A stretch of 42,359 bases of DNA from an uncultured bacterium. GTDB taxonomy: Bacteria > Hydrothermota > Tepidihabitantia > Tepidihabitantales > DTDR01. The translations under genes and the position numbers were made by a program. Numbering within the stretch: position 1 is the stretch's first letter; each line of letters begins with the position of its first letter. The stretch is taken from NCBI GenBank assembly GCA_938040315.1, contig CALHQW010000010.1, positions 1 to 42,359 of the forward strand, read 5' to 3'. A model generated the notes under the pieces. The model searched no databases. It was not told where the DNA came from and was given only the letters and a program-made list of their open reading frames with translations. Below, piece after piece: positions 1 through 42,359 of this stretch.

Positions 1-1
1 G

Positions 2-247
2 GAGTGGCAGAAGAGATATGGTTTTTTATCTAGTGGCAAAGTGAGTGGTGATTGGTTAAGGCCTTGTCCGATAAGGGATCATTTTTTGACTGCTAAGAGA
101 ATGATTGAGGAATATGGTGCCCGACCAATTGATTATGCTCCAAGTGAAATTGACAAAGAATATATAGAAGGAATGATAAATTATGATAAAAATTTAGAAA
201 ACCTTACTTCTCCTATTTGGCAAAATAAGTATCTTAAAAATAACTAA
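2..247 (+). CDS. C-terminal fragment of a probable radical SAM protein
   Basis: The reading frame is open at the left edge of the window, so only the last 81 residues are present. The visible part contains a WLRPCPIRDH stretch followed by a helical tail. Pro-Cys-Pro motifs of this kind occur in the C-terminal region of some radical SAM enzymes, but the CxxxCxxC iron-sulfur motif would lie upstream, outside the window, so the assignment is tentative. It ends at TAA 245-247, 88 bp before recA, which has its own promoter, so it is probably a separate transcription unit. Confidence 0.4.
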   Translation, partial: EWQKRYGFLSSGKVSGDWLRPCPIRDHFLTAKRMIEEYGARPIDYAPSEIDKEYIEGMINYDKNLENLTSPIWQNKYLKNN

Positions 248-277
248 CCCAATTTTATTTCTTTCCATATATAAATA

Positions 278-305
278 TTGACATTTTTTTAAAAATCATT
301 AAAAT
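278..305 (+). promoter_or_regulatory. recA promoter
   Basis: A TTGACA -35 box (278-283) and a TAAAAT -10 box (300-305) are separated by 16 bp. A start near 312 would give a leader of about 24 nt that contains the GGAGG ribosome site at 325-329. No LexA-like palindrome was recognised. Confidence 0.65.
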
Positions 306-335
306 TTAATGTGAAAATTTTAACGGAGGATATAA

Positions 336-1379
336 ATGAAAAAGGATAATTTAAAAGAAAAGTTAAAAGCCTTACAGATGGCTCTTTCCCAAATTGAGAA
401 AAGTTATGGTAAAGGTGCGGTAATGAGGTTGGGCGAAAAAGGAATTAGTGCGGAAGTTGAGGTAATTCCAACAGGTTCGCTTTCGTTAGATATCGCGACA
501 GGAATAGGCGGTGTCCCCCGTGGTCGAGTTGTGGAAATTTTTGGACCAGAGGGTAGTGGTAAGACAACGTTAGCCCTTTCTATTATTGCTCAAGCTCAAA
601 AAAACGGAGGTCTCTGTGCTTTTATTGATACAGAACACGCTTTTGATCCTTCTTATGCTCAGGATTTAGGTGTAGAATTGGAAAATTTATATATCTCCCA
701 ACCAGATACCGGTGAACAAGCCTTAGAGATTGCTGAAATTATGACGAGAAGCGGTGCTTTAGATGTTTTTGTGGTTGATTCAGTTGCTGCCTTGGTCCCC
801 CGAGTAGAAGTTGAAGGAGAAATGGGTGAGGCACAAATTGGTGTGCAGGCAAGATTAATGTCTCAGGCATTAAGAAAATTAGCCAGTGTTATTCATAAAT
901 CTCACACCTGTGCCATTTTTACTAATCAGATTCGTTATAAAATTGGTGTCGGTGCCTTTGCTAATCCGGAAACCACACCCGGAGGACTTGCTTTAAAATT
1001 TTATGCTAGTTTAAGATTGGAAATCAGAAGGATTGGTAGTTTAAAAAAAGGAGAAGAAACAATTGGTAATCGAACAAAGGTAAAGGTGGTTAAAAATAAG
1101 TTAGCACCGCCTTTTAAGGAAGCGGAGTTTGATATTATTTATGGCAAAGGAATTGTAAGGGAAGGAGAGTTAATTGATTTAGGTGTCCATTTAGGGATTA
1201 TTCAAAAAAGCGGTGCTTGGCTTTCCTACGGAGAAATAAAACTGGGTCAAGGTAGAGAACAGGCAATTGAATTTCTTTCTAAAAATTCAAAAATTTCTCA
1301 AGAGATAGAAAATAAGATTTATGAACTAACCTTAAAAGAAAAAAAGGAGGATAAAGATGACGAAGAAAGGAAAGATTGA
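336..1379 (+). CDS. recA: Recombinase RecA
   Basis: RecA is the ATP-dependent strand-exchange protein of homologous recombination and the SOS co-protease. The 347-residue length is normal. The Walker A motif GPEGSGKT is at residues 70-77, followed by the [11 protein letters not shown] Walker B region and the NQIRYKIG...NPETTPGG loop 2 region. The usual GGNALKFYAS reads [10 protein letters not shown] here. The C-terminus is a lysine- and acid-rich tail. The start is fixed by GGAGG at 325-329, six bases before ATG. The last 23 bases overlap recX, whose ribosome site (AAAGGAGG) lies inside the recA coding end, so the two genes are translationally coupled. Confidence 0.98.
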
Positions 1380-2028
1380 TTATAAAGTAACCCAATTAAA
1401 GGAATCAAAAAATGGTCGTTATTATACTCTTTTTCTTGATAAGAAAAATGTGGGAACCTTTCTAAAATCAACGGTGAGAAAATTTGCTTTGGAGGTTGGT
1501 GATACCATTAGTGAGGAAGAATTAAAAAAGATAATTGAGACCGACCAAGTAAAAAGATTACAAGATTATTCTTTACGACTTCTATCACGAAGAGATTATT
1601 CGGAAAATGAGTTCAAAGAAAAGTTATTAAAAAAGGGCTACCCAGCGAACGTGGTTGAGCAGGTGATCAATAACTTAAAGGAACTTGACTATCTTTCTGA
1701 TAAAAACTTTATTAAAAACTATGTTGCCCATTCTCTCTCTTTTCGGAAAAGGGGAAAAGTAGCAATCAAACAAGAACTTTTAAAAAAAGGTGTTGAGGAA
1801 AAGGCAGTTGATGCCTATCTTTCAGAAATTTCTGAAGAAGTGCCTGCCCGTGAATTGGTAGAAAAATATCTTCCGAAGATAAAACGACAATTGGAAAGAA
1901 AAAAGGAAAAAAAGAAAATACCTGGTAATCCCAAAAATTATTTGAAAAATAAATTAAAAGAAATTCTTTTGCGGCGAGGATTTACTAGTAGAACAATTGA
2001 AAAGGTATTGGAAGAAGTGACCATTTAA
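1357..2028 (+). CDS. recX: Regulatory protein RecX
   Basis: RecX binds RecA filaments and modulates their extension. The 223-residue protein has the helical three-repeat RecX fold: [16 protein letters not shown] near residues 67-82, then a [12 protein letters not shown] segment, and a final [15 protein letters not shown] repeat. A lysine-rich linker at about 180-200 separates the last repeat. The gene overlaps the end of recA and starts from a strong Shine-Dalgarno site inside it, the classical recA-recX arrangement. alaS follows after 25 bp, as in many bacteria. Confidence 0.93.
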
Positions 2029-2053
2029 TTTTTAAAAATCCAAAAATTCTTAA

Positions 2054-4615
2054 ATGAAAGGAAAAGATTTAAGAGAAAGTTTTTTAAATTTTTATAAAGA
2101 AAAGGGACATGTAATTGTACCTTCTTCACCGCTGGTACCGAAAGATGACCCAACTTTACTTTTTACTACTGCTGGGATGGTTCAGTTTAAACCTTTATAT
2201 GCGGGAATTAAACCGTTACCTTACAAGAGGGCAGCTTCTTGTCAGAAATGTTTAAGGTTGACTGATTTAGAGAAAGTCGGTTTTTCACCAAAATATTGCA
2301 CCTTTTTTGAGATGCTTGGTAATTTTTCTTTTGGCGATTATTTTAAGAAGGAAGCATTAATTTGGGCATGGGAATATTTAACCGAAGTTATAAAATTGGA
2401 TAAAAAGAGACTATATGTTTCAGTTTTTAAAGAAGATGAGGAGGCCTATAATATCTGGTATAAGATAATTGGCTTAGAGAAAGAAAGAATATATCAACTG
2501 GGTGAAGAGGATAATTTTTGGGGTCCAGCAGGCGGCCTGGGTGCTTGTGGCCCTTCTTCCGAGATATATTATGATTTAGGAGAGGAGTTTGGTTGTCAAA
2601 AGGAGACCTGCGGTCCTGGTTGCTCTTGTGATCGGTTTTTAGAACTTTATAATGTTGTTTTTCCAATGTATGACCAACAACCAGATGGTAGAAGACTTAC
2701 ACTGAAAAATCGCGGAATTGATACTGGTATGGGATTAGAAAGGTTGGCTTTGGTTTGTCAAAATAAGAAAACTATTTTTGAGACCGATCTGTTTGATTTT
2801 ATTGTTAAGAAATTAGAAAGAATATTAAATATTGAAAAAAATAAAGAAAATCAAGTCTTCTTTTATGCTGCAAGCGACCATTTAAGAGCATTAACTTTTG
2901 CTATCTCGGAAGGTATTTTACCCAGTAATGAAGAAAGGGGATATGTTTTAAGATTGCTTTTAAGAAGATCCTTAGTCTTATATTATAAATTTTTAAAAGA
3001 AATTCCCCAAAAACCTTTTTTATATCAAATACCGAGTGAGATAATCTATTATTATATAGATTTTTATCCCGAATTAAAAGAAGGGATAAATAAAGTTCCT
3101 TTAATTATCAAAGAGGAAGAAGAAAAATTCCTATCAACAATAAAAAGGGCAATTTTAAAATGGGAAGAGGTTGTTTTTAAAATAAAGAAAGAAAATGAAA
3201 AAATAATTAGCGGTGAGAAATTATTTTTCTTACATGATACCTTTGGACTCAATATTGAAATTATGGAAGAATTGGCAAGAAGCGAGGGTTTATTATTAGA
3301 TATTGAGGGCTTTAAAAATAAATTAAAAGAAAGGGAAAAGGAGAGTAAAAAGGTAATTATCAAAAAAAGTGCACCCCTTCAAACTGCCTCTGCCTTTGTT
3401 GGTTATGATAAATTAGAGGTAGAAAGTGAGGTTGTTTCCTTTGAAAAAATTTCTTCCGATGAATATGAGATTATATTAAATCCTAATCCTTTTTATCCCC
3501 AAAGGGGAGGTCAGATTGGTGATACCGGAAAAATAATTTATGAAGATTTAGAAATACCAGTGATTGATAGTTATTATCAGTATCAACTGCCGGTTCAGAA
3601 AATAAAAATTGATAAGGAATTAGATTTATTAGGAAAAAAGGTTTTTTCCGTAGTTGATAAGGAAAGGAGATACGAAATTATGCGCGCTCATACCGCTACT
3701 CATTTATTACATAAGACACTAAAAATAGTTTTAGGAGAAGAAATAAAACAAGAAGGAAGTTTGGTCGAGGCTGGTAGATTACATTTTGATTTCAATTTCT
3801 ACCGACCTTTAAAAGAAGAGGAAATTTCAAGAATTGAAGAAATAATCTTTGAGAAGATTTTAATGAATATGAAGGTAGAGAAGTTTTATAACTTACCCTT
3901 AGAAAAGGCGAAAGAGATGGGTGCGATTGCTTTATTTTTAGATGAATATGGTGAATATGTGAATGTAATAAAGATTGGCGATTTTTCTATAGAAGTTTGT
4001 GGCGGAACTCATTTAGATTATACCGGTGAGATTGGAATTTTAAAAATAGTTAATGAAACAGGAATTGCAGCGGGGATTAGAAGGATTGAGGCTTATTGTG
4101 GTAAAAGAGCGTTTGATTATCTTCTTTTGAAAGATAAAAAATTAAGAGAACTTAAAAAGGAATTAGTAGTATCCGAAGAGGTCCTTTTAAAAAAGGTAAA
4201 GGAAATTTTGGAATCTTTAAAAGAAAAGGAAAGAAATCGAAAAATAATAGTTGAAAAATATCTACCAATGGTTATTAATAATTTAAAAGGTGAGAAGATT
4301 TTAGAAAATATTGAACTAATTATTGAAGATTTTTCTTTTTTGGAGAAGGAAGAAATAAGAAAACTTTGTGATTATTTGAAAGATAAAGAAAAAAAAGCGG
4401 TTTTTCTTTTTAAAAAGGAAGAGGAAGATTTTAAATTTGTTATTTTTATTAGTAAAGATTTGAGAGAGAAAATCAAAGCAAATGAGTTGGCAAAAAAGCT
4501 CGGTGGATTTTTAAACGGTGGCGGTGGTGGTCGGGAAGATTTAGCAGAAGGCGGTGGTAAATTTAAAAATTTATCAGAAATTAAAAATTTTATTAAAAAA
4601 ATAATCAAAAGTTGA
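2054..4615 (+). CDS. alaS: Alanine--tRNA ligase
   Basis: The enzyme charges tRNA-Ala and edits misacylated Ser and Gly. At 853 residues it has the full architecture: a class II catalytic core (FTTAGMVQFKP near residue 37), a tRNA-recognition helical region, the editing domain with HTATHLLH at about 548-555 and the CGGTH metal site, and a C-terminal DHHA1 domain with the GGGGGRED motif. No clear Shine-Dalgarno lies before the ATG, which follows recX by 25 bp, so expression is probably by read-through from the recA promoter. A cysteine-rich insert (CQKETCGPGCSCD) in the core may bind zinc. Confidence 0.98.
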   Translation: MKGKDLRESFLNFYKEKGHVIVPSSPLVPKDDPTLLFTTAGMVQFKPLYAGIKPLPYKRAASCQKCLRLTDLEKVGFSPKYCTFFEMLGNFSFGDYFKKEALIWAWEYLTEVIKLDKKRLYVSVFKEDEEAYNIWYKIIGLEKERIYQLGEEDNFWGPAGGLGACGPSSEIYYDLGEEFGCQKETCGPGCSCDRFLELYNVVFPMYDQQPDGRRLTLKNRGIDTGMGLERLALVCQNKKTIFETDLFDFIVKKLERILNIEKNKENQVFFYAASDHLRALTFAISEGILPSNEERGYVLRLLLRRSLVLYYKFLKEIPQKPFLYQIPSEIIYYYIDFYPELKEGINKVPLIIKEEEEKFLSTIKRAILKWEEVVFKIKKENEKIISGEKLFFLHDTFGLNIEIMEELARSEGLLLDIEGFKNKLKEREKESKKVIIKKSAPLQTASAFVGYDKLEVESEVVSFEKISSDEYEIILNPNPFYPQRGGQIGDTGKIIYEDLEIPVIDSYYQYQLPVQKIKIDKELDLLGKKVFSVVDKERRYEIMRAHTATHLLHKTLKIVLGEEIKQEGSLVEAGRLHFDFNFYRPLKEEEISRIEEIIFEKILMNMKVEKFYNLPLEKAKEMGAIALFLDEYGEYVNVIKIGDFSIEVCGGTHLDYTGEIGILKIVNETGIAAGIRRIEAYCGKRAFDYLLLKDKKLRELKKELVVSEEVLLKKVKEILESLKEKERNRKIIVEKYLPMVINNLKGEKILENIELIIEDFSFLEKEEIRKLCDYLKDKEKKAVFLFKKEEEDFKFVIFISKDLREKIKANELAKKLGGFLNGGGGGREDLAEGGGKFKNLSEIKNFIKKIIKS

Positions 4616-4712
4616 TTTTCCTAAAAAATTGATTAAAATTTTTAAAAAGGAGGTGGATAGGGGAATAAAAAGGTTTTAATGAAATCAGTCTTTAAAAAGA
4701 ATATCTTTCAAA

Positions 4713-4741
4713 TTGATTTAATAGTAAAAAATTGTTATGAT
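4713..4741 (+). promoter_or_regulatory. Promoter for folD-isoprenoid operon
   Basis: TTGATT (4713-4718) and TATGAT (4736-4741) are spaced by 17 bp. The predicted start near 4748 leaves only about 10 nt before the folD ATG at 4759, too short for a Shine-Dalgarno, and none is seen. A GGAGGTGG string at about 4650 is too far upstream to serve folD. Confidence 0.55.
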
Positions 4742-4758
4742 TTTTTTATTTTAAAATT

Positions 4759-5622
4759 ATGGCATTGATATTAGAAGGAAAAAGTTTGGCATTTAAAAAA
4801 GAAGAAGATTTAAAAAAGAAATTAGCAAATATCAAAGATAAAATCGCTTTTTTAATAATTCAGATTGGCAAAGATAAAAGTACTGAAGTTTATGTGAACC
4901 AAAAAATAAAGAAAAGTAAAAATTTGGGGTTTTTGCCAATTTACAAAAATTTTACTGAAGATGCAAAAGAAGAGGAGATTATCAATTTTATCAAAGAGGA
5001 ACAGAAAAGAGAAGATATTTACGGTGTGATTTGTGAACAGCCGATTCCTAAAAAATTTAACTCCTTAAAAATTATTGAGAGTATTGATAAAGAGAAAGAC
5101 CTTGACTGTTTGACACCCGATAATTTGGGAAGGTTATTGTGGGATGAAGTGATTTTCTATCCGGCGACACCAAAGGCGATTATTGACCTATTAGAAAATT
5201 ATGAAATTTCTACTGAAGGGAAAAGAGTATTAGTAATCTCCCGCTCAATAATAATTGGTAAGCCCTTAATTTTAATGCTTCTCAGAAAAGGTAAAAGGGG
5301 TGATGCGACGGTTATTTGCGCCCATTCTAAAACGAAAGAATTAAAAGAATTGACAAAGATTGCGGATATTATTGTTACTGCTGTTGGTAAGCCCAATTTT
5401 TTAACAAGCGAAATGGTAAAAGAAGAGAGTATCATTATTGATTGTGGGATTAATGTCGTAGAAAAAGAAGGGAAAAAATTTATTGTTGGTGATGCGGATT
5501 ATCAACAACTTTTAGATAAGGTAAAGGCAATTACACCAGTACCGGGTGGTGTTGGTGCTTTGACAACAATTAATTTATTAGAAAATCTCTTCTTAAGTTA
5601 TGAAAGAAAAAAGGGAATTTGA
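4759..5622 (+). CDS. folD: Methylenetetrahydrofolate dehydrogenase/cyclohydrolase FolD
   Basis: FolD interconverts 5,10-methylene-THF and 10-formyl-THF with NADP reduction. The 287-residue protein shows YVNQKIKKSKNLG, which carries the catalytic Tyr-x-x-x-Lys, a VISRSIIIGKPL nucleotide loop, and the C-terminal PVPGGVGALTTINLL signature. Several motifs deviate from the norm: CEQPIPKKF replaces the usual QLPLP, and FYPATPKA replaces PCTPxG. It is therefore a divergent but intact member. It heads a tightly overlapping operon with the polyprenyl synthase and dxs. The exonuclease VII genes that often sit between folD and ispA are missing here. Confidence 0.93.
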   Translation: MALILEGKSLAFKKEEDLKKKLANIKDKIAFLIIQIGKDKSTEVYVNQKIKKSKNLGFLPIYKNFTEDAKEEEIINFIKEEQKREDIYGVICEQPIPKKFNSLKIIESIDKEKDLDCLTPDNLGRLLWDEVIFYPATPKAIIDLLENYEISTEGKRVLVISRSIIIGKPLILMLLRKGKRGDATVICAHSKTKELKELTKIADIIVTAVGKPNFLTSEMVKEESIIIDCGINVVEKEGKKFIVGDADYQQLLDKVKAITPVPGGVGALTTINLLENLFLSYERKKGI

Positions 5623-6316
5623 AAAATTTTTAAAAGAAGAGTTAAAAAGATATACTAAAAATTATCCCAAAGAATTGAAAAAAGGGATTTTTTATGCGAT
5701 GACCGGTGGCAAGCGAATAAGACCGTTGTTATTTCTTTCTCTTTTAAATAAGAAAAAAAAGATAAAGAAACGGGAATTAATGAAAATTGCTTTAGTGATT
5801 GAATTAATTCATAATTTTTCTTTAGTCCATGATGATTTGCCAGCGATTGATAATGATGATTATCGTCGGGGAAAATTAACTACCCATAAAGTTTTTGGTG
5901 AAGGTAAGGCAATATTGATTGGTGATGCTTTATTCTCTTTGGCTTTTCAAATTTTAAGTGATATTAAGATAAAAAATTCTTTAAAGATAAAAATTCTTAA
6001 AATTATAACAAAAGCAACAAGCGATTTAGTTTGGGGTGAATTTGAAGATATAACTAAAAAGATAAGAAATAAAAACGAATATGAAAGGATAATAAAGAAA
6101 AAGACCGCCTCTCTTTTTAAAGCAATTTATCAAATTGCTGGTTTATTATTAAATCTAAAAAAAAGAGAAATAGAAAAATATACATTTTGTGGCGAGAACT
6201 ATGGAATGCTTTTCCAAATTGAAGATGATATTAAAGATAAAGAAAAACTTCCTTTTCTTTCAAAATTAAAAGAGAAATATAAAAAACTTTTGGAAGATGG
6301 ATTTAGAAAAGATTAA
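5600..6316 (+). CDS. ispA: Short-chain polyprenyl diphosphate synthase
   Basis: This trans-prenyltransferase condenses IPP with allylic diphosphates to make farnesyl- or geranylgeranyl-diphosphate. The first aspartate motif is HDDLPAIDNDDYRRG (DDxxxxD, bacterial FPP-synthase type) near residues 77-91, and the second is FQIEDDIKD near 209-217. GGKRIRPLL near residue 36 binds IPP. At 238 residues it is clearly shorter than the usual ~290-300: the C-terminal helices after the second aspartate motif are mostly gone, and the GQxxD motif reads GEFED. It overlaps folD by 23 nt and dxs by 20 nt. Product length cannot be told from sequence. Confidence 0.85.
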   Translation: MKEKREFEKFLKEELKRYTKNYPKELKKGIFYAMTGGKRIRPLLFLSLLNKKKKIKKRELMKIALVIELIHNFSLVHDDLPAIDNDDYRRGKLTTHKVFGEGKAILIGDALFSLAFQILSDIKIKNSLKIKILKIITKATSDLVWGEFEDITKKIRNKNEYERIIKKKTASLFKAIYQIAGLLLNLKKREIEKYTFCGENYGMLFQIEDDIKDKEKLPFLSKLKEKYKKLLEDGFRKD

Positions 6317-8141
6317 CCATCAGGAGATTAAAAAACTTTCTATAAAGGAACTGAATGATTTGGCAAAGAAAATTAGAGAATATATTATTGAAGTGGTTGA
6401 GAATAATGGCGGTCATTTATCTGCTAATTTAGGAGTTGTTGAGTTGACAATTGCTTTACATTATGTTTTCGATTTGGAGAAAGATAAAATTCTTTTTGAT
6501 GTCGGTCATCAATGTTATACCCATAAAATTTTAACGGAAAGGGCAAAGGAATTTAGGAATTTAAGAAAGATGGGCGGTATTGCCGGGTTTCCCAAAAGAG
6601 AAGAGAGTAAATATGATATCTTCTCCTCTGGTCATTCGGGTGATACCATTTCCGTTGGCGTCGGTCTTGCTCTTTTTAAAAAGGAAGAAGAAAAGGTTAT
6701 CGTGGTAATTGGTGATGGTTCAATTCAGAGTGGTGTTGCCTTTGAAGGACTAAATTACGCCGGATTTTTACAAGTTGATATGATTGTTGTCCTTAATGAT
6801 AATGAGATGTCAATCAGTAAGACGCAAGGTGCTTTTAGTAAATACCTAAATAAAATTATTACTGATAAGCGATATTTAAGTCTAAAAAAAGAGTTAAAAA
6901 CTTTTTTAAATATCCTGCCGGGAAAATTACGGATCGAAGGTGAAGAGTATTTAAAAAGGTTAGAGAGAAGTTTAAAGAGGATATTTTTACCAACTACTTT
7001 CTTTGAAGAGATTGGTTTTCGTTATTTCGGACCAATTGATGGTCATTCCTTATCTTCTTTAATAAAAATTTTTGAAAAAGTAAAAGAGATGAGAGGTCCA
7101 ATTTTAGTTCATGTTTTAACGAAGAAAGGCAAAGGTTATAAAAAAAGCGAAGAAAATCCAGAATATTATCACGGAATAACTGGTAAAGAAGAAAAAACAG
7201 GTAAAGAAGAAAAAGAAGGCGGAATATTTTATAATGAATACGTTGGCAAAATTCTTTGTGAAATGGCAAAAGAAAGAAAAGATTTTGTCGTGATTACTCC
7301 GGGAATGAGGTTAGGAAGCGGTTTAAAAGAATTTTCCGAAAATTTCAAAGAAAGATTTTTTGATTGTGGAATTTGTGAACAACAGGCTATTAATTTTGCT
7401 TGTGGCTTAGCATTAAAGAAGGTAAAACCAATTTTATGTATTTATTCAACTTTTTTATTAAGGGGTTATGACCAATTAATAAATTCTTGTCTATTACATA
7501 ATTTGCCCATCCTTTTTCTAATTGATCGAGCCGGTTGTGTACCGGATGATGGTGAGACCCACCAAGGAGTTTACGATATCAGTTATTTAAGATTTTTACC
7601 CAACATCACTTTTTTTGCTCCCTATTTCTTAGAGGATTTGAGAGAAATGCTCTATTTTGCTTTAGAAAAAAACTCACCAGTTTTTATTCGTTATCCAAAG
7701 GATAAAGGTGAATTTAAAAATAATAAAGGGAAAATTGAGCCTGAAATATTGAAAGAAGGAAAAGAGGGAATTATTATTGGTCTTGGTTTTGGAACAAAAA
7801 TTGGAATGGAAGTAAATAAGAAATTGGAGGAGAAGAATATTAATTTCACCTTAATTGACGCAAAGGTGATAAAGCCCTTTCCTTTTGATTTTTACAAAGA
7901 TTTATTTAAAGAAGATCTACCAATTTTTGTCATTGAAGATAATTTTAAAGAAGGTGGTTTTGGTGAATATATAAAAAGCAATTTTCCTTTTAAAAAAATA
8001 TTTAACTTTGGATTTGAAAGCAAATTTTTAGGTGTTGGTAAAAGAGAGGAGTTATTTAAAAAGGAGAAATTAGATTGGGAAGGTATTTTAGAGAGAGTGT
8101 TATCAATAATTGTTAAAGAGAAAGTTGATAAGAATGTTTAG
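6297..8141 (+). CDS. dxs: 1-deoxy-D-xylulose-5-phosphate synthase
   Basis: This is the first enzyme of the MEP isoprenoid pathway, a thiamine-diphosphate enzyme joining pyruvate and glyceraldehyde-3-phosphate. The 614-residue protein has FDVGHQCYTHKIL, the ThDP/Mg motif starting GDGSIQSG with a downstream NDNEMSIS, and the transketolase pyrimidine domain with DRAGCVPDDGETHQG (usually DRAGxVGxDGxTHxG). A small tandem duplication (GKEEKT/GKEEKE; 18-bp period at 7182-7214) sits in the interdomain linker. It overlaps the polyprenyl synthase upstream and the signal-peptide start of the SprA-like gene downstream. Confidence 0.96.
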   Translation: MDLEKINHQEIKKLSIKELNDLAKKIREYIIEVVENNGGHLSANLGVVELTIALHYVFDLEKDKILFDVGHQCYTHKILTERAKEFRNLRKMGGIAGFPKREESKYDIFSSGHSGDTISVGVGLALFKKEEEKVIVVIGDGSIQSGVAFEGLNYAGFLQVDMIVVLNDNEMSISKTQGAFSKYLNKIITDKRYLSLKKELKTFLNILPGKLRIEGEEYLKRLERSLKRIFLPTTFFEEIGFRYFGPIDGHSLSSLIKIFEKVKEMRGPILVHVLTKKGKGYKKSEENPEYYHGITGKEEKTGKEEKEGGIFYNEYVGKILCEMAKERKDFVVITPGMRLGSGLKEFSENFKERFFDCGICEQQAINFACGLALKKVKPILCIYSTFLLRGYDQLINSCLLHNLPILFLIDRAGCVPDDGETHQGVYDISYLRFLPNITFFAPYFLEDLREMLYFALEKNSPVFIRYPKDKGEFKNNKGKIEPEILKEGKEGIIIGLGFGTKIGMEVNKKLEEKNINFTLIDAKVIKPFPFDFYKDLFKEDLPIFVIEDNFKEGGFGEYIKSNFPFKKIFNFGFESKFLGVGKREELFKKEKLDWEGILERVLSIIVKEKVDKNV

Positions 8142-11100
8142 GTCTCTTCTTTTAGTTTTCTTATTTTTCTCCTCTTTCTTATTGGGAGAAAATTTTTCTG
8201 ATACTTTGCGGTTGCGGTTTGATTTCCAAAGAAACTTGGTTTATCTTGAAAAATGGCGGGATTCAGTTTTTTTAGGAGTTATCTCCGTTGAACCTTTGGA
8301 AGAATATTTAAAAAGGAGCCTGAAAGAGAAATTTTTGTTTAGTTTTTATCAAGAAAAGAAGCGGAGTTATGAGAAAAGTTTTGGTTATCAGTCCGGTTTG
8401 ATTCCAGTAATTGAACTTCCCACTTTACCCCTTTTTGGCGAGAGTAGGATAAAGATTTCGGGTGAAGACCGGATTACCTTTGGCGGTCGGCAGACACTCT
8501 ATTCTTCTCCCTTTTATCAAAGACCTTCTGCTCCAATATTGCCCGAATTAAAAATGAATCAGGAGTTAAAATTGACGGTGACCGGTGAGATTGGTGGCAA
8601 AACAAAGATAAATATTGACCACGATTCAAGAAGAATGGAGGCAAAGAATAGGATAAGTGTTATCTATACCGGAACAGAAGATGAAATAATTAGAAAACTG
8701 GAAGGTGGTGATATTAGTTTTGGTTTTCCTGCCACGAGATATACCGGTGATATTCCCAGTCATAAGGGTCTTTTTGGTTTAAGGTCCGAAGGTGCCTTGG
8801 GACCGATTGATTTTTATGTAGTTGCTTCCCGGGAACAGTCAGAGAAAAAGGATGTGGAGTTTAAAGGTAAGGCAAGTATAAAGATTGATACTTTTTATGA
8901 TTATGAATATGCCAAATATAAATTTTTTATTATTGATACCAATCCCGATATTTTGTCAAAAATAAATGATCTCCAACTCTTTTATGACGATGGTAATCCC
9001 TATAATGATATCCAAACAAATGCCTTAAGGTGTTTGGCAACAATCTATCCGAATTTTCCTGATTCTTTGCCAGTAAATCCGGATGAAAGAATAAAAGCAG
9101 GATTTGTTAGGTTGGTGATAAATAAAGACTATTATTTAAGGACTTTGATAATTTTACCTTATGGTGAGATACCAGTTATTGAACTTAATATTTCTGTTGA
9201 TAATGGTAATCTCGCCTGTTTTTACACCACTTTGGATGGTGAGACCATTGGTGGCAGAAGATATGAAGATTCGCTACTTATCTTAAAACTGATTAAGAAA
9301 AAGCGTTTTGATATTAATTCATCCCTTTTTAAATATAATTTAAGAAATATTTATTATTTAGGAGAAAAGAATGTGAAGATAAAGAAAGCAAAGATTTTTA
9401 GAATATCGGGTAGTTATTTTACTGAGTATGAGACGGAGGGAGATTATAAAGGTGAGAGTTTTTTAAAGATTTTAGGTTTGGATCCCGATAATGATGGTGA
9501 AATTAATTTTCCCTATTTTCAAAGTGGTTATGGCTTAATAGTTTTTCCTTATCTTTATCCTTTTAATAATGAGAAACTTTCGATTAGGGATTCCATTATC
9601 TATTTTAAAGAGCCTCTTTCTTATGGTGAAGGTGGAAAATATTTAATGGTAGTAGAATATGCCAGTAGTATTCAAGAGTTTTTTTTAGGAACAACTGATA
9701 TTATTGAAAATAGTGAGAAAGTTTATATTAATGGTAATTTAGCCCAAAAAGGAAGTGATTACACGATTGATTATAAAACTGGTAAGATAACTTTTTTAAA
9801 ACTACCGCCCGATGCCGAAATTAAAGTGACTTTTGAGCAATTACCCTTTTTTGCTCCTACCGCAAAAAGTTTTGGTGGTTTTCGAGCAGAAACAAAACTT
9901 TTTGAAAATCTAAAATTAGGCTCTTCTTTCCTTTTACGCAGTGAAGGAAGTTATACTGATAAACCAGAGATTGGTTATGAGCCTTTTAATAAAGGAATTT
10001 TCTCTTTTAATCTTTCTTATTTAAAAGATTTTGATTTCCTGCGCTGCCAAGCAAGTGGTGAAATTGCCAGTTCTTTTAAAAATAGTAATACCCTTAATAA
10101 TGCTTATATTGATAATTTTGAAGAGACCTCTTTAGAACATCCCTTAGAAATGAAAGGCTCTTATTTCTTTTTTGCACCAATTCCCTATTTTAGTGATACC
10201 CATCATTTTATAAAAAGTTTTCCGAAGATTAAAAATCCCAGAGAAGAGAATTATATTAGAAGAGATTCAATTTTTGGTAGTCAGATTGGTGAAGAGGGAA
10301 GAGAAAAAGATAATTATTTAATAATTGAAGTTAATAAGGAAAATAGTAATAATGAATGGTTTGGCCTTTGTCAAGCTTTAAGTCGTGGTAGTTATCTTCA
10401 ATTGGAGAATTATGAAAATTTAGAAATGGTCTTTCGGATTGATAGTGGTGATTATGATGGTTATATTTCTTTTAGTTTGGCTTCCTATTTGGAAGAAGAT
10501 GTACCGAGAAGGACGAAGGACGGGCGGATCGTTGGTTATAATAATCTTTTTGATACGGAAGATAAAAATGGTAATAATGAATTGGAGCCGGATGAGGATT
10601 GCGGATTAGACGGAGTTTTTGGTATTGACACTTTAAATATTAAAGAGGATGACCAGAATGATGATTATCACTTTTATCTTAATCCCATGGGAACGGAGAA
10701 GAACTTTATATTAAATAGTGAAGATATTGATTTTAACGGTTTTGATGGGAAAGGAAATAATCATTATTTTTTTTATACCCTTTCTTTGAATAGTAAGAAT
10801 ATAAAAGAACTTTATAATAATTGGAAGGTTTTAACAATACCATTAAGAATGCCCGATACAATAATCGGCATACCAAATCTTAATGAGATAAGAAAATTGG
10901 CTCTTTATTTCCATAATTTTACTAAACCCTTTAAGATGAGAATTTACTCAATAAAATTTAGTGGTGTAAGATGGAAGCGACCAAGATTCTTATCAAAAGA
11001 GGTTGATACTTTAATAAGCAAGGCAAGGATATATTCTATATCTAACAAGAATATGCCCAATTACACTTCGCCCTTTAAAGTGAAAAAGGATATCAGAGGT

Positions 11101-13458
11101 CTTTATTATGAAGCAAGCCTCTGTTTAGAGATTGATTCCCTTTTTCCTTACGATACTTGTATTACCGAGATGTTTTTAGGAACTGGTCAAGATTTAAGAA
11201 AATATTCGCAGATAAGTTTTTATTTTCATAAACCAAAGGAGATTGAGGAAAGGGCAATAATGGTATATTTTAGAATTGGACTTGATAGTAGTAATTTCTA
11301 TTCTCTTACTTTACCATTATTAATAGAAAAAGAGGGTTTTTATAAAATAAGAAAAGTTCCTTATGGTGAAGATTGGTACGAAATCCAAATCTCTTTAGAT
11401 TCTTTACCCTTAGCAAAGATTGGCAGAGATTTTAAAGAGATAAAAATTAGGGGAGAGCCTTCTTTAAATAATGTCCGTTATTATGCCTTAGGAGTTTGCA
11501 ATCTATTATCTTCCAAAATTAGTTATAATGTTTGGTTTAATGATTTAAGGGTAAATAAACCAAAGAACGAAAGCGGAATTGTTTATGGTATTAATAATAG
11601 TATTAGTATTCCCAATATTGGTTTTAATACCAGTTTTAATATTGAAAAACAGAACCCCTTCTTTTCCAGATTGACCCAAGCGCCAACTCCTCCCAGTAAT
11701 GATAACTTGAACTACTCTCTCAATTCCTCTTTAGACCTATCAAAAATTCCCTATCTTTCTATGATTGGTTTTTCTTTGCCATTAAGTTATAATAAAACCG
11801 GTTCTTTTTCTAAGCCCTATTATTCCCCAAGTATTCCCGATTTGATTTTAAAAGATAATATCTTTGAAGGAAAAAGCGGTAGTGAAAGTTACAATTTCTC
11901 TTTAAGAAGAAGCAAAAGTTCGCAAAATCCCTTTTTAAAATATAGTCTTGATGCCTTTTCTTATTCTTTTGCTAAACGGTTTGGTTTTAGTAATCAGCCA
12001 TTATCTATTGATAGTAGTAATACTTTCTCCCAAAGTTTTTCTTATAATATCTCACCCGATTTGGGAATAAAAATAAAAGATGAGAAGATAAGTCTTTTTC
12101 CCAATAATATCTCTCTCTCCCTTTCTTTAAGTGATAATGAGAGTAAAAGAAAAAATCGTTCGAAAGAGAGCGATACTTTTATTAGTCAACCTAAGAGTTT
12201 GACAAAGAGTGCTGGTTTTTCTTATGGTCTTACTTATTCACCAATTTCTGATTTAAATATTGAATATTCTTGTGGAAATTATTTTAATCGGCTTGGTGTT
12301 TTCAAATCTGGAATAATGAAAGAAAAACGCACTTTCTTAGGAGTTGATGAAGGATTTTCGCGGGATATTGGAATTTCTTATAACTTTTCCTTATTGGAAA
12401 TCTTAGAACCTAATTTTTCTATTGATGGTAGTTATGATGAGGGTCGGGAAAGAATGCGGGGTGATACTTATACTAATCAGAGAAGAATAAGTAATGACTT
12501 TTCCTTTAATTTTGGAACCGATTTAGATTTACCAGAACTTTTTGAGAAATTTAAATTAGAAAAAATTAGCAATTACTTTGATGCTATCAACTTTGATTAT
12601 AATTTTTCAAGGGGAAGTGAATATCCCCGCATTGATTTTCGCCCAAACCTCTTATACCAATTTGGTTTTTCTGAGAATCTTCCGTATGATTCATCACTAA
12701 GGGCAAGGGATCGAGAATATTCTTTGGGATTAGGTAGTTCTTTTAAAATTTCTAATCTTTCTTTAAGGTGGAATTATGAAAAAAATTGGGAAAAGAGTTT
12801 TTACGGTCTTTCATCACGACAAGGAAGCAAAGAGATAAAATTTCCTACTCTTGATATTACAATTAGTAATTTAGAAAAATTATTTACCAAATTCCTTTCC
12901 TCTTCCCAGATAAATAGTAAATTTGAGAGACGGAAAAGTCTTTCTTCTCGTTTGGCACCGGATGGTAGTTTTATTTTGGAAGAAAGAAATGAAAATATTA
13001 ATTACAACTTTTCACCATTAATTGGTTGGCAACTTAATTTTAAAAATAGAATGAACACAACAATAAATATCAATTATAATAAAGGCTACAATTATAATGC
13101 TTTAAGCAATATTAAAAATTACAATGAAAATAAAGGTTTCTCCCTTTCCTATTCTTATAGTTTCTCTTTAAAAGAGGGAATAAAAATACCTTTCTTCAAA
13201 AGAATAAAATTGACTCAAGATATCAATTTTTCTGGTAATTTTAATTACAATTTAAACGAAAATTATTATCTAAGAGAATTGAAAAAGACCTTTCTTTCTC
13301 GCTCTGGTAATTACAATCTTTCCCTTTCCTTTTCCTATCAACTTTCTACTTATACTCAGATTGGCTTAAATACTTCCTATTCTAATTCTAAAAATCTTCT
13401 AAAACAGGATAAAATCCAATCAATCGACATAAATATGTGGGTATTATTTAGATTTTAA
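8134..13458 (+). CDS. SprA/Sov-like type IX secretion outer-membrane protein
   Basis: SprA/Sov is the giant 36-strand outer-membrane barrel that exports type IX secretion cargo. This 1,774-residue protein has an N-terminal signal peptide (MFRSLLLVFLFFSSFLLG). Around residues 105-180 comes a stretch typical of SprA: KISGEDRITFGGRQTLYSS, then ELKMNQELKLTVTGEIG, then NIDHDSRR. The rest is rich in alternating aromatic/polar beta-strand sequence (repeated SYSFS, NYNFS), and the last residue is Phe, as expected for a barrel inserted by BAM. I chose ATG 8134 over an upstream in-frame TTG (8110) because it gives a clean signal peptide. It overlaps dxs by 8 nt. It is shorter than Bacteroidetes SprA (about 2,300-2,500). 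Confidence 0.88.
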   Translation: MFRSLLLVFLFFSSFLLGENFSDTLRLRFDFQRNLVYLEKWRDSVFLGVISVEPLEEYLKRSLKEKFLFSFYQEKKRSYEKSFGYQSGLIPVIELPTLPLFGESRIKISGEDRITFGGRQTLYSSPFYQRPSAPILPELKMNQELKLTVTGEIGGKTKINIDHDSRRMEAKNRISVIYTGTEDEIIRKLEGGDISFGFPATRYTGDIPSHKGLFGLRSEGALGPIDFYVVASREQSEKKDVEFKGKASIKIDTFYDYEYAKYKFFIIDTNPDILSKINDLQLFYDDGNPYNDIQTNALRCLATIYPNFPDSLPVNPDERIKAGFVRLVINKDYYLRTLIILPYGEIPVIELNISVDNGNLACFYTTLDGETIGGRRYEDSLLILKLIKKKRFDINSSLFKYNLRNIYYLGEKNVKIKKAKIFRISGSYFTEYETEGDYKGESFLKILGLDPDNDGEINFPYFQSGYGLIVFPYLYPFNNEKLSIRDSIIYFKEPLSYGEGGKYLMVVEYASSIQEFFLGTTDIIENSEKVYINGNLAQKGSDYTIDYKTGKITFLKLPPDAEIKVTFEQLPFFAPTAKSFGGFRAETKLFENLKLGSSFLLRSEGSYTDKPEIGYEPFNKGIFSFNLSYLKDFDFLRCQASGEIASSFKNSNTLNNAYIDNFEETSLEHPLEMKGSYFFFAPIPYFSDTHHFIKSFPKIKNPREENYIRRDSIFGSQIGEEGREKDNYLIIEVNKENSNNEWFGLCQALSRGSYLQLENYENLEMVFRIDSGDYDGYISFSLASYLEEDVPRRTKDGRIVGYNNLFDTEDKNGNNELEPDEDCGLDGVFGIDTLNIKEDDQNDDYHFYLNPMGTEKNFILNSEDIDFNGFDGKGNNHYFFYTLSLNSKNIKELYNNWKVLTIPLRMPDTIIGIPNLNEIRKLALYFHNFTKPFKMRIYSIKFSGVRWKRPRFLSKEVDTLISKARIYSISNKNMPNYTSPFKVKKDIRGLYYEASLCLEIDSLFPYDTCITEMFLGTGQDLRKYSQISFYFHKPKEIEERAIMVYFRIGLDSSNFYSLTLPLLIEKEGFYKIRKVPYGEDWYEIQISLDSLPLAKIGRDFKEIKIRGEPSLNNVRYYALGVCNLLSSKISYNVWFNDLRVNKPKNESGIVYGINNSISIPNIGFNTSFNIEKQNPFFSRLTQAPTPPSNDNLNYSLNSSLDLSKIPYLSMIGFSLPLSYNKTGSFSKPYYSPSIPDLILKDNIFEGKSGSESYNFSLRRSKSSQNPFLKYSLDAFSYSFAKRFGFSNQPLSIDSSNTFSQSFSYNISPDLGIKIKDEKISLFPNNISLSLSLSDNESKRKNRSKESDTFISQPKSLTKSAGFSYGLTYSPISDLNIEYSCGNYFNRLGVFKSGIMKEKRTFLGVDEGFSRDIGISYNFSLLEILEPNFSIDGSYDEGRERMRGDTYTNQRRISNDFSFNFGTDLDLPELFEKFKLEKISNYFDAINFDYNFSRGSEYPRIDFRPNLLYQFGFSENLPYDSSLRARDREYSLGLGSSFKISNLSLRWNYEKNWEKSFYGLSSRQGSKEIKFPTLDITISNLEKLFTKFLSSSQINSKFERRKSLSSRLAPDGSFILEERNENINYNFSPLIGWQLNFKNRMNTTININYNKGYNYNALSNIKNYNENKGFSLSYSYSFSLKEGIKIPFFKRIKLTQDINFSGNFNYNLNENYYLRELKKTFLSRSGNYNLSLSFSYQLSTYTQIGLNTSYSNSKNLLKQDKIQSIDINMWVLFRF

Positions 13459-13460
13459 TT

Positions 13461-13751
13461 ATGGAGATAAAAGAATTTCAGAAGTTAATTGAAAAGATAT
13501 ATTATAAGAAAGATAAGAAAAGAGGAAAAGAGAGAACTTTTCTTTGGTTTTGTGAGGAGGTTGGTGAATTGGCAAAGGCGTTAAGAAAGGGCAATAAAAA
13601 AGCAAAGGAAGAAGAGTTTGCCGATGTCTTTGCCTGGCTTACTTCTCTTGCCAGTTTATACCAAATTGATTTAGAGAAGGCAATCAAGAAATACAAGAAA
13701 AGTTGCCCAAAATGTAAAAAGATTCCCTGTATTTGTAAAGAAAAAAAATAA
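13461..13751 (+). CDS. MazG-like nucleotide pyrophosphohydrolase with cysteine tail
   Basis: The 96-residue all-alpha protein carries the MazG/dUTPase-like signature EEVGELAKAL near residues 30-39 and EEEFADVFAWL near 51-61; the acidic residues of such EExxE / ExxD pairs bind Mg and the nucleotide triphosphate. Such enzymes hydrolyse NTPs or dNTPs to monophosphates. The C-terminus ends in CPKCKKIPCICK, a four-cysteine knuckle that probably binds zinc and is not part of the minimal fold. It begins 2 bp after the SprA-like stop without an obvious ribosome site and ends at a small terminator. Confidence 0.82.
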   Translation: MEIKEFQKLIEKIYYKKDKKRGKERTFLWFCEEVGELAKALRKGNKKAKEEEFADVFAWLTSLASLYQIDLEKAIKKYKKSCPKCKKIPCICKEKK

Positions 13752-13760
13752 TAAAAAAAT

Positions 13761-13786
13761 TTTCCTTATAGGAAACTTTTTATTTT
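13761..13786 (+). terminator. Intrinsic terminator after the folD-mazG run
   Basis: A six-base-pair stem TTTCCT / AGGAAA with a three-base loop (13761-13775) is followed by CTTTTTATTTT. The stem is short but sits 10 bp after the mazG-like stop, where a unit end is expected. Confidence 0.5.
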
Positions 13787-13906
13787 GATAAAATTTTATA
13801 TAAGTAATGTAAAATAAAATACTTAGATAAAAATAGTATATTGGATAGGGGGCTATCTCCTATACCGCCTTGGAGATTGCCTAAATTACCTTAGAGATTT
13901 TAAAAC

Positions 13907-13934
13907 TTGAATTTTTAAACTCTTTTAATAATAT
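13907..13934 (+). promoter_or_regulatory. Leaderless-type promoter of the DUF6754 cassette
   Basis: TTGAAT (13907-13912) and TAATAT (13929-13934) are spaced by 16 bp. The ATG at 13942 is 7 nt after the -10 box, so transcription would start at or next to the initiation codon. No Shine-Dalgarno is present. Confidence 0.5.
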
Positions 13935-13941
13935 TTATTTT

Positions 13942-15054
13942 ATGAGAAGAAAAATTCTTTTATTTAATTTATTTATCTTTAGTTTAATTTTTTCCTTGGA
14001 GATAGAAGTTCTTGATACTCCCAATGATGCTGGTAATTCATTGACAATTCTTATTAAAAAACCAGCAGCGGTTGATTATTACGAAGTCTATCGGAAAGAA
14101 GAAGGTAAAGAATTTTCTCTTATTGGCAAGTTGACAAAAGAAGAGAGGAGTTTTCTTGATGATAAAGTGATGAGAGGAAAACTCTATACCTATCAAATTG
14201 TTGGTGTAAGAGATACTTTTAAAATCTTTTCTAATATTTCTTCGGCGATTGCTAAGGCACAATTTTTTAATACCGCCCGAATTAATGTCTTGGTTGGCAT
14301 TATTATCTTTTCTTTTTTTATTCTTTATTTTATTAAAAAGGCAAGAAAAGGAGAGAGGCTTTTTATTAGGCGAATAAGTGGTTTAGATGCGGTGGAAGAG
14401 GCGGTTGGTCGGGCAACGGAAATGGGAAAACCAATTTTGTTTGTGCCCGGAATTGGTAGTGTGGCTGATATTGCTACCATTGCTGCTTTAAATATCCTTG
14501 GTGAGGTTGCTAAGAAAACTGCTGAATATGAAACTACTTTATTAGTTCCTAATCGGGATGTATTGGTTTACACAGTTGCTTACGAAGTGGTGAAGGAGGC
14601 TTATAGTAATGTTGGCAGACCTGATGCTTTCAAAGAGGGTAATATCTTTTATATTACTGATAGTCAATTTGCCTTTACTGCAGCGGTTGATGGTATTATG
14701 GTAAGGGAAAAGCCAGCAACAAACTTCTTTTTAGGAACTTTTTATGCCGAATCATTAATCTTAGCAGAAACAGGTGCTGCTACTGGTGCTATCCAGATTG
14801 CCGGAACTGATATGGTTCCCCAACTACCTTTTTTTATTGTTGCCTGTGATTATACTTTAATTGGTGAAGAACTTTATGCTGCCTCTGCTTATCTTTCCAG
14901 AGAACCGCTTTTATTAGGTTCTTTAAAAGGACAAGATTATGGAAAATTGATTATTCTCCTTATTTTGCTTATCGGTTCTTTATTACTTTTACTCTCTTAT
15001 CTTCCTTCATTTTCATTCTTTTCCAAGATAATTGAATTTTTTAATGTTTCTTAA
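13942..15054 (+). CDS. DUF6754-domain membrane protein with FN3-like ectodomain
   Basis: The function is unknown. The 370-residue protein starts with a signal peptide (about 1-20). An FN3-like beta domain follows at about 20-100, with DYYEVYRKEEGKEFSLIG and a late YTYQIVGVRD strand. Next come a transmembrane helix (about 113-133), the conserved DUF6754 domain (about 145-335; KPILFVPGIGSVADIATIAA, GAATGAIQIAGTDMVPQLPF) and a C-terminal helix (about 332-355). The topology suggests an extracytoplasmic FN3 domain and a cytoplasmic DUF6754 domain. It leads four genes that appear to form a membrane complex. The DUF6754 assignment rests on recognising the conserved glycine-rich segments. Confidence 0.75.
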   Translation: MRRKILLFNLFIFSLIFSLEIEVLDTPNDAGNSLTILIKKPAAVDYYEVYRKEEGKEFSLIGKLTKEERSFLDDKVMRGKLYTYQIVGVRDTFKIFSNISSAIAKAQFFNTARINVLVGIIIFSFFILYFIKKARKGERLFIRRISGLDAVEEAVGRATEMGKPILFVPGIGSVADIATIAALNILGEVAKKTAEYETTLLVPNRDVLVYTVAYEVVKEAYSNVGRPDAFKEGNIFYITDSQFAFTAAVDGIMVREKPATNFFLGTFYAESLILAETGAATGAIQIAGTDMVPQLPFFIVACDYTLIGEELYAASAYLSREPLLLGSLKGQDYGKLIILLILLIGSLLLLLSYLPSFSFFSKIIEFFNVS

Positions 15055-15069
15055 AATAAAGGAGGTTTT

Positions 15070-15693
15070 ATGCAAAGAAGTTTACCATTAGGTCTTTGTT
15101 TTATAATGGGTATTTTAATGATTCTCCAATTTTTTTCTCCCCATCCAATATCCCAACAATTTTTTGATACTATTATAAAATGGATAAGGATAATCTCAGC
15201 CTTTGCCTTGGTTTTAGGTGTAAGAAGTATCTCTTTGCGACATATTGAGACAGTAAAAAGAAGGAAAAGTGGATATATTTATAGTATCTTTACTTTATTG
15301 GCATTAGTAGTTACCGCGGTTTTGGGTCTTGTTTTTGGAATTGGGCCGAAGGCGCCGATACGCACGATTTTTAATAATATTTTAGTTCCCTTAGGAGCAA
15401 CAATGTTTTCTATTTTGGCTTTTTATATGGCTTCGGCTGCTTATCGGGCATTTAGAGCAAGGACTATTGAGGCGACCTTACTTTTAATTGCTGCCTTTAT
15501 TGTGATGTTGGGAATGGTGCCAATTGGTAATTGGATTTCACCCCATTTTCCTTCCATTGCTGAGTGGTTATTATCAGTTCCCAATATGGCAGCAAAAAGG
15601 GGAATCCTTTTTGGTGTTGCCTTAGGCGTAATTGCTACTTCTCTTAAAATAATTTTAGGAATTGAAAGAGGCTGGCTCGGTGGCCGGAGGTAA
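15070..15693 (+). CDS. Multi-spanning membrane protein of the DUF6754 cassette
   Basis: Function not recognised. The 207-residue protein has about six hydrophobic segments: near residues 5-24, 35-52, 70-93, 102-122, 134-152 and 175-196. It ends in the positively charged tail GIERGWLGGRR. It starts 15 bp after the DUF6754 gene from a strong ribosome site (AAAGGAGG then four Ts before ATG), and the next gene follows after 2 bp, so it is certainly in the same operon. The lack of enzymatic motifs suggests a structural or channel-like membrane partner. Confidence 0.8.
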   Translation: MQRSLPLGLCFIMGILMILQFFSPHPISQQFFDTIIKWIRIISAFALVLGVRSISLRHIETVKRRKSGYIYSIFTLLALVVTAVLGLVFGIGPKAPIRTIFNNILVPLGATMFSILAFYMASAAYRAFRARTIEATLLLIAAFIVMLGMVPIGNWISPHFPSIAEWLLSVPNMAAKRGILFGVALGVIATSLKIILGIERGWLGGRR

Positions 15694-15695
15694 TT

Positions 15696-16535
15696 ATGAA
15701 AATCTTAGAATTCTTGACTAAAATACCAAGAAGAATTATCTTTTTAATTTTAGCAATCTTTGTTATCTTCCCCTTATTTTATCCTCTCAATTTGACAACA
15801 AAAGTTTCAGTAAGAACTCTTGATTTATTTAAGGCGATTGATAATTTAAAGGGTGAGAAACCAGTTTTAATTTCAATTGATTTTGATCCCCAATCAATGC
15901 CGGAATTGTATCCAATGTATATTTCAATATTGAGACATTGCTTTTCCAAAAATATTCCAGTTATTGTTCTTGGTTTATGGATTACTGGCGTGGGAATTGG
16001 TGAAGAGGGATTAAAAATGATAGCCAGTGAATATAATAAAGAATATGGAAAAGACTATATCTTTCTTGGTTGGAAGCCAGGAATAACCGCAGTGATTTTA
16101 GGATTAGGAAGAAGTTTAAAAGAGACCTTTCCAACCGATTATTATAAAAATCCCTTAGAAAGTTTGCCCTTAGCATTAAAAGTAGAGACTTATAAAGATA
16201 TTCCTTTTATGGTAAGTCTTTCTGCTGGTTCACCAGGATATGGCGATTGGATTGCCTATGCCCAGACAAGATACGGAGTGAAGATCGGTGCTGGTGTAAC
16301 AGCAGTTTCCGCAGCGGATGCCTATCCTTATTTGCAATCAGGTCAATTGACCGGTCTTTTATCAGGGTTAAAAGGCGCTTCTGAATATGAGTATTTAGTA
16401 GAAAAATATGGATATTCTAAGGCCTTTAAAAGCGCTACCCAACTTATGGATTCCCAATCTTTTGCCCATCTTATAATTATGATATTAGTAATAATTGGCA
16501 ATATTGGTTATTTCTTTTTAAGGAGGAGAAAATGA
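15696..16535 (+). CDS. Membrane-anchored protein of the DUF6754 cassette
   Basis: Function not recognised. The 279-residue protein has a transmembrane segment at each end (about 12-31 and 255-274) and a globular domain between. That domain has alternating strand/helix segments (KPVLISIDFDPQSMPEL, IPVIVLGLWITG, DYIFLGWKPG) that resemble a Rossmann-like alpha/beta fold, and a late GVKIGAGVTAVSAADAYPYL segment. With the N-terminus cytoplasmic, the domain would be extracytoplasmic. GGAGG at 15686-15690 sets the start. It overlaps the next gene by 4 nt (ATGA). Confidence 0.8.
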   Translation: MKILEFLTKIPRRIIFLILAIFVIFPLFYPLNLTTKVSVRTLDLFKAIDNLKGEKPVLISIDFDPQSMPELYPMYISILRHCFSKNIPVIVLGLWITGVGIGEEGLKMIASEYNKEYGKDYIFLGWKPGITAVILGLGRSLKETFPTDYYKNPLESLPLALKVETYKDIPFMVSLSAGSPGYGDWIAYAQTRYGVKIGAGVTAVSAADAYPYLQSGQLTGLLSGLKGASEYEYLVEKYGYSKAFKSATQLMDSQSFAHLIIMILVIIGNIGYFFLRRRK

Positions 16536-17161
16536 ATATTTCTTTAGATATTTGGACCTGGATAAGTGCAATTTTAACTTTATTTATATTCTCCTTCTTG
16601 TATGGTGATAATCCCTTTTATAAATTTGCCGAGCATATATTTGTCGGTGTTTCCGTTGGTTATACAATCGCGATTACTTGGCATAATTTCTTATATCCCG
16701 ATTTAATCGTTCCAGTCTTTAAACAGGGAAATTTAATAAATCTAATTCCTGCTTTTTTGGGAGTTTTATATTTTTCAGTTTTCTTTAAAAATCTCTCTTG
16801 GATGATAAGGATTCCGATTGGTTTTTTATTAGGCTATGGCTCAGGAGTAGCAATTCCAGCAATCTTTCAGGCAAATATCATTAGACAGATACAAGGAAGT
16901 TTGTTAACGCCAAAGATCTTAGAGAGAAAAGATTTATTAATTGGTAGTATTATATCTTTATTCGGAATTATTTCTACCATAATTTATTTCTTCTTCTCAA
17001 GAGAGCAAAAAGGGGTTTCTAAAATATTAGCAAAATGTGGAATAGTCTTTTTAATGATTGGTTTTGGCGCTTCTTTTGGATTTACTGTGATGGCAAGGGT
17101 TTCCTTACTTTTAGGTAGATTACAATTTTTATTAAGAGATTGGCTTGGATTAATTAAATAA
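16532..17161 (+). CDS. Polytopic membrane protein of the DUF6754 cassette
   Basis: Function not recognised. The 209-residue protein has about six hydrophobic helices. Conserved-looking features are an N-terminal FLYGDNPFYKFAEHIFVGVSVGYT stretch and a FGFTVMARVSLLLGRLQFLL C-terminal helix. It starts from AAGGAGG within the end of the previous gene and is the last gene of the cassette. No plus-strand terminator with a U-tract is seen; the strong hairpin 10 bp downstream is oriented for minus-strand transcripts but would also fold in read-through RNA. Confidence 0.8.
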   Translation: MNISLDIWTWISAILTLFIFSFLYGDNPFYKFAEHIFVGVSVGYTIAITWHNFLYPDLIVPVFKQGNLINLIPAFLGVLYFSVFFKNLSWMIRIPIGFLLGYGSGVAIPAIFQANIIRQIQGSLLTPKILERKDLLIGSIISLFGIISTIIYFFFSREQKGVSKILAKCGIVFLMIGFGASFGFTVMARVSLLLGRLQFLLRDWLGLIK

Positions 17162-17196
17162 AAATAAAAAAGGGCAGGGTTTTAAAACCCTGCCCT
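17161..17196 (-). terminator. Strong intrinsic terminator (minus strand)
   Basis: 17171-17196 is a perfect 26-base palindrome: two 13-base arms, the left one AGGGCAGGGTTTT. On the minus strand it is followed by TTTTTATTTT (17170-17161). It would end either the kinase transcript 258 nt after its stop or a separate small RNA. Confidence 0.85.
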
Positions 17197-17212
17197 ATCT
17201 ATCGGAGAGCCT

Positions 17213-17263
17213 CTATTTTGGAGGAACTGGTAGAGGCGAAGGAGGTACAAATACTCCAAACAT
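17213..17263 (-). CDS. Possible 16-residue proline-rich leader peptide
   Basis: On the minus strand, GGGAGG (17274-17269) is followed after 5 nt by ATG at 17263 and a frame encoding MFGVFVPPSPLPVPPK, ending in TAG. Half the residues after position 6 are proline. The ribosome site is well placed but can pair with a downstream ACCUCCUU, and the stop lies within a second stem just before the terminator. The arrangement fits a regulated leader peptide or small protein gene. A chance frame in a structured RNA cannot be excluded. Confidence 0.35.
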   Translation of the reverse strand: MFGVFVPPSPLPVPPK

Positions 17264-17379
17264 AATAACCTCCCTTTTGAGTTCAATTATATATTACATT
17301 ATTTATACCAAATATAATATTAAATAATAAATTGAAAATTAATGACTTATAAGAATAAAAAATTTAAAAAAATTTATAA

Positions 17380-17452
17380 TGCGACAAAAATTTTAGATAA
17401 TTATTAAAAATTTTATAAGTTATATAAAATTAAATATTTTTATAGTGCGACA
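17380..17452 (+). repeat. TGCGACA intergenic element, copy A
   Basis: Two TGCGACA words (17380-17386 and 17446-17452) flank an AT-rich core. The core at 17406-17436 matches 29 of 31 bases of copy B at 22795-22825. The right TGCGACA abuts the kinase stop codon. A shorter related copy is at 41835-41894. Confidence 0.6.
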
Positions 17453-17453
17453 T

Positions 17454-20400
17454 TTATAGAGATTCTTTAAATTGGGCTCGGTTAATTTCGTATCTTTTTA
17501 TTAATCTTTGTAATTGTCTTCTATGGATACCTAATTGTTGGGCAGCGTGGGTTACATTGCCTTTTGTATTTTTTAATACTTCAATAATTTCTTCTTTTGA
17601 TAAAGTTTTTCTATTTATCTTTTCTATATTTATTTTTTGGAGTATTTCTGATAATTGTGGTTTGATTGTTATTAAATCATCTACCGAAATTCTTTTTTTA
17701 GTTGCCGCAACAACTGCGTAATGGACTAAATTTTGGAGTTCTCTAATATTTCCTGGCCAGGGATATTCCATTAATACAGAAATTGCTAAATCTTCAAAGC
17801 CAATAATTTGTTTATTATAAATTTGAGAAAATCTTTTTAAGAAATGGTTAGCAAAATGGGGAATATCACTTTTTCTTTCTCTTAATGGTGGTAAATGGAT
17901 AGTGACTGCATTTATCCGATAATAAAGGTCTTCTTTAAATGTTCCTTTTTTTACTTCCTCTTCTAAGTTTTTGTTAGTGGCGCAGATAAGTCGCACATCA
18001 ACTCTTTTTGTTTCAGTACTACCAACTTTTCTAATTATTTTCGTTTCTAAAAATTCTAAAATCTTTGGTTGGGTATTTAAAGGTATATTGGATATTTCAT
18101 CTAAGAAGATTGTTCCGCCGTCAGCCATTTCTAATAAACCTTCTTTATCTCTAACTGCGCCAGTAAATGCCCCTTTTACATGACCAAAAAGTTCAGATTC
18201 AAAGAGCGTTTCTGTAAGACCGCCACAATTAATTGTATAAAATTTCTTTCCACTTCTTTTACTTTTATTATGGATATATTCAGCAAGGACATTTTTTCCT
18301 GTTCCGGTTTCGCCGGTCAAAAGAATAGTGCATTCTGCTGGTGCGACTTTTTCTATTATTTCGTAGATTTTTTTCATCTGTTTTGATTTTCCTAAAATAA
18401 AACCTGTTTTTTCATCAATTATTAATCTTTCTTGAGAAATTATTGCATCCCTTTGTATTCTGGTAAAGATACTTGATCTATCAATTGTCGCAGCAAGAAG
18501 ATGGGCAATAGACATTAATAAACTTCTATCTTCCTCAAAGAAAATATGGGAAGTTATCCTTGAATCTAAATATATCGCACCAATAATTTTATCATTTGTT
18601 TTTAAAGGAACGCATAATAATGAACGAATTTTATTTAAAATCACACTCTTGGCATTTTTAAATCTTGGATCATTTAAGGCATCACTTACTAAAATTGGTT
18701 CAGGTACATATTTTATTCTTTTTATTGCCGACATTGATATCTGTGTCGCATCTTCTAAGGTTGAATGGTCAATTGCCCTTGCTGCGACCGGTGTTAATTT
18801 ATCATGGTGAAATAAGAACAAAATCCCCCTTTCCGCACCAGTCGCATCAATTGTTAAATCAATAATTTTTTCAAAAAAGTCTTCTTTTTCAACACCTAAA
18901 TTAATAATTTCCGAAATCTGATAAAATATTTTTAGATATTGACTTCTTTCAGAAACTTTTAATGTTCCGCTCTTTTCTAATTCTTTAACCTGTTTTTCTA
19001 ATAAATCAATAAATTCCAAATCCATCTTTGCCTTATAATCTTCAAAAATAACTTTTGCTTCTTCTAAATAAGATTTTAAAGATTGTAATTCTTTGTTATC
19101 CAATATTCTAAATCCAATAGTTTCACTTAATAGAAAAACTGGATTTTCAGGAATTTTTTTATAGCCCATTGTTAAAAAGAGCAATGTTTTTGCTATTTCA
19201 TATTTTATATTTAGTTTTTTATATTGAGAAATAACTGAAAATAATTTTTCTTTTCCCTCTTCTAATTTGCCAAGAAGCATCTGGCAAACTCCTAATAGTC
19301 TTTCACCATTTAAATAGGCAAAGATTTCACTTTTTTCCGAGATTATTGATAAAACCTTTTCCGCACACTCCTTTGCTTTTTTGATTTCGCCAAACAGAAG
19401 ATAAAATTCACCAGAAAATAAATAAAAATCAATTTCATCTTTCTTAATTATTTTTCCTGCCTGTTTTTTTAATTCTTCAAAATAAGAAAAACTCTGAGAA
19501 AGATCACCCTGTGCCAAATAATAAAGAATTTTTGATTTATTTAAATGGTAATCTAATTCAAATTTTTGGATTGATTCTTTTATATTTTCTAAGGTATTGA
19601 GAATATTTTCTGCCTCTTTTAATTTTCCCATTTTAATTAATAGTTCAAGATAATTTAAGTTTATAGCATAATAATAGTAATCTTTTGGTTGTTTTTCATA
19701 AATTTCTATTAATTCTTGATAAATCTCTTCTGCCTTTTGCCAATCATAAAAAGAATATAAACCAGCAAGATTTATTAAGCAGGTTCTTTCTTGTTCAATC
19801 ATGCCACTTCTTTTTGCTTTATTTAAGGCTTCTTCAAAATAATATCTTGCTTTATCAAACTCATTTTTTGTTCCTAAAATTGAGCCTACTCCAATTTCTG
19901 AGGAGATGATATTTGCTACTGATTTTCTTTCTAAACTTTCTTCATAGGATTTTTTATAAATTTTTTCTACTTCTTCTAAATCTCCTTTCGTAAAGAGTAA
20001 ACTGGCATAAAATTGTTCAAAACGATTGTATAACACTGGTTCAAAATCTTTTCCCATTTCTATAACATTTTTCATAATTCTTAAAGCATCGTCCAATTTT
20101 CCTTGATACCAATATAAAATGCTTAAATTATAATAAATACTTGCCTTTATTCTTTTTTCAATTTTTTTCTTTAAATTATTACTTAAATTGAGTGCCCTTT
20201 CTAAAGTTTTTTCTGCTTCTGTTAATCTATTAGTTTTGATCAAGGCAAAACCTTTATCGGTTAATAGTTTTATTGCCAATTCACTTTTTAAATCTTTTTC
20301 AAAATTTAGCCCTTCATCAAAATAATTAATTGCCTCTTCATATTTTCCTAAAAGAAGGGAGGCCACTCCTTGTTTTCTTAAAAACTTACTAATGATACCT

Positions 20401-22730
20401 TTTTCCTCTAAAATTTCTTTATCACTGAAGGCAACGCTAATTGCTTGTTTATAGGTGTCAATTGCTTCATTATACATTCCTAATAATTCCCGTAATTTAC
20501 CAATTTCTTCCAATGTATTAATTCTTTCTATTGCTTTTGCTTGTTTTGGTAAGAATTTTAATTTCATTTCATAAAAAATTAGGCTCTCTTTAAATAGAGA
20601 TAAATTTTTTGCCTTTTCGGCTGCTAAACTATTATAATATAGTGCTTCTTGCTGATTTTCTCCTTGAGCATAATGGAAGGCTAAATCAAAGATTACTTCT
20701 TCTTTATTTTTATCTTCTAACAGTTCTAAGGAGTTAGCAATTTTTTGGTGATACTCTTTTCTTTCTTCATAAAAAATTCCCTCTTGAATAATTACTTCCA
20801 ATATCTTAGAAGTGAAATAATATTTTGCACCTCTTTCTGATTTTATTGGTTTTAAAAAATTACTATTGATTAAAGATTGAATTTTTTTATAGATAAACTC
20901 TTCTTTATAATTTAACGCCTTTTTAATAAGTTCATCGGAAAAGGGTTTACCGAAAAGAGCACCGATTCTTAAAATTTCTAATTCTTCTTTGGATAATCTT
21001 TTAACCCGATTTTTAATAATTGTTGAAATATTTGTTGGTAGTGCAGTGAAGTCTTTTAAAAACTTTTCAAATTTCTCTTTATTATAAATAAATTTTCCAT
21101 CCGTAAAAATTAATATCTCCGATTCTAAAAGGTGATAAATTATTTCAATAATAAATAAAGGATTTCCTCCGGTAAGATGATAAAGGGCATTACTAAATTC
21201 TTCCAAATTAACACAAGGAGAAAGTAAATCTTTAATTAAAAGGAAAGTTTCTTCTTCGTCTAATGGTGGAAGTTCAATTAAGGAAAAGGTCTCCTTCTTT
21301 TTAAAGAGAGAGGAGAATTCAAGAAGTCTTTCTTCTTTTAGCGAACAGCCCAAAACAAAAATTCCTTCTTTTTCTAAGCCATAGGTGATATATCTAAAAA
21401 GATTTAAAGAAAGTCCGTCCATTAATTCTAAATCATCAAAGAATAAGAAAATTGGGCGGTTTTCTTTTTTTCTTATATCAATAATTGTTTGAAAGATTAT
21501 TTCGTAGAGGGTTAAAAGTTCTTTTTGAGCAGTCTCAATATCCCATTCTTCTAAGTTAAGTTTAAAATTAAGTAATTCTTTATTATATAAAGAAAAAGTT
21601 TTTATAAATTGTTCTAAGAGTGAGATATAACGTCCGCCAAGAGAACCACCGGTAAAATTAAAAGTAAGTGCATTTTCTACTTGGGCAAAGTACTTAAACT
21701 CTTGTGCTAATCTTGATTTACCAACTCCTCTTTCGCCCAGGATTAAAACAAATTTACTTTTATTTTCTTCTTTAACTTCCTTAAATAGATTCTTTAATTT
21801 TTCTAAAAATTCTTCGCGACCGATAAAACTTGTTGGATTTATTCTTTTTTGATAGGTTTTAAATTCAATAGTTTTTTCTTTTTTTAATAAGGGTTTTATA
21901 ATCTCAAAAATTTCGTAGGCATAATTTGGTCTTTTATTTACATTATAAGATATCAAATTATGGACCAACAAAGAGAATTTTTTTGGAGGAATTGGTAAAT
22001 TATTCTTTTTTGCTAATTCTTCACAGAAAGGAAGTTTTTCTTTGATAATCATTTCTAAGAATTTTAAGATATTAAAAGAATATTTTTTAGGGCCTTCTTG
22101 AGTGATAATTTCATACAAAATAACTCCTAAAGAATAAAAATCAGTTCGTGGGTCAATATAAGTTCCTTTTAATAGTTCTGGTGCGCAATAGCCGATAGTT
22201 CCACCAATTTCTAATGAAAGGGGTGCAATTTTTTCAGTAAATCCGAAATCTAATAATTTTATAACCGGTTCCTTTTCATTATATTTATCAATTTTTATTG
22301 AAACAAGAATATGTTCAGGTTTTAAATCTCCGTGGATTACCGAAAAAGAATGGATAAAATCTAAAACTTTTAAAATTTCAACAAGAACTAAAAGTAAATC
22401 ATCATTATAACCATTGGAGAAAAATTTATCAATAGGTAATCCTTCAAAATATTCCATTGTAAAAAATGGTAAAGAGTCATCCGAATAATTAAAATCTAAA
22501 ACGGCAATAATATTGGGATGATTAAAATGGGTAAGAAAATAAAACTCTTTAGAAATCCTTGAATAATATTCAGGTTTTTCTTTATATTCAGGTTTTAATA
22601 TTTTTAAAGCAATAACCCGATCACTAATTAGATCTTTTACCTTATAAACCTCACTAAATAAACCATCGCCTAAAAAAGATAAAACTTGATATCTATCTTT
22701 TATTAAACTTCCATCCTTAAAACCTGGCAT
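17454..22730 (-). CDS. Giant Ser/Thr kinase - ATPase - TPR - GAF - sigma-54 activator
   Basis: The 1,758-residue signal integrator has, in order: a kinase domain (about 13-275) with GDGLFSEVYKV, ALKIL, HGDLKPEH (catalytic Asp135), DFG at 161-163 and APE at 183-185; an AAA/STAND-like ATPase with Walker A GERGVGKS (332-339); TPR-like helical repeats (about 650-1240); a GAF domain (about 1255-1420); a sigma-54 activator AAA+ domain (about 1446-1670) with GETGTGKN (1473-1480), GAFTGA (1520-1525) and Walker B IFLDE; and a Fis-type helix-turn-helix (about 1732-1753). All key residues look intact. The kinase lacks the Arg of HRD (HGD). It likely activates RpoN promoters in response to ligand and phosphorylation. 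It diverges from the nitrilase gene and is flanked by TGCGACA elements. Confidence 0.93.
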   Translation of the reverse strand: MPGFKDGSLIKDRYQVLSFLGDGLFSEVYKVKDLISDRVIALKILKPEYKEKPEYYSRISKEFYFLTHFNHPNIIAVLDFNYSDDSLPFFTMEYFEGLPIDKFFSNGYNDDLLLVLVEILKVLDFIHSFSVIHGDLKPEHILVSIKIDKYNEKEPVIKLLDFGFTEKIAPLSLEIGGTIGYCAPELLKGTYIDPRTDFYSLGVILYEIITQEGPKKYSFNILKFLEMIIKEKLPFCEELAKKNNLPIPPKKFSLLVHNLISYNVNKRPNYAYEIFEIIKPLLKKEKTIEFKTYQKRINPTSFIGREEFLEKLKNLFKEVKEENKSKFVLILGERGVGKSRLAQEFKYFAQVENALTFNFTGGSLGGRYISLLEQFIKTFSLYNKELLNFKLNLEEWDIETAQKELLTLYEIIFQTIIDIRKKENRPIFLFFDDLELMDGLSLNLFRYITYGLEKEGIFVLGCSLKEERLLEFSSLFKKKETFSLIELPPLDEEETFLLIKDLLSPCVNLEEFSNALYHLTGGNPLFIIEIIYHLLESEILIFTDGKFIYNKEKFEKFLKDFTALPTNISTIIKNRVKRLSKEELEILRIGALFGKPFSDELIKKALNYKEEFIYKKIQSLINSNFLKPIKSERGAKYYFTSKILEVIIQEGIFYEERKEYHQKIANSLELLEDKNKEEVIFDLAFHYAQGENQQEALYYNSLAAEKAKNLSLFKESLIFYEMKLKFLPKQAKAIERINTLEEIGKLRELLGMYNEAIDTYKQAISVAFSDKEILEEKGIISKFLRKQGVASLLLGKYEEAINYFDEGLNFEKDLKSELAIKLLTDKGFALIKTNRLTEAEKTLERALNLSNNLKKKIEKRIKASIYYNLSILYWYQGKLDDALRIMKNVIEMGKDFEPVLYNRFEQFYASLLFTKGDLEEVEKIYKKSYEESLERKSVANIISSEIGVGSILGTKNEFDKARYYFEEALNKAKRSGMIEQERTCLINLAGLYSFYDWQKAEEIYQELIEIYEKQPKDYYYYAINLNYLELLIKMGKLKEAENILNTLENIKESIQKFELDYHLNKSKILYYLAQGDLSQSFSYFEELKKQAGKIIKKDEIDFYLFSGEFYLLFGEIKKAKECAEKVLSIISEKSEIFAYLNGERLLGVCQMLLGKLEEGKEKLFSVISQYKKLNIKYEIAKTLLFLTMGYKKIPENPVFLLSETIGFRILDNKELQSLKSYLEEAKVIFEDYKAKMDLEFIDLLEKQVKELEKSGTLKVSERSQYLKIFYQISEIINLGVEKEDFFEKIIDLTIDATGAERGILFLFHHDKLTPVAARAIDHSTLEDATQISMSAIKRIKYVPEPILVSDALNDPRFKNAKSVILNKIRSLLCVPLKTNDKIIGAIYLDSRITSHIFFEEDRSLLMSIAHLLAATIDRSSIFTRIQRDAIISQERLIIDEKTGFILGKSKQMKKIYEIIEKVAPAECTILLTGETGTGKNVLAEYIHNKSKRSGKKFYTINCGGLTETLFESELFGHVKGAFTGAVRDKEGLLEMADGGTIFLDEISNIPLNTQPKILEFLETKIIRKVGSTETKRVDVRLICATNKNLEEEVKKGTFKEDLYYRINAVTIHLPPLRERKSDIPHFANHFLKRFSQIYNKQIIGFEDLAISVLMEYPWPGNIRELQNLVHYAVVAATKKRISVDDLITIKPQLSEILQKINIEKINRKTLSKEEIIEVLKNTKGNVTHAAQQLGIHRRQLQRLIKRYEINRAQFKESL

Positions 22731-22737
22731 ATATTAA

Positions 22738-22765
22738 ATTATAACAAAAAAATTTAATAAGTCAA
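22738..22765 (-). promoter_or_regulatory. Leaderless-type promoter of the giant kinase
   Basis: On the minus strand, TTGACT (22765-22760) and TATAAT (22743-22738) are spaced by 16 bp. The ATG begins 7 nt after the -10 box with no ribosome site. Confidence 0.65.
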
Positions 22766-22773
22766 GAAAAAAA

Positions 22774-22825
22774 TGCGACAAATTAAATTGTCGCAAAAAT
22801 TTTATAAGTTATGTAAAATCAAATA
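22774..22825 (+). repeat. TGCGACA intergenic element, copy B, with inverted repeat
   Basis: TGCGACAA (22774-22781) and TTGTCGCA (22788-22795) form a perfect inverted repeat with a 6-bp spacer. It runs directly into the 31-bp core 22795-22825 shared with copy A. It lies between the divergent kinase and nitrilase promoters, 9 bp upstream of the kinase -35 box, a natural operator position. Confidence 0.65.
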
Positions 22826-22838
22826 ATTATTAAATAAT

Positions 22839-22867
22839 TTGATTTTTTATTAAATATTTATTATAAT
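22839..22867 (+). promoter_or_regulatory. Leaderless-type promoter of the nitrilase gene
   Basis: TTGATT (22839-22844) and TATAAT (22862-22867) are spaced by 17 bp. The ATG at 22875 is 7 nt after the -10 box, and no Shine-Dalgarno exists. Confidence 0.65.
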
Positions 22868-22874
22868 AAATTTT

Positions 22875-23675
22875 ATGGAGATACTTCTTGGTTTTTGTCA
22901 GTTTAATGTCTATTGGGGTGATAAAGAGAGAAATTTTAAAAAGGTAGAAAGTTTATTTTCGCAGTTAAAAGATAATAACTCTTTAAAAATAATTGTTTTA
23001 CCTGAACTATTTTCTACTGGCTATCTTTTTTTAGATAGAAAAGAAATTTTTAACTTATCAGAAAAAGTAGAAGGCGAGACTTATCATTTTTTAAAATATT
23101 TGGCAAAAAATTACAATTCAATTATCGCTGGAGGATTTTTAGAAAAAGAAAATAATAATTTTTATAATTCCTCTTTAGTCGTCGCACCTGATGGAAGTTA
23201 TTTGTTATATAGAAAAATCCATCTTTTTAAAGATGAAAAGGATTTTTTTGCCAAAGGAAATTTAAAATTAGGGATTTTTGAGTATAATAACTTAAAAATT
23301 GGCACTTTAATATGTTTTGATTATTTCTTTCCAGAGGCTGCGAGGACACTAGCAATAAAAGGAGCAGAAATTATTTGTCATCCCTCTAATTTGATTTTAC
23401 CTTATGCACCATTAATTACGCAGGTAAGAGCGTTGGAAAACCATATATTCTGGATATTGGCTAACAGAATCGGCATAGAAAAAAGAGGAGATAAAGAATT
23501 GAGATTTTTAGGAAAAAGCCAGATTGTCTCACCAAAAGGTGAAATTTTAATAAAAGTAGAAAATGAAGAGACTTTAAAACTTGTGAAAGTTAATATTAAT
23601 GAGGCTAAAGATAAAAAAGTAACCGATAAAAATGACCTATTTTTTGATAGAAGAACGGAATTTTATGAGATTTAA
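22875..23675 (+). CDS. Carbon-nitrogen hydrolase (nitrilase family)
   Basis: The 266-residue amidase-type enzyme has the Glu-Lys-Cys triad in context: Glu in VLPELFSTGY near residue 43, Lys in LLYRKIHLF near 116, and Cys in GTLICFDYFFPEAAR near 149. The C-terminal ANRIG segment is typical of omega-amidase / aliphatic amidase-like branches. The substrate cannot be read from sequence. It is a single gene diverging from the giant kinase, so it may be controlled by the shared intergenic element. Its 3' end overlaps the 3' end of argF by 39 nt on the opposite strand. Confidence 0.9.
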   Translation: MEILLGFCQFNVYWGDKERNFKKVESLFSQLKDNNSLKIIVLPELFSTGYLFLDRKEIFNLSEKVEGETYHFLKYLAKNYNSIIAGGFLEKENNNFYNSSLVVAPDGSYLLYRKIHLFKDEKDFFAKGNLKLGIFEYNNLKIGTLICFDYFFPEAARTLAIKGAEIICHPSNLILPYAPLITQVRALENHIFWILANRIGIEKRGDKELRFLGKSQIVSPKGEILIKVENEETLKLVKVNINEAKDKKVTDKNDLFFDRRTEFYEI

Positions 23676-24566
23676 AAGATATAAGATTAATGTTCTTTGA
23701 ATATGGAGACGATTTTCTGCCTGGTCTAAGACGATAGAATTTTTACTATCTAATATCTCATCAGTAATTTCTTCGCCCCGGTGAGCAGGTAAACAGTGCA
23801 TAATTTTATAATCTTTCTTTGCTAATTTTAATAATTCGGAGTTAATTTGGAACCCCTGAAAATCTCTTATTCTTTTCTCTTTTTCATTTTCCTGTCCCAT
23901 AGAGACCCAAACATCAGTATAGATATAATCACATTCTTTTACTACTTCTTTCGGATCGTTAGTTAAAATAACTTTATCTTTTGAGAATTCAATTATTTCC
24001 TTATCAGGTTCATAATTCTTGGGTGTTGCTACTATCATGTTAATTCCCAGGATTTTGGCACCAAGCATTAAGGAATGGCAGACATTATTGCCATCGCCGA
24101 TAAAACCTAATTTTATTCTTTCTATATTACTTTCTCTTTCCCAGATAGTATAATAATCAGCAAGTGCTTGACAAGGATGTTCATAATCATCAAGGGCATT
24201 AATTATTGGTATTGCGCTGTATTCTTTTAATTCCTTGGTGATATTATGGGAGAATGTCCGGACAATGATTAAATCAACCCATCGCGAGAGATTTTGAGCA
24301 ACATCCTTTATGCTTTCCCTTTTCCCCATTTGTATATCCTGGGGACTTAAATAAATAGAATCACCGCCAAGTTGTTTTAAGGCTGTTTCAAAGGTTACTC
24401 TAGTTCTTAAAGAAGGTTTTTCAAATATAAGGACACCAATTCTTCCTTTAAGTAAATTTAAAATCTTCTTTTTCTTAAAAATTTTTTTTAATTCTTTTGT
24501 TTTTTTAAATAAAAAAATAATCTCTTTTTTATTTAAATCTCTTAAGGAAATTAAATCTCTTTTCAT
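23637..24566 (-). CDS. argF: Ornithine carbamoyltransferase
   Basis: It transfers the carbamoyl group to ornithine, giving citrulline for arginine synthesis. The 309-residue protein has the carbamoyl-phosphate loop in FEKPSLRTRVTFE near residues 49-61 (SxRTR), HPCQALADYYT, and the MHCLPAHRGEEI motif with HCLP typical of ornithine rather than aspartate enzymes. It lies after the cation efflux gene but has its own promoter in the 37-bp gap. Its last 39 nt run under the nitrilase gene. An arginine decarboxylase in the same window would consume the product pathway. Confidence 0.94.
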   Translation of the reverse strand: MKRDLISLRDLNKKEIIFLFKKTKELKKIFKKKKILNLLKGRIGVLIFEKPSLRTRVTFETALKQLGGDSIYLSPQDIQMGKRESIKDVAQNLSRWVDLIIVRTFSHNITKELKEYSAIPIINALDDYEHPCQALADYYTIWERESNIERIKLGFIGDGNNVCHSLMLGAKILGINMIVATPKNYEPDKEIIEFSKDKVILTNDPKEVVKECDYIYTDVWVSMGQENEKEKRIRDFQGFQINSELLKLAKKDYKIMHCLPAHRGEEITDEILDSKNSIVLDQAENRLHIQRTLILYLLNLIKFRSSIKK

Positions 24567-24572
24567 AAAAAA

Positions 24573-24600
24573 ATTATAAAAAATTATTAAATATTTTCAA
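24573..24600 (-). promoter_or_regulatory. Leaderless-type argF promoter
   Basis: On the minus strand, TTGAAA (24600-24595) and TATAAT (24578-24573) are spaced by 16 bp, with 6 nt to the ATG and no ribosome site. It sits just after the cation efflux stop codon. Confidence 0.55.
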
Positions 24601-24603
24601 ATT

Positions 24604-25716
24604 TTATGGCTCAATGTGGATGTTTACTTTCTTTATAAAATCTAATTTTATTAGTTCTTCTTCAATATTATGAATTATCTTGTGAATTTTCGGCAATGGA
24701 TAATTTTTCTTGATTTTAATTTCTAAATCTACTTGGTATTCATCATAAAAAGGAAAGATAGATACTCTCTTTATTTCTTTTATTTCTTTTATCTCTTTTA
24801 ATTTTTGATAGATTAGGTCTTCTAAATTTTCTTTTTTTGAGGAATCTTCTTTTGGTTCTAAATGGATAAATACTTCTTCTACATTTTTTATTTTTTCTTT
24901 GATTTCTTTTTCCAAATTTTCGGTAAGTTCGTGGGCAGAAAATAGATTATGGTCTTTATCTAAACTTAGATGGAAATCAATAAAGATTTTCCCACCGCTT
25001 CTTCTTGTTCTTATATCATGGGCATACTTACCACCTTTGCTTTCCTTAATAATTTTTTCAATTTTCTCTCTTTCTTTCTCTTCTATTTGAGTATCAATTA
25101 AAATCTTGCCTTCTTTAATAAAAATTTTAAAACCACTTATTAAAATAATTATTATTAAAATAAAACTGATAATTGGATCTAATAAAAGATATTTTTCTCC
25201 AAAAATAATTGCTAAGGAAATGCCAATCGCTACCGCAATAGAAGAGAAAACATCCGAACGGTGATGATAAGCATTAGCAATTAAAAGAGAATTATTTAAT
25301 TTTTCCCCAATCTTTTTTGTTATTCTAAAAAGAATTTCTTTTGAGAAGACCGTTAAAAGCGAACCGGTTAATACATAGAAAGAGATTTCCTTAATAACTT
25401 TCTTTTTTAAAATATTAATAAAGGTAAGAAAGGAATTATAACCTAAATAAAGAGAGACACTAATCAACATTATTGCCAGCAGCAGAGCTGATAGATTTTC
25501 TATCCGATAATGACCATACGGATGGGTAATATCTTTTTCTTTTCGGGAAAGCGAAAGGGAAAAAAGAACACCAAAATCAGTAATCAAATCAGAAAAGGAA
25601 TGTATTCCATCGGCTACAATCGCTTCACTTTTTCCTAAAATTCCTAAAAATATTTTTAAAAAAGATAAAATAATATTTAAAAAAATACTAATTATTGTTA
25701 TTCTCTTAGCAGTCAT
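24604..25716 (-). CDS. Cation diffusion facilitator with two C-terminal dimer domains
   Basis: Proton-coupled divalent-metal (Zn, Fe or Mn type) efflux pump. The membrane part has about six helices. Metal site residues lie in ADGIHSFSDLITD (helix 2, His and Asp positions) and NAYHHRSDVFSS (helix 5). At 370 residues it exceeds the usual ~300: after the standard cytoplasmic dimerization domain (DIRTRRSGGKIFIDFHLSLD...VEEVFIHLEP) there is a second similar domain (KRVSIFPFYDEYQVDLEIKI...VNIHIEP). It starts 3 bp after tsaD, within the HIT-to-efflux run. A KEIKEIKEIK stretch links the two domains. Confidence 0.9.
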   Translation of the reverse strand: MTAKRITIISIFLNIILSFLKIFLGILGKSEAIVADGIHSFSDLITDFGVLFSLSLSRKEKDITHPYGHYRIENLSALLLAIMLISVSLYLGYNSFLTFINILKKKVIKEISFYVLTGSLLTVFSKEILFRITKKIGEKLNNSLLIANAYHHRSDVFSSIAVAIGISLAIIFGEKYLLLDPIISFILIIIILISGFKIFIKEGKILIDTQIEEKEREKIEKIIKESKGGKYAHDIRTRRSGGKIFIDFHLSLDKDHNLFSAHELTENLEKEIKEKIKNVEEVFIHLEPKEDSSKKENLEDLIYQKLKEIKEIKEIKRVSIFPFYDEYQVDLEIKIKKNYPLPKIHKIIHNIEEELIKLDFIKKVNIHIEP

Positions 25717-25719
25717 AAT

Positions 25720-26688
25720 TTAATTGGCAAAGGCTTCGATACTAAAATCAGAAGGACCTTCTTTTTGATATTGATAATAGGCAGCACAGGCAATCATTGC
25801 TCCATTATCTAAACATAATTCTTTTTTTGGTATAAAAATTTGATAATTTTTATCTTTTGCCAAAATATTTAGTCTCTCTCTTAATCTTTCATTTGCCGCC
25901 ACACCGCCTACGATGCCAATATTTTTGATATTAAATTCTTCGGATGCTTTATTGATTGCTACTAGTAGATAATCAATTACTGTTTCTTGAAAGGAATGGG
26001 CAACATCTTTTTCATTATAAGTAGGATTTTCTTTTAGATAATATAAGACAGCGGTTTTTAAACCAGAAAAAGAGAAGTTATAATTTTTTAACGTTGGAAT
26101 TGGGAAGTTAATATTTCTTTTACCTTCTTTTGCTAATCTTTCAATGTAAGGACCACCCGGATACGGTTTCTTAAGCATTTTGGCAACTTTGTCAAAGGCT
26201 TCACCACAGGCATCATCCAAAGTTTCACCCAAAAGTTGACACTCCAAGTTTTCTTTTAAAAGATATAATTCGGTATGACCACCCGAAATTAATAGAACAA
26301 TCATTGGTAATGATAAATTCTCATATTCTAAAACTAAGGAATAGATATGACCAACTAAATGATTTACCGCACGAAAAGGAATATTTAAAGAAAAAGCAAG
26401 ACCTTTAGCAAAAGATAAACCACAAAGTAAAGAACCCATTAATCCTGGTCCATTAGTCACACCAATTAAGTCAATCTCTTTTAATGAAACCTTTGCTACC
26501 TTTAAGGCAATTTCGGTAATGGGGAGAATAGTTTGAATATGAACCCTTGCCGCTACTTCCGGCACTACACCTCCGTATTGGGAATGAATAATTTGTGAGG
26601 CAATAATATTACTCAAAATTTCTTTACCATCTTTTATTACACCAACCGCAGTTTCATCGCAACTAGTATCAATACCTAATATCAACAT
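25720..26688 (-). CDS. tsaD: tRNA threonylcarbamoyladenosine transferase TsaD
   Basis: TsaD transfers the threonylcarbamoyl group from TC-AMP to A37 of ANN-decoding tRNAs, together with TsaB and TsaE. The 322-residue protein begins LGIDTSCDETAVG (ASKHA phosphate loop), has the metal-binding NHLVGH near residue 109, the SGGHTELY motif, and NIGIVGGVAANERLR near the C-terminus. It abuts the YbbR-like gene directly (no intergenic bases) and has no clear ribosome site. tsaB and tsaE are not in the window. Confidence 0.96.
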   Translation of the reverse strand: MLILGIDTSCDETAVGVIKDGKEILSNIIASQIIHSQYGGVVPEVAARVHIQTILPITEIALKVAKVSLKEIDLIGVTNGPGLMGSLLCGLSFAKGLAFSLNIPFRAVNHLVGHIYSLVLEYENLSLPMIVLLISGGHTELYLLKENLECQLLGETLDDACGEAFDKVAKMLKKPYPGGPYIERLAKEGKRNINFPIPTLKNYNFSFSGLKTAVLYYLKENPTYNEKDVAHSFQETVIDYLLVAINKASEEFNIKNIGIVGGVAANERLRERLNILAKDKNYQIFIPKKELCLDNGAMIACAAYYQYQKEGPSDFSIEAFAN

Positions 26689-27618
26689 TTAAAAAACCTC
26701 CAATTCAAACTTTTGGGGTAAACATTTTTTGAGATATAATTGTTTTGGTAAAAGAAATTCTGCTGGCAATAGATACTTCCCTTTTTTAAGATGGGTAGCA
26801 TCAATTATTGCTTTGATATTTCTTGTTTGTAAGGTTTCTAAAACATTTTCGGGACCGCTAATTATAATTTGGCAATTTTGAGGATTTAATTTTACCTTTT
26901 GATTACTAATAACTTTTACGGGAACATTTTTAAATTCCCTTTCCCCGATTTTTACAAAATAAAATTGCACTTTCACTTCATTTTTTTCTAATTGGAAAAA
27001 ATCTTTATTTGGGTTAATGAGCAAGAGATTTGCTTCCGTATAATATTGATTTTTAGTTGAATCAAAAAATATTTTTAATTTTTTTAAATTTAATGATTCT
27101 GTTAAAATTTCTTTTAAGAAATCTAATTCACTTTTTGGCCCTCTTACTTTTATCTCCGCTTCTGATGTTTTTAATAAAAAATAATCCTCCCTTTCTTCTT
27201 TTAAAATTGGTTTTATTTTTATTTCCTTCTCAGCAATCTTGTCAATTTCAATTTCTAAATAATTTGGAGAATAAGAAATTAATTTTAAATCTTTAATATT
27301 TTTATTTTTTTCTAAGTCGATATATAAACGAAAACGATAAGGAAATTTCTCAATTGGCAGTTTAAAGAATTGATTAAAATCTAATTTATATTCTTTAAGA
27401 TATTTCTGATTATTTAAAAAATCTTTACCTTTGCCGTTTATTTCACAAAGGATTTCTTTAGGTGTTTGTTTTAATATAAATAAATCAGGAGGAAGATTGT
27501 CTATTTTTATTTTCATCTTTATTTTTAAATTATGTTCTTTTTCTAAAACTGCCAAAAACCAGAAAAAAAGGGCAAGGGAAATACTGACAACGGTTATTGT
27601 TGGAAACCTTTTTGGCAT
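26689..27618 (-). CDS. YbbR-like (CdaR-like) membrane-anchored protein
   Basis: The 309-residue protein has one N-terminal transmembrane helix (about 9-26) and then several YbbR-type beta repeats (for example EIKPILKEEREDYFL...AEIKVRGPKSELDFL and NCQIIISGPENVLETL). In Firmicutes YbbR/CdaR regulates the diadenylate cyclase CdaA encoded next to it. No cyclase gene lies nearby here. I use ATG 27618 rather than an in-frame TTG at 27627, because neither has a ribosome site and ATG is the commoner codon. It overlaps acpS by 25 nt. Confidence 0.8.
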   Translation of the reverse strand: MPKRFPTITVVSISLALFFWFLAVLEKEHNLKIKMKIKIDNLPPDLFILKQTPKEILCEINGKGKDFLNNQKYLKEYKLDFNQFFKLPIEKFPYRFRLYIDLEKNKNIKDLKLISYSPNYLEIEIDKIAEKEIKIKPILKEEREDYFLLKTSEAEIKVRGPKSELDFLKEILTESLNLKKLKIFFDSTKNQYYTEANLLLINPNKDFFQLEKNEVKVQFYFVKIGEREFKNVPVKVISNQKVKLNPQNCQIIISGPENVLETLQTRNIKAIIDATHLKKGKYLLPAEFLLPKQLYLKKCLPQKFELEVF

Positions 27619-27965
27619 ATTAAACAAAAGGCAATTGCGTAATTCTCAATATGAGAAATTGAAGAATATACTTCTTTATCTTTTAAAAATTCTTTTACCT
27701 TTCCTTTACCAAAGATTTTTGGTATTTTATTTATATTTTTTATTTCAATGTCTTTTAAAGGAAATATTTGTTGAGCTGCCTTTATAAAGCTTTCTTTTAG
27801 AGCAAATCGACCGGCATAATGGAGATATTTGTTTTTTTGAAATTTCTCACAATATTTAATCTCTTCTTCGGAAAAGACCCTTTTTAGACTTTCTTTTTTT
27901 CTATTTTTAACTAATTTTTCCACTCTTTTTACATCAACAATATCAACACCAATCCCATAAATCAT
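27594..27965 (-). CDS. acpS: Holo-[acyl-carrier-protein] synthase
   Basis: AcpS attaches 4'-phosphopantetheine from CoA to apo-ACP. The 123-residue length is normal. GIGVDIVDVKRVE at 4-16 carries the Mg-binding Asp, and FALKESFIKA near residue 54 carries the Glu and Lys of the second motif. It overlaps the HAD gene by 4 nt upstream and the YbbR-like gene downstream, so it is co-transcribed. Confidence 0.95.
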   Translation of the reverse strand: MIYGIGVDIVDVKRVEKLVKNRKKESLKRVFSEEEIKYCEKFQKNKYLHYAGRFALKESFIKAAQQIFPLKDIEIKNINKIPKIFGKGKVKEFLKDKEVYSSISHIENYAIAFCLICQKGFQQ

Positions 27966-28648
27966 TTTTCTTTATTCAGTTGGTCAATGATTTTAATAAT
28001 TTCAATAATATCATTCAATTCATAATCAGCATTACTCTCTTTAGTATTGAAGGTATCACCATATCGGGCAAAAGCGGTTTTCATACCAACTAATTTAGCA
28101 CCAACAATATCCCTTTCCTGCCAATCACCCACCATTATTACCTCTTCGGGTTTTAGATTTAATATCTTTAATACCAAAAGAAAAGGTTCTTTATCAGGTT
28201 TTTTCTTTTTGGTATCTTCATAAGCAACGACGCAATCAAAATAATGTAAAAACCCTAAATAGCATAATCTCAAATAGGCTTGCAGTTTCGGAGCGTCAGA
28301 AACAACTGCTAATTTTAAACCTCTTTTAATTAACTCCAAAAGAGTATATTCAGTATGGGGATAAGGAACCAAATTAAAATCCTTTGCCCGGCGATAGCCA
28401 ACAATTCCTGCCGCTAATATTTTATAATCAATCTTACCAAGCTTTCTTAATAAAAAATCCTGAAAAACTTCTTGGTATTCAATCCCCTTTTCTTCATAAA
28501 TCTTATAAATCTCTTTTTTTACTTCCTCTTTCTCCATTTTAAGACCCGCATCAATCATATAATTAACTGCGGATTCAATTGCCAAATCCTTCATTTTGAC
28601 AAAATCAATTAAAGTATTATCTAAATCAAAAATTACTCCTTTAATCAT
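27962..28648 (-). CDS. HAD-superfamily phosphohydrolase
   Basis: The 228-residue protein has the four HAD motifs: DLDNTLIDF at 8-16 (nucleophile and acid/base Asp), AVVSDAPK (motif II Ser), a Lys in KKKPDKEPF, and the motif IV GDWQERDIVGAK. The alpha-helical cap lies between motifs I and II. It resembles phosphoglycolate-phosphatase-like and related HAD enzymes; the substrate is unknown. It overlaps HIT and acpS by 4 nt each. Confidence 0.88.
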   Translation of the reverse strand: MIKGVIFDLDNTLIDFVKMKDLAIESAVNYMIDAGLKMEKEEVKKEIYKIYEEKGIEYQEVFQDFLLRKLGKIDYKILAAGIVGYRRAKDFNLVPYPHTEYTLLELIKRGLKLAVVSDAPKLQAYLRLCYLGFLHYFDCVVAYEDTKKKKPDKEPFLLVLKILNLKPEEVIMVGDWQERDIVGAKLVGMKTAFARYGDTFNTKESNADYELNDIIEIIKIIDQLNKEK

Positions 28649-29121
28649 TGAAAATAGGGAATAAGTTTATTGTAAGTAGTTCTTAAGTGTTCGGAAATAA
28701 CTTTTGTTTCCGAAAGAAGAGGCATAAAATTAGTATCACCTTGCCAACGGGGTACGATATGAATATGAAAATGATCTTTGACGCCAGCGCCAGCAACCTC
28801 CCCTAAATTTATCCCAATATTAAAACCTTGGGGTGACAAAACTTTTTTTAATACTCTGATTGCTTTGGACAAAAGCGAAAAAATATCCAAAATTTCTTCA
28901 TTATTAAACTCTTCAATTTCCTTTTTGTGGAGATTGGCAACAACCATTAAATGGCCATTATTGTAAGGATACTTATTTAATATCAAAAAGGAATGGGAAG
29001 AACGGGTTAAAATAAGATTTTTTTCATCATTATTCTCTTTCAAAACATCACAAAAGATACAACTATCCTTTTTCCCTTTTTCAATATATTCCATTCGCCA
29101 AGGAGCAAAAAGATTTTCCAT
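28645..29121 (-). CDS. HIT-family hydrolase/phosphorylase
   Basis: The 158-residue HIT protein carries the histidine triad in HFHIHIVPRW near residue 117 and an N-terminal CIFCDVL pair. With a His further on it probably forms a zinc site, as in the Ap4A phosphorylase-like branch. It would cleave or phosphorolyse nucleotide substrates such as diadenosine tetraphosphate. It is the first gene of the minus-strand run that ends with the cation efflux gene. Confidence 0.9.
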   Translation of the reverse strand: MENLFAPWRMEYIEKGKKDSCIFCDVLKENNDEKNLILTRSSHSFLILNKYPYNNGHLMVVANLHKKEIEEFNNEEILDIFSLLSKAIRVLKKVLSPQGFNIGINLGEVAGAGVKDHFHIHIVPRWQGDTNFMPLLSETKVISEHLRTTYNKLIPYFQ

Positions 29122-29127
29122 AAATTA

Positions 29128-29156
29128 AATTTAATAAAAAAATTTTTTAAAATCAA
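29128..29156 (-). promoter_or_regulatory. Leaderless-type promoter of the HIT operon
   Basis: On the minus strand, TTGATT (29156-29151) and TAAATT (29133-29128) are spaced by 17 bp, with 6 nt to the ATG at 29121 and no ribosome site. It is back to back with the tRNA-Ala promoter. Confidence 0.5.
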
Positions 29157-29166
29157 TAAAAATCGC

Positions 29167-29194
29167 TTGACGAAAAATAAAATTTTATTAAAAT
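29167..29194 (+). promoter_or_regulatory. tRNA-Ala promoter
   Basis: TTGACG (29167-29172) and TAAAAT (29189-29194) are spaced by 16 bp. The predicted start near 29201 leaves about 11 nt before the mature tRNA. Confidence 0.55.
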
Positions 29195-29211
29195 TTTACA
29201 TAATGAAGGCC

Positions 29212-29283
29212 GGGGCAGTAGTTCAGTGGGAGAACGCCTCGTTCGCAACGAGGAGGTCGGCGGTTCAAATCCGCTCTGCTCCA
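29212..29283 (+). tRNA. tRNA-Ala (anticodon CGC)
   Basis: A complete cloverleaf can be drawn: acceptor GGGGCAG / CTGCTCC, D arm GTTC...GAAC, anticodon stem CCTCG / CGAGG with loop TTCGCAA, five-base variable loop, T arm with TTCAAAT, and discriminator A. CCA is not encoded. The CGC anticodon reads GCG, presumably a minor codon in this AT-rich genome. The decarboxylase gene starts 21 bp downstream and is probably on the same primary transcript. Confidence 0.95.
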
Positions 29284-29304
29284 AATTTTTTTTAAATAAA
29301 GTAA

Positions 29305-29847
29305 ATGGTTCCTAAAAGAGTTTTCTTTACTAAAGGAGTTGGTAAACACCGGGATCGTCTTTCTTCTTTTGAGGCTGCTTTACGCGATGCAGGTATTGCC
29401 CAGTTTAATATTGTTCAAGTGTCAAGTATTTTACCACCGGGCTGTAAAATCATTTCTAAACAACAAGGATTGAGGTACATTGTTCCCGGTGAAATTATCT
29501 TTTGTGTAATGAGTACTAATGCTACTAATGAACCTCACCGGTTGATTGCCGCTTCGGTGGGTGTAGCAATTCCTCGAGATAAAAATCAATATGGCTATCT
29601 TTCCGAATATCATTCTTTTGGCGAATCAGAGGTGAGGGCGGGTGAATATGCCGAGGACCTGGCTGCTCAGATGTTAGCAACAACTTTAGGAGTAGAGTTT
29701 GATCCAAATACCAGTTATGATGAAAGAAAGGAAATTTGGAAAATTTCGGGCAAAATATATCGGACAATGAATATTACCCAAACAGCGATTGGTGATAAAA
29801 ATGGTCTTTGGACAACAGTAATTGCTTGTGCGGTTTTGATACCATGA
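29305..29847 (+). CDS. Pyruvoyl-dependent arginine decarboxylase
   Basis: It converts arginine to agmatine and CO2, the first step of polyamine synthesis. The 180-residue proenzyme carries the self-cleavage Ser-Ser in [10 protein letters not shown] near residues 42-51; the second Ser becomes the pyruvoyl group at the start of the alpha chain. [15 protein letters not shown] contains the downstream acidic catalytic region. Length and motifs match the archaeal/bacterial PvlArgDC family rather than the histidine enzyme. It overlaps the DHS-like gene by the 4-nt ATGA junction. It has no ribosome site and starts 21 bp after the tRNA. Confidence 0.92.
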
Positions 29848-30863
29848 AAAAAGAATTTTTAAAAGAACCAACAAAGCCTTTTGAAGTGGATCATAGTGAT
29901 TCAATATATGATGTTTTAAAAAAAATGGAAAAGATTTCTTTTCAAGGAAGGGCATTGGCGTTGGCTTTGAATATTTGGGAGAAGATGCTTTTAGACGAGG
30001 TGATAATCTTTTTCGGTTTGGCAGGCGCAATGGTGCCTGCCGGAATGAGAAAGATAATCGCCTATTTGATAAAAGAGCGGTTGATTGATTGTTTAGTTTC
30101 CACGGGCGCCAACCTTTTTCATGATATCCATGAAATAAGAGGTAAATATCATTATCTTGGTAACCCAAATGTTGATGATGCCTTATTAAGAAAACATAAA
30201 ATTGATCGGATTTATGATACCTTAGCAAGTGAAGAAGAGTTTATTGAGACTGATAATTTCATTATTGCTCTTTGTGAAAAATTTGACCAAAAAAGATTTT
30301 ATTCTACGAGAGAGTTTTTATATCTTTTAGGTAAAGAATTAAGCCAATTTCCTGAGGAGGGAATTTTGAATACTGCTTATAAATATAATCTTCCGATTTA
30401 TTGCCCGGCGATTGGTGATTCTTCTATTGGCATCGCGCTAACGGAAGGAAAAAGAAAAGGAAGGGTTGATATTAAATTTGATGTTTTAAAGGATGTTTAT
30501 GAGACCGCTTATTTAGCCTCTTTGAAAAAGTCGGGGGTTATTTATATTGGTGGTGGAGTACCAAAGAATTTTATTCAACAAACCGAGGTAACCGCTCCTT
30601 TTTTAGGATTTAAAACGAGTGGTCATTCTTATGCTATTCAGTTTACAATGGATGCGCCTCATTGGGGCGGTCTTTCAGGATGCACTTTTTCCGAAGCCCA
30701 ATCTTGGGGTAAAATTGCTTTATCCGCCAAGATGATCACTTGTTATTGCGATGCCACAATTGCTTTACCAATTATTGTTTCTGCTTTGGCACAAAAGAAA
30801 ATAAAAAGAGAAAAAATTATTCAATTTAAAAATTTAGATAAAGAAAATTTTGAAGTATTTTAA
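29844..30863 (+). CDS. Deoxyhypusine-synthase-like protein
   Basis: The 339-residue protein belongs to the deoxyhypusine synthase superfamily, NAD-dependent enzymes that transfer aminobutyl groups from spermidine. It shows the NAD-site segments [25 protein letters not shown] and [11 protein letters not shown]. The EAQSWGKI motif keeps the Lys equivalent to the catalytic Lys329 of human DHS. Bacterial members have been shown in other species to act as homospermidine synthases, and that is the more likely role because eIF5A is absent from bacteria. The ATGA overlap with arginine decarboxylase fixes the start and supports a polyamine role. Confidence 0.85.
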
Positions 30864-30875
30864 AAGGAGGTAATT

Positions 30876-31169
30876 ATGGCAATTGTTGATATAAGTGTGG
30901 TGCCGATCGGCACTAATACTCCAAGTGTTAGTAGTTTTGTGAGAGAGGCGGTTAATCTTATTAAAAAATCTGGTTTAAAATATCAGGTAAATCCAATGGG
31001 AACAACCATTGAAGGCGATTTGGTGAAGATTTTAGATTTGGTAAAAGTGATTCATCAACAATTTTTTACTCTTGGTTGCCAAAGAATATTGACAACAATT
31101 AGGATTGATGAACGCATTGACAAATATCAGACAATGGAAGAGAAAGTAAAAAAAGCGATTGGTGAATAG
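30876..31169 (+). CDS. MTH1187/YqgV-family thiamine-binding-fold protein
   Basis: The 97-residue ferredoxin-like protein belongs to the DUF77 / thiamine-binding family (MAIVDISVVPIGTNTPSVS at the N-terminus, YQVNPMGTTIEGD, RILTTIRIDER). Family members form tetramers and bind thiamine or its pyrimidine moiety in structures; the in-cell role is unsettled. A strong AAAAGGAGG site precedes ATG, 12 bp after the DHS-like stop, so it belongs to the same operon. Confidence 0.85.
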   Translation: MAIVDISVVPIGTNTPSVSSFVREAVNLIKKSGLKYQVNPMGTTIEGDLVKILDLVKVIHQQFFTLGCQRILTTIRIDERIDKYQTMEEKVKKAIGE

Positions 31170-31178
31170 GAGGAGATT

Positions 31179-31466
31179 ATGGCTTCTTTATGGGAAAAAG
31201 TAAAAAATTGGCTGGAAGATACTACTAAGCAAGTATTAAAGGAGACCGAAGATTTATCAAGAAAGGGAAGATTAAAGATGCAGATTAATTCTTTAAATCG
31301 GGAGATTGATAAGAAATTCTCTTATTTAGGTGGTTTAGTTTATCAATGGGTTAACGAAAATAAAATTGATATTACCGATGAGAAAATTAAAGAAGTGATA
31401 ACGGAAATCAAAAAATTAGAAGAAGAGTTAAAATTAAAGGAGGAGGAATATAAAAAAATTGATTAA
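31179..31466 (+). CDS. Small coiled-coil protein, function unknown
   Basis: The 95-residue charged, helical protein has an N-terminal amphipathic region (LWEKVKNWLEDTTKQVLKE), a middle KFSYLGGLVYQWV hydrophobic turn, and a C-terminal heptad-like coiled coil (VITEIKKLEEELKLKEEEY). It has no signal peptide. The layout resembles small cytoplasmic YtxH-like or phasin-like helical proteins, but I do not recognise a family. AGGAGG precedes ATG, 9 bp after the previous stop. Confidence 0.75.
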   Translation: MASLWEKVKNWLEDTTKQVLKETEDLSRKGRLKMQINSLNREIDKKFSYLGGLVYQWVNENKIDITDEKIKEVITEIKKLEEELKLKEEEYKKID

Positions 31467-31483
31467 AAAGAAAATTAGAATTT

Positions 31484-32224
31484 ATGAAAAAGATATTGTT
31501 GACTAATGATGATGGTATTTATTCTCCTTCTTTAAATTATCTTTATGAAAAATTAAAAGATTTAGGAGAGGTTTATGTTTGCGCTTCTGATGAGAATCGT
31601 TCCGCAGCCAGTCATTCTTTTACTTTAAGGAAGCCGATAAAAATTTGTGAGATAAAAAAAAATTGGTATAGTGTTTCGGGCACACCTACTGATGCGGTCT
31701 TACTTTTTTATCATGCTATTTCTAATAAAAAGGTTGACCTTTTAATTGCAGGAATAAATGATAGTCCTAATTTAGGAGAGGATATTTTATATTCGGGAAC
31801 AGTCGCCTGTGCGTTAGAAGGAACAATTTTGGGAATTAATTCTTTTGCGGTTTCTTTTGAAAAGAATAATAAGAATTTAGAAATTGCCTTGGATTTAATT
31901 TATAATTTAGCAAAAAATATTTTGAAATATGGTTTGCCAAAAAACACTTTCTTAAATATTAATATTCCTCATAAAAAGATAAAAGGGATAAAAATAACGA
32001 GATTAGGTAAAAGAATATATAAAGATATGGCGATTCCAATTAAAAAGGGTGATGATTTATGTTATATTATTGATGGTGAAATGGGTTTTGTTAAAAAAAG
32101 GGGAACAGATTTTTCCGCAATAGAAAAGGGGTATATCTCAATAACTCCCCTCCATTTAGATATGACTAATTATCAGGTAATAAAAAAATTGGAAAAAAGA
32201 TTTAAAAATTTAATAAAGATTTAA
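31484..32224 (+). CDS. surE: 5'-nucleotidase SurE
   Basis: SurE is a metal-dependent nucleoside-monophosphate phosphatase. The 246-residue protein has LLTNDDGIYSPS at 4-15 (metal Asp pair), a Ser/Asn in ENRSAASHSFTL, SGTPTDAV, and AGINDSPNLGEDILYSGTV (the SGxNxGxNxGxxxxYSGTV signature). It follows the coiled-coil gene by 17 bp without a strong ribosome site and abuts the MscS-like gene. Confidence 0.96.
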   Translation: MKKILLTNDDGIYSPSLNYLYEKLKDLGEVYVCASDENRSAASHSFTLRKPIKICEIKKNWYSVSGTPTDAVLLFYHAISNKKVDLLIAGINDSPNLGEDILYSGTVACALEGTILGINSFAVSFEKNNKNLEIALDLIYNLAKNILKYGLPKNTFLNINIPHKKIKGIKITRLGKRIYKDMAIPIKKGDDLCYIIDGEMGFVKKRGTDFSAIEKGYISITPLHLDMTNYQVIKKLEKRFKNLIKI

Positions 32225-32698
32225 ATGGCTATCAAAAAAATAGTAATAACAACAATTTTATGTGGATTATTTATTTTTCTCTCTTTTTTTATTAGCAAAT
32301 TAATAAGAAAATTATTGCAAGAAAAGAAGATCGAAAGCCGAATAGTTAAATTGATAGATAATATTGTATTCTATTCAATTTTATTTATTGGATTATTGGT
32401 AGTGTTAGGTTATTTAAAAGTAAACATTACTGGCTTATTAGCCGGAGCAGGAATTATTGGATTAACTATTAGTTGGGCTTTAAGTGATATAATGAGAAAC
32501 ATTATTGCTGGTTTACTTTTAATAATTATGCGACCTTTTAAAATTGGTGATAGAATTAATATCCAAGGGTTTGAAGGTATGGTGAAAAGCATAAGTTTAA
32601 GATATACCTTAATTGAAAAAGAGGATGGTGAAAAAGTTTTAATTCCTAATGTGAATACCTTAACTAATCCAGTAATTATTAAACAACCAAAGACATAG
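32225..32698 (+). CDS. Minimal MscS-type mechanosensitive channel
   Basis: The 157-residue protein retains two N-terminal hydrophobic helices (about 6-25 and 43-64) and the pore helix TM3 (LLAGAGIIGLTISWALSDIMRNIIAG, glycine/alanine rich as in MscS). The beta domain follows (MRPFKIGDRINIQGFEGMVKSI). It stops at the end of the beta domain, so the C-terminal alpha/beta cage of full MscS (about 286 residues) is missing, with no sign of frameshift downstream. It starts right after the surE stop (TAAATG). Confidence 0.85.
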   Translation: MAIKKIVITTILCGLFIFLSFFISKLIRKLLQEKKIESRIVKLIDNIVFYSILFIGLLVVLGYLKVNITGLLAGAGIIGLTISWALSDIMRNIIAGLLLIIMRPFKIGDRINIQGFEGMVKSISLRYTLIEKEDGEKVLIPNVNTLTNPVIIKQPKT

Positions 32699-32702
32699 TT
32701 AA

Positions 32703-32731
32703 TTGACTTTAAATAATAATTTAAATATAAT
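32703..32731 (+). promoter_or_regulatory. tRNA-Gly promoter
   Basis: TTGACT (32703-32708) and TATAAT (32726-32731) are spaced by 17 bp, and the tRNA begins 9 nt after the -10 box. Confidence 0.7.
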
Positions 32732-32740
32732 ATTTAAAAA

Positions 32741-32811
32741 GCGGGTATAGTGTAATGGTAGCACGAAGCCTTCCCAAGGCTTTAGTGGGGGTTCGAATCC
32801 CCTTACCCGCT
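32741..32811 (+). tRNA. tRNA-Gly (anticodon CCC)
   Basis: Cloverleaf: acceptor GCGGGTA / TACCCGC, D stem GTGT / GCAC, anticodon stem AAGCC / GGCTT with loop TTCCCAA, T arm GGGGG TTCGAAT CCCCT, discriminator T. CCA is not encoded. CCC reads GGG. A protein gene starts 11 bp after the tRNA end, so a shared transcript is likely. Confidence 0.95.
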
Positions 32812-32822
32812 TTAGAAAATTT

Positions 32823-33653
32823 ATGAAGAAAATAGTTATCTTTCTTTTATTTTTTCTTCAAAGTTTTGCCTTTAAAATTTATTTTGATTATGATAATTGG
32901 GAAGTAAGGTTTATAAAAGAGCCCTTAGATATCTTGAAAATTGAAGAGATAAATTATCAAATAAAAAGTTATTTACGTTCACTTATATATGACGATGAGA
33001 AAACTTTAGAGCAATTTTTATTTTTAAATCCCAGAATCGAAAGGCAATTTAACCATTTATCTTTAAATTATCAGGAAGAAAAAAGAAAATTTCTTTCTGA
33101 TGGCAGCCAAATAATTGAATATTCCTTATCTTTAAGACCAAATATTTTAAAGATAATAACTAAAAGAACTGGCGAAGGAATACCAATTGGTGAACTTGCC
33201 TGTCCCTTATGTAGGAGACCTTGGCCAAAGGATTTGCCAATTCCCGAAGGAGTAAAACTTATTCCTTATGAAGAAAAAAGTAGCATAAAAGAAAATTATA
33301 CCGGAATAATTATTGATTGTCGTCATTTATCTTTAAAGCCAGCAATTTTCCCCAAAATTTATAATGAGGATTTAAAAGAAGTTTATTCTGTCAATTTTTG
33401 TGATTCCTTAAGTCTAATAGAGAATGGACTTGTTTCTTATGTGAAAACCTTGGAAGAAGCCTATTCCCATAAAAAGGTTGGTTTTTCTCCACTACATATC
33501 TCGGCATTAAAAACCTTGGGGAAAAATAAATGTGATATTATGATTTCTAATAGTGATGCCTTAAAGCTCCATAATTCTTTAAATAACCTTAAATTATTAG
33601 AAAAAACTCGGGTAATAATTGTATATAAAGATGTCAATACCTTTGAAAAATAA
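32823..33653 (+). CDS. Secreted protein with LPP20/FlgT-like segment
   Basis: The 276-residue protein has a signal peptide (MKKIVIFLLFFLQSFAF). Its middle carries YTGIIIDCRHLSLKPAIFPKIYNED, resembling the TGLxIDARGLGxxPAxxPxI stretch of LPP20 lipoproteins and the flagellar protein FlgT. The CDIMISNSDALKL segment near the C-terminus resembles the matching late motif of the same proteins. A CPLCRRPWP element near residue 125 could bind metal. There is no lipobox Cys, so it is likely periplasmic rather than a lipoprotein. No flagellar gene lies nearby. It starts 11 bp after tRNA-Gly and overlaps the radical SAM gene by 23 nt. Confidence 0.7.
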   Translation: MKKIVIFLLFFLQSFAFKIYFDYDNWEVRFIKEPLDILKIEEINYQIKSYLRSLIYDDEKTLEQFLFLNPRIERQFNHLSLNYQEEKRKFLSDGSQIIEYSLSLRPNILKIITKRTGEGIPIGELACPLCRRPWPKDLPIPEGVKLIPYEEKSSIKENYTGIIIDCRHLSLKPAIFPKIYNEDLKEVYSVNFCDSLSLIENGLVSYVKTLEEAYSHKKVGFSPLHISALKTLGKNKCDIMISNSDALKLHNSLNNLKLLEKTRVIIVYKDVNTFEK

Positions 33654-34419
33654 TATTATCTATGGTCCGGTAAATTCAAAAAGACTTGGTCGTTCCTTAG
33701 GGATTAATATTCTATCAACTACTGAAAAGATTTGTAGTTTTAATTGTATTTATTGCCAATATGGCATAACAAAAAATAGTTCAGGCTCTTTTGTTTCTCC
33801 GGAGGAGGTAGAAGAGGCTTTATCTAATTTTTTTGCTAATCCGATAAGAATTGATTATTTGACCTTTTCGGGAAATGGCGAACCAACCTTACATCCGGAA
33901 TTTGATAAAATCGTTAAAAAGGTAAAAAATATAAGAGATAAATATGCTCCCTCGATACCAATTGCTTTACTTTCTAATTCCTCTAATATCAATAACCTTT
34001 CTTTTAAAACTTTGGAAATGGTTGATATAAAGATTTTTAAATTAGATTGTGGTAGTGAAGAGTTATTTTTGAAGATTAATCGACCAATAATAAATATTAG
34101 TTTAAAAGAAATTATAAAAGGTTTAAAAAGGGCTTCCCAAAAATTTCCAATAACTATTCAGACAATCTTTATTTCTTTTGGCGAGGAGAATAATTACGAA
34201 AAAAAGGCATTAAAAGAGTATCTTTTGAAAATAAAAGAGATAAAACCAGCATTTATTCAAATCTATTCTGCTGATCGACCAGTAGCACAAAATAATGTTA
34301 ATTTAATAAGTGATGAAAAACTAAAAGAATTAGAAAAAGTTATTTATAAGAAATCGAAAAGCTTAACAAGGGCTTATTTAAATGTGCCCTGCGAGATAAG
34401 ATTTAGTAAAGGGAAGTGA
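33631..34419 (+). CDS. Radical SAM protein (COG0731-like Fe-S oxidoreductase)
   Basis: The 262-residue radical SAM protein has the [4Fe-4S] motif CSFNCIYC (CxxxCxxC) near residue 34, preceded by YGPVNSKRLGRSLGINIL, a signature of this uncharacterised family. FSGNGEPTLHPEF is the SAM-binding GGE-type motif. I chose ATG 33631 over an in-frame TTG at 33619. It overlaps the upstream gene by 23 nt and the downstream GTG-start gene by 4 nt (GTGA). The substrate is unknown. Confidence 0.88.
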   Translation: MSIPLKNNIIYGPVNSKRLGRSLGINILSTTEKICSFNCIYCQYGITKNSSGSFVSPEEVEEALSNFFANPIRIDYLTFSGNGEPTLHPEFDKIVKKVKNIRDKYAPSIPIALLSNSSNINNLSFKTLEMVDIKIFKLDCGSEELFLKINRPIINISLKEIIKGLKRASQKFPITIQTIFISFGEENNYEKKALKEYLLKIKEIKPAFIQIYSADRPVAQNNVNLISDEKLKELEKVIYKKSKSLTRAYLNVPCEIRFSKGK

Positions 34420-34781
34420 TTATAATTCACAGTTTATTAGAAATCTTTATTTTAATTTTTGGAATTTTTTATCTTTCCTTGGCGATAAAAAAATCAGGTA
34501 TATGGACATATCCTTTTAAAAGATATCGGCAGTATACCTATTTGCTATTTATCCTTTCCTTAATTGGTTTTATTTTTGGTAAACTTGGGAAAAATGTTAA
34601 AAGGATTCCAGGCCATTTTATTTTAGGAGTTATTATTTTAATCCTATTCCTTTTAAATTTAATCTGGGAAGAGAGAAATTATCAAAGAAGACTAATTCCC
34701 TCCCAGACCTTTCAACCCTATCTAACTTTGTTGGCTTTATCTTTGATTATTGCTCAAATCTTTTTAACAATATTTTCTTAA
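34416..34781 (+). CDS. Small four-helix membrane protein, unknown
   Basis: The 121-residue protein starts with GTG overlapping the radical SAM stop. It has about four transmembrane helices (near residues 4-24, 39-58, 67-85 and 101-120). A conserved-looking KRIPGHFILG element contains the only central His. The general pattern recalls small b-type-cytochrome-like or DUF4079-like membrane proteins, but I cannot assign a family. It overlaps the next gene by one base (TAATG). Confidence 0.7.
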   Translation: MIIIHSLLEIFILIFGIFYLSLAIKKSGIWTYPFKRYRQYTYLLFILSLIGFIFGKLGKNVKRIPGHFILGVIILILFLLNLIWEERNYQRRLIPSQTFQPYLTLLALSLIIAQIFLTIFS

Positions 34782-35875
34782 TGAGACTTTTTCTCTATGC
34801 GGACCAAAAGATAAAAAAATTTTTGCCCTTAACTTATTTAAGAAGTTTCTCCTCTTTAAGACTTGGTTTTTTTAAAATTAAGGATTACTTTAAATTTTTA
34901 TATCCCGATTGGGAAATTATTGAGATTGATAAACTGCCCCAAAATTTGGAAAAGGGACTTTATTTCCTTTCAAGATTTTTACCAAAAGAAAAAATTGAAG
35001 AATTAAAGGATAATTTTATATTCAAATATCAAAAGGAGATAGTCGGTTTTTATATCAAAGACGAAAAAGAAAGAAAGGAAATAAATATTGACGGTTTTTT
35101 ATTAGAAAATCTCTGGGATTTGATAAAATGTCAAAAAGAGTTTCTTCCTGTTTGGCAACTTCCTTTTGAGAAAAGTAAATTTTTTAATGAATTTCCTTAT
35201 AAAGTTTATGGTAAAAAAGATTTAATTTTCTTAAGCAAAAAGGCGAAAATTTTTGGTGAGTTGATTTTAAATAGCGAAAAAGGTCCGATAGTGATTGAGG
35301 ATGAGGTAATTTTGAAAGGTTTTAATTATCTTGAAGGACCTTGTTTTATTGACAAAAAGACAGTTGTTGATAGTTGTAAAATAAGACCTTTCACTACTAT
35401 TGGCTATAATTGTCGAATTAGTGGTGAGATAGAAGCAAGTATTTTTTTAGATTTTGTAAATAAACATCATGAAGGTTTTATTGGTCATTCTTACATTGGT
35501 AGTTGGGTAAATTTGGGTGCCTACACAACAAATTCCGATTTAAAAAATAATTATTCTTTTGTGAAAATAAAAATTAAAAATAAAGTTTATGATACCCAGA
35601 TGTTGAAATTTGGTTGTGTTATTGGTGATCACACAAAGACCGCAATTGGAACTTTAATTCCCACTGGTGCTCTTTTTGGTATCTGTGTTAATATTAAAAA
35701 GGGCGGTCCTTGTGAGAAATTTTATCCTTCCTTTTATTGGGATAAAAATAAAAAATGGGAGTTTAAAAAATTAATAGCCACCATTGAAAAGGTTATGGCA
35801 AGAAGGGAAGAGAAATTGAATAAAGAATATATAGAATTGTTAAAAAAGATTTATGAGAAAAAAAGACCAATCTAA
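34781..35875 (+). CDS. Alternative GlmU-like sugar-phosphate acyl/nucleotidyltransferase
   Basis: The 364-residue protein resembles the alternative GlmU family of Bacteroidetes (putative UDP-GlcNAc diphosphorylase / glucosamine-1-phosphate acetyltransferase). The N-terminus has FLYADQKIKKFLPLTYLRS, a counterpart of the family's PLTxxRPxxxxR opening. The C-terminal half is a left-handed beta-helix with IEASIFLDFVNKHHEGFIGH and then SYIGSWVNLGAYTTNSDLKN, the family's acceptor-site signature. Canonical nucleotide-loop residues of true GlmU are weak, as is usual in this family. It overlaps the ROK gene by 23 nt, suggesting a shared role in amino-sugar metabolism. Confidence 0.75.
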   Translation: MRLFLYADQKIKKFLPLTYLRSFSSLRLGFFKIKDYFKFLYPDWEIIEIDKLPQNLEKGLYFLSRFLPKEKIEELKDNFIFKYQKEIVGFYIKDEKERKEINIDGFLLENLWDLIKCQKEFLPVWQLPFEKSKFFNEFPYKVYGKKDLIFLSKKAKIFGELILNSEKGPIVIEDEVILKGFNYLEGPCFIDKKTVVDSCKIRPFTTIGYNCRISGEIEASIFLDFVNKHHEGFIGHSYIGSWVNLGAYTTNSDLKNNYSFVKIKIKNKVYDTQMLKFGCVIGDHTKTAIGTLIPTGALFGICVNIKKGGPCEKFYPSFYWDKNKKWEFKKLIATIEKVMARREEKLNKEYIELLKKIYEKKRPI

Positions 35876-36749
35876 AATTTCTTTAGGAATAGATATTGGC
35901 GGAACTAATATTAAAATTGGTTTGGTAAAAGATAATAAAATTATCAAAAAGGGCTATTTTAAAACCGAAAAGGATTTTGATAATCAAAGTTTTACTAATC
36001 ATTTAATTAAAATTATTGAAAAATTTATCGCGGGTTATAAAATTGATAAAATTGGTATCGGTATTGCTGGCTATTTATTATATCAAAAGGGAATATTAAA
36101 ATTTTCTCCCAATCTACCAAAATTAAAAAATCTTCCTTTAAAAAGGATTGTTGAAAGATATTTTCAAATAGAAACCTTTCTTTTGAATGATGCGGATGCG
36201 ATGGCAATTGGTGAGTATTTCTATCATCATAAAAGATACAAAAATTTGATAACGATAACTTTAGGAACCGGTGTCGGTAGCGGTATCATTGTAAATGATA
36301 AGTTACTTTATAATAGTGAGTTTGGTCATACTTTATTAATTCCCGATGGCTATCTCTGTTCTTGTGGAAAAAGAGGATGTGTAGAAAGTTATTTGGGAAG
36401 TTATGGAATGTTGAAAATCGCCAGAAATTTTTATAAAAAGGAAATAGAAGATTTAACACCAAAAAAGATTTATGAGAAAGCAAAGAAGAAAGATAAAAGA
36501 GCATTGAAGACAATTGAGAAATATTCTTACTATTTAGCCATTGCTTTAAGTAATTTAATAAATCTATTCAATCCCGAAATTATTATATTAAACGGTGGAA
36601 TAAGTAATATGGGAAATTTATTATTAAAATTTGTAAAACCTTTCTTAAAAGAAAAGGTCTTCTTTTTACCGAAGATAAAAATCTCTAATTTAAAAACCCT
36701 TGCCGGAATTATTGGCGCAGTCAATTTCTCTAAATTTTCTCGACTATAA
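35853..36749 (+). CDS. ROK-family sugar kinase
   Basis: The 298-residue ROK protein has the ATP phosphate loop LGIDIGGTNIKIGLV at 12-26, the LNDADAMAIGEY catalytic Asp region, GTGVGSGI, and the zinc motif GH-x9-CSCGKRGCVE. No helix-turn-helix precedes it, so it is a kinase rather than a repressor; glucose, N-acetylmannosamine or GlcNAc are plausible substrates. Overlap with the GlmU-like gene points towards amino sugars, but this is inference. Confidence 0.88.
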   Translation: MRKKDQSKISLGIDIGGTNIKIGLVKDNKIIKKGYFKTEKDFDNQSFTNHLIKIIEKFIAGYKIDKIGIGIAGYLLYQKGILKFSPNLPKLKNLPLKRIVERYFQIETFLLNDADAMAIGEYFYHHKRYKNLITITLGTGVGSGIIVNDKLLYNSEFGHTLLIPDGYLCSCGKRGCVESYLGSYGMLKIARNFYKKEIEDLTPKKIYEKAKKKDKRALKTIEKYSYYLAIALSNLINLFNPEIIILNGGISNMGNLLLKFVKPFLKEKVFFLPKIKISNLKTLAGIIGAVNFSKFSRL

Positions 36750-36752
36750 AAC

Positions 36753-36780
36753 TTGACAATCTTAAAAATATAGGTATAAT
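36753..36780 (+). promoter_or_regulatory. Leaderless-type promoter of the glycosyltransferase
   Basis: TTGACA (36753-36758) and TATAAT (36775-36780), both perfect consensus, are spaced by 16 bp. ATG begins 5 nt after the -10 box; no Shine-Dalgarno is possible. Confidence 0.75.
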
Positions 36781-36785
36781 TATTT

Positions 36786-37499
36786 ATGCCCAAAATATTA
36801 ATTATTTTTCCTACCTATAATGAGGCGGAGAATATTAAAGATATCATTAAGGCGGTATTAAATATTTCGCCGGATATTGAGGTATTGGTAATTGATGATA
36901 ACTCACCGGATAAAACTTATGAAATTGTGGAAAATCTGGCAAAGGAAAATAAGAGGATAAATTTGATAAAGAGGGAAAGAAAGTTAGGCTTAGGCACCGC
37001 TTACGTTCTTGGGTTTAAATATGCAATTGAAAAGGGTTATGATTATTGTTTTGAAATGGATGCTGACTTTTCTCATAATCCTGAGGATATTCCCCGATTT
37101 CTGGCATTAATGAAGGAATACGATTTGGTTATTGGTTCTCGTTATATTTCGGGAATTTCGGTAGTTAATTGGCCCTTAAAAAGATTATTATTAAGTTATT
37201 TTGCTAATATTTATGCCCGAGTTTTTACTGGCTGTCCGATAAAGGACCTAACAAGTGGTTTTAAATGTTATAAAGTCTCGGCATTAAAAAAGATTGATTT
37301 GGATAATTTAAAGATGGATGGTTATGCCTTCCAGATTGAAATCCATTGGCATTTTTGGCGGAATAATTTTAAGATAAAGGAAATTCCAATTATCTTTGTG
37401 GAAAGGCGTTCTGGCGAAAGTAAGATGTCAAAGCGAATTATTTGGCAGGCCTTTATCTTTGTTTTGAAACTCTTCCTCCGCCGGCTTTTCAATCTTTAA
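36786..37499 (+). CDS. Dolichol-phosphate-mannose-synthase-like glycosyltransferase
   Basis: The 237-residue GT2 enzyme transfers a hexose (mannose in the best-known members) from its nucleotide donor to polyprenyl phosphate. Motifs are FPTYNEAENI, VIDDNSPDKTYEIV, the metal site EMDADFSHNPEDIP (DxDxxH-type) and VIGSRYISG. There is no C-terminal membrane domain, so it is the short DPM1 type. The last 72 nt overlap the greA-like gene on the other strand. Confidence 0.9.
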   Translation: MPKILIIFPTYNEAENIKDIIKAVLNISPDIEVLVIDDNSPDKTYEIVENLAKENKRINLIKRERKLGLGTAYVLGFKYAIEKGYDYCFEMDADFSHNPEDIPRFLALMKEYDLVIGSRYISGISVVNWPLKRLLLSYFANIYARVFTGCPIKDLTSGFKCYKVSALKKIDLDNLKMDGYAFQIEIHWHFWRNNFKIKEIPIIFVERRSGESKMSKRIIWQAFIFVLKLFLRRLFNL

Positions 37500-38909
37500 A
37501 ATTTCGTATCGCTCATTATTAAATTCAACAATCTCGCCAACTTTTTTATTAAGAAATTTTTCACCAAAGGGTGCACAATAAGAAATAATCTGCTCCTTTG
37601 CTTTATAGTTAAGAAAACGGACATCAAAGGGACCCAAGAGGAAATAGTCAAATTCCTTATTAGTTTTTAATTCCCTTATCTTAATTCTTGTTCCCGGTTC
37701 AACAAATTCACCAGTAATTTTTTGAAAATCAATCGGTTGGGCAATTTTTAATTCCTCGGTTAACTCTTTTAGAAAATTTAAAAGTCTTTGTCTTTCTTCC
37801 TTCGCGATTTTATATTCATAATTTTCACTTAAATCGCCATGACTTCTGGCTCTCGCTAAATCTTCAGCATTTTTCTTTAATTTCTCATTTAAAATTCTTA
37901 ACTCCTCCTTTGCCCGCTCAATCCCCCATTTAGTATGATAAATAATCTTTCTTTCCTTTTTCTTAAAGAAACTTTTTAAAGCCTCCTTCTCATGAGGTTT
38001 AAAGACCGATAAGGAAAGGATTCGTTCTTTAATATTATTTAATTCTTCTTCCTCAATTCGCTCCTCTTCCAAAATTTTAAATAACATTTTTTTTAAAAAA
38101 GAAAGATGTCCTTTCTTCCTTAAAGAAAGTAAATCAACAATTCTTAATAAGATTTGATAAAGGCTAAACTTTTCTTTTAAAAATTTAAATTTATTTTTTA
38201 AAAGATAAACAAATTGATCAACCCTTTCTAAATAGGAATAAAAGATTTCTTCAATTGCTTCATCGGCAATTTCAACCTTCTTTTTAATTTTCTTTTCGCT
38301 TTTTTGATTTACCTCTTTTTTAACCTCCTTTTCTTTGGATAATTCGCTTATTAAGGAAAAATTATTGAAAACAAAATCTATGGGATATTTTATCATTTTA
38401 TCTTCATCAATTTTTTTTAGTTCTATTTGGTCAAAAAGAAAATCATAAGAGATTATTTGGTAAGAAGAATTTTGGTAATATACAATTTTACCACAAGTAA
38501 AATTGTATAAAAAGTTCTCTAATCTATCTAAAACTTTTGAGAAATTATTTATATCACTATAAAAAACCTCTGATTTTTCTAAATATTTTTTCTCTTCCTC
38601 CTTTTGATAGATTGATTTTAAAATATTGGTAATTTCTTTTTTTTGCTCTTCCGTTGGTTGTAATTCAAAGATTTTTTTCAAAACCTTTAATAAATCCTTT
38701 TTCTTATTAAGAGAATAAAAATGGTCTTTCGCTAAATTTAAGAAAGTTAATTTTAAATCAACCCTTGATTTCGGTAGAGTATCGGTGATCATTAAAATAA
38801 GTTCAAAAGAAAGGTCTTTATTTTCGCTAAAGATATTTAAAAGGTAATTTTCTAATTCAGTAAAATTCTTTTGTTTTATCAAACCTTTAATTTCTTCAAT
38901 AATTTCCAT
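37428..38909 (-). CDS. greA: GreA-type transcript cleavage factor with long N-terminal extension
   Basis: GreA enters the RNA polymerase secondary channel and rescues backtracked complexes. The C-terminal part (about 320-485 of 493 residues) is a complete GreA: coiled coil with the acidic tip in ARSHGDLSENYEY (canonical AREHGDLSENAEY), then the FKBP-like domain ending near SYCAPFGEKFLNKKVGEIVEF. The first ~310 residues are an alpha-helical, charged extension without a recognised domain; extended GreA proteins are known in chlamydiae and spirochaetes. It has its own promoter and overlaps the glycosyltransferase 3' end by 72 nt. Confidence 0.9.
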   Translation of the reverse strand: MEIIEEIKGLIKQKNFTELENYLLNIFSENKDLSFELILMITDTLPKSRVDLKLTFLNLAKDHFYSLNKKKDLLKVLKKIFELQPTEEQKKEITNILKSIYQKEEEKKYLEKSEVFYSDINNFSKVLDRLENFLYNFTCGKIVYYQNSSYQIISYDFLFDQIELKKIDEDKMIKYPIDFVFNNFSLISELSKEKEVKKEVNQKSEKKIKKKVEIADEAIEEIFYSYLERVDQFVYLLKNKFKFLKEKFSLYQILLRIVDLLSLRKKGHLSFLKKMLFKILEEERIEEEELNNIKERILSLSVFKPHEKEALKSFFKKKERKIIYHTKWGIERAKEELRILNEKLKKNAEDLARARSHGDLSENYEYKIAKEERQRLLNFLKELTEELKIAQPIDFQKITGEFVEPGTRIKIRELKTNKEFDYFLLGPFDVRFLNYKAKEQIISYCAPFGEKFLNKKVGEIVEFNNERYEILKIEKPAEEEFQNKDKGLPNNSL

Positions 38910-38915
38910 TTAAAA

Positions 38916-38944
38916 ATTATATTGATAATTTATTGGTATGTCAA
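38916..38944 (-). promoter_or_regulatory. Leaderless-type greA promoter
   Basis: On the minus strand, a consensus TTGACA (38944-38939) and TATAAT (38921-38916) are spaced by exactly 17 bp, with 6 nt to the ATG at 38909. No ribosome site. Confidence 0.75.
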
Positions 38945-38950
38945 GAGAGG

Positions 38951-39041
38951 AAAAGAAAAAAGGCGTTTCTGGGCTTTATCCTATATGAAGGGATGCCAGG
39001 CGAAAGGAGGAAGGAGTTATGGTAGGAAGCCCAGAAACGCC
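38951..39041 (-). terminator. Terminator with 15-bp stem and 50-nt loop
   Basis: GGCGTTTCTGGGCTT (38962-38976) is perfectly complementary to 39027-39041. On the minus strand this stem ends in TTTTTTCTTTTC, and it begins 7 bases after the kelch-gene stop. The very large loop contains a CTCC-rich segment (an antisense GGAGGAAGGAG). Confidence 0.8.
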
Positions 39042-39048
39042 ATCCTTG

Positions 39049-41691
39049 TTAGTAGAGGATTATTCTCTTTACCTTCTTACCTTCTTGGATAAGGAAATAA
39101 ACGCCTTTTTTAATTTTCCTTTCTACTTTACTGCCCGTGGCATTATAAATGGTGATATTTTTCTCTTTTAACTCTTCTAAGGAGATTGTATTCAAAGAGA
39201 AGATGCTCTTTTTTTCTTTCTCTTTCTTAATAGAATAAATTTCTTGCGGAGGAATATATAGCCAGAGTTCTAAGGTTTTATTTCCTTTTAAGGCATAAAT
39301 CCAGCCGTTAACATAGGTTAAGGCACCACCATCTTTTACTTTCTTTTGGTAAGGTTCAGTGGGAATTGGATCTAATGGTAGCCATTCATTATTTTCAACA
39401 TTATAAAGATAAAATTCAGTAGTATTATTTCCTTTAAAGGCATAAATATATTTTTCGTTATCGGTTGTTAGAGAAGCACCTGGTCCGGTAGTTTTTTTCT
39501 TAGTAGCGCTCGGTGTAAAGAAGAAAGGCATTGGTTCTTTTGCTTCCCAAGAATCTAAAAGAGGATTATAAACATAAAATTCATTGCTCTTTCCTTTCAA
39601 GAAATAGATATATTGATTTTGGAAATTACATAAAGCACTTCCTTTTACTGCTCCTTTATTTATTATTCCCTTAGGAATATTCTTTAAGAAAATAAAGGTA
39701 TCTTTTTCAATATCATAACAGAAGAATTTATCAGAACCACCGCCAACAGTAAAGTAAAGGAACTTGCCCATTTCGTTTTCTAAATAGACTATAGAGGCAC
39801 CCTCTTTTATTTTATCAATAGGAAGATCTTTCATTTTTTCCCATCTTTTATTTTCCAAATCATAGGCGTAAAATTCATTAGTTTTATTTCCCTTTAAGAG
39901 ATAGATTTTATTATTACCGCTTGTTAAAACACCGCCTTTCATTCCTTTATTCTTTTCACCCTTAGGAATATCAACTTCTTGATACCATTTATCTAAACGA
40001 GGATTATAGCGATAAAATTCAAAAGAATTATTTCCTTTAGTTGCGTAGATATAATTATTGATAAAGGTTAAAGCACCACCGGAACCAATTCGGTAGGGAC
40101 TATATTCTAAAATCGGCATATCTCTTCTTAATACCCAACCAGAAAATCCTGGTGGTGGAATATAAGGCTTTTTGCCATTAAAAGTTCCTACCAAAGTATC
40201 ATTAGAAGGATTTCGGTCATAAATATTCGTAAGGTAAGTTAAGACATTAAAATCTCCTTCCTCAATTCTAAAAATCGGAAAAGAGATAATCCTTTCTTCA
40301 TTTTCACCTAAGGCATAAACCATTTTTTCTTCGCAATAAATTAACTCATCTTTGTTATTTTTGATATTAAAGGTAATTTTAAATGTTTCGGTATGATAAC
40401 TATAATTCTTTACTTTTACTTGAGGCGAAATAAGAATATCAGTTTCATATTCACCCACTGGTTGTAAAATTTCAATTAAACCGATATCACGAAAACTTAA
40501 TGTAAAGTCCTGATCAGAATAGAAATAATCAATCTTTTCATTATTACTTAAATCCATATCATTTTCCAATACTACTTTCATCACAATCTTGGACTCCTTT
40601 TCACCAACGACAAAAGGAGCAAAGGAAATCTCTCTTTCACTAAATTTTTCCATATTTATTAGTACGGTATCGCCATAAACAATCTGGTCTTCTAAATAGA
40701 TCTCACAAATTGCCAGAAAATCTTCATCACAATTACCACAATTCTCAAAAAGCCCGACAGGAATAACCTCTCCTTGTGGTACATAACCAACCGGATAGAT
40801 AATCTCTTTCACTCCCACATCATGATATTCGCCTTCATAAACTAAGAAATTCTTTGTTAACTCATCGTTATAAGGATTTTTATCTAAAGAAAATAGCGTT
40901 TTTGCAATAGTAACATATTCACCAACCGAAGCATTCCAAGGTTGTGATGCCTCAATTGTTAAAGTTTCTTCTGGTGATAAATTAAGGTTATCAATAATAG
41001 TATAATAAACTAATTGGTTATTATTATTTTTGATACTGATTTCTAAACTAAAATTATTAGCGGGTTCGGTGCCAAAATTCTTAATTGTTACTTTTGGATA
41101 AATTTGCGAAGGAATTTCTATTTTTCTTGGTCTAATAATATTAATTACGCCAATATCATAGGGAGTTAATCGGACACCAGAGACATCATCGATATAACAA
41201 GAATTAACGCCAAAAAGTCCAACATTTCTAAAAGCAATAAAAATCGGAATTGAATCAAATTGAGTTAAAGGAATTACTCTTAAATTATATTCTCTATTTC
41301 TAAAGCCAAAAGCATCAACTCGGGTATAGAAATTTTCTGGTTTGTTAGAAGTGATTGATACCCAAACCTCTAAGGATTCTTGGAAATTTTTATTATGTGC
41401 CCGATAATAGAATTTTAACGTATCTTTACCAGGAATAGGAAAAAGTTGGGGTGTTACAAGCCAATCATCATTTCTTCTATTATTCTTTTCAAATCTGCTT
41501 CTTGCACAGGCAGGTGGCGAATAATTCTTAGCCGGTGAGCGCCGCCAGCAGACAATACCATTATCCATATTATATATCTGCCAACCATTGGGAGGAAATT
41601 TTTTATCAGAAAAACTCTCATTTAAAATATTTGCCCAAAGAAAAGGGAAGATAATAAGCACTAAAACTAATTTATTTTTTAAGGAAAACAT
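39049..41691 (-). CDS. Secreted kelch-propeller protein with type IX sorting domain
   Basis: The 880-residue protein has a signal peptide (to about residue 22), then a choice-of-anchor-J / cleaved-adhesin-like domain (about 24-180: ESFSDKKFPPNGWQIY...SCYIDDVSGV). Three CARDB-like beta domains follow, each opening DIGVINI / DVGVKEI / DIGLIEI. Six kelch-like repeats come next (about 550-830; YALKGNKTLELWLY pattern), enough for one beta-propeller. The final ~70 residues contain a C-terminal type A type IX sorting signature (ITIYNATGSKVERKIKKG, VYFLIQEGKKVKRIILY). AGGAGG (41702-41697) lies 5 nt before ATG 41691, favouring it over the in-frame GTG at 41697. It is probably exported through the SprA-like pore. 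Confidence 0.88.
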   Translation of the reverse strand: MFSLKNKLVLVLIIFPFLWANILNESFSDKKFPPNGWQIYNMDNGIVCWRRSPAKNYSPPACARSRFEKNNRRNDDWLVTPQLFPIPGKDTLKFYYRAHNKNFQESLEVWVSITSNKPENFYTRVDAFGFRNREYNLRVIPLTQFDSIPIFIAFRNVGLFGVNSCYIDDVSGVRLTPYDIGVINIIRPRKIEIPSQIYPKVTIKNFGTEPANNFSLEISIKNNNNQLVYYTIIDNLNLSPEETLTIEASQPWNASVGEYVTIAKTLFSLDKNPYNDELTKNFLVYEGEYHDVGVKEIIYPVGYVPQGEVIPVGLFENCGNCDEDFLAICEIYLEDQIVYGDTVLINMEKFSEREISFAPFVVGEKESKIVMKVVLENDMDLSNNEKIDYFYSDQDFTLSFRDIGLIEILQPVGEYETDILISPQVKVKNYSYHTETFKITFNIKNNKDELIYCEEKMVYALGENEERIISFPIFRIEEGDFNVLTYLTNIYDRNPSNDTLVGTFNGKKPYIPPPGFSGWVLRRDMPILEYSPYRIGSGGALTFINNYIYATKGNNSFEFYRYNPRLDKWYQEVDIPKGEKNKGMKGGVLTSGNNKIYLLKGNKTNEFYAYDLENKRWEKMKDLPIDKIKEGASIVYLENEMGKFLYFTVGGGSDKFFCYDIEKDTFIFLKNIPKGIINKGAVKGSALCNFQNQYIYFLKGKSNEFYVYNPLLDSWEAKEPMPFFFTPSATKKKTTGPGASLTTDNEKYIYAFKGNNTTEFYLYNVENNEWLPLDPIPTEPYQKKVKDGGALTYVNGWIYALKGNKTLELWLYIPPQEIYSIKKEKEKKSIFSLNTISLEELKEKNITIYNATGSKVERKIKKGVYFLIQEGKKVKRIILY

Positions 41692-41795
41692 ACACACCTC
41701 CTGTTTATTCTTATCTCTTTATAAAAGATACATTTTTAATGCCATAAATTTAAGAATATTATTTAATAAACTTATAATTTTAAAGGACTTATATA

Positions 41796-41817
41796 ACTAT
41801 ATAAAAACTATATAAAA
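41796..41817 (+). repeat. Perfect 11-bp tandem duplication
   Basis: ACTATATAAAA occurs twice head to tail (41796-41806, 41807-41817) in the intergenic region upstream of the kelch gene. Confidence 0.8.
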
Positions 41818-41834
41818 ATTAAAATTTGATAAAA

Positions 41835-41894
41835 TGCGACAGATATTTATTAAATTGTAAGTTGTTGAAATTAAATAATTTTTTAAGTGTGACA
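41835..41894 (+). repeat. TGCGACA intergenic element, copy C (divergent)
   Basis: TGCGACA (41835-41841) and TGTGACA (41888-41894) flank an AT-rich core. The core shares TAAGTT, AAATTAAATA, a T-run and AGTGYGACA in the same order as copy A, but with small gaps. Confidence 0.45.
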
Positions 41895-42001
41895 AAAATA
41901 ATATTTTATTTTAATCATAAATTTTTGGCTAAAGATAACTTTTTAAAAATTTGTGGTAACCAAAAGGGGTATTTTTCCGTCATATATATAAGGAGGAGAG
42001 T

Positions 42002-42349
42002 ATGAGAAAATATAAAGAAAGGGTTAAAAGGTATGAGAGAAAGATTGATTTTTATTTTCCTTCTCCTTTAAAGAAAAGGATGAGAGATAATTATAAAAGA
42101 GAGGCAAAGAGATTATCGGCGATTGATGAGAGGGTTAATAAAATTCTTAGGGATAATCAGATTCCTTCTGATTATATTTTATACTATTCATTTGCCCGTG
42201 AATTATATGGATTAAAAAGGAGATACATAAATATACGGTTAGAGAAAGAGATAAAGATATGTTTTCATAAGTGGTTGATGCGGGGGTTAGAAAGGAAGGT
42301 TATGTTAGAGATAAAGAAAGAGATGGATAGGTTGCCGTTGGGGGAATAG
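42002..42349 (+). CDS. Small basic helical protein, unknown
   Basis: The 115-residue protein is very rich in Arg and Lys (predicted strongly basic) and almost entirely helical, with no signal peptide or membrane segment. A central segment reads QIPSDYILYYSFARELYGLKRRY. I recognise no family; basic helical proteins of this size can bind nucleic acid, but no motif proves it. The start is set by AAGGAGGAG six bases before ATG. It shows more GGG and CGG-type G-runs than its neighbours near the 3' end. The gene is complete, ending 10 bp before the window edge. Confidence 0.6.
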   Translation: MRKYKERVKRYERKIDFYFPSPLKKRMRDNYKREAKRLSAIDERVNKILRDNQIPSDYILYYSFARELYGLKRRYINIRLEKEIKICFHKWLMRGLERKVMLEIKKEMDRLPLGE

Positions 42350-42359
42350 TATAGGATAC

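Follow-up and report, generated by a model that had tools for sequence, protein, structure and literature searches.

Several described families can be compared with the system considered here. GlmL/MutL proteins (PF13941; GlmL and Or-4 in NCBIfam) are accessory proteins of methylaspartate mutase and of ornithine degradation, and GlmL has been proposed to act as an ATP-dependent reactivase or chaperone for adenosylcobalamin mutases. In the PilM-PilN-PilO and type II secretion inner-membrane platform, an ASKHA protein is combined with inner-membrane partners that carry extracytoplasmic domains. The DUF6754 family (PF20539), by comparison, has no assigned function, and no paper naming it or the present gene set was found in the literature searched (also for PF20539, PF13941 and GlmL), subscription papers being outside its coverage. 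The window, that is, the whole stretch of 42,359 nucleotides analysed here, contains a cassette of four membrane protein genes, A to D, of which the first encodes a DUF6754 protein. It is a contig of a 1.49-Mb genome that is related to candidate division WOR-3, with 88% protein identity to a WOR-3 locus.

The preliminary description of this DNA had announced four closely packed genes at 13942-17161, with strong internal ribosome sites, a 4-nt overlap and a promoter of their own. Same-strand open reading frames were indeed found there (Table 1), the coordinates confirm the overlap between C and D, and B, C and D each have a strong Shine-Dalgarno sequence in front of them (AAAGGAGG, CCGGAGG and AAGGAGG, respectively). 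The promoter found no support: the 190-nt gap upstream of A has no sigma-70-like site, and such sites are not enriched in the region (15 found, 16.7 expected from shuffles). No obvious Shine-Dalgarno sequence precedes gene A, and the Rfam search of the cassette gave no match. The hairpin directly after D has its U-tract on the minus strand and thus looks like a putative terminator of the convergent kinase gene, which may work in both directions. That convergent gene encodes a 1758-aa protein in which a Ser/Thr kinase, a large AAA/TPR region, GAF, a sigma-54-activator module and a C-terminal DNA-binding helix were recognised by eye. On the other side of the cassette, a 1782-aa protein matches SprA_N (type IX secretion / gliding; E 2.8e-14), and 2 bp after its gene starts one for a MazG-type pyrophosphohydrolase.

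Table 1. Positions of the cassette genes and of neighbouring features in the window
Feature	Position	Strand	Source or remark
Gene of the 1782-aa protein	8110..13458	+	
Gene A	13942..15054	+	ORF list
Gene B	15070..15693	+	ORF list
Gene C	15696..16535	+	ORF list
Gene D	16532..17161	+	ORF list; 4-nt overlap with C
11-bp hairpin	17171..17196		AGGGCAGGG-TTTT-AAAACCCTGCCCT
Gene of the 1758-aa protein	17454..22730	-	

Protein A is a full member of DUF6754 (402 bits for a cut-off of 27 bits, E 9e-121, profile positions 2-248 of 257), and its earlier portrayal as a membrane protein with FN3 and DUF6754 domains was borne out. From hydrophobicity and the positive-inside rule, it is predicted to consist of an N-terminal hydrophobic segment, an extracytoplasmic FN3 domain (~18-105), a transmembrane helix (111-135), the cytoplasmic Rossmann-like DUF6754 domain (~146-319) and a last transmembrane helix (~322-354). 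The FN3 assignment is backed by a PDB profile match and by a fold match. In the fold search with the whole AlphaFold2 model (mean pLDDT 89), the listed matches come from FN3, so they say little on the DUF6754 domain itself. An alignment of 43 sequences places the strongest conservation in the cytoplasmic domain and not in the extracytoplasmic part, with R157, E160, E215, R255, E270, E276, Q285, Q294, C302, D303, E309, E310, D332 and K335 invariant.

The other three proteins also agree with what had been read from their translations, namely two polytopic proteins (B with ~6 hydrophobic segments, D with ~5) and a doubly anchored one, C, whose alpha/beta domain (~39-237) is flanked by transmembrane helices and is placed outside by the positive-inside rule. 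B has a conserved FxASAAYRAFRARN loop with R126 and R129 (46-sequence alignment), C has invariant H258 and N269 in its last transmembrane helix, and D has invariant E34, in a FAEH motif at the start of its second transmembrane helix, and R196 (49-sequence alignment). No family was found in more than two of the 46 B members, no Pfam family is common to the D members, and neither protein has a PDB relative. The AlphaFold2 model of C (mean pLDDT 94) gave no Foldseek match at E<=0.001 in PDB or in BFVD (viral models), and its sequence has no PDB relative. Distant fold relations of the system's proteins may exist beyond these two collections. Several candidate identities were discarded: C as an ABC-2 transporter (PF12679) reaches 16.9 bits for a cut-off of 27.2, and in only one of 48 members; B and D as subunit G of an Mrp-type Na+/H+ antiporter reach 14 for 122 and 13.7 for 97 bits (NCBIfam); and the profile match between the Rossmann-like domains of A and C is not significant as a sign of homology (probability 3.6%).

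The conservation of the cassette was followed by searching genome contigs for DUF6754. This yielded 146 relatives, and the 80 loci retained are from WOR-3, Zixibacteria, Eisenbacteria, Latescibacterota, Calditrichota, Cloacimonadota, Planctomycetota, Bdellovibrionota, Omnitrophota, Sumerlaeota, a deltaproteobacterium and rumen bacteria. If the four genes had not been conserved together, the idea of a common system would have fallen; instead, A is followed by B-C-D on the same strand in 84 of the 96 testable cassettes, over ~12 mostly uncultured phyla. An arrangement recurring so often across many phyla is far above chance. The genes remain packed, the median AB, BC and CD gaps being 8, 2 and 0 nt and staying within 30 nt in 88, 93 and 95% of cassettes, respectively. 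The exceptions to the order are mainly rumen bacteria with extra C copies, plus fragmented or cut loci. Moreover, the pairwise distance matrices of A to D correlate with r 0.81-0.91, while 500 permutations of each pair never exceeded 0.12; the correlation is partly due to common species descent. The best reading is that the four proteins would form one membrane complex, a physical association that we infer.

The window's genome has three complete ABCD cassettes, which fall in three separate clades, and in the tandem arrays of Zixibacteria the order of the copies is fixed and the paralogues clade by array position. Both patterns indicate that the ABCD duplications are old and the copies specialised. 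Other variations are local. In rumen loci (L049, L051, L052, L055, L056 and L058), A lacks FN3 and the cassette is expanded to A-B-C-C-C-D-C, and in 14-15 loci of Zixibacteria and relatives (L037:10278-12773 and similar) the tandem arrays are followed by genes for a ~116-aa basic protein and pyruvate phosphate dikinase. The dikinase, like the neighbouring M16 peptidases, SprA and MazG, was set aside as a functional clue for being clade-restricted.

The set of four turned out to be incomplete. Clustering of the genes that neighbour ABCD brought up three more that also belong to it and that stand elsewhere in the window's genome: G (~100 aa), E (~600 aa), which is an ASKHA ATPase of the GlmL/MutL type, and F (~375 aa), a barrel-sandwich protein. 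None of them is linked to ABCD here: contig 25 carries gcvPB followed by G and E side by side, and F is on contig 6. E is over the cut-off of PF13941 (MutL), with 436 bits for the genome's own protein and 415.7 bits (E 3e-124) for that of a Bdellovibrionales member, and it has the ASKHA nucleotide motifs DCGSTTTK (40 of 43 sequences), DIGGATTD (39/40) and GSGG (38/40). It misses the GlmL equivalog and subfamily cut-offs of NCBIfam (239 for 475, 233 for 600 and, for glmL_fam, 173 for 204 bits), and it has ~120 additional C-terminal residues relative to GlmL. In F, residues ~50-117 weakly match RnfC_N, NqrA_N and biotin/lipoyl barrel-sandwich domains, staying under the RnfC and NqrA cut-offs (16.8-18.5 for 25-25.6 bits, E 0.002-0.007); the middle and C-terminal parts, the latter KOW-like by eye, match no family, and no Fe-S motif was found. 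B, C, D, F and G are below the cut-off of every curated family, and for proteins B to F no PDB relative came up with a convincing E-value. Across Pfam, NCBIfam, PADLOC, PDB sequences and PDB folds, none of A to D matched a characterised complex, in line with the former judgement that no known family accounts for the set. A role in anti-phage defence or as a mobile element was also rejected: A to G have no match in PADLOC-DB, and A is absent from plasmid and phage records.

Linkage of the seven genes is seen in several phyla. In Planctomycetota, G-E-F-A-B-C-D form one run at five loci (L116-L119 and L121), a sixth (L120) starting at E. In the window's phylum, one locus (L102) reads gcvPB-G-E-F, two ABCD cassettes and lplA. 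The whole order, or the part of it held by the contig, makes up one operon in Planctomycetota, in the window's phylum (L102, L103), in Sumerlaeota and in rumen bacteria. In some members of the window's phylum, G and E are separated by two M16 peptidase genes (L104:16361-19210, L108:4419-7232).

Joint presence gives the same picture. Among 133 genomes of the window's phylum, A, E and F were each found in 128 and G in 125; G114 and G115, two sister genomes that are 94-95% complete, lack A, E, F and G altogether. With the genes in nearly all its genomes, this phylum has little statistical power (A/E and A/F, P 0.01; E/F, P 0.0003). The patchy presence in Planctomycetota makes a strong test: among 195 genomes, 54 have A and F, five only A, one only F and 135 neither (P = 4e-41), although all these P values overstate the number of events, since genomes are not independent. 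In 38 of those 54 genomes, F and A are at most 7 kb apart, and the five of 59 A-positive genomes with no F detected may be incomplete. In Bdellovibrionota, the same three of 144 genomes, reached because they hold A, have A (over the cut-off) and F; over many phyla, F was found in 28 of 30 ABCD genomes. Therefore, by fixed order, joint presence and absence, and co-evolution, all read from genomes, G-E-F and ABCD are one evolutionary unit, and that such a seven-gene unit exists we hold as practically certain.

As regards copy number, A is present 1-7 times per genome in the 133 genomes, G once, and E and F once, apart from a divergent set. Since E, F and G are nearly always single-copy, a single soluble ATPase module is probably shared by several membrane modules. 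In several genomes, a divergent E' (MutL-like) and F' (barrel-sandwich) are fused in a single reading frame of roughly 840-990 aa (839-950 aa in L096:7056-9854, L097:4923-7772 and L101:8254-10770), with no ABCD beside it and no mutase recognised near. The fusion suggests that E and F act together, and the lack of a neighbouring ABCD that they may do so without it.

The preliminary description had proposed an undescribed system. With a set that is conserved together and matches no characterised complex, this is still the best reading, and as far as could be checked the seven-gene system is undescribed. For its mechanism, we tentatively prefer a model that we regard as quite possible, if somewhat short of probable, in which ABCD would be the inner-membrane module of a seven-protein system driven by a soluble ATPase module. 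E would hydrolyse ATP as an ASKHA protein and team up with F in a single soluble machine, in which G would be a small coupling part, and this module would dock on A at its highly conserved Rossmann-like domain in the cytoplasm. With B and D as the relaying membrane subunits, an ATP-dependent conformational change might then reach the extracytoplasmic side, where C with its alpha/beta domain (and A with its FN3 domain) would recognise a substrate or an envelope partner. Different ABCD paralogues could in this way address different targets through one shared ATPase module. The work done would most likely be energised transport or remodelling across the inner membrane, transport being suggested by the architecture only. 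Such ATP-driven trans-membrane coupling is our best reading, still unproven, and several observations count against it: many genomes, the window's among them, have E and F away from ABCD, the fused E'-F' has no ABCD next to it, F was not detected in the five A-positive Planctomycetota genomes mentioned above, and C has no recognisable substrate-binding fold.

The nearest family of E, GlmL/MutL, leads to the first alternative, according to which E-F would be an ATP-dependent reactivase or chaperone and ABCD its client, a membrane enzyme with its active site in the cytoplasmic domain of A. The ~14 invariant polar residues of that domain, with C302-D303 among them, are typical of a catalytic or cofactor site. 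However, E falls under the GlmL cut-offs and is longer at its C-terminus, the fold searches with A and C gave no known enzyme or cofactor fold, and the genes around E in the loci read were gcvPB, G, F, ABCD or unrelated ones, none of them recognised as an adenosylcobalamin-dependent mutase; we think that this explanation is rather unlikely. A trans-envelope scaffold following the logic of PilM-PilN-PilO, with an inner ASKHA protein arranging membrane proteins that build an envelope structure through their extracytoplasmic domains, would fit the combination of an ASKHA protein with bitopic and polytopic partners carrying extracytoplasmic FN3 and alpha/beta domains, as well as the multiple paralogues in fixed order. 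It is nevertheless distinctly unlikely in our opinion, as no pilin, secretin, outer-membrane or peptidoglycan-binding gene recurs near the cassette, A is best conserved in its cytoplasmic domain and not outside, and the rumen members do without FN3.

A role in glycine cleavage or lipoate metabolism comes to mind from the genes on either side, gcvPB before G-E and a lipoate-protein-ligase gene after the last D. Of 22 E loci in the window's phylum, 14 have gcvPB (glycine dehydrogenase subunit 2) upstream, often overlapping G (e.g., L102:884-13104, L089:1540-8117), and lipoate-ligase-like genes come directly after the last D in L102-L104; yet gcvPB was detected upstream of E in none of seven loci in Planctomycetota, where G-E-F-ABCD stands alone, and in none of 13 from other phyla, several having too little upstream DNA, which makes this role improbable. 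Least probable, and very much so, is an Rnf/Nqr-like ion-translocating redox complex with F as NqrA/RnfC-like, B and D as ~200-aa polytopic subunits and C as extracytoplasmic subunit, for which the weak RnfC_N and NqrA_N matches of F, comparable subunit sizes, the invariant intramembrane H258/N269 (C) and E34 (D) and a tandem cassette (L123) adjoining a 2-oxoacid:ferredoxin oxidoreductase-like cluster (by eye) can be adduced, while the F matches fall under curated cut-offs, F has no Fe-S motif and no Rnf/Nqr integral-subunit family matched among 46 B and 49 D members.

Being kept in ~96% of the genomes of one phylum and in ~12 other phyla, the system must be important to those cells. The linkage with E, F and G gives DUF6754 defined partners, and the function is testable in a genetically tractable planctomycete, since the carriers include Planctomycetota with single-contig (possibly cultured) genomes. 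If ATP-driven coupling were true, a GlmL-like ATPase would be performing trans-membrane work. The further claim that this is a new kind of inner-membrane machine driven by ATP, with a GlmL-like ASKHA ATPase and a barrel-sandwich partner energising several interchangeable membrane modules across the membrane by a coupling principle distinct from those of ABC, ECF, TonB-ExbBD and Mot, is in our opinion somewhat doubtful.

Compared with the known systems, the likeness to PilM-PilN-PilO and the type II secretion platform is one of logic only: no sequence or fold relation was found, and genes for pilins, secretins or ATPase motors do not recur near ABCD. F is weakly alike to the N-terminal barrel-sandwich domains of NqrA/RnfC and to biotin/lipoyl domains, under all cut-offs and with no Fe-S motif. 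With GlmL/MutL, E shares the entire ASKHA core, including the DCGSTTTK, DIGGATTD and GSGG motifs; it differs in staying under the equivalog and subfamily cut-offs, in its longer C-terminus, in having no mutase recognised beside it and in being tied to F, G and a membrane cassette.
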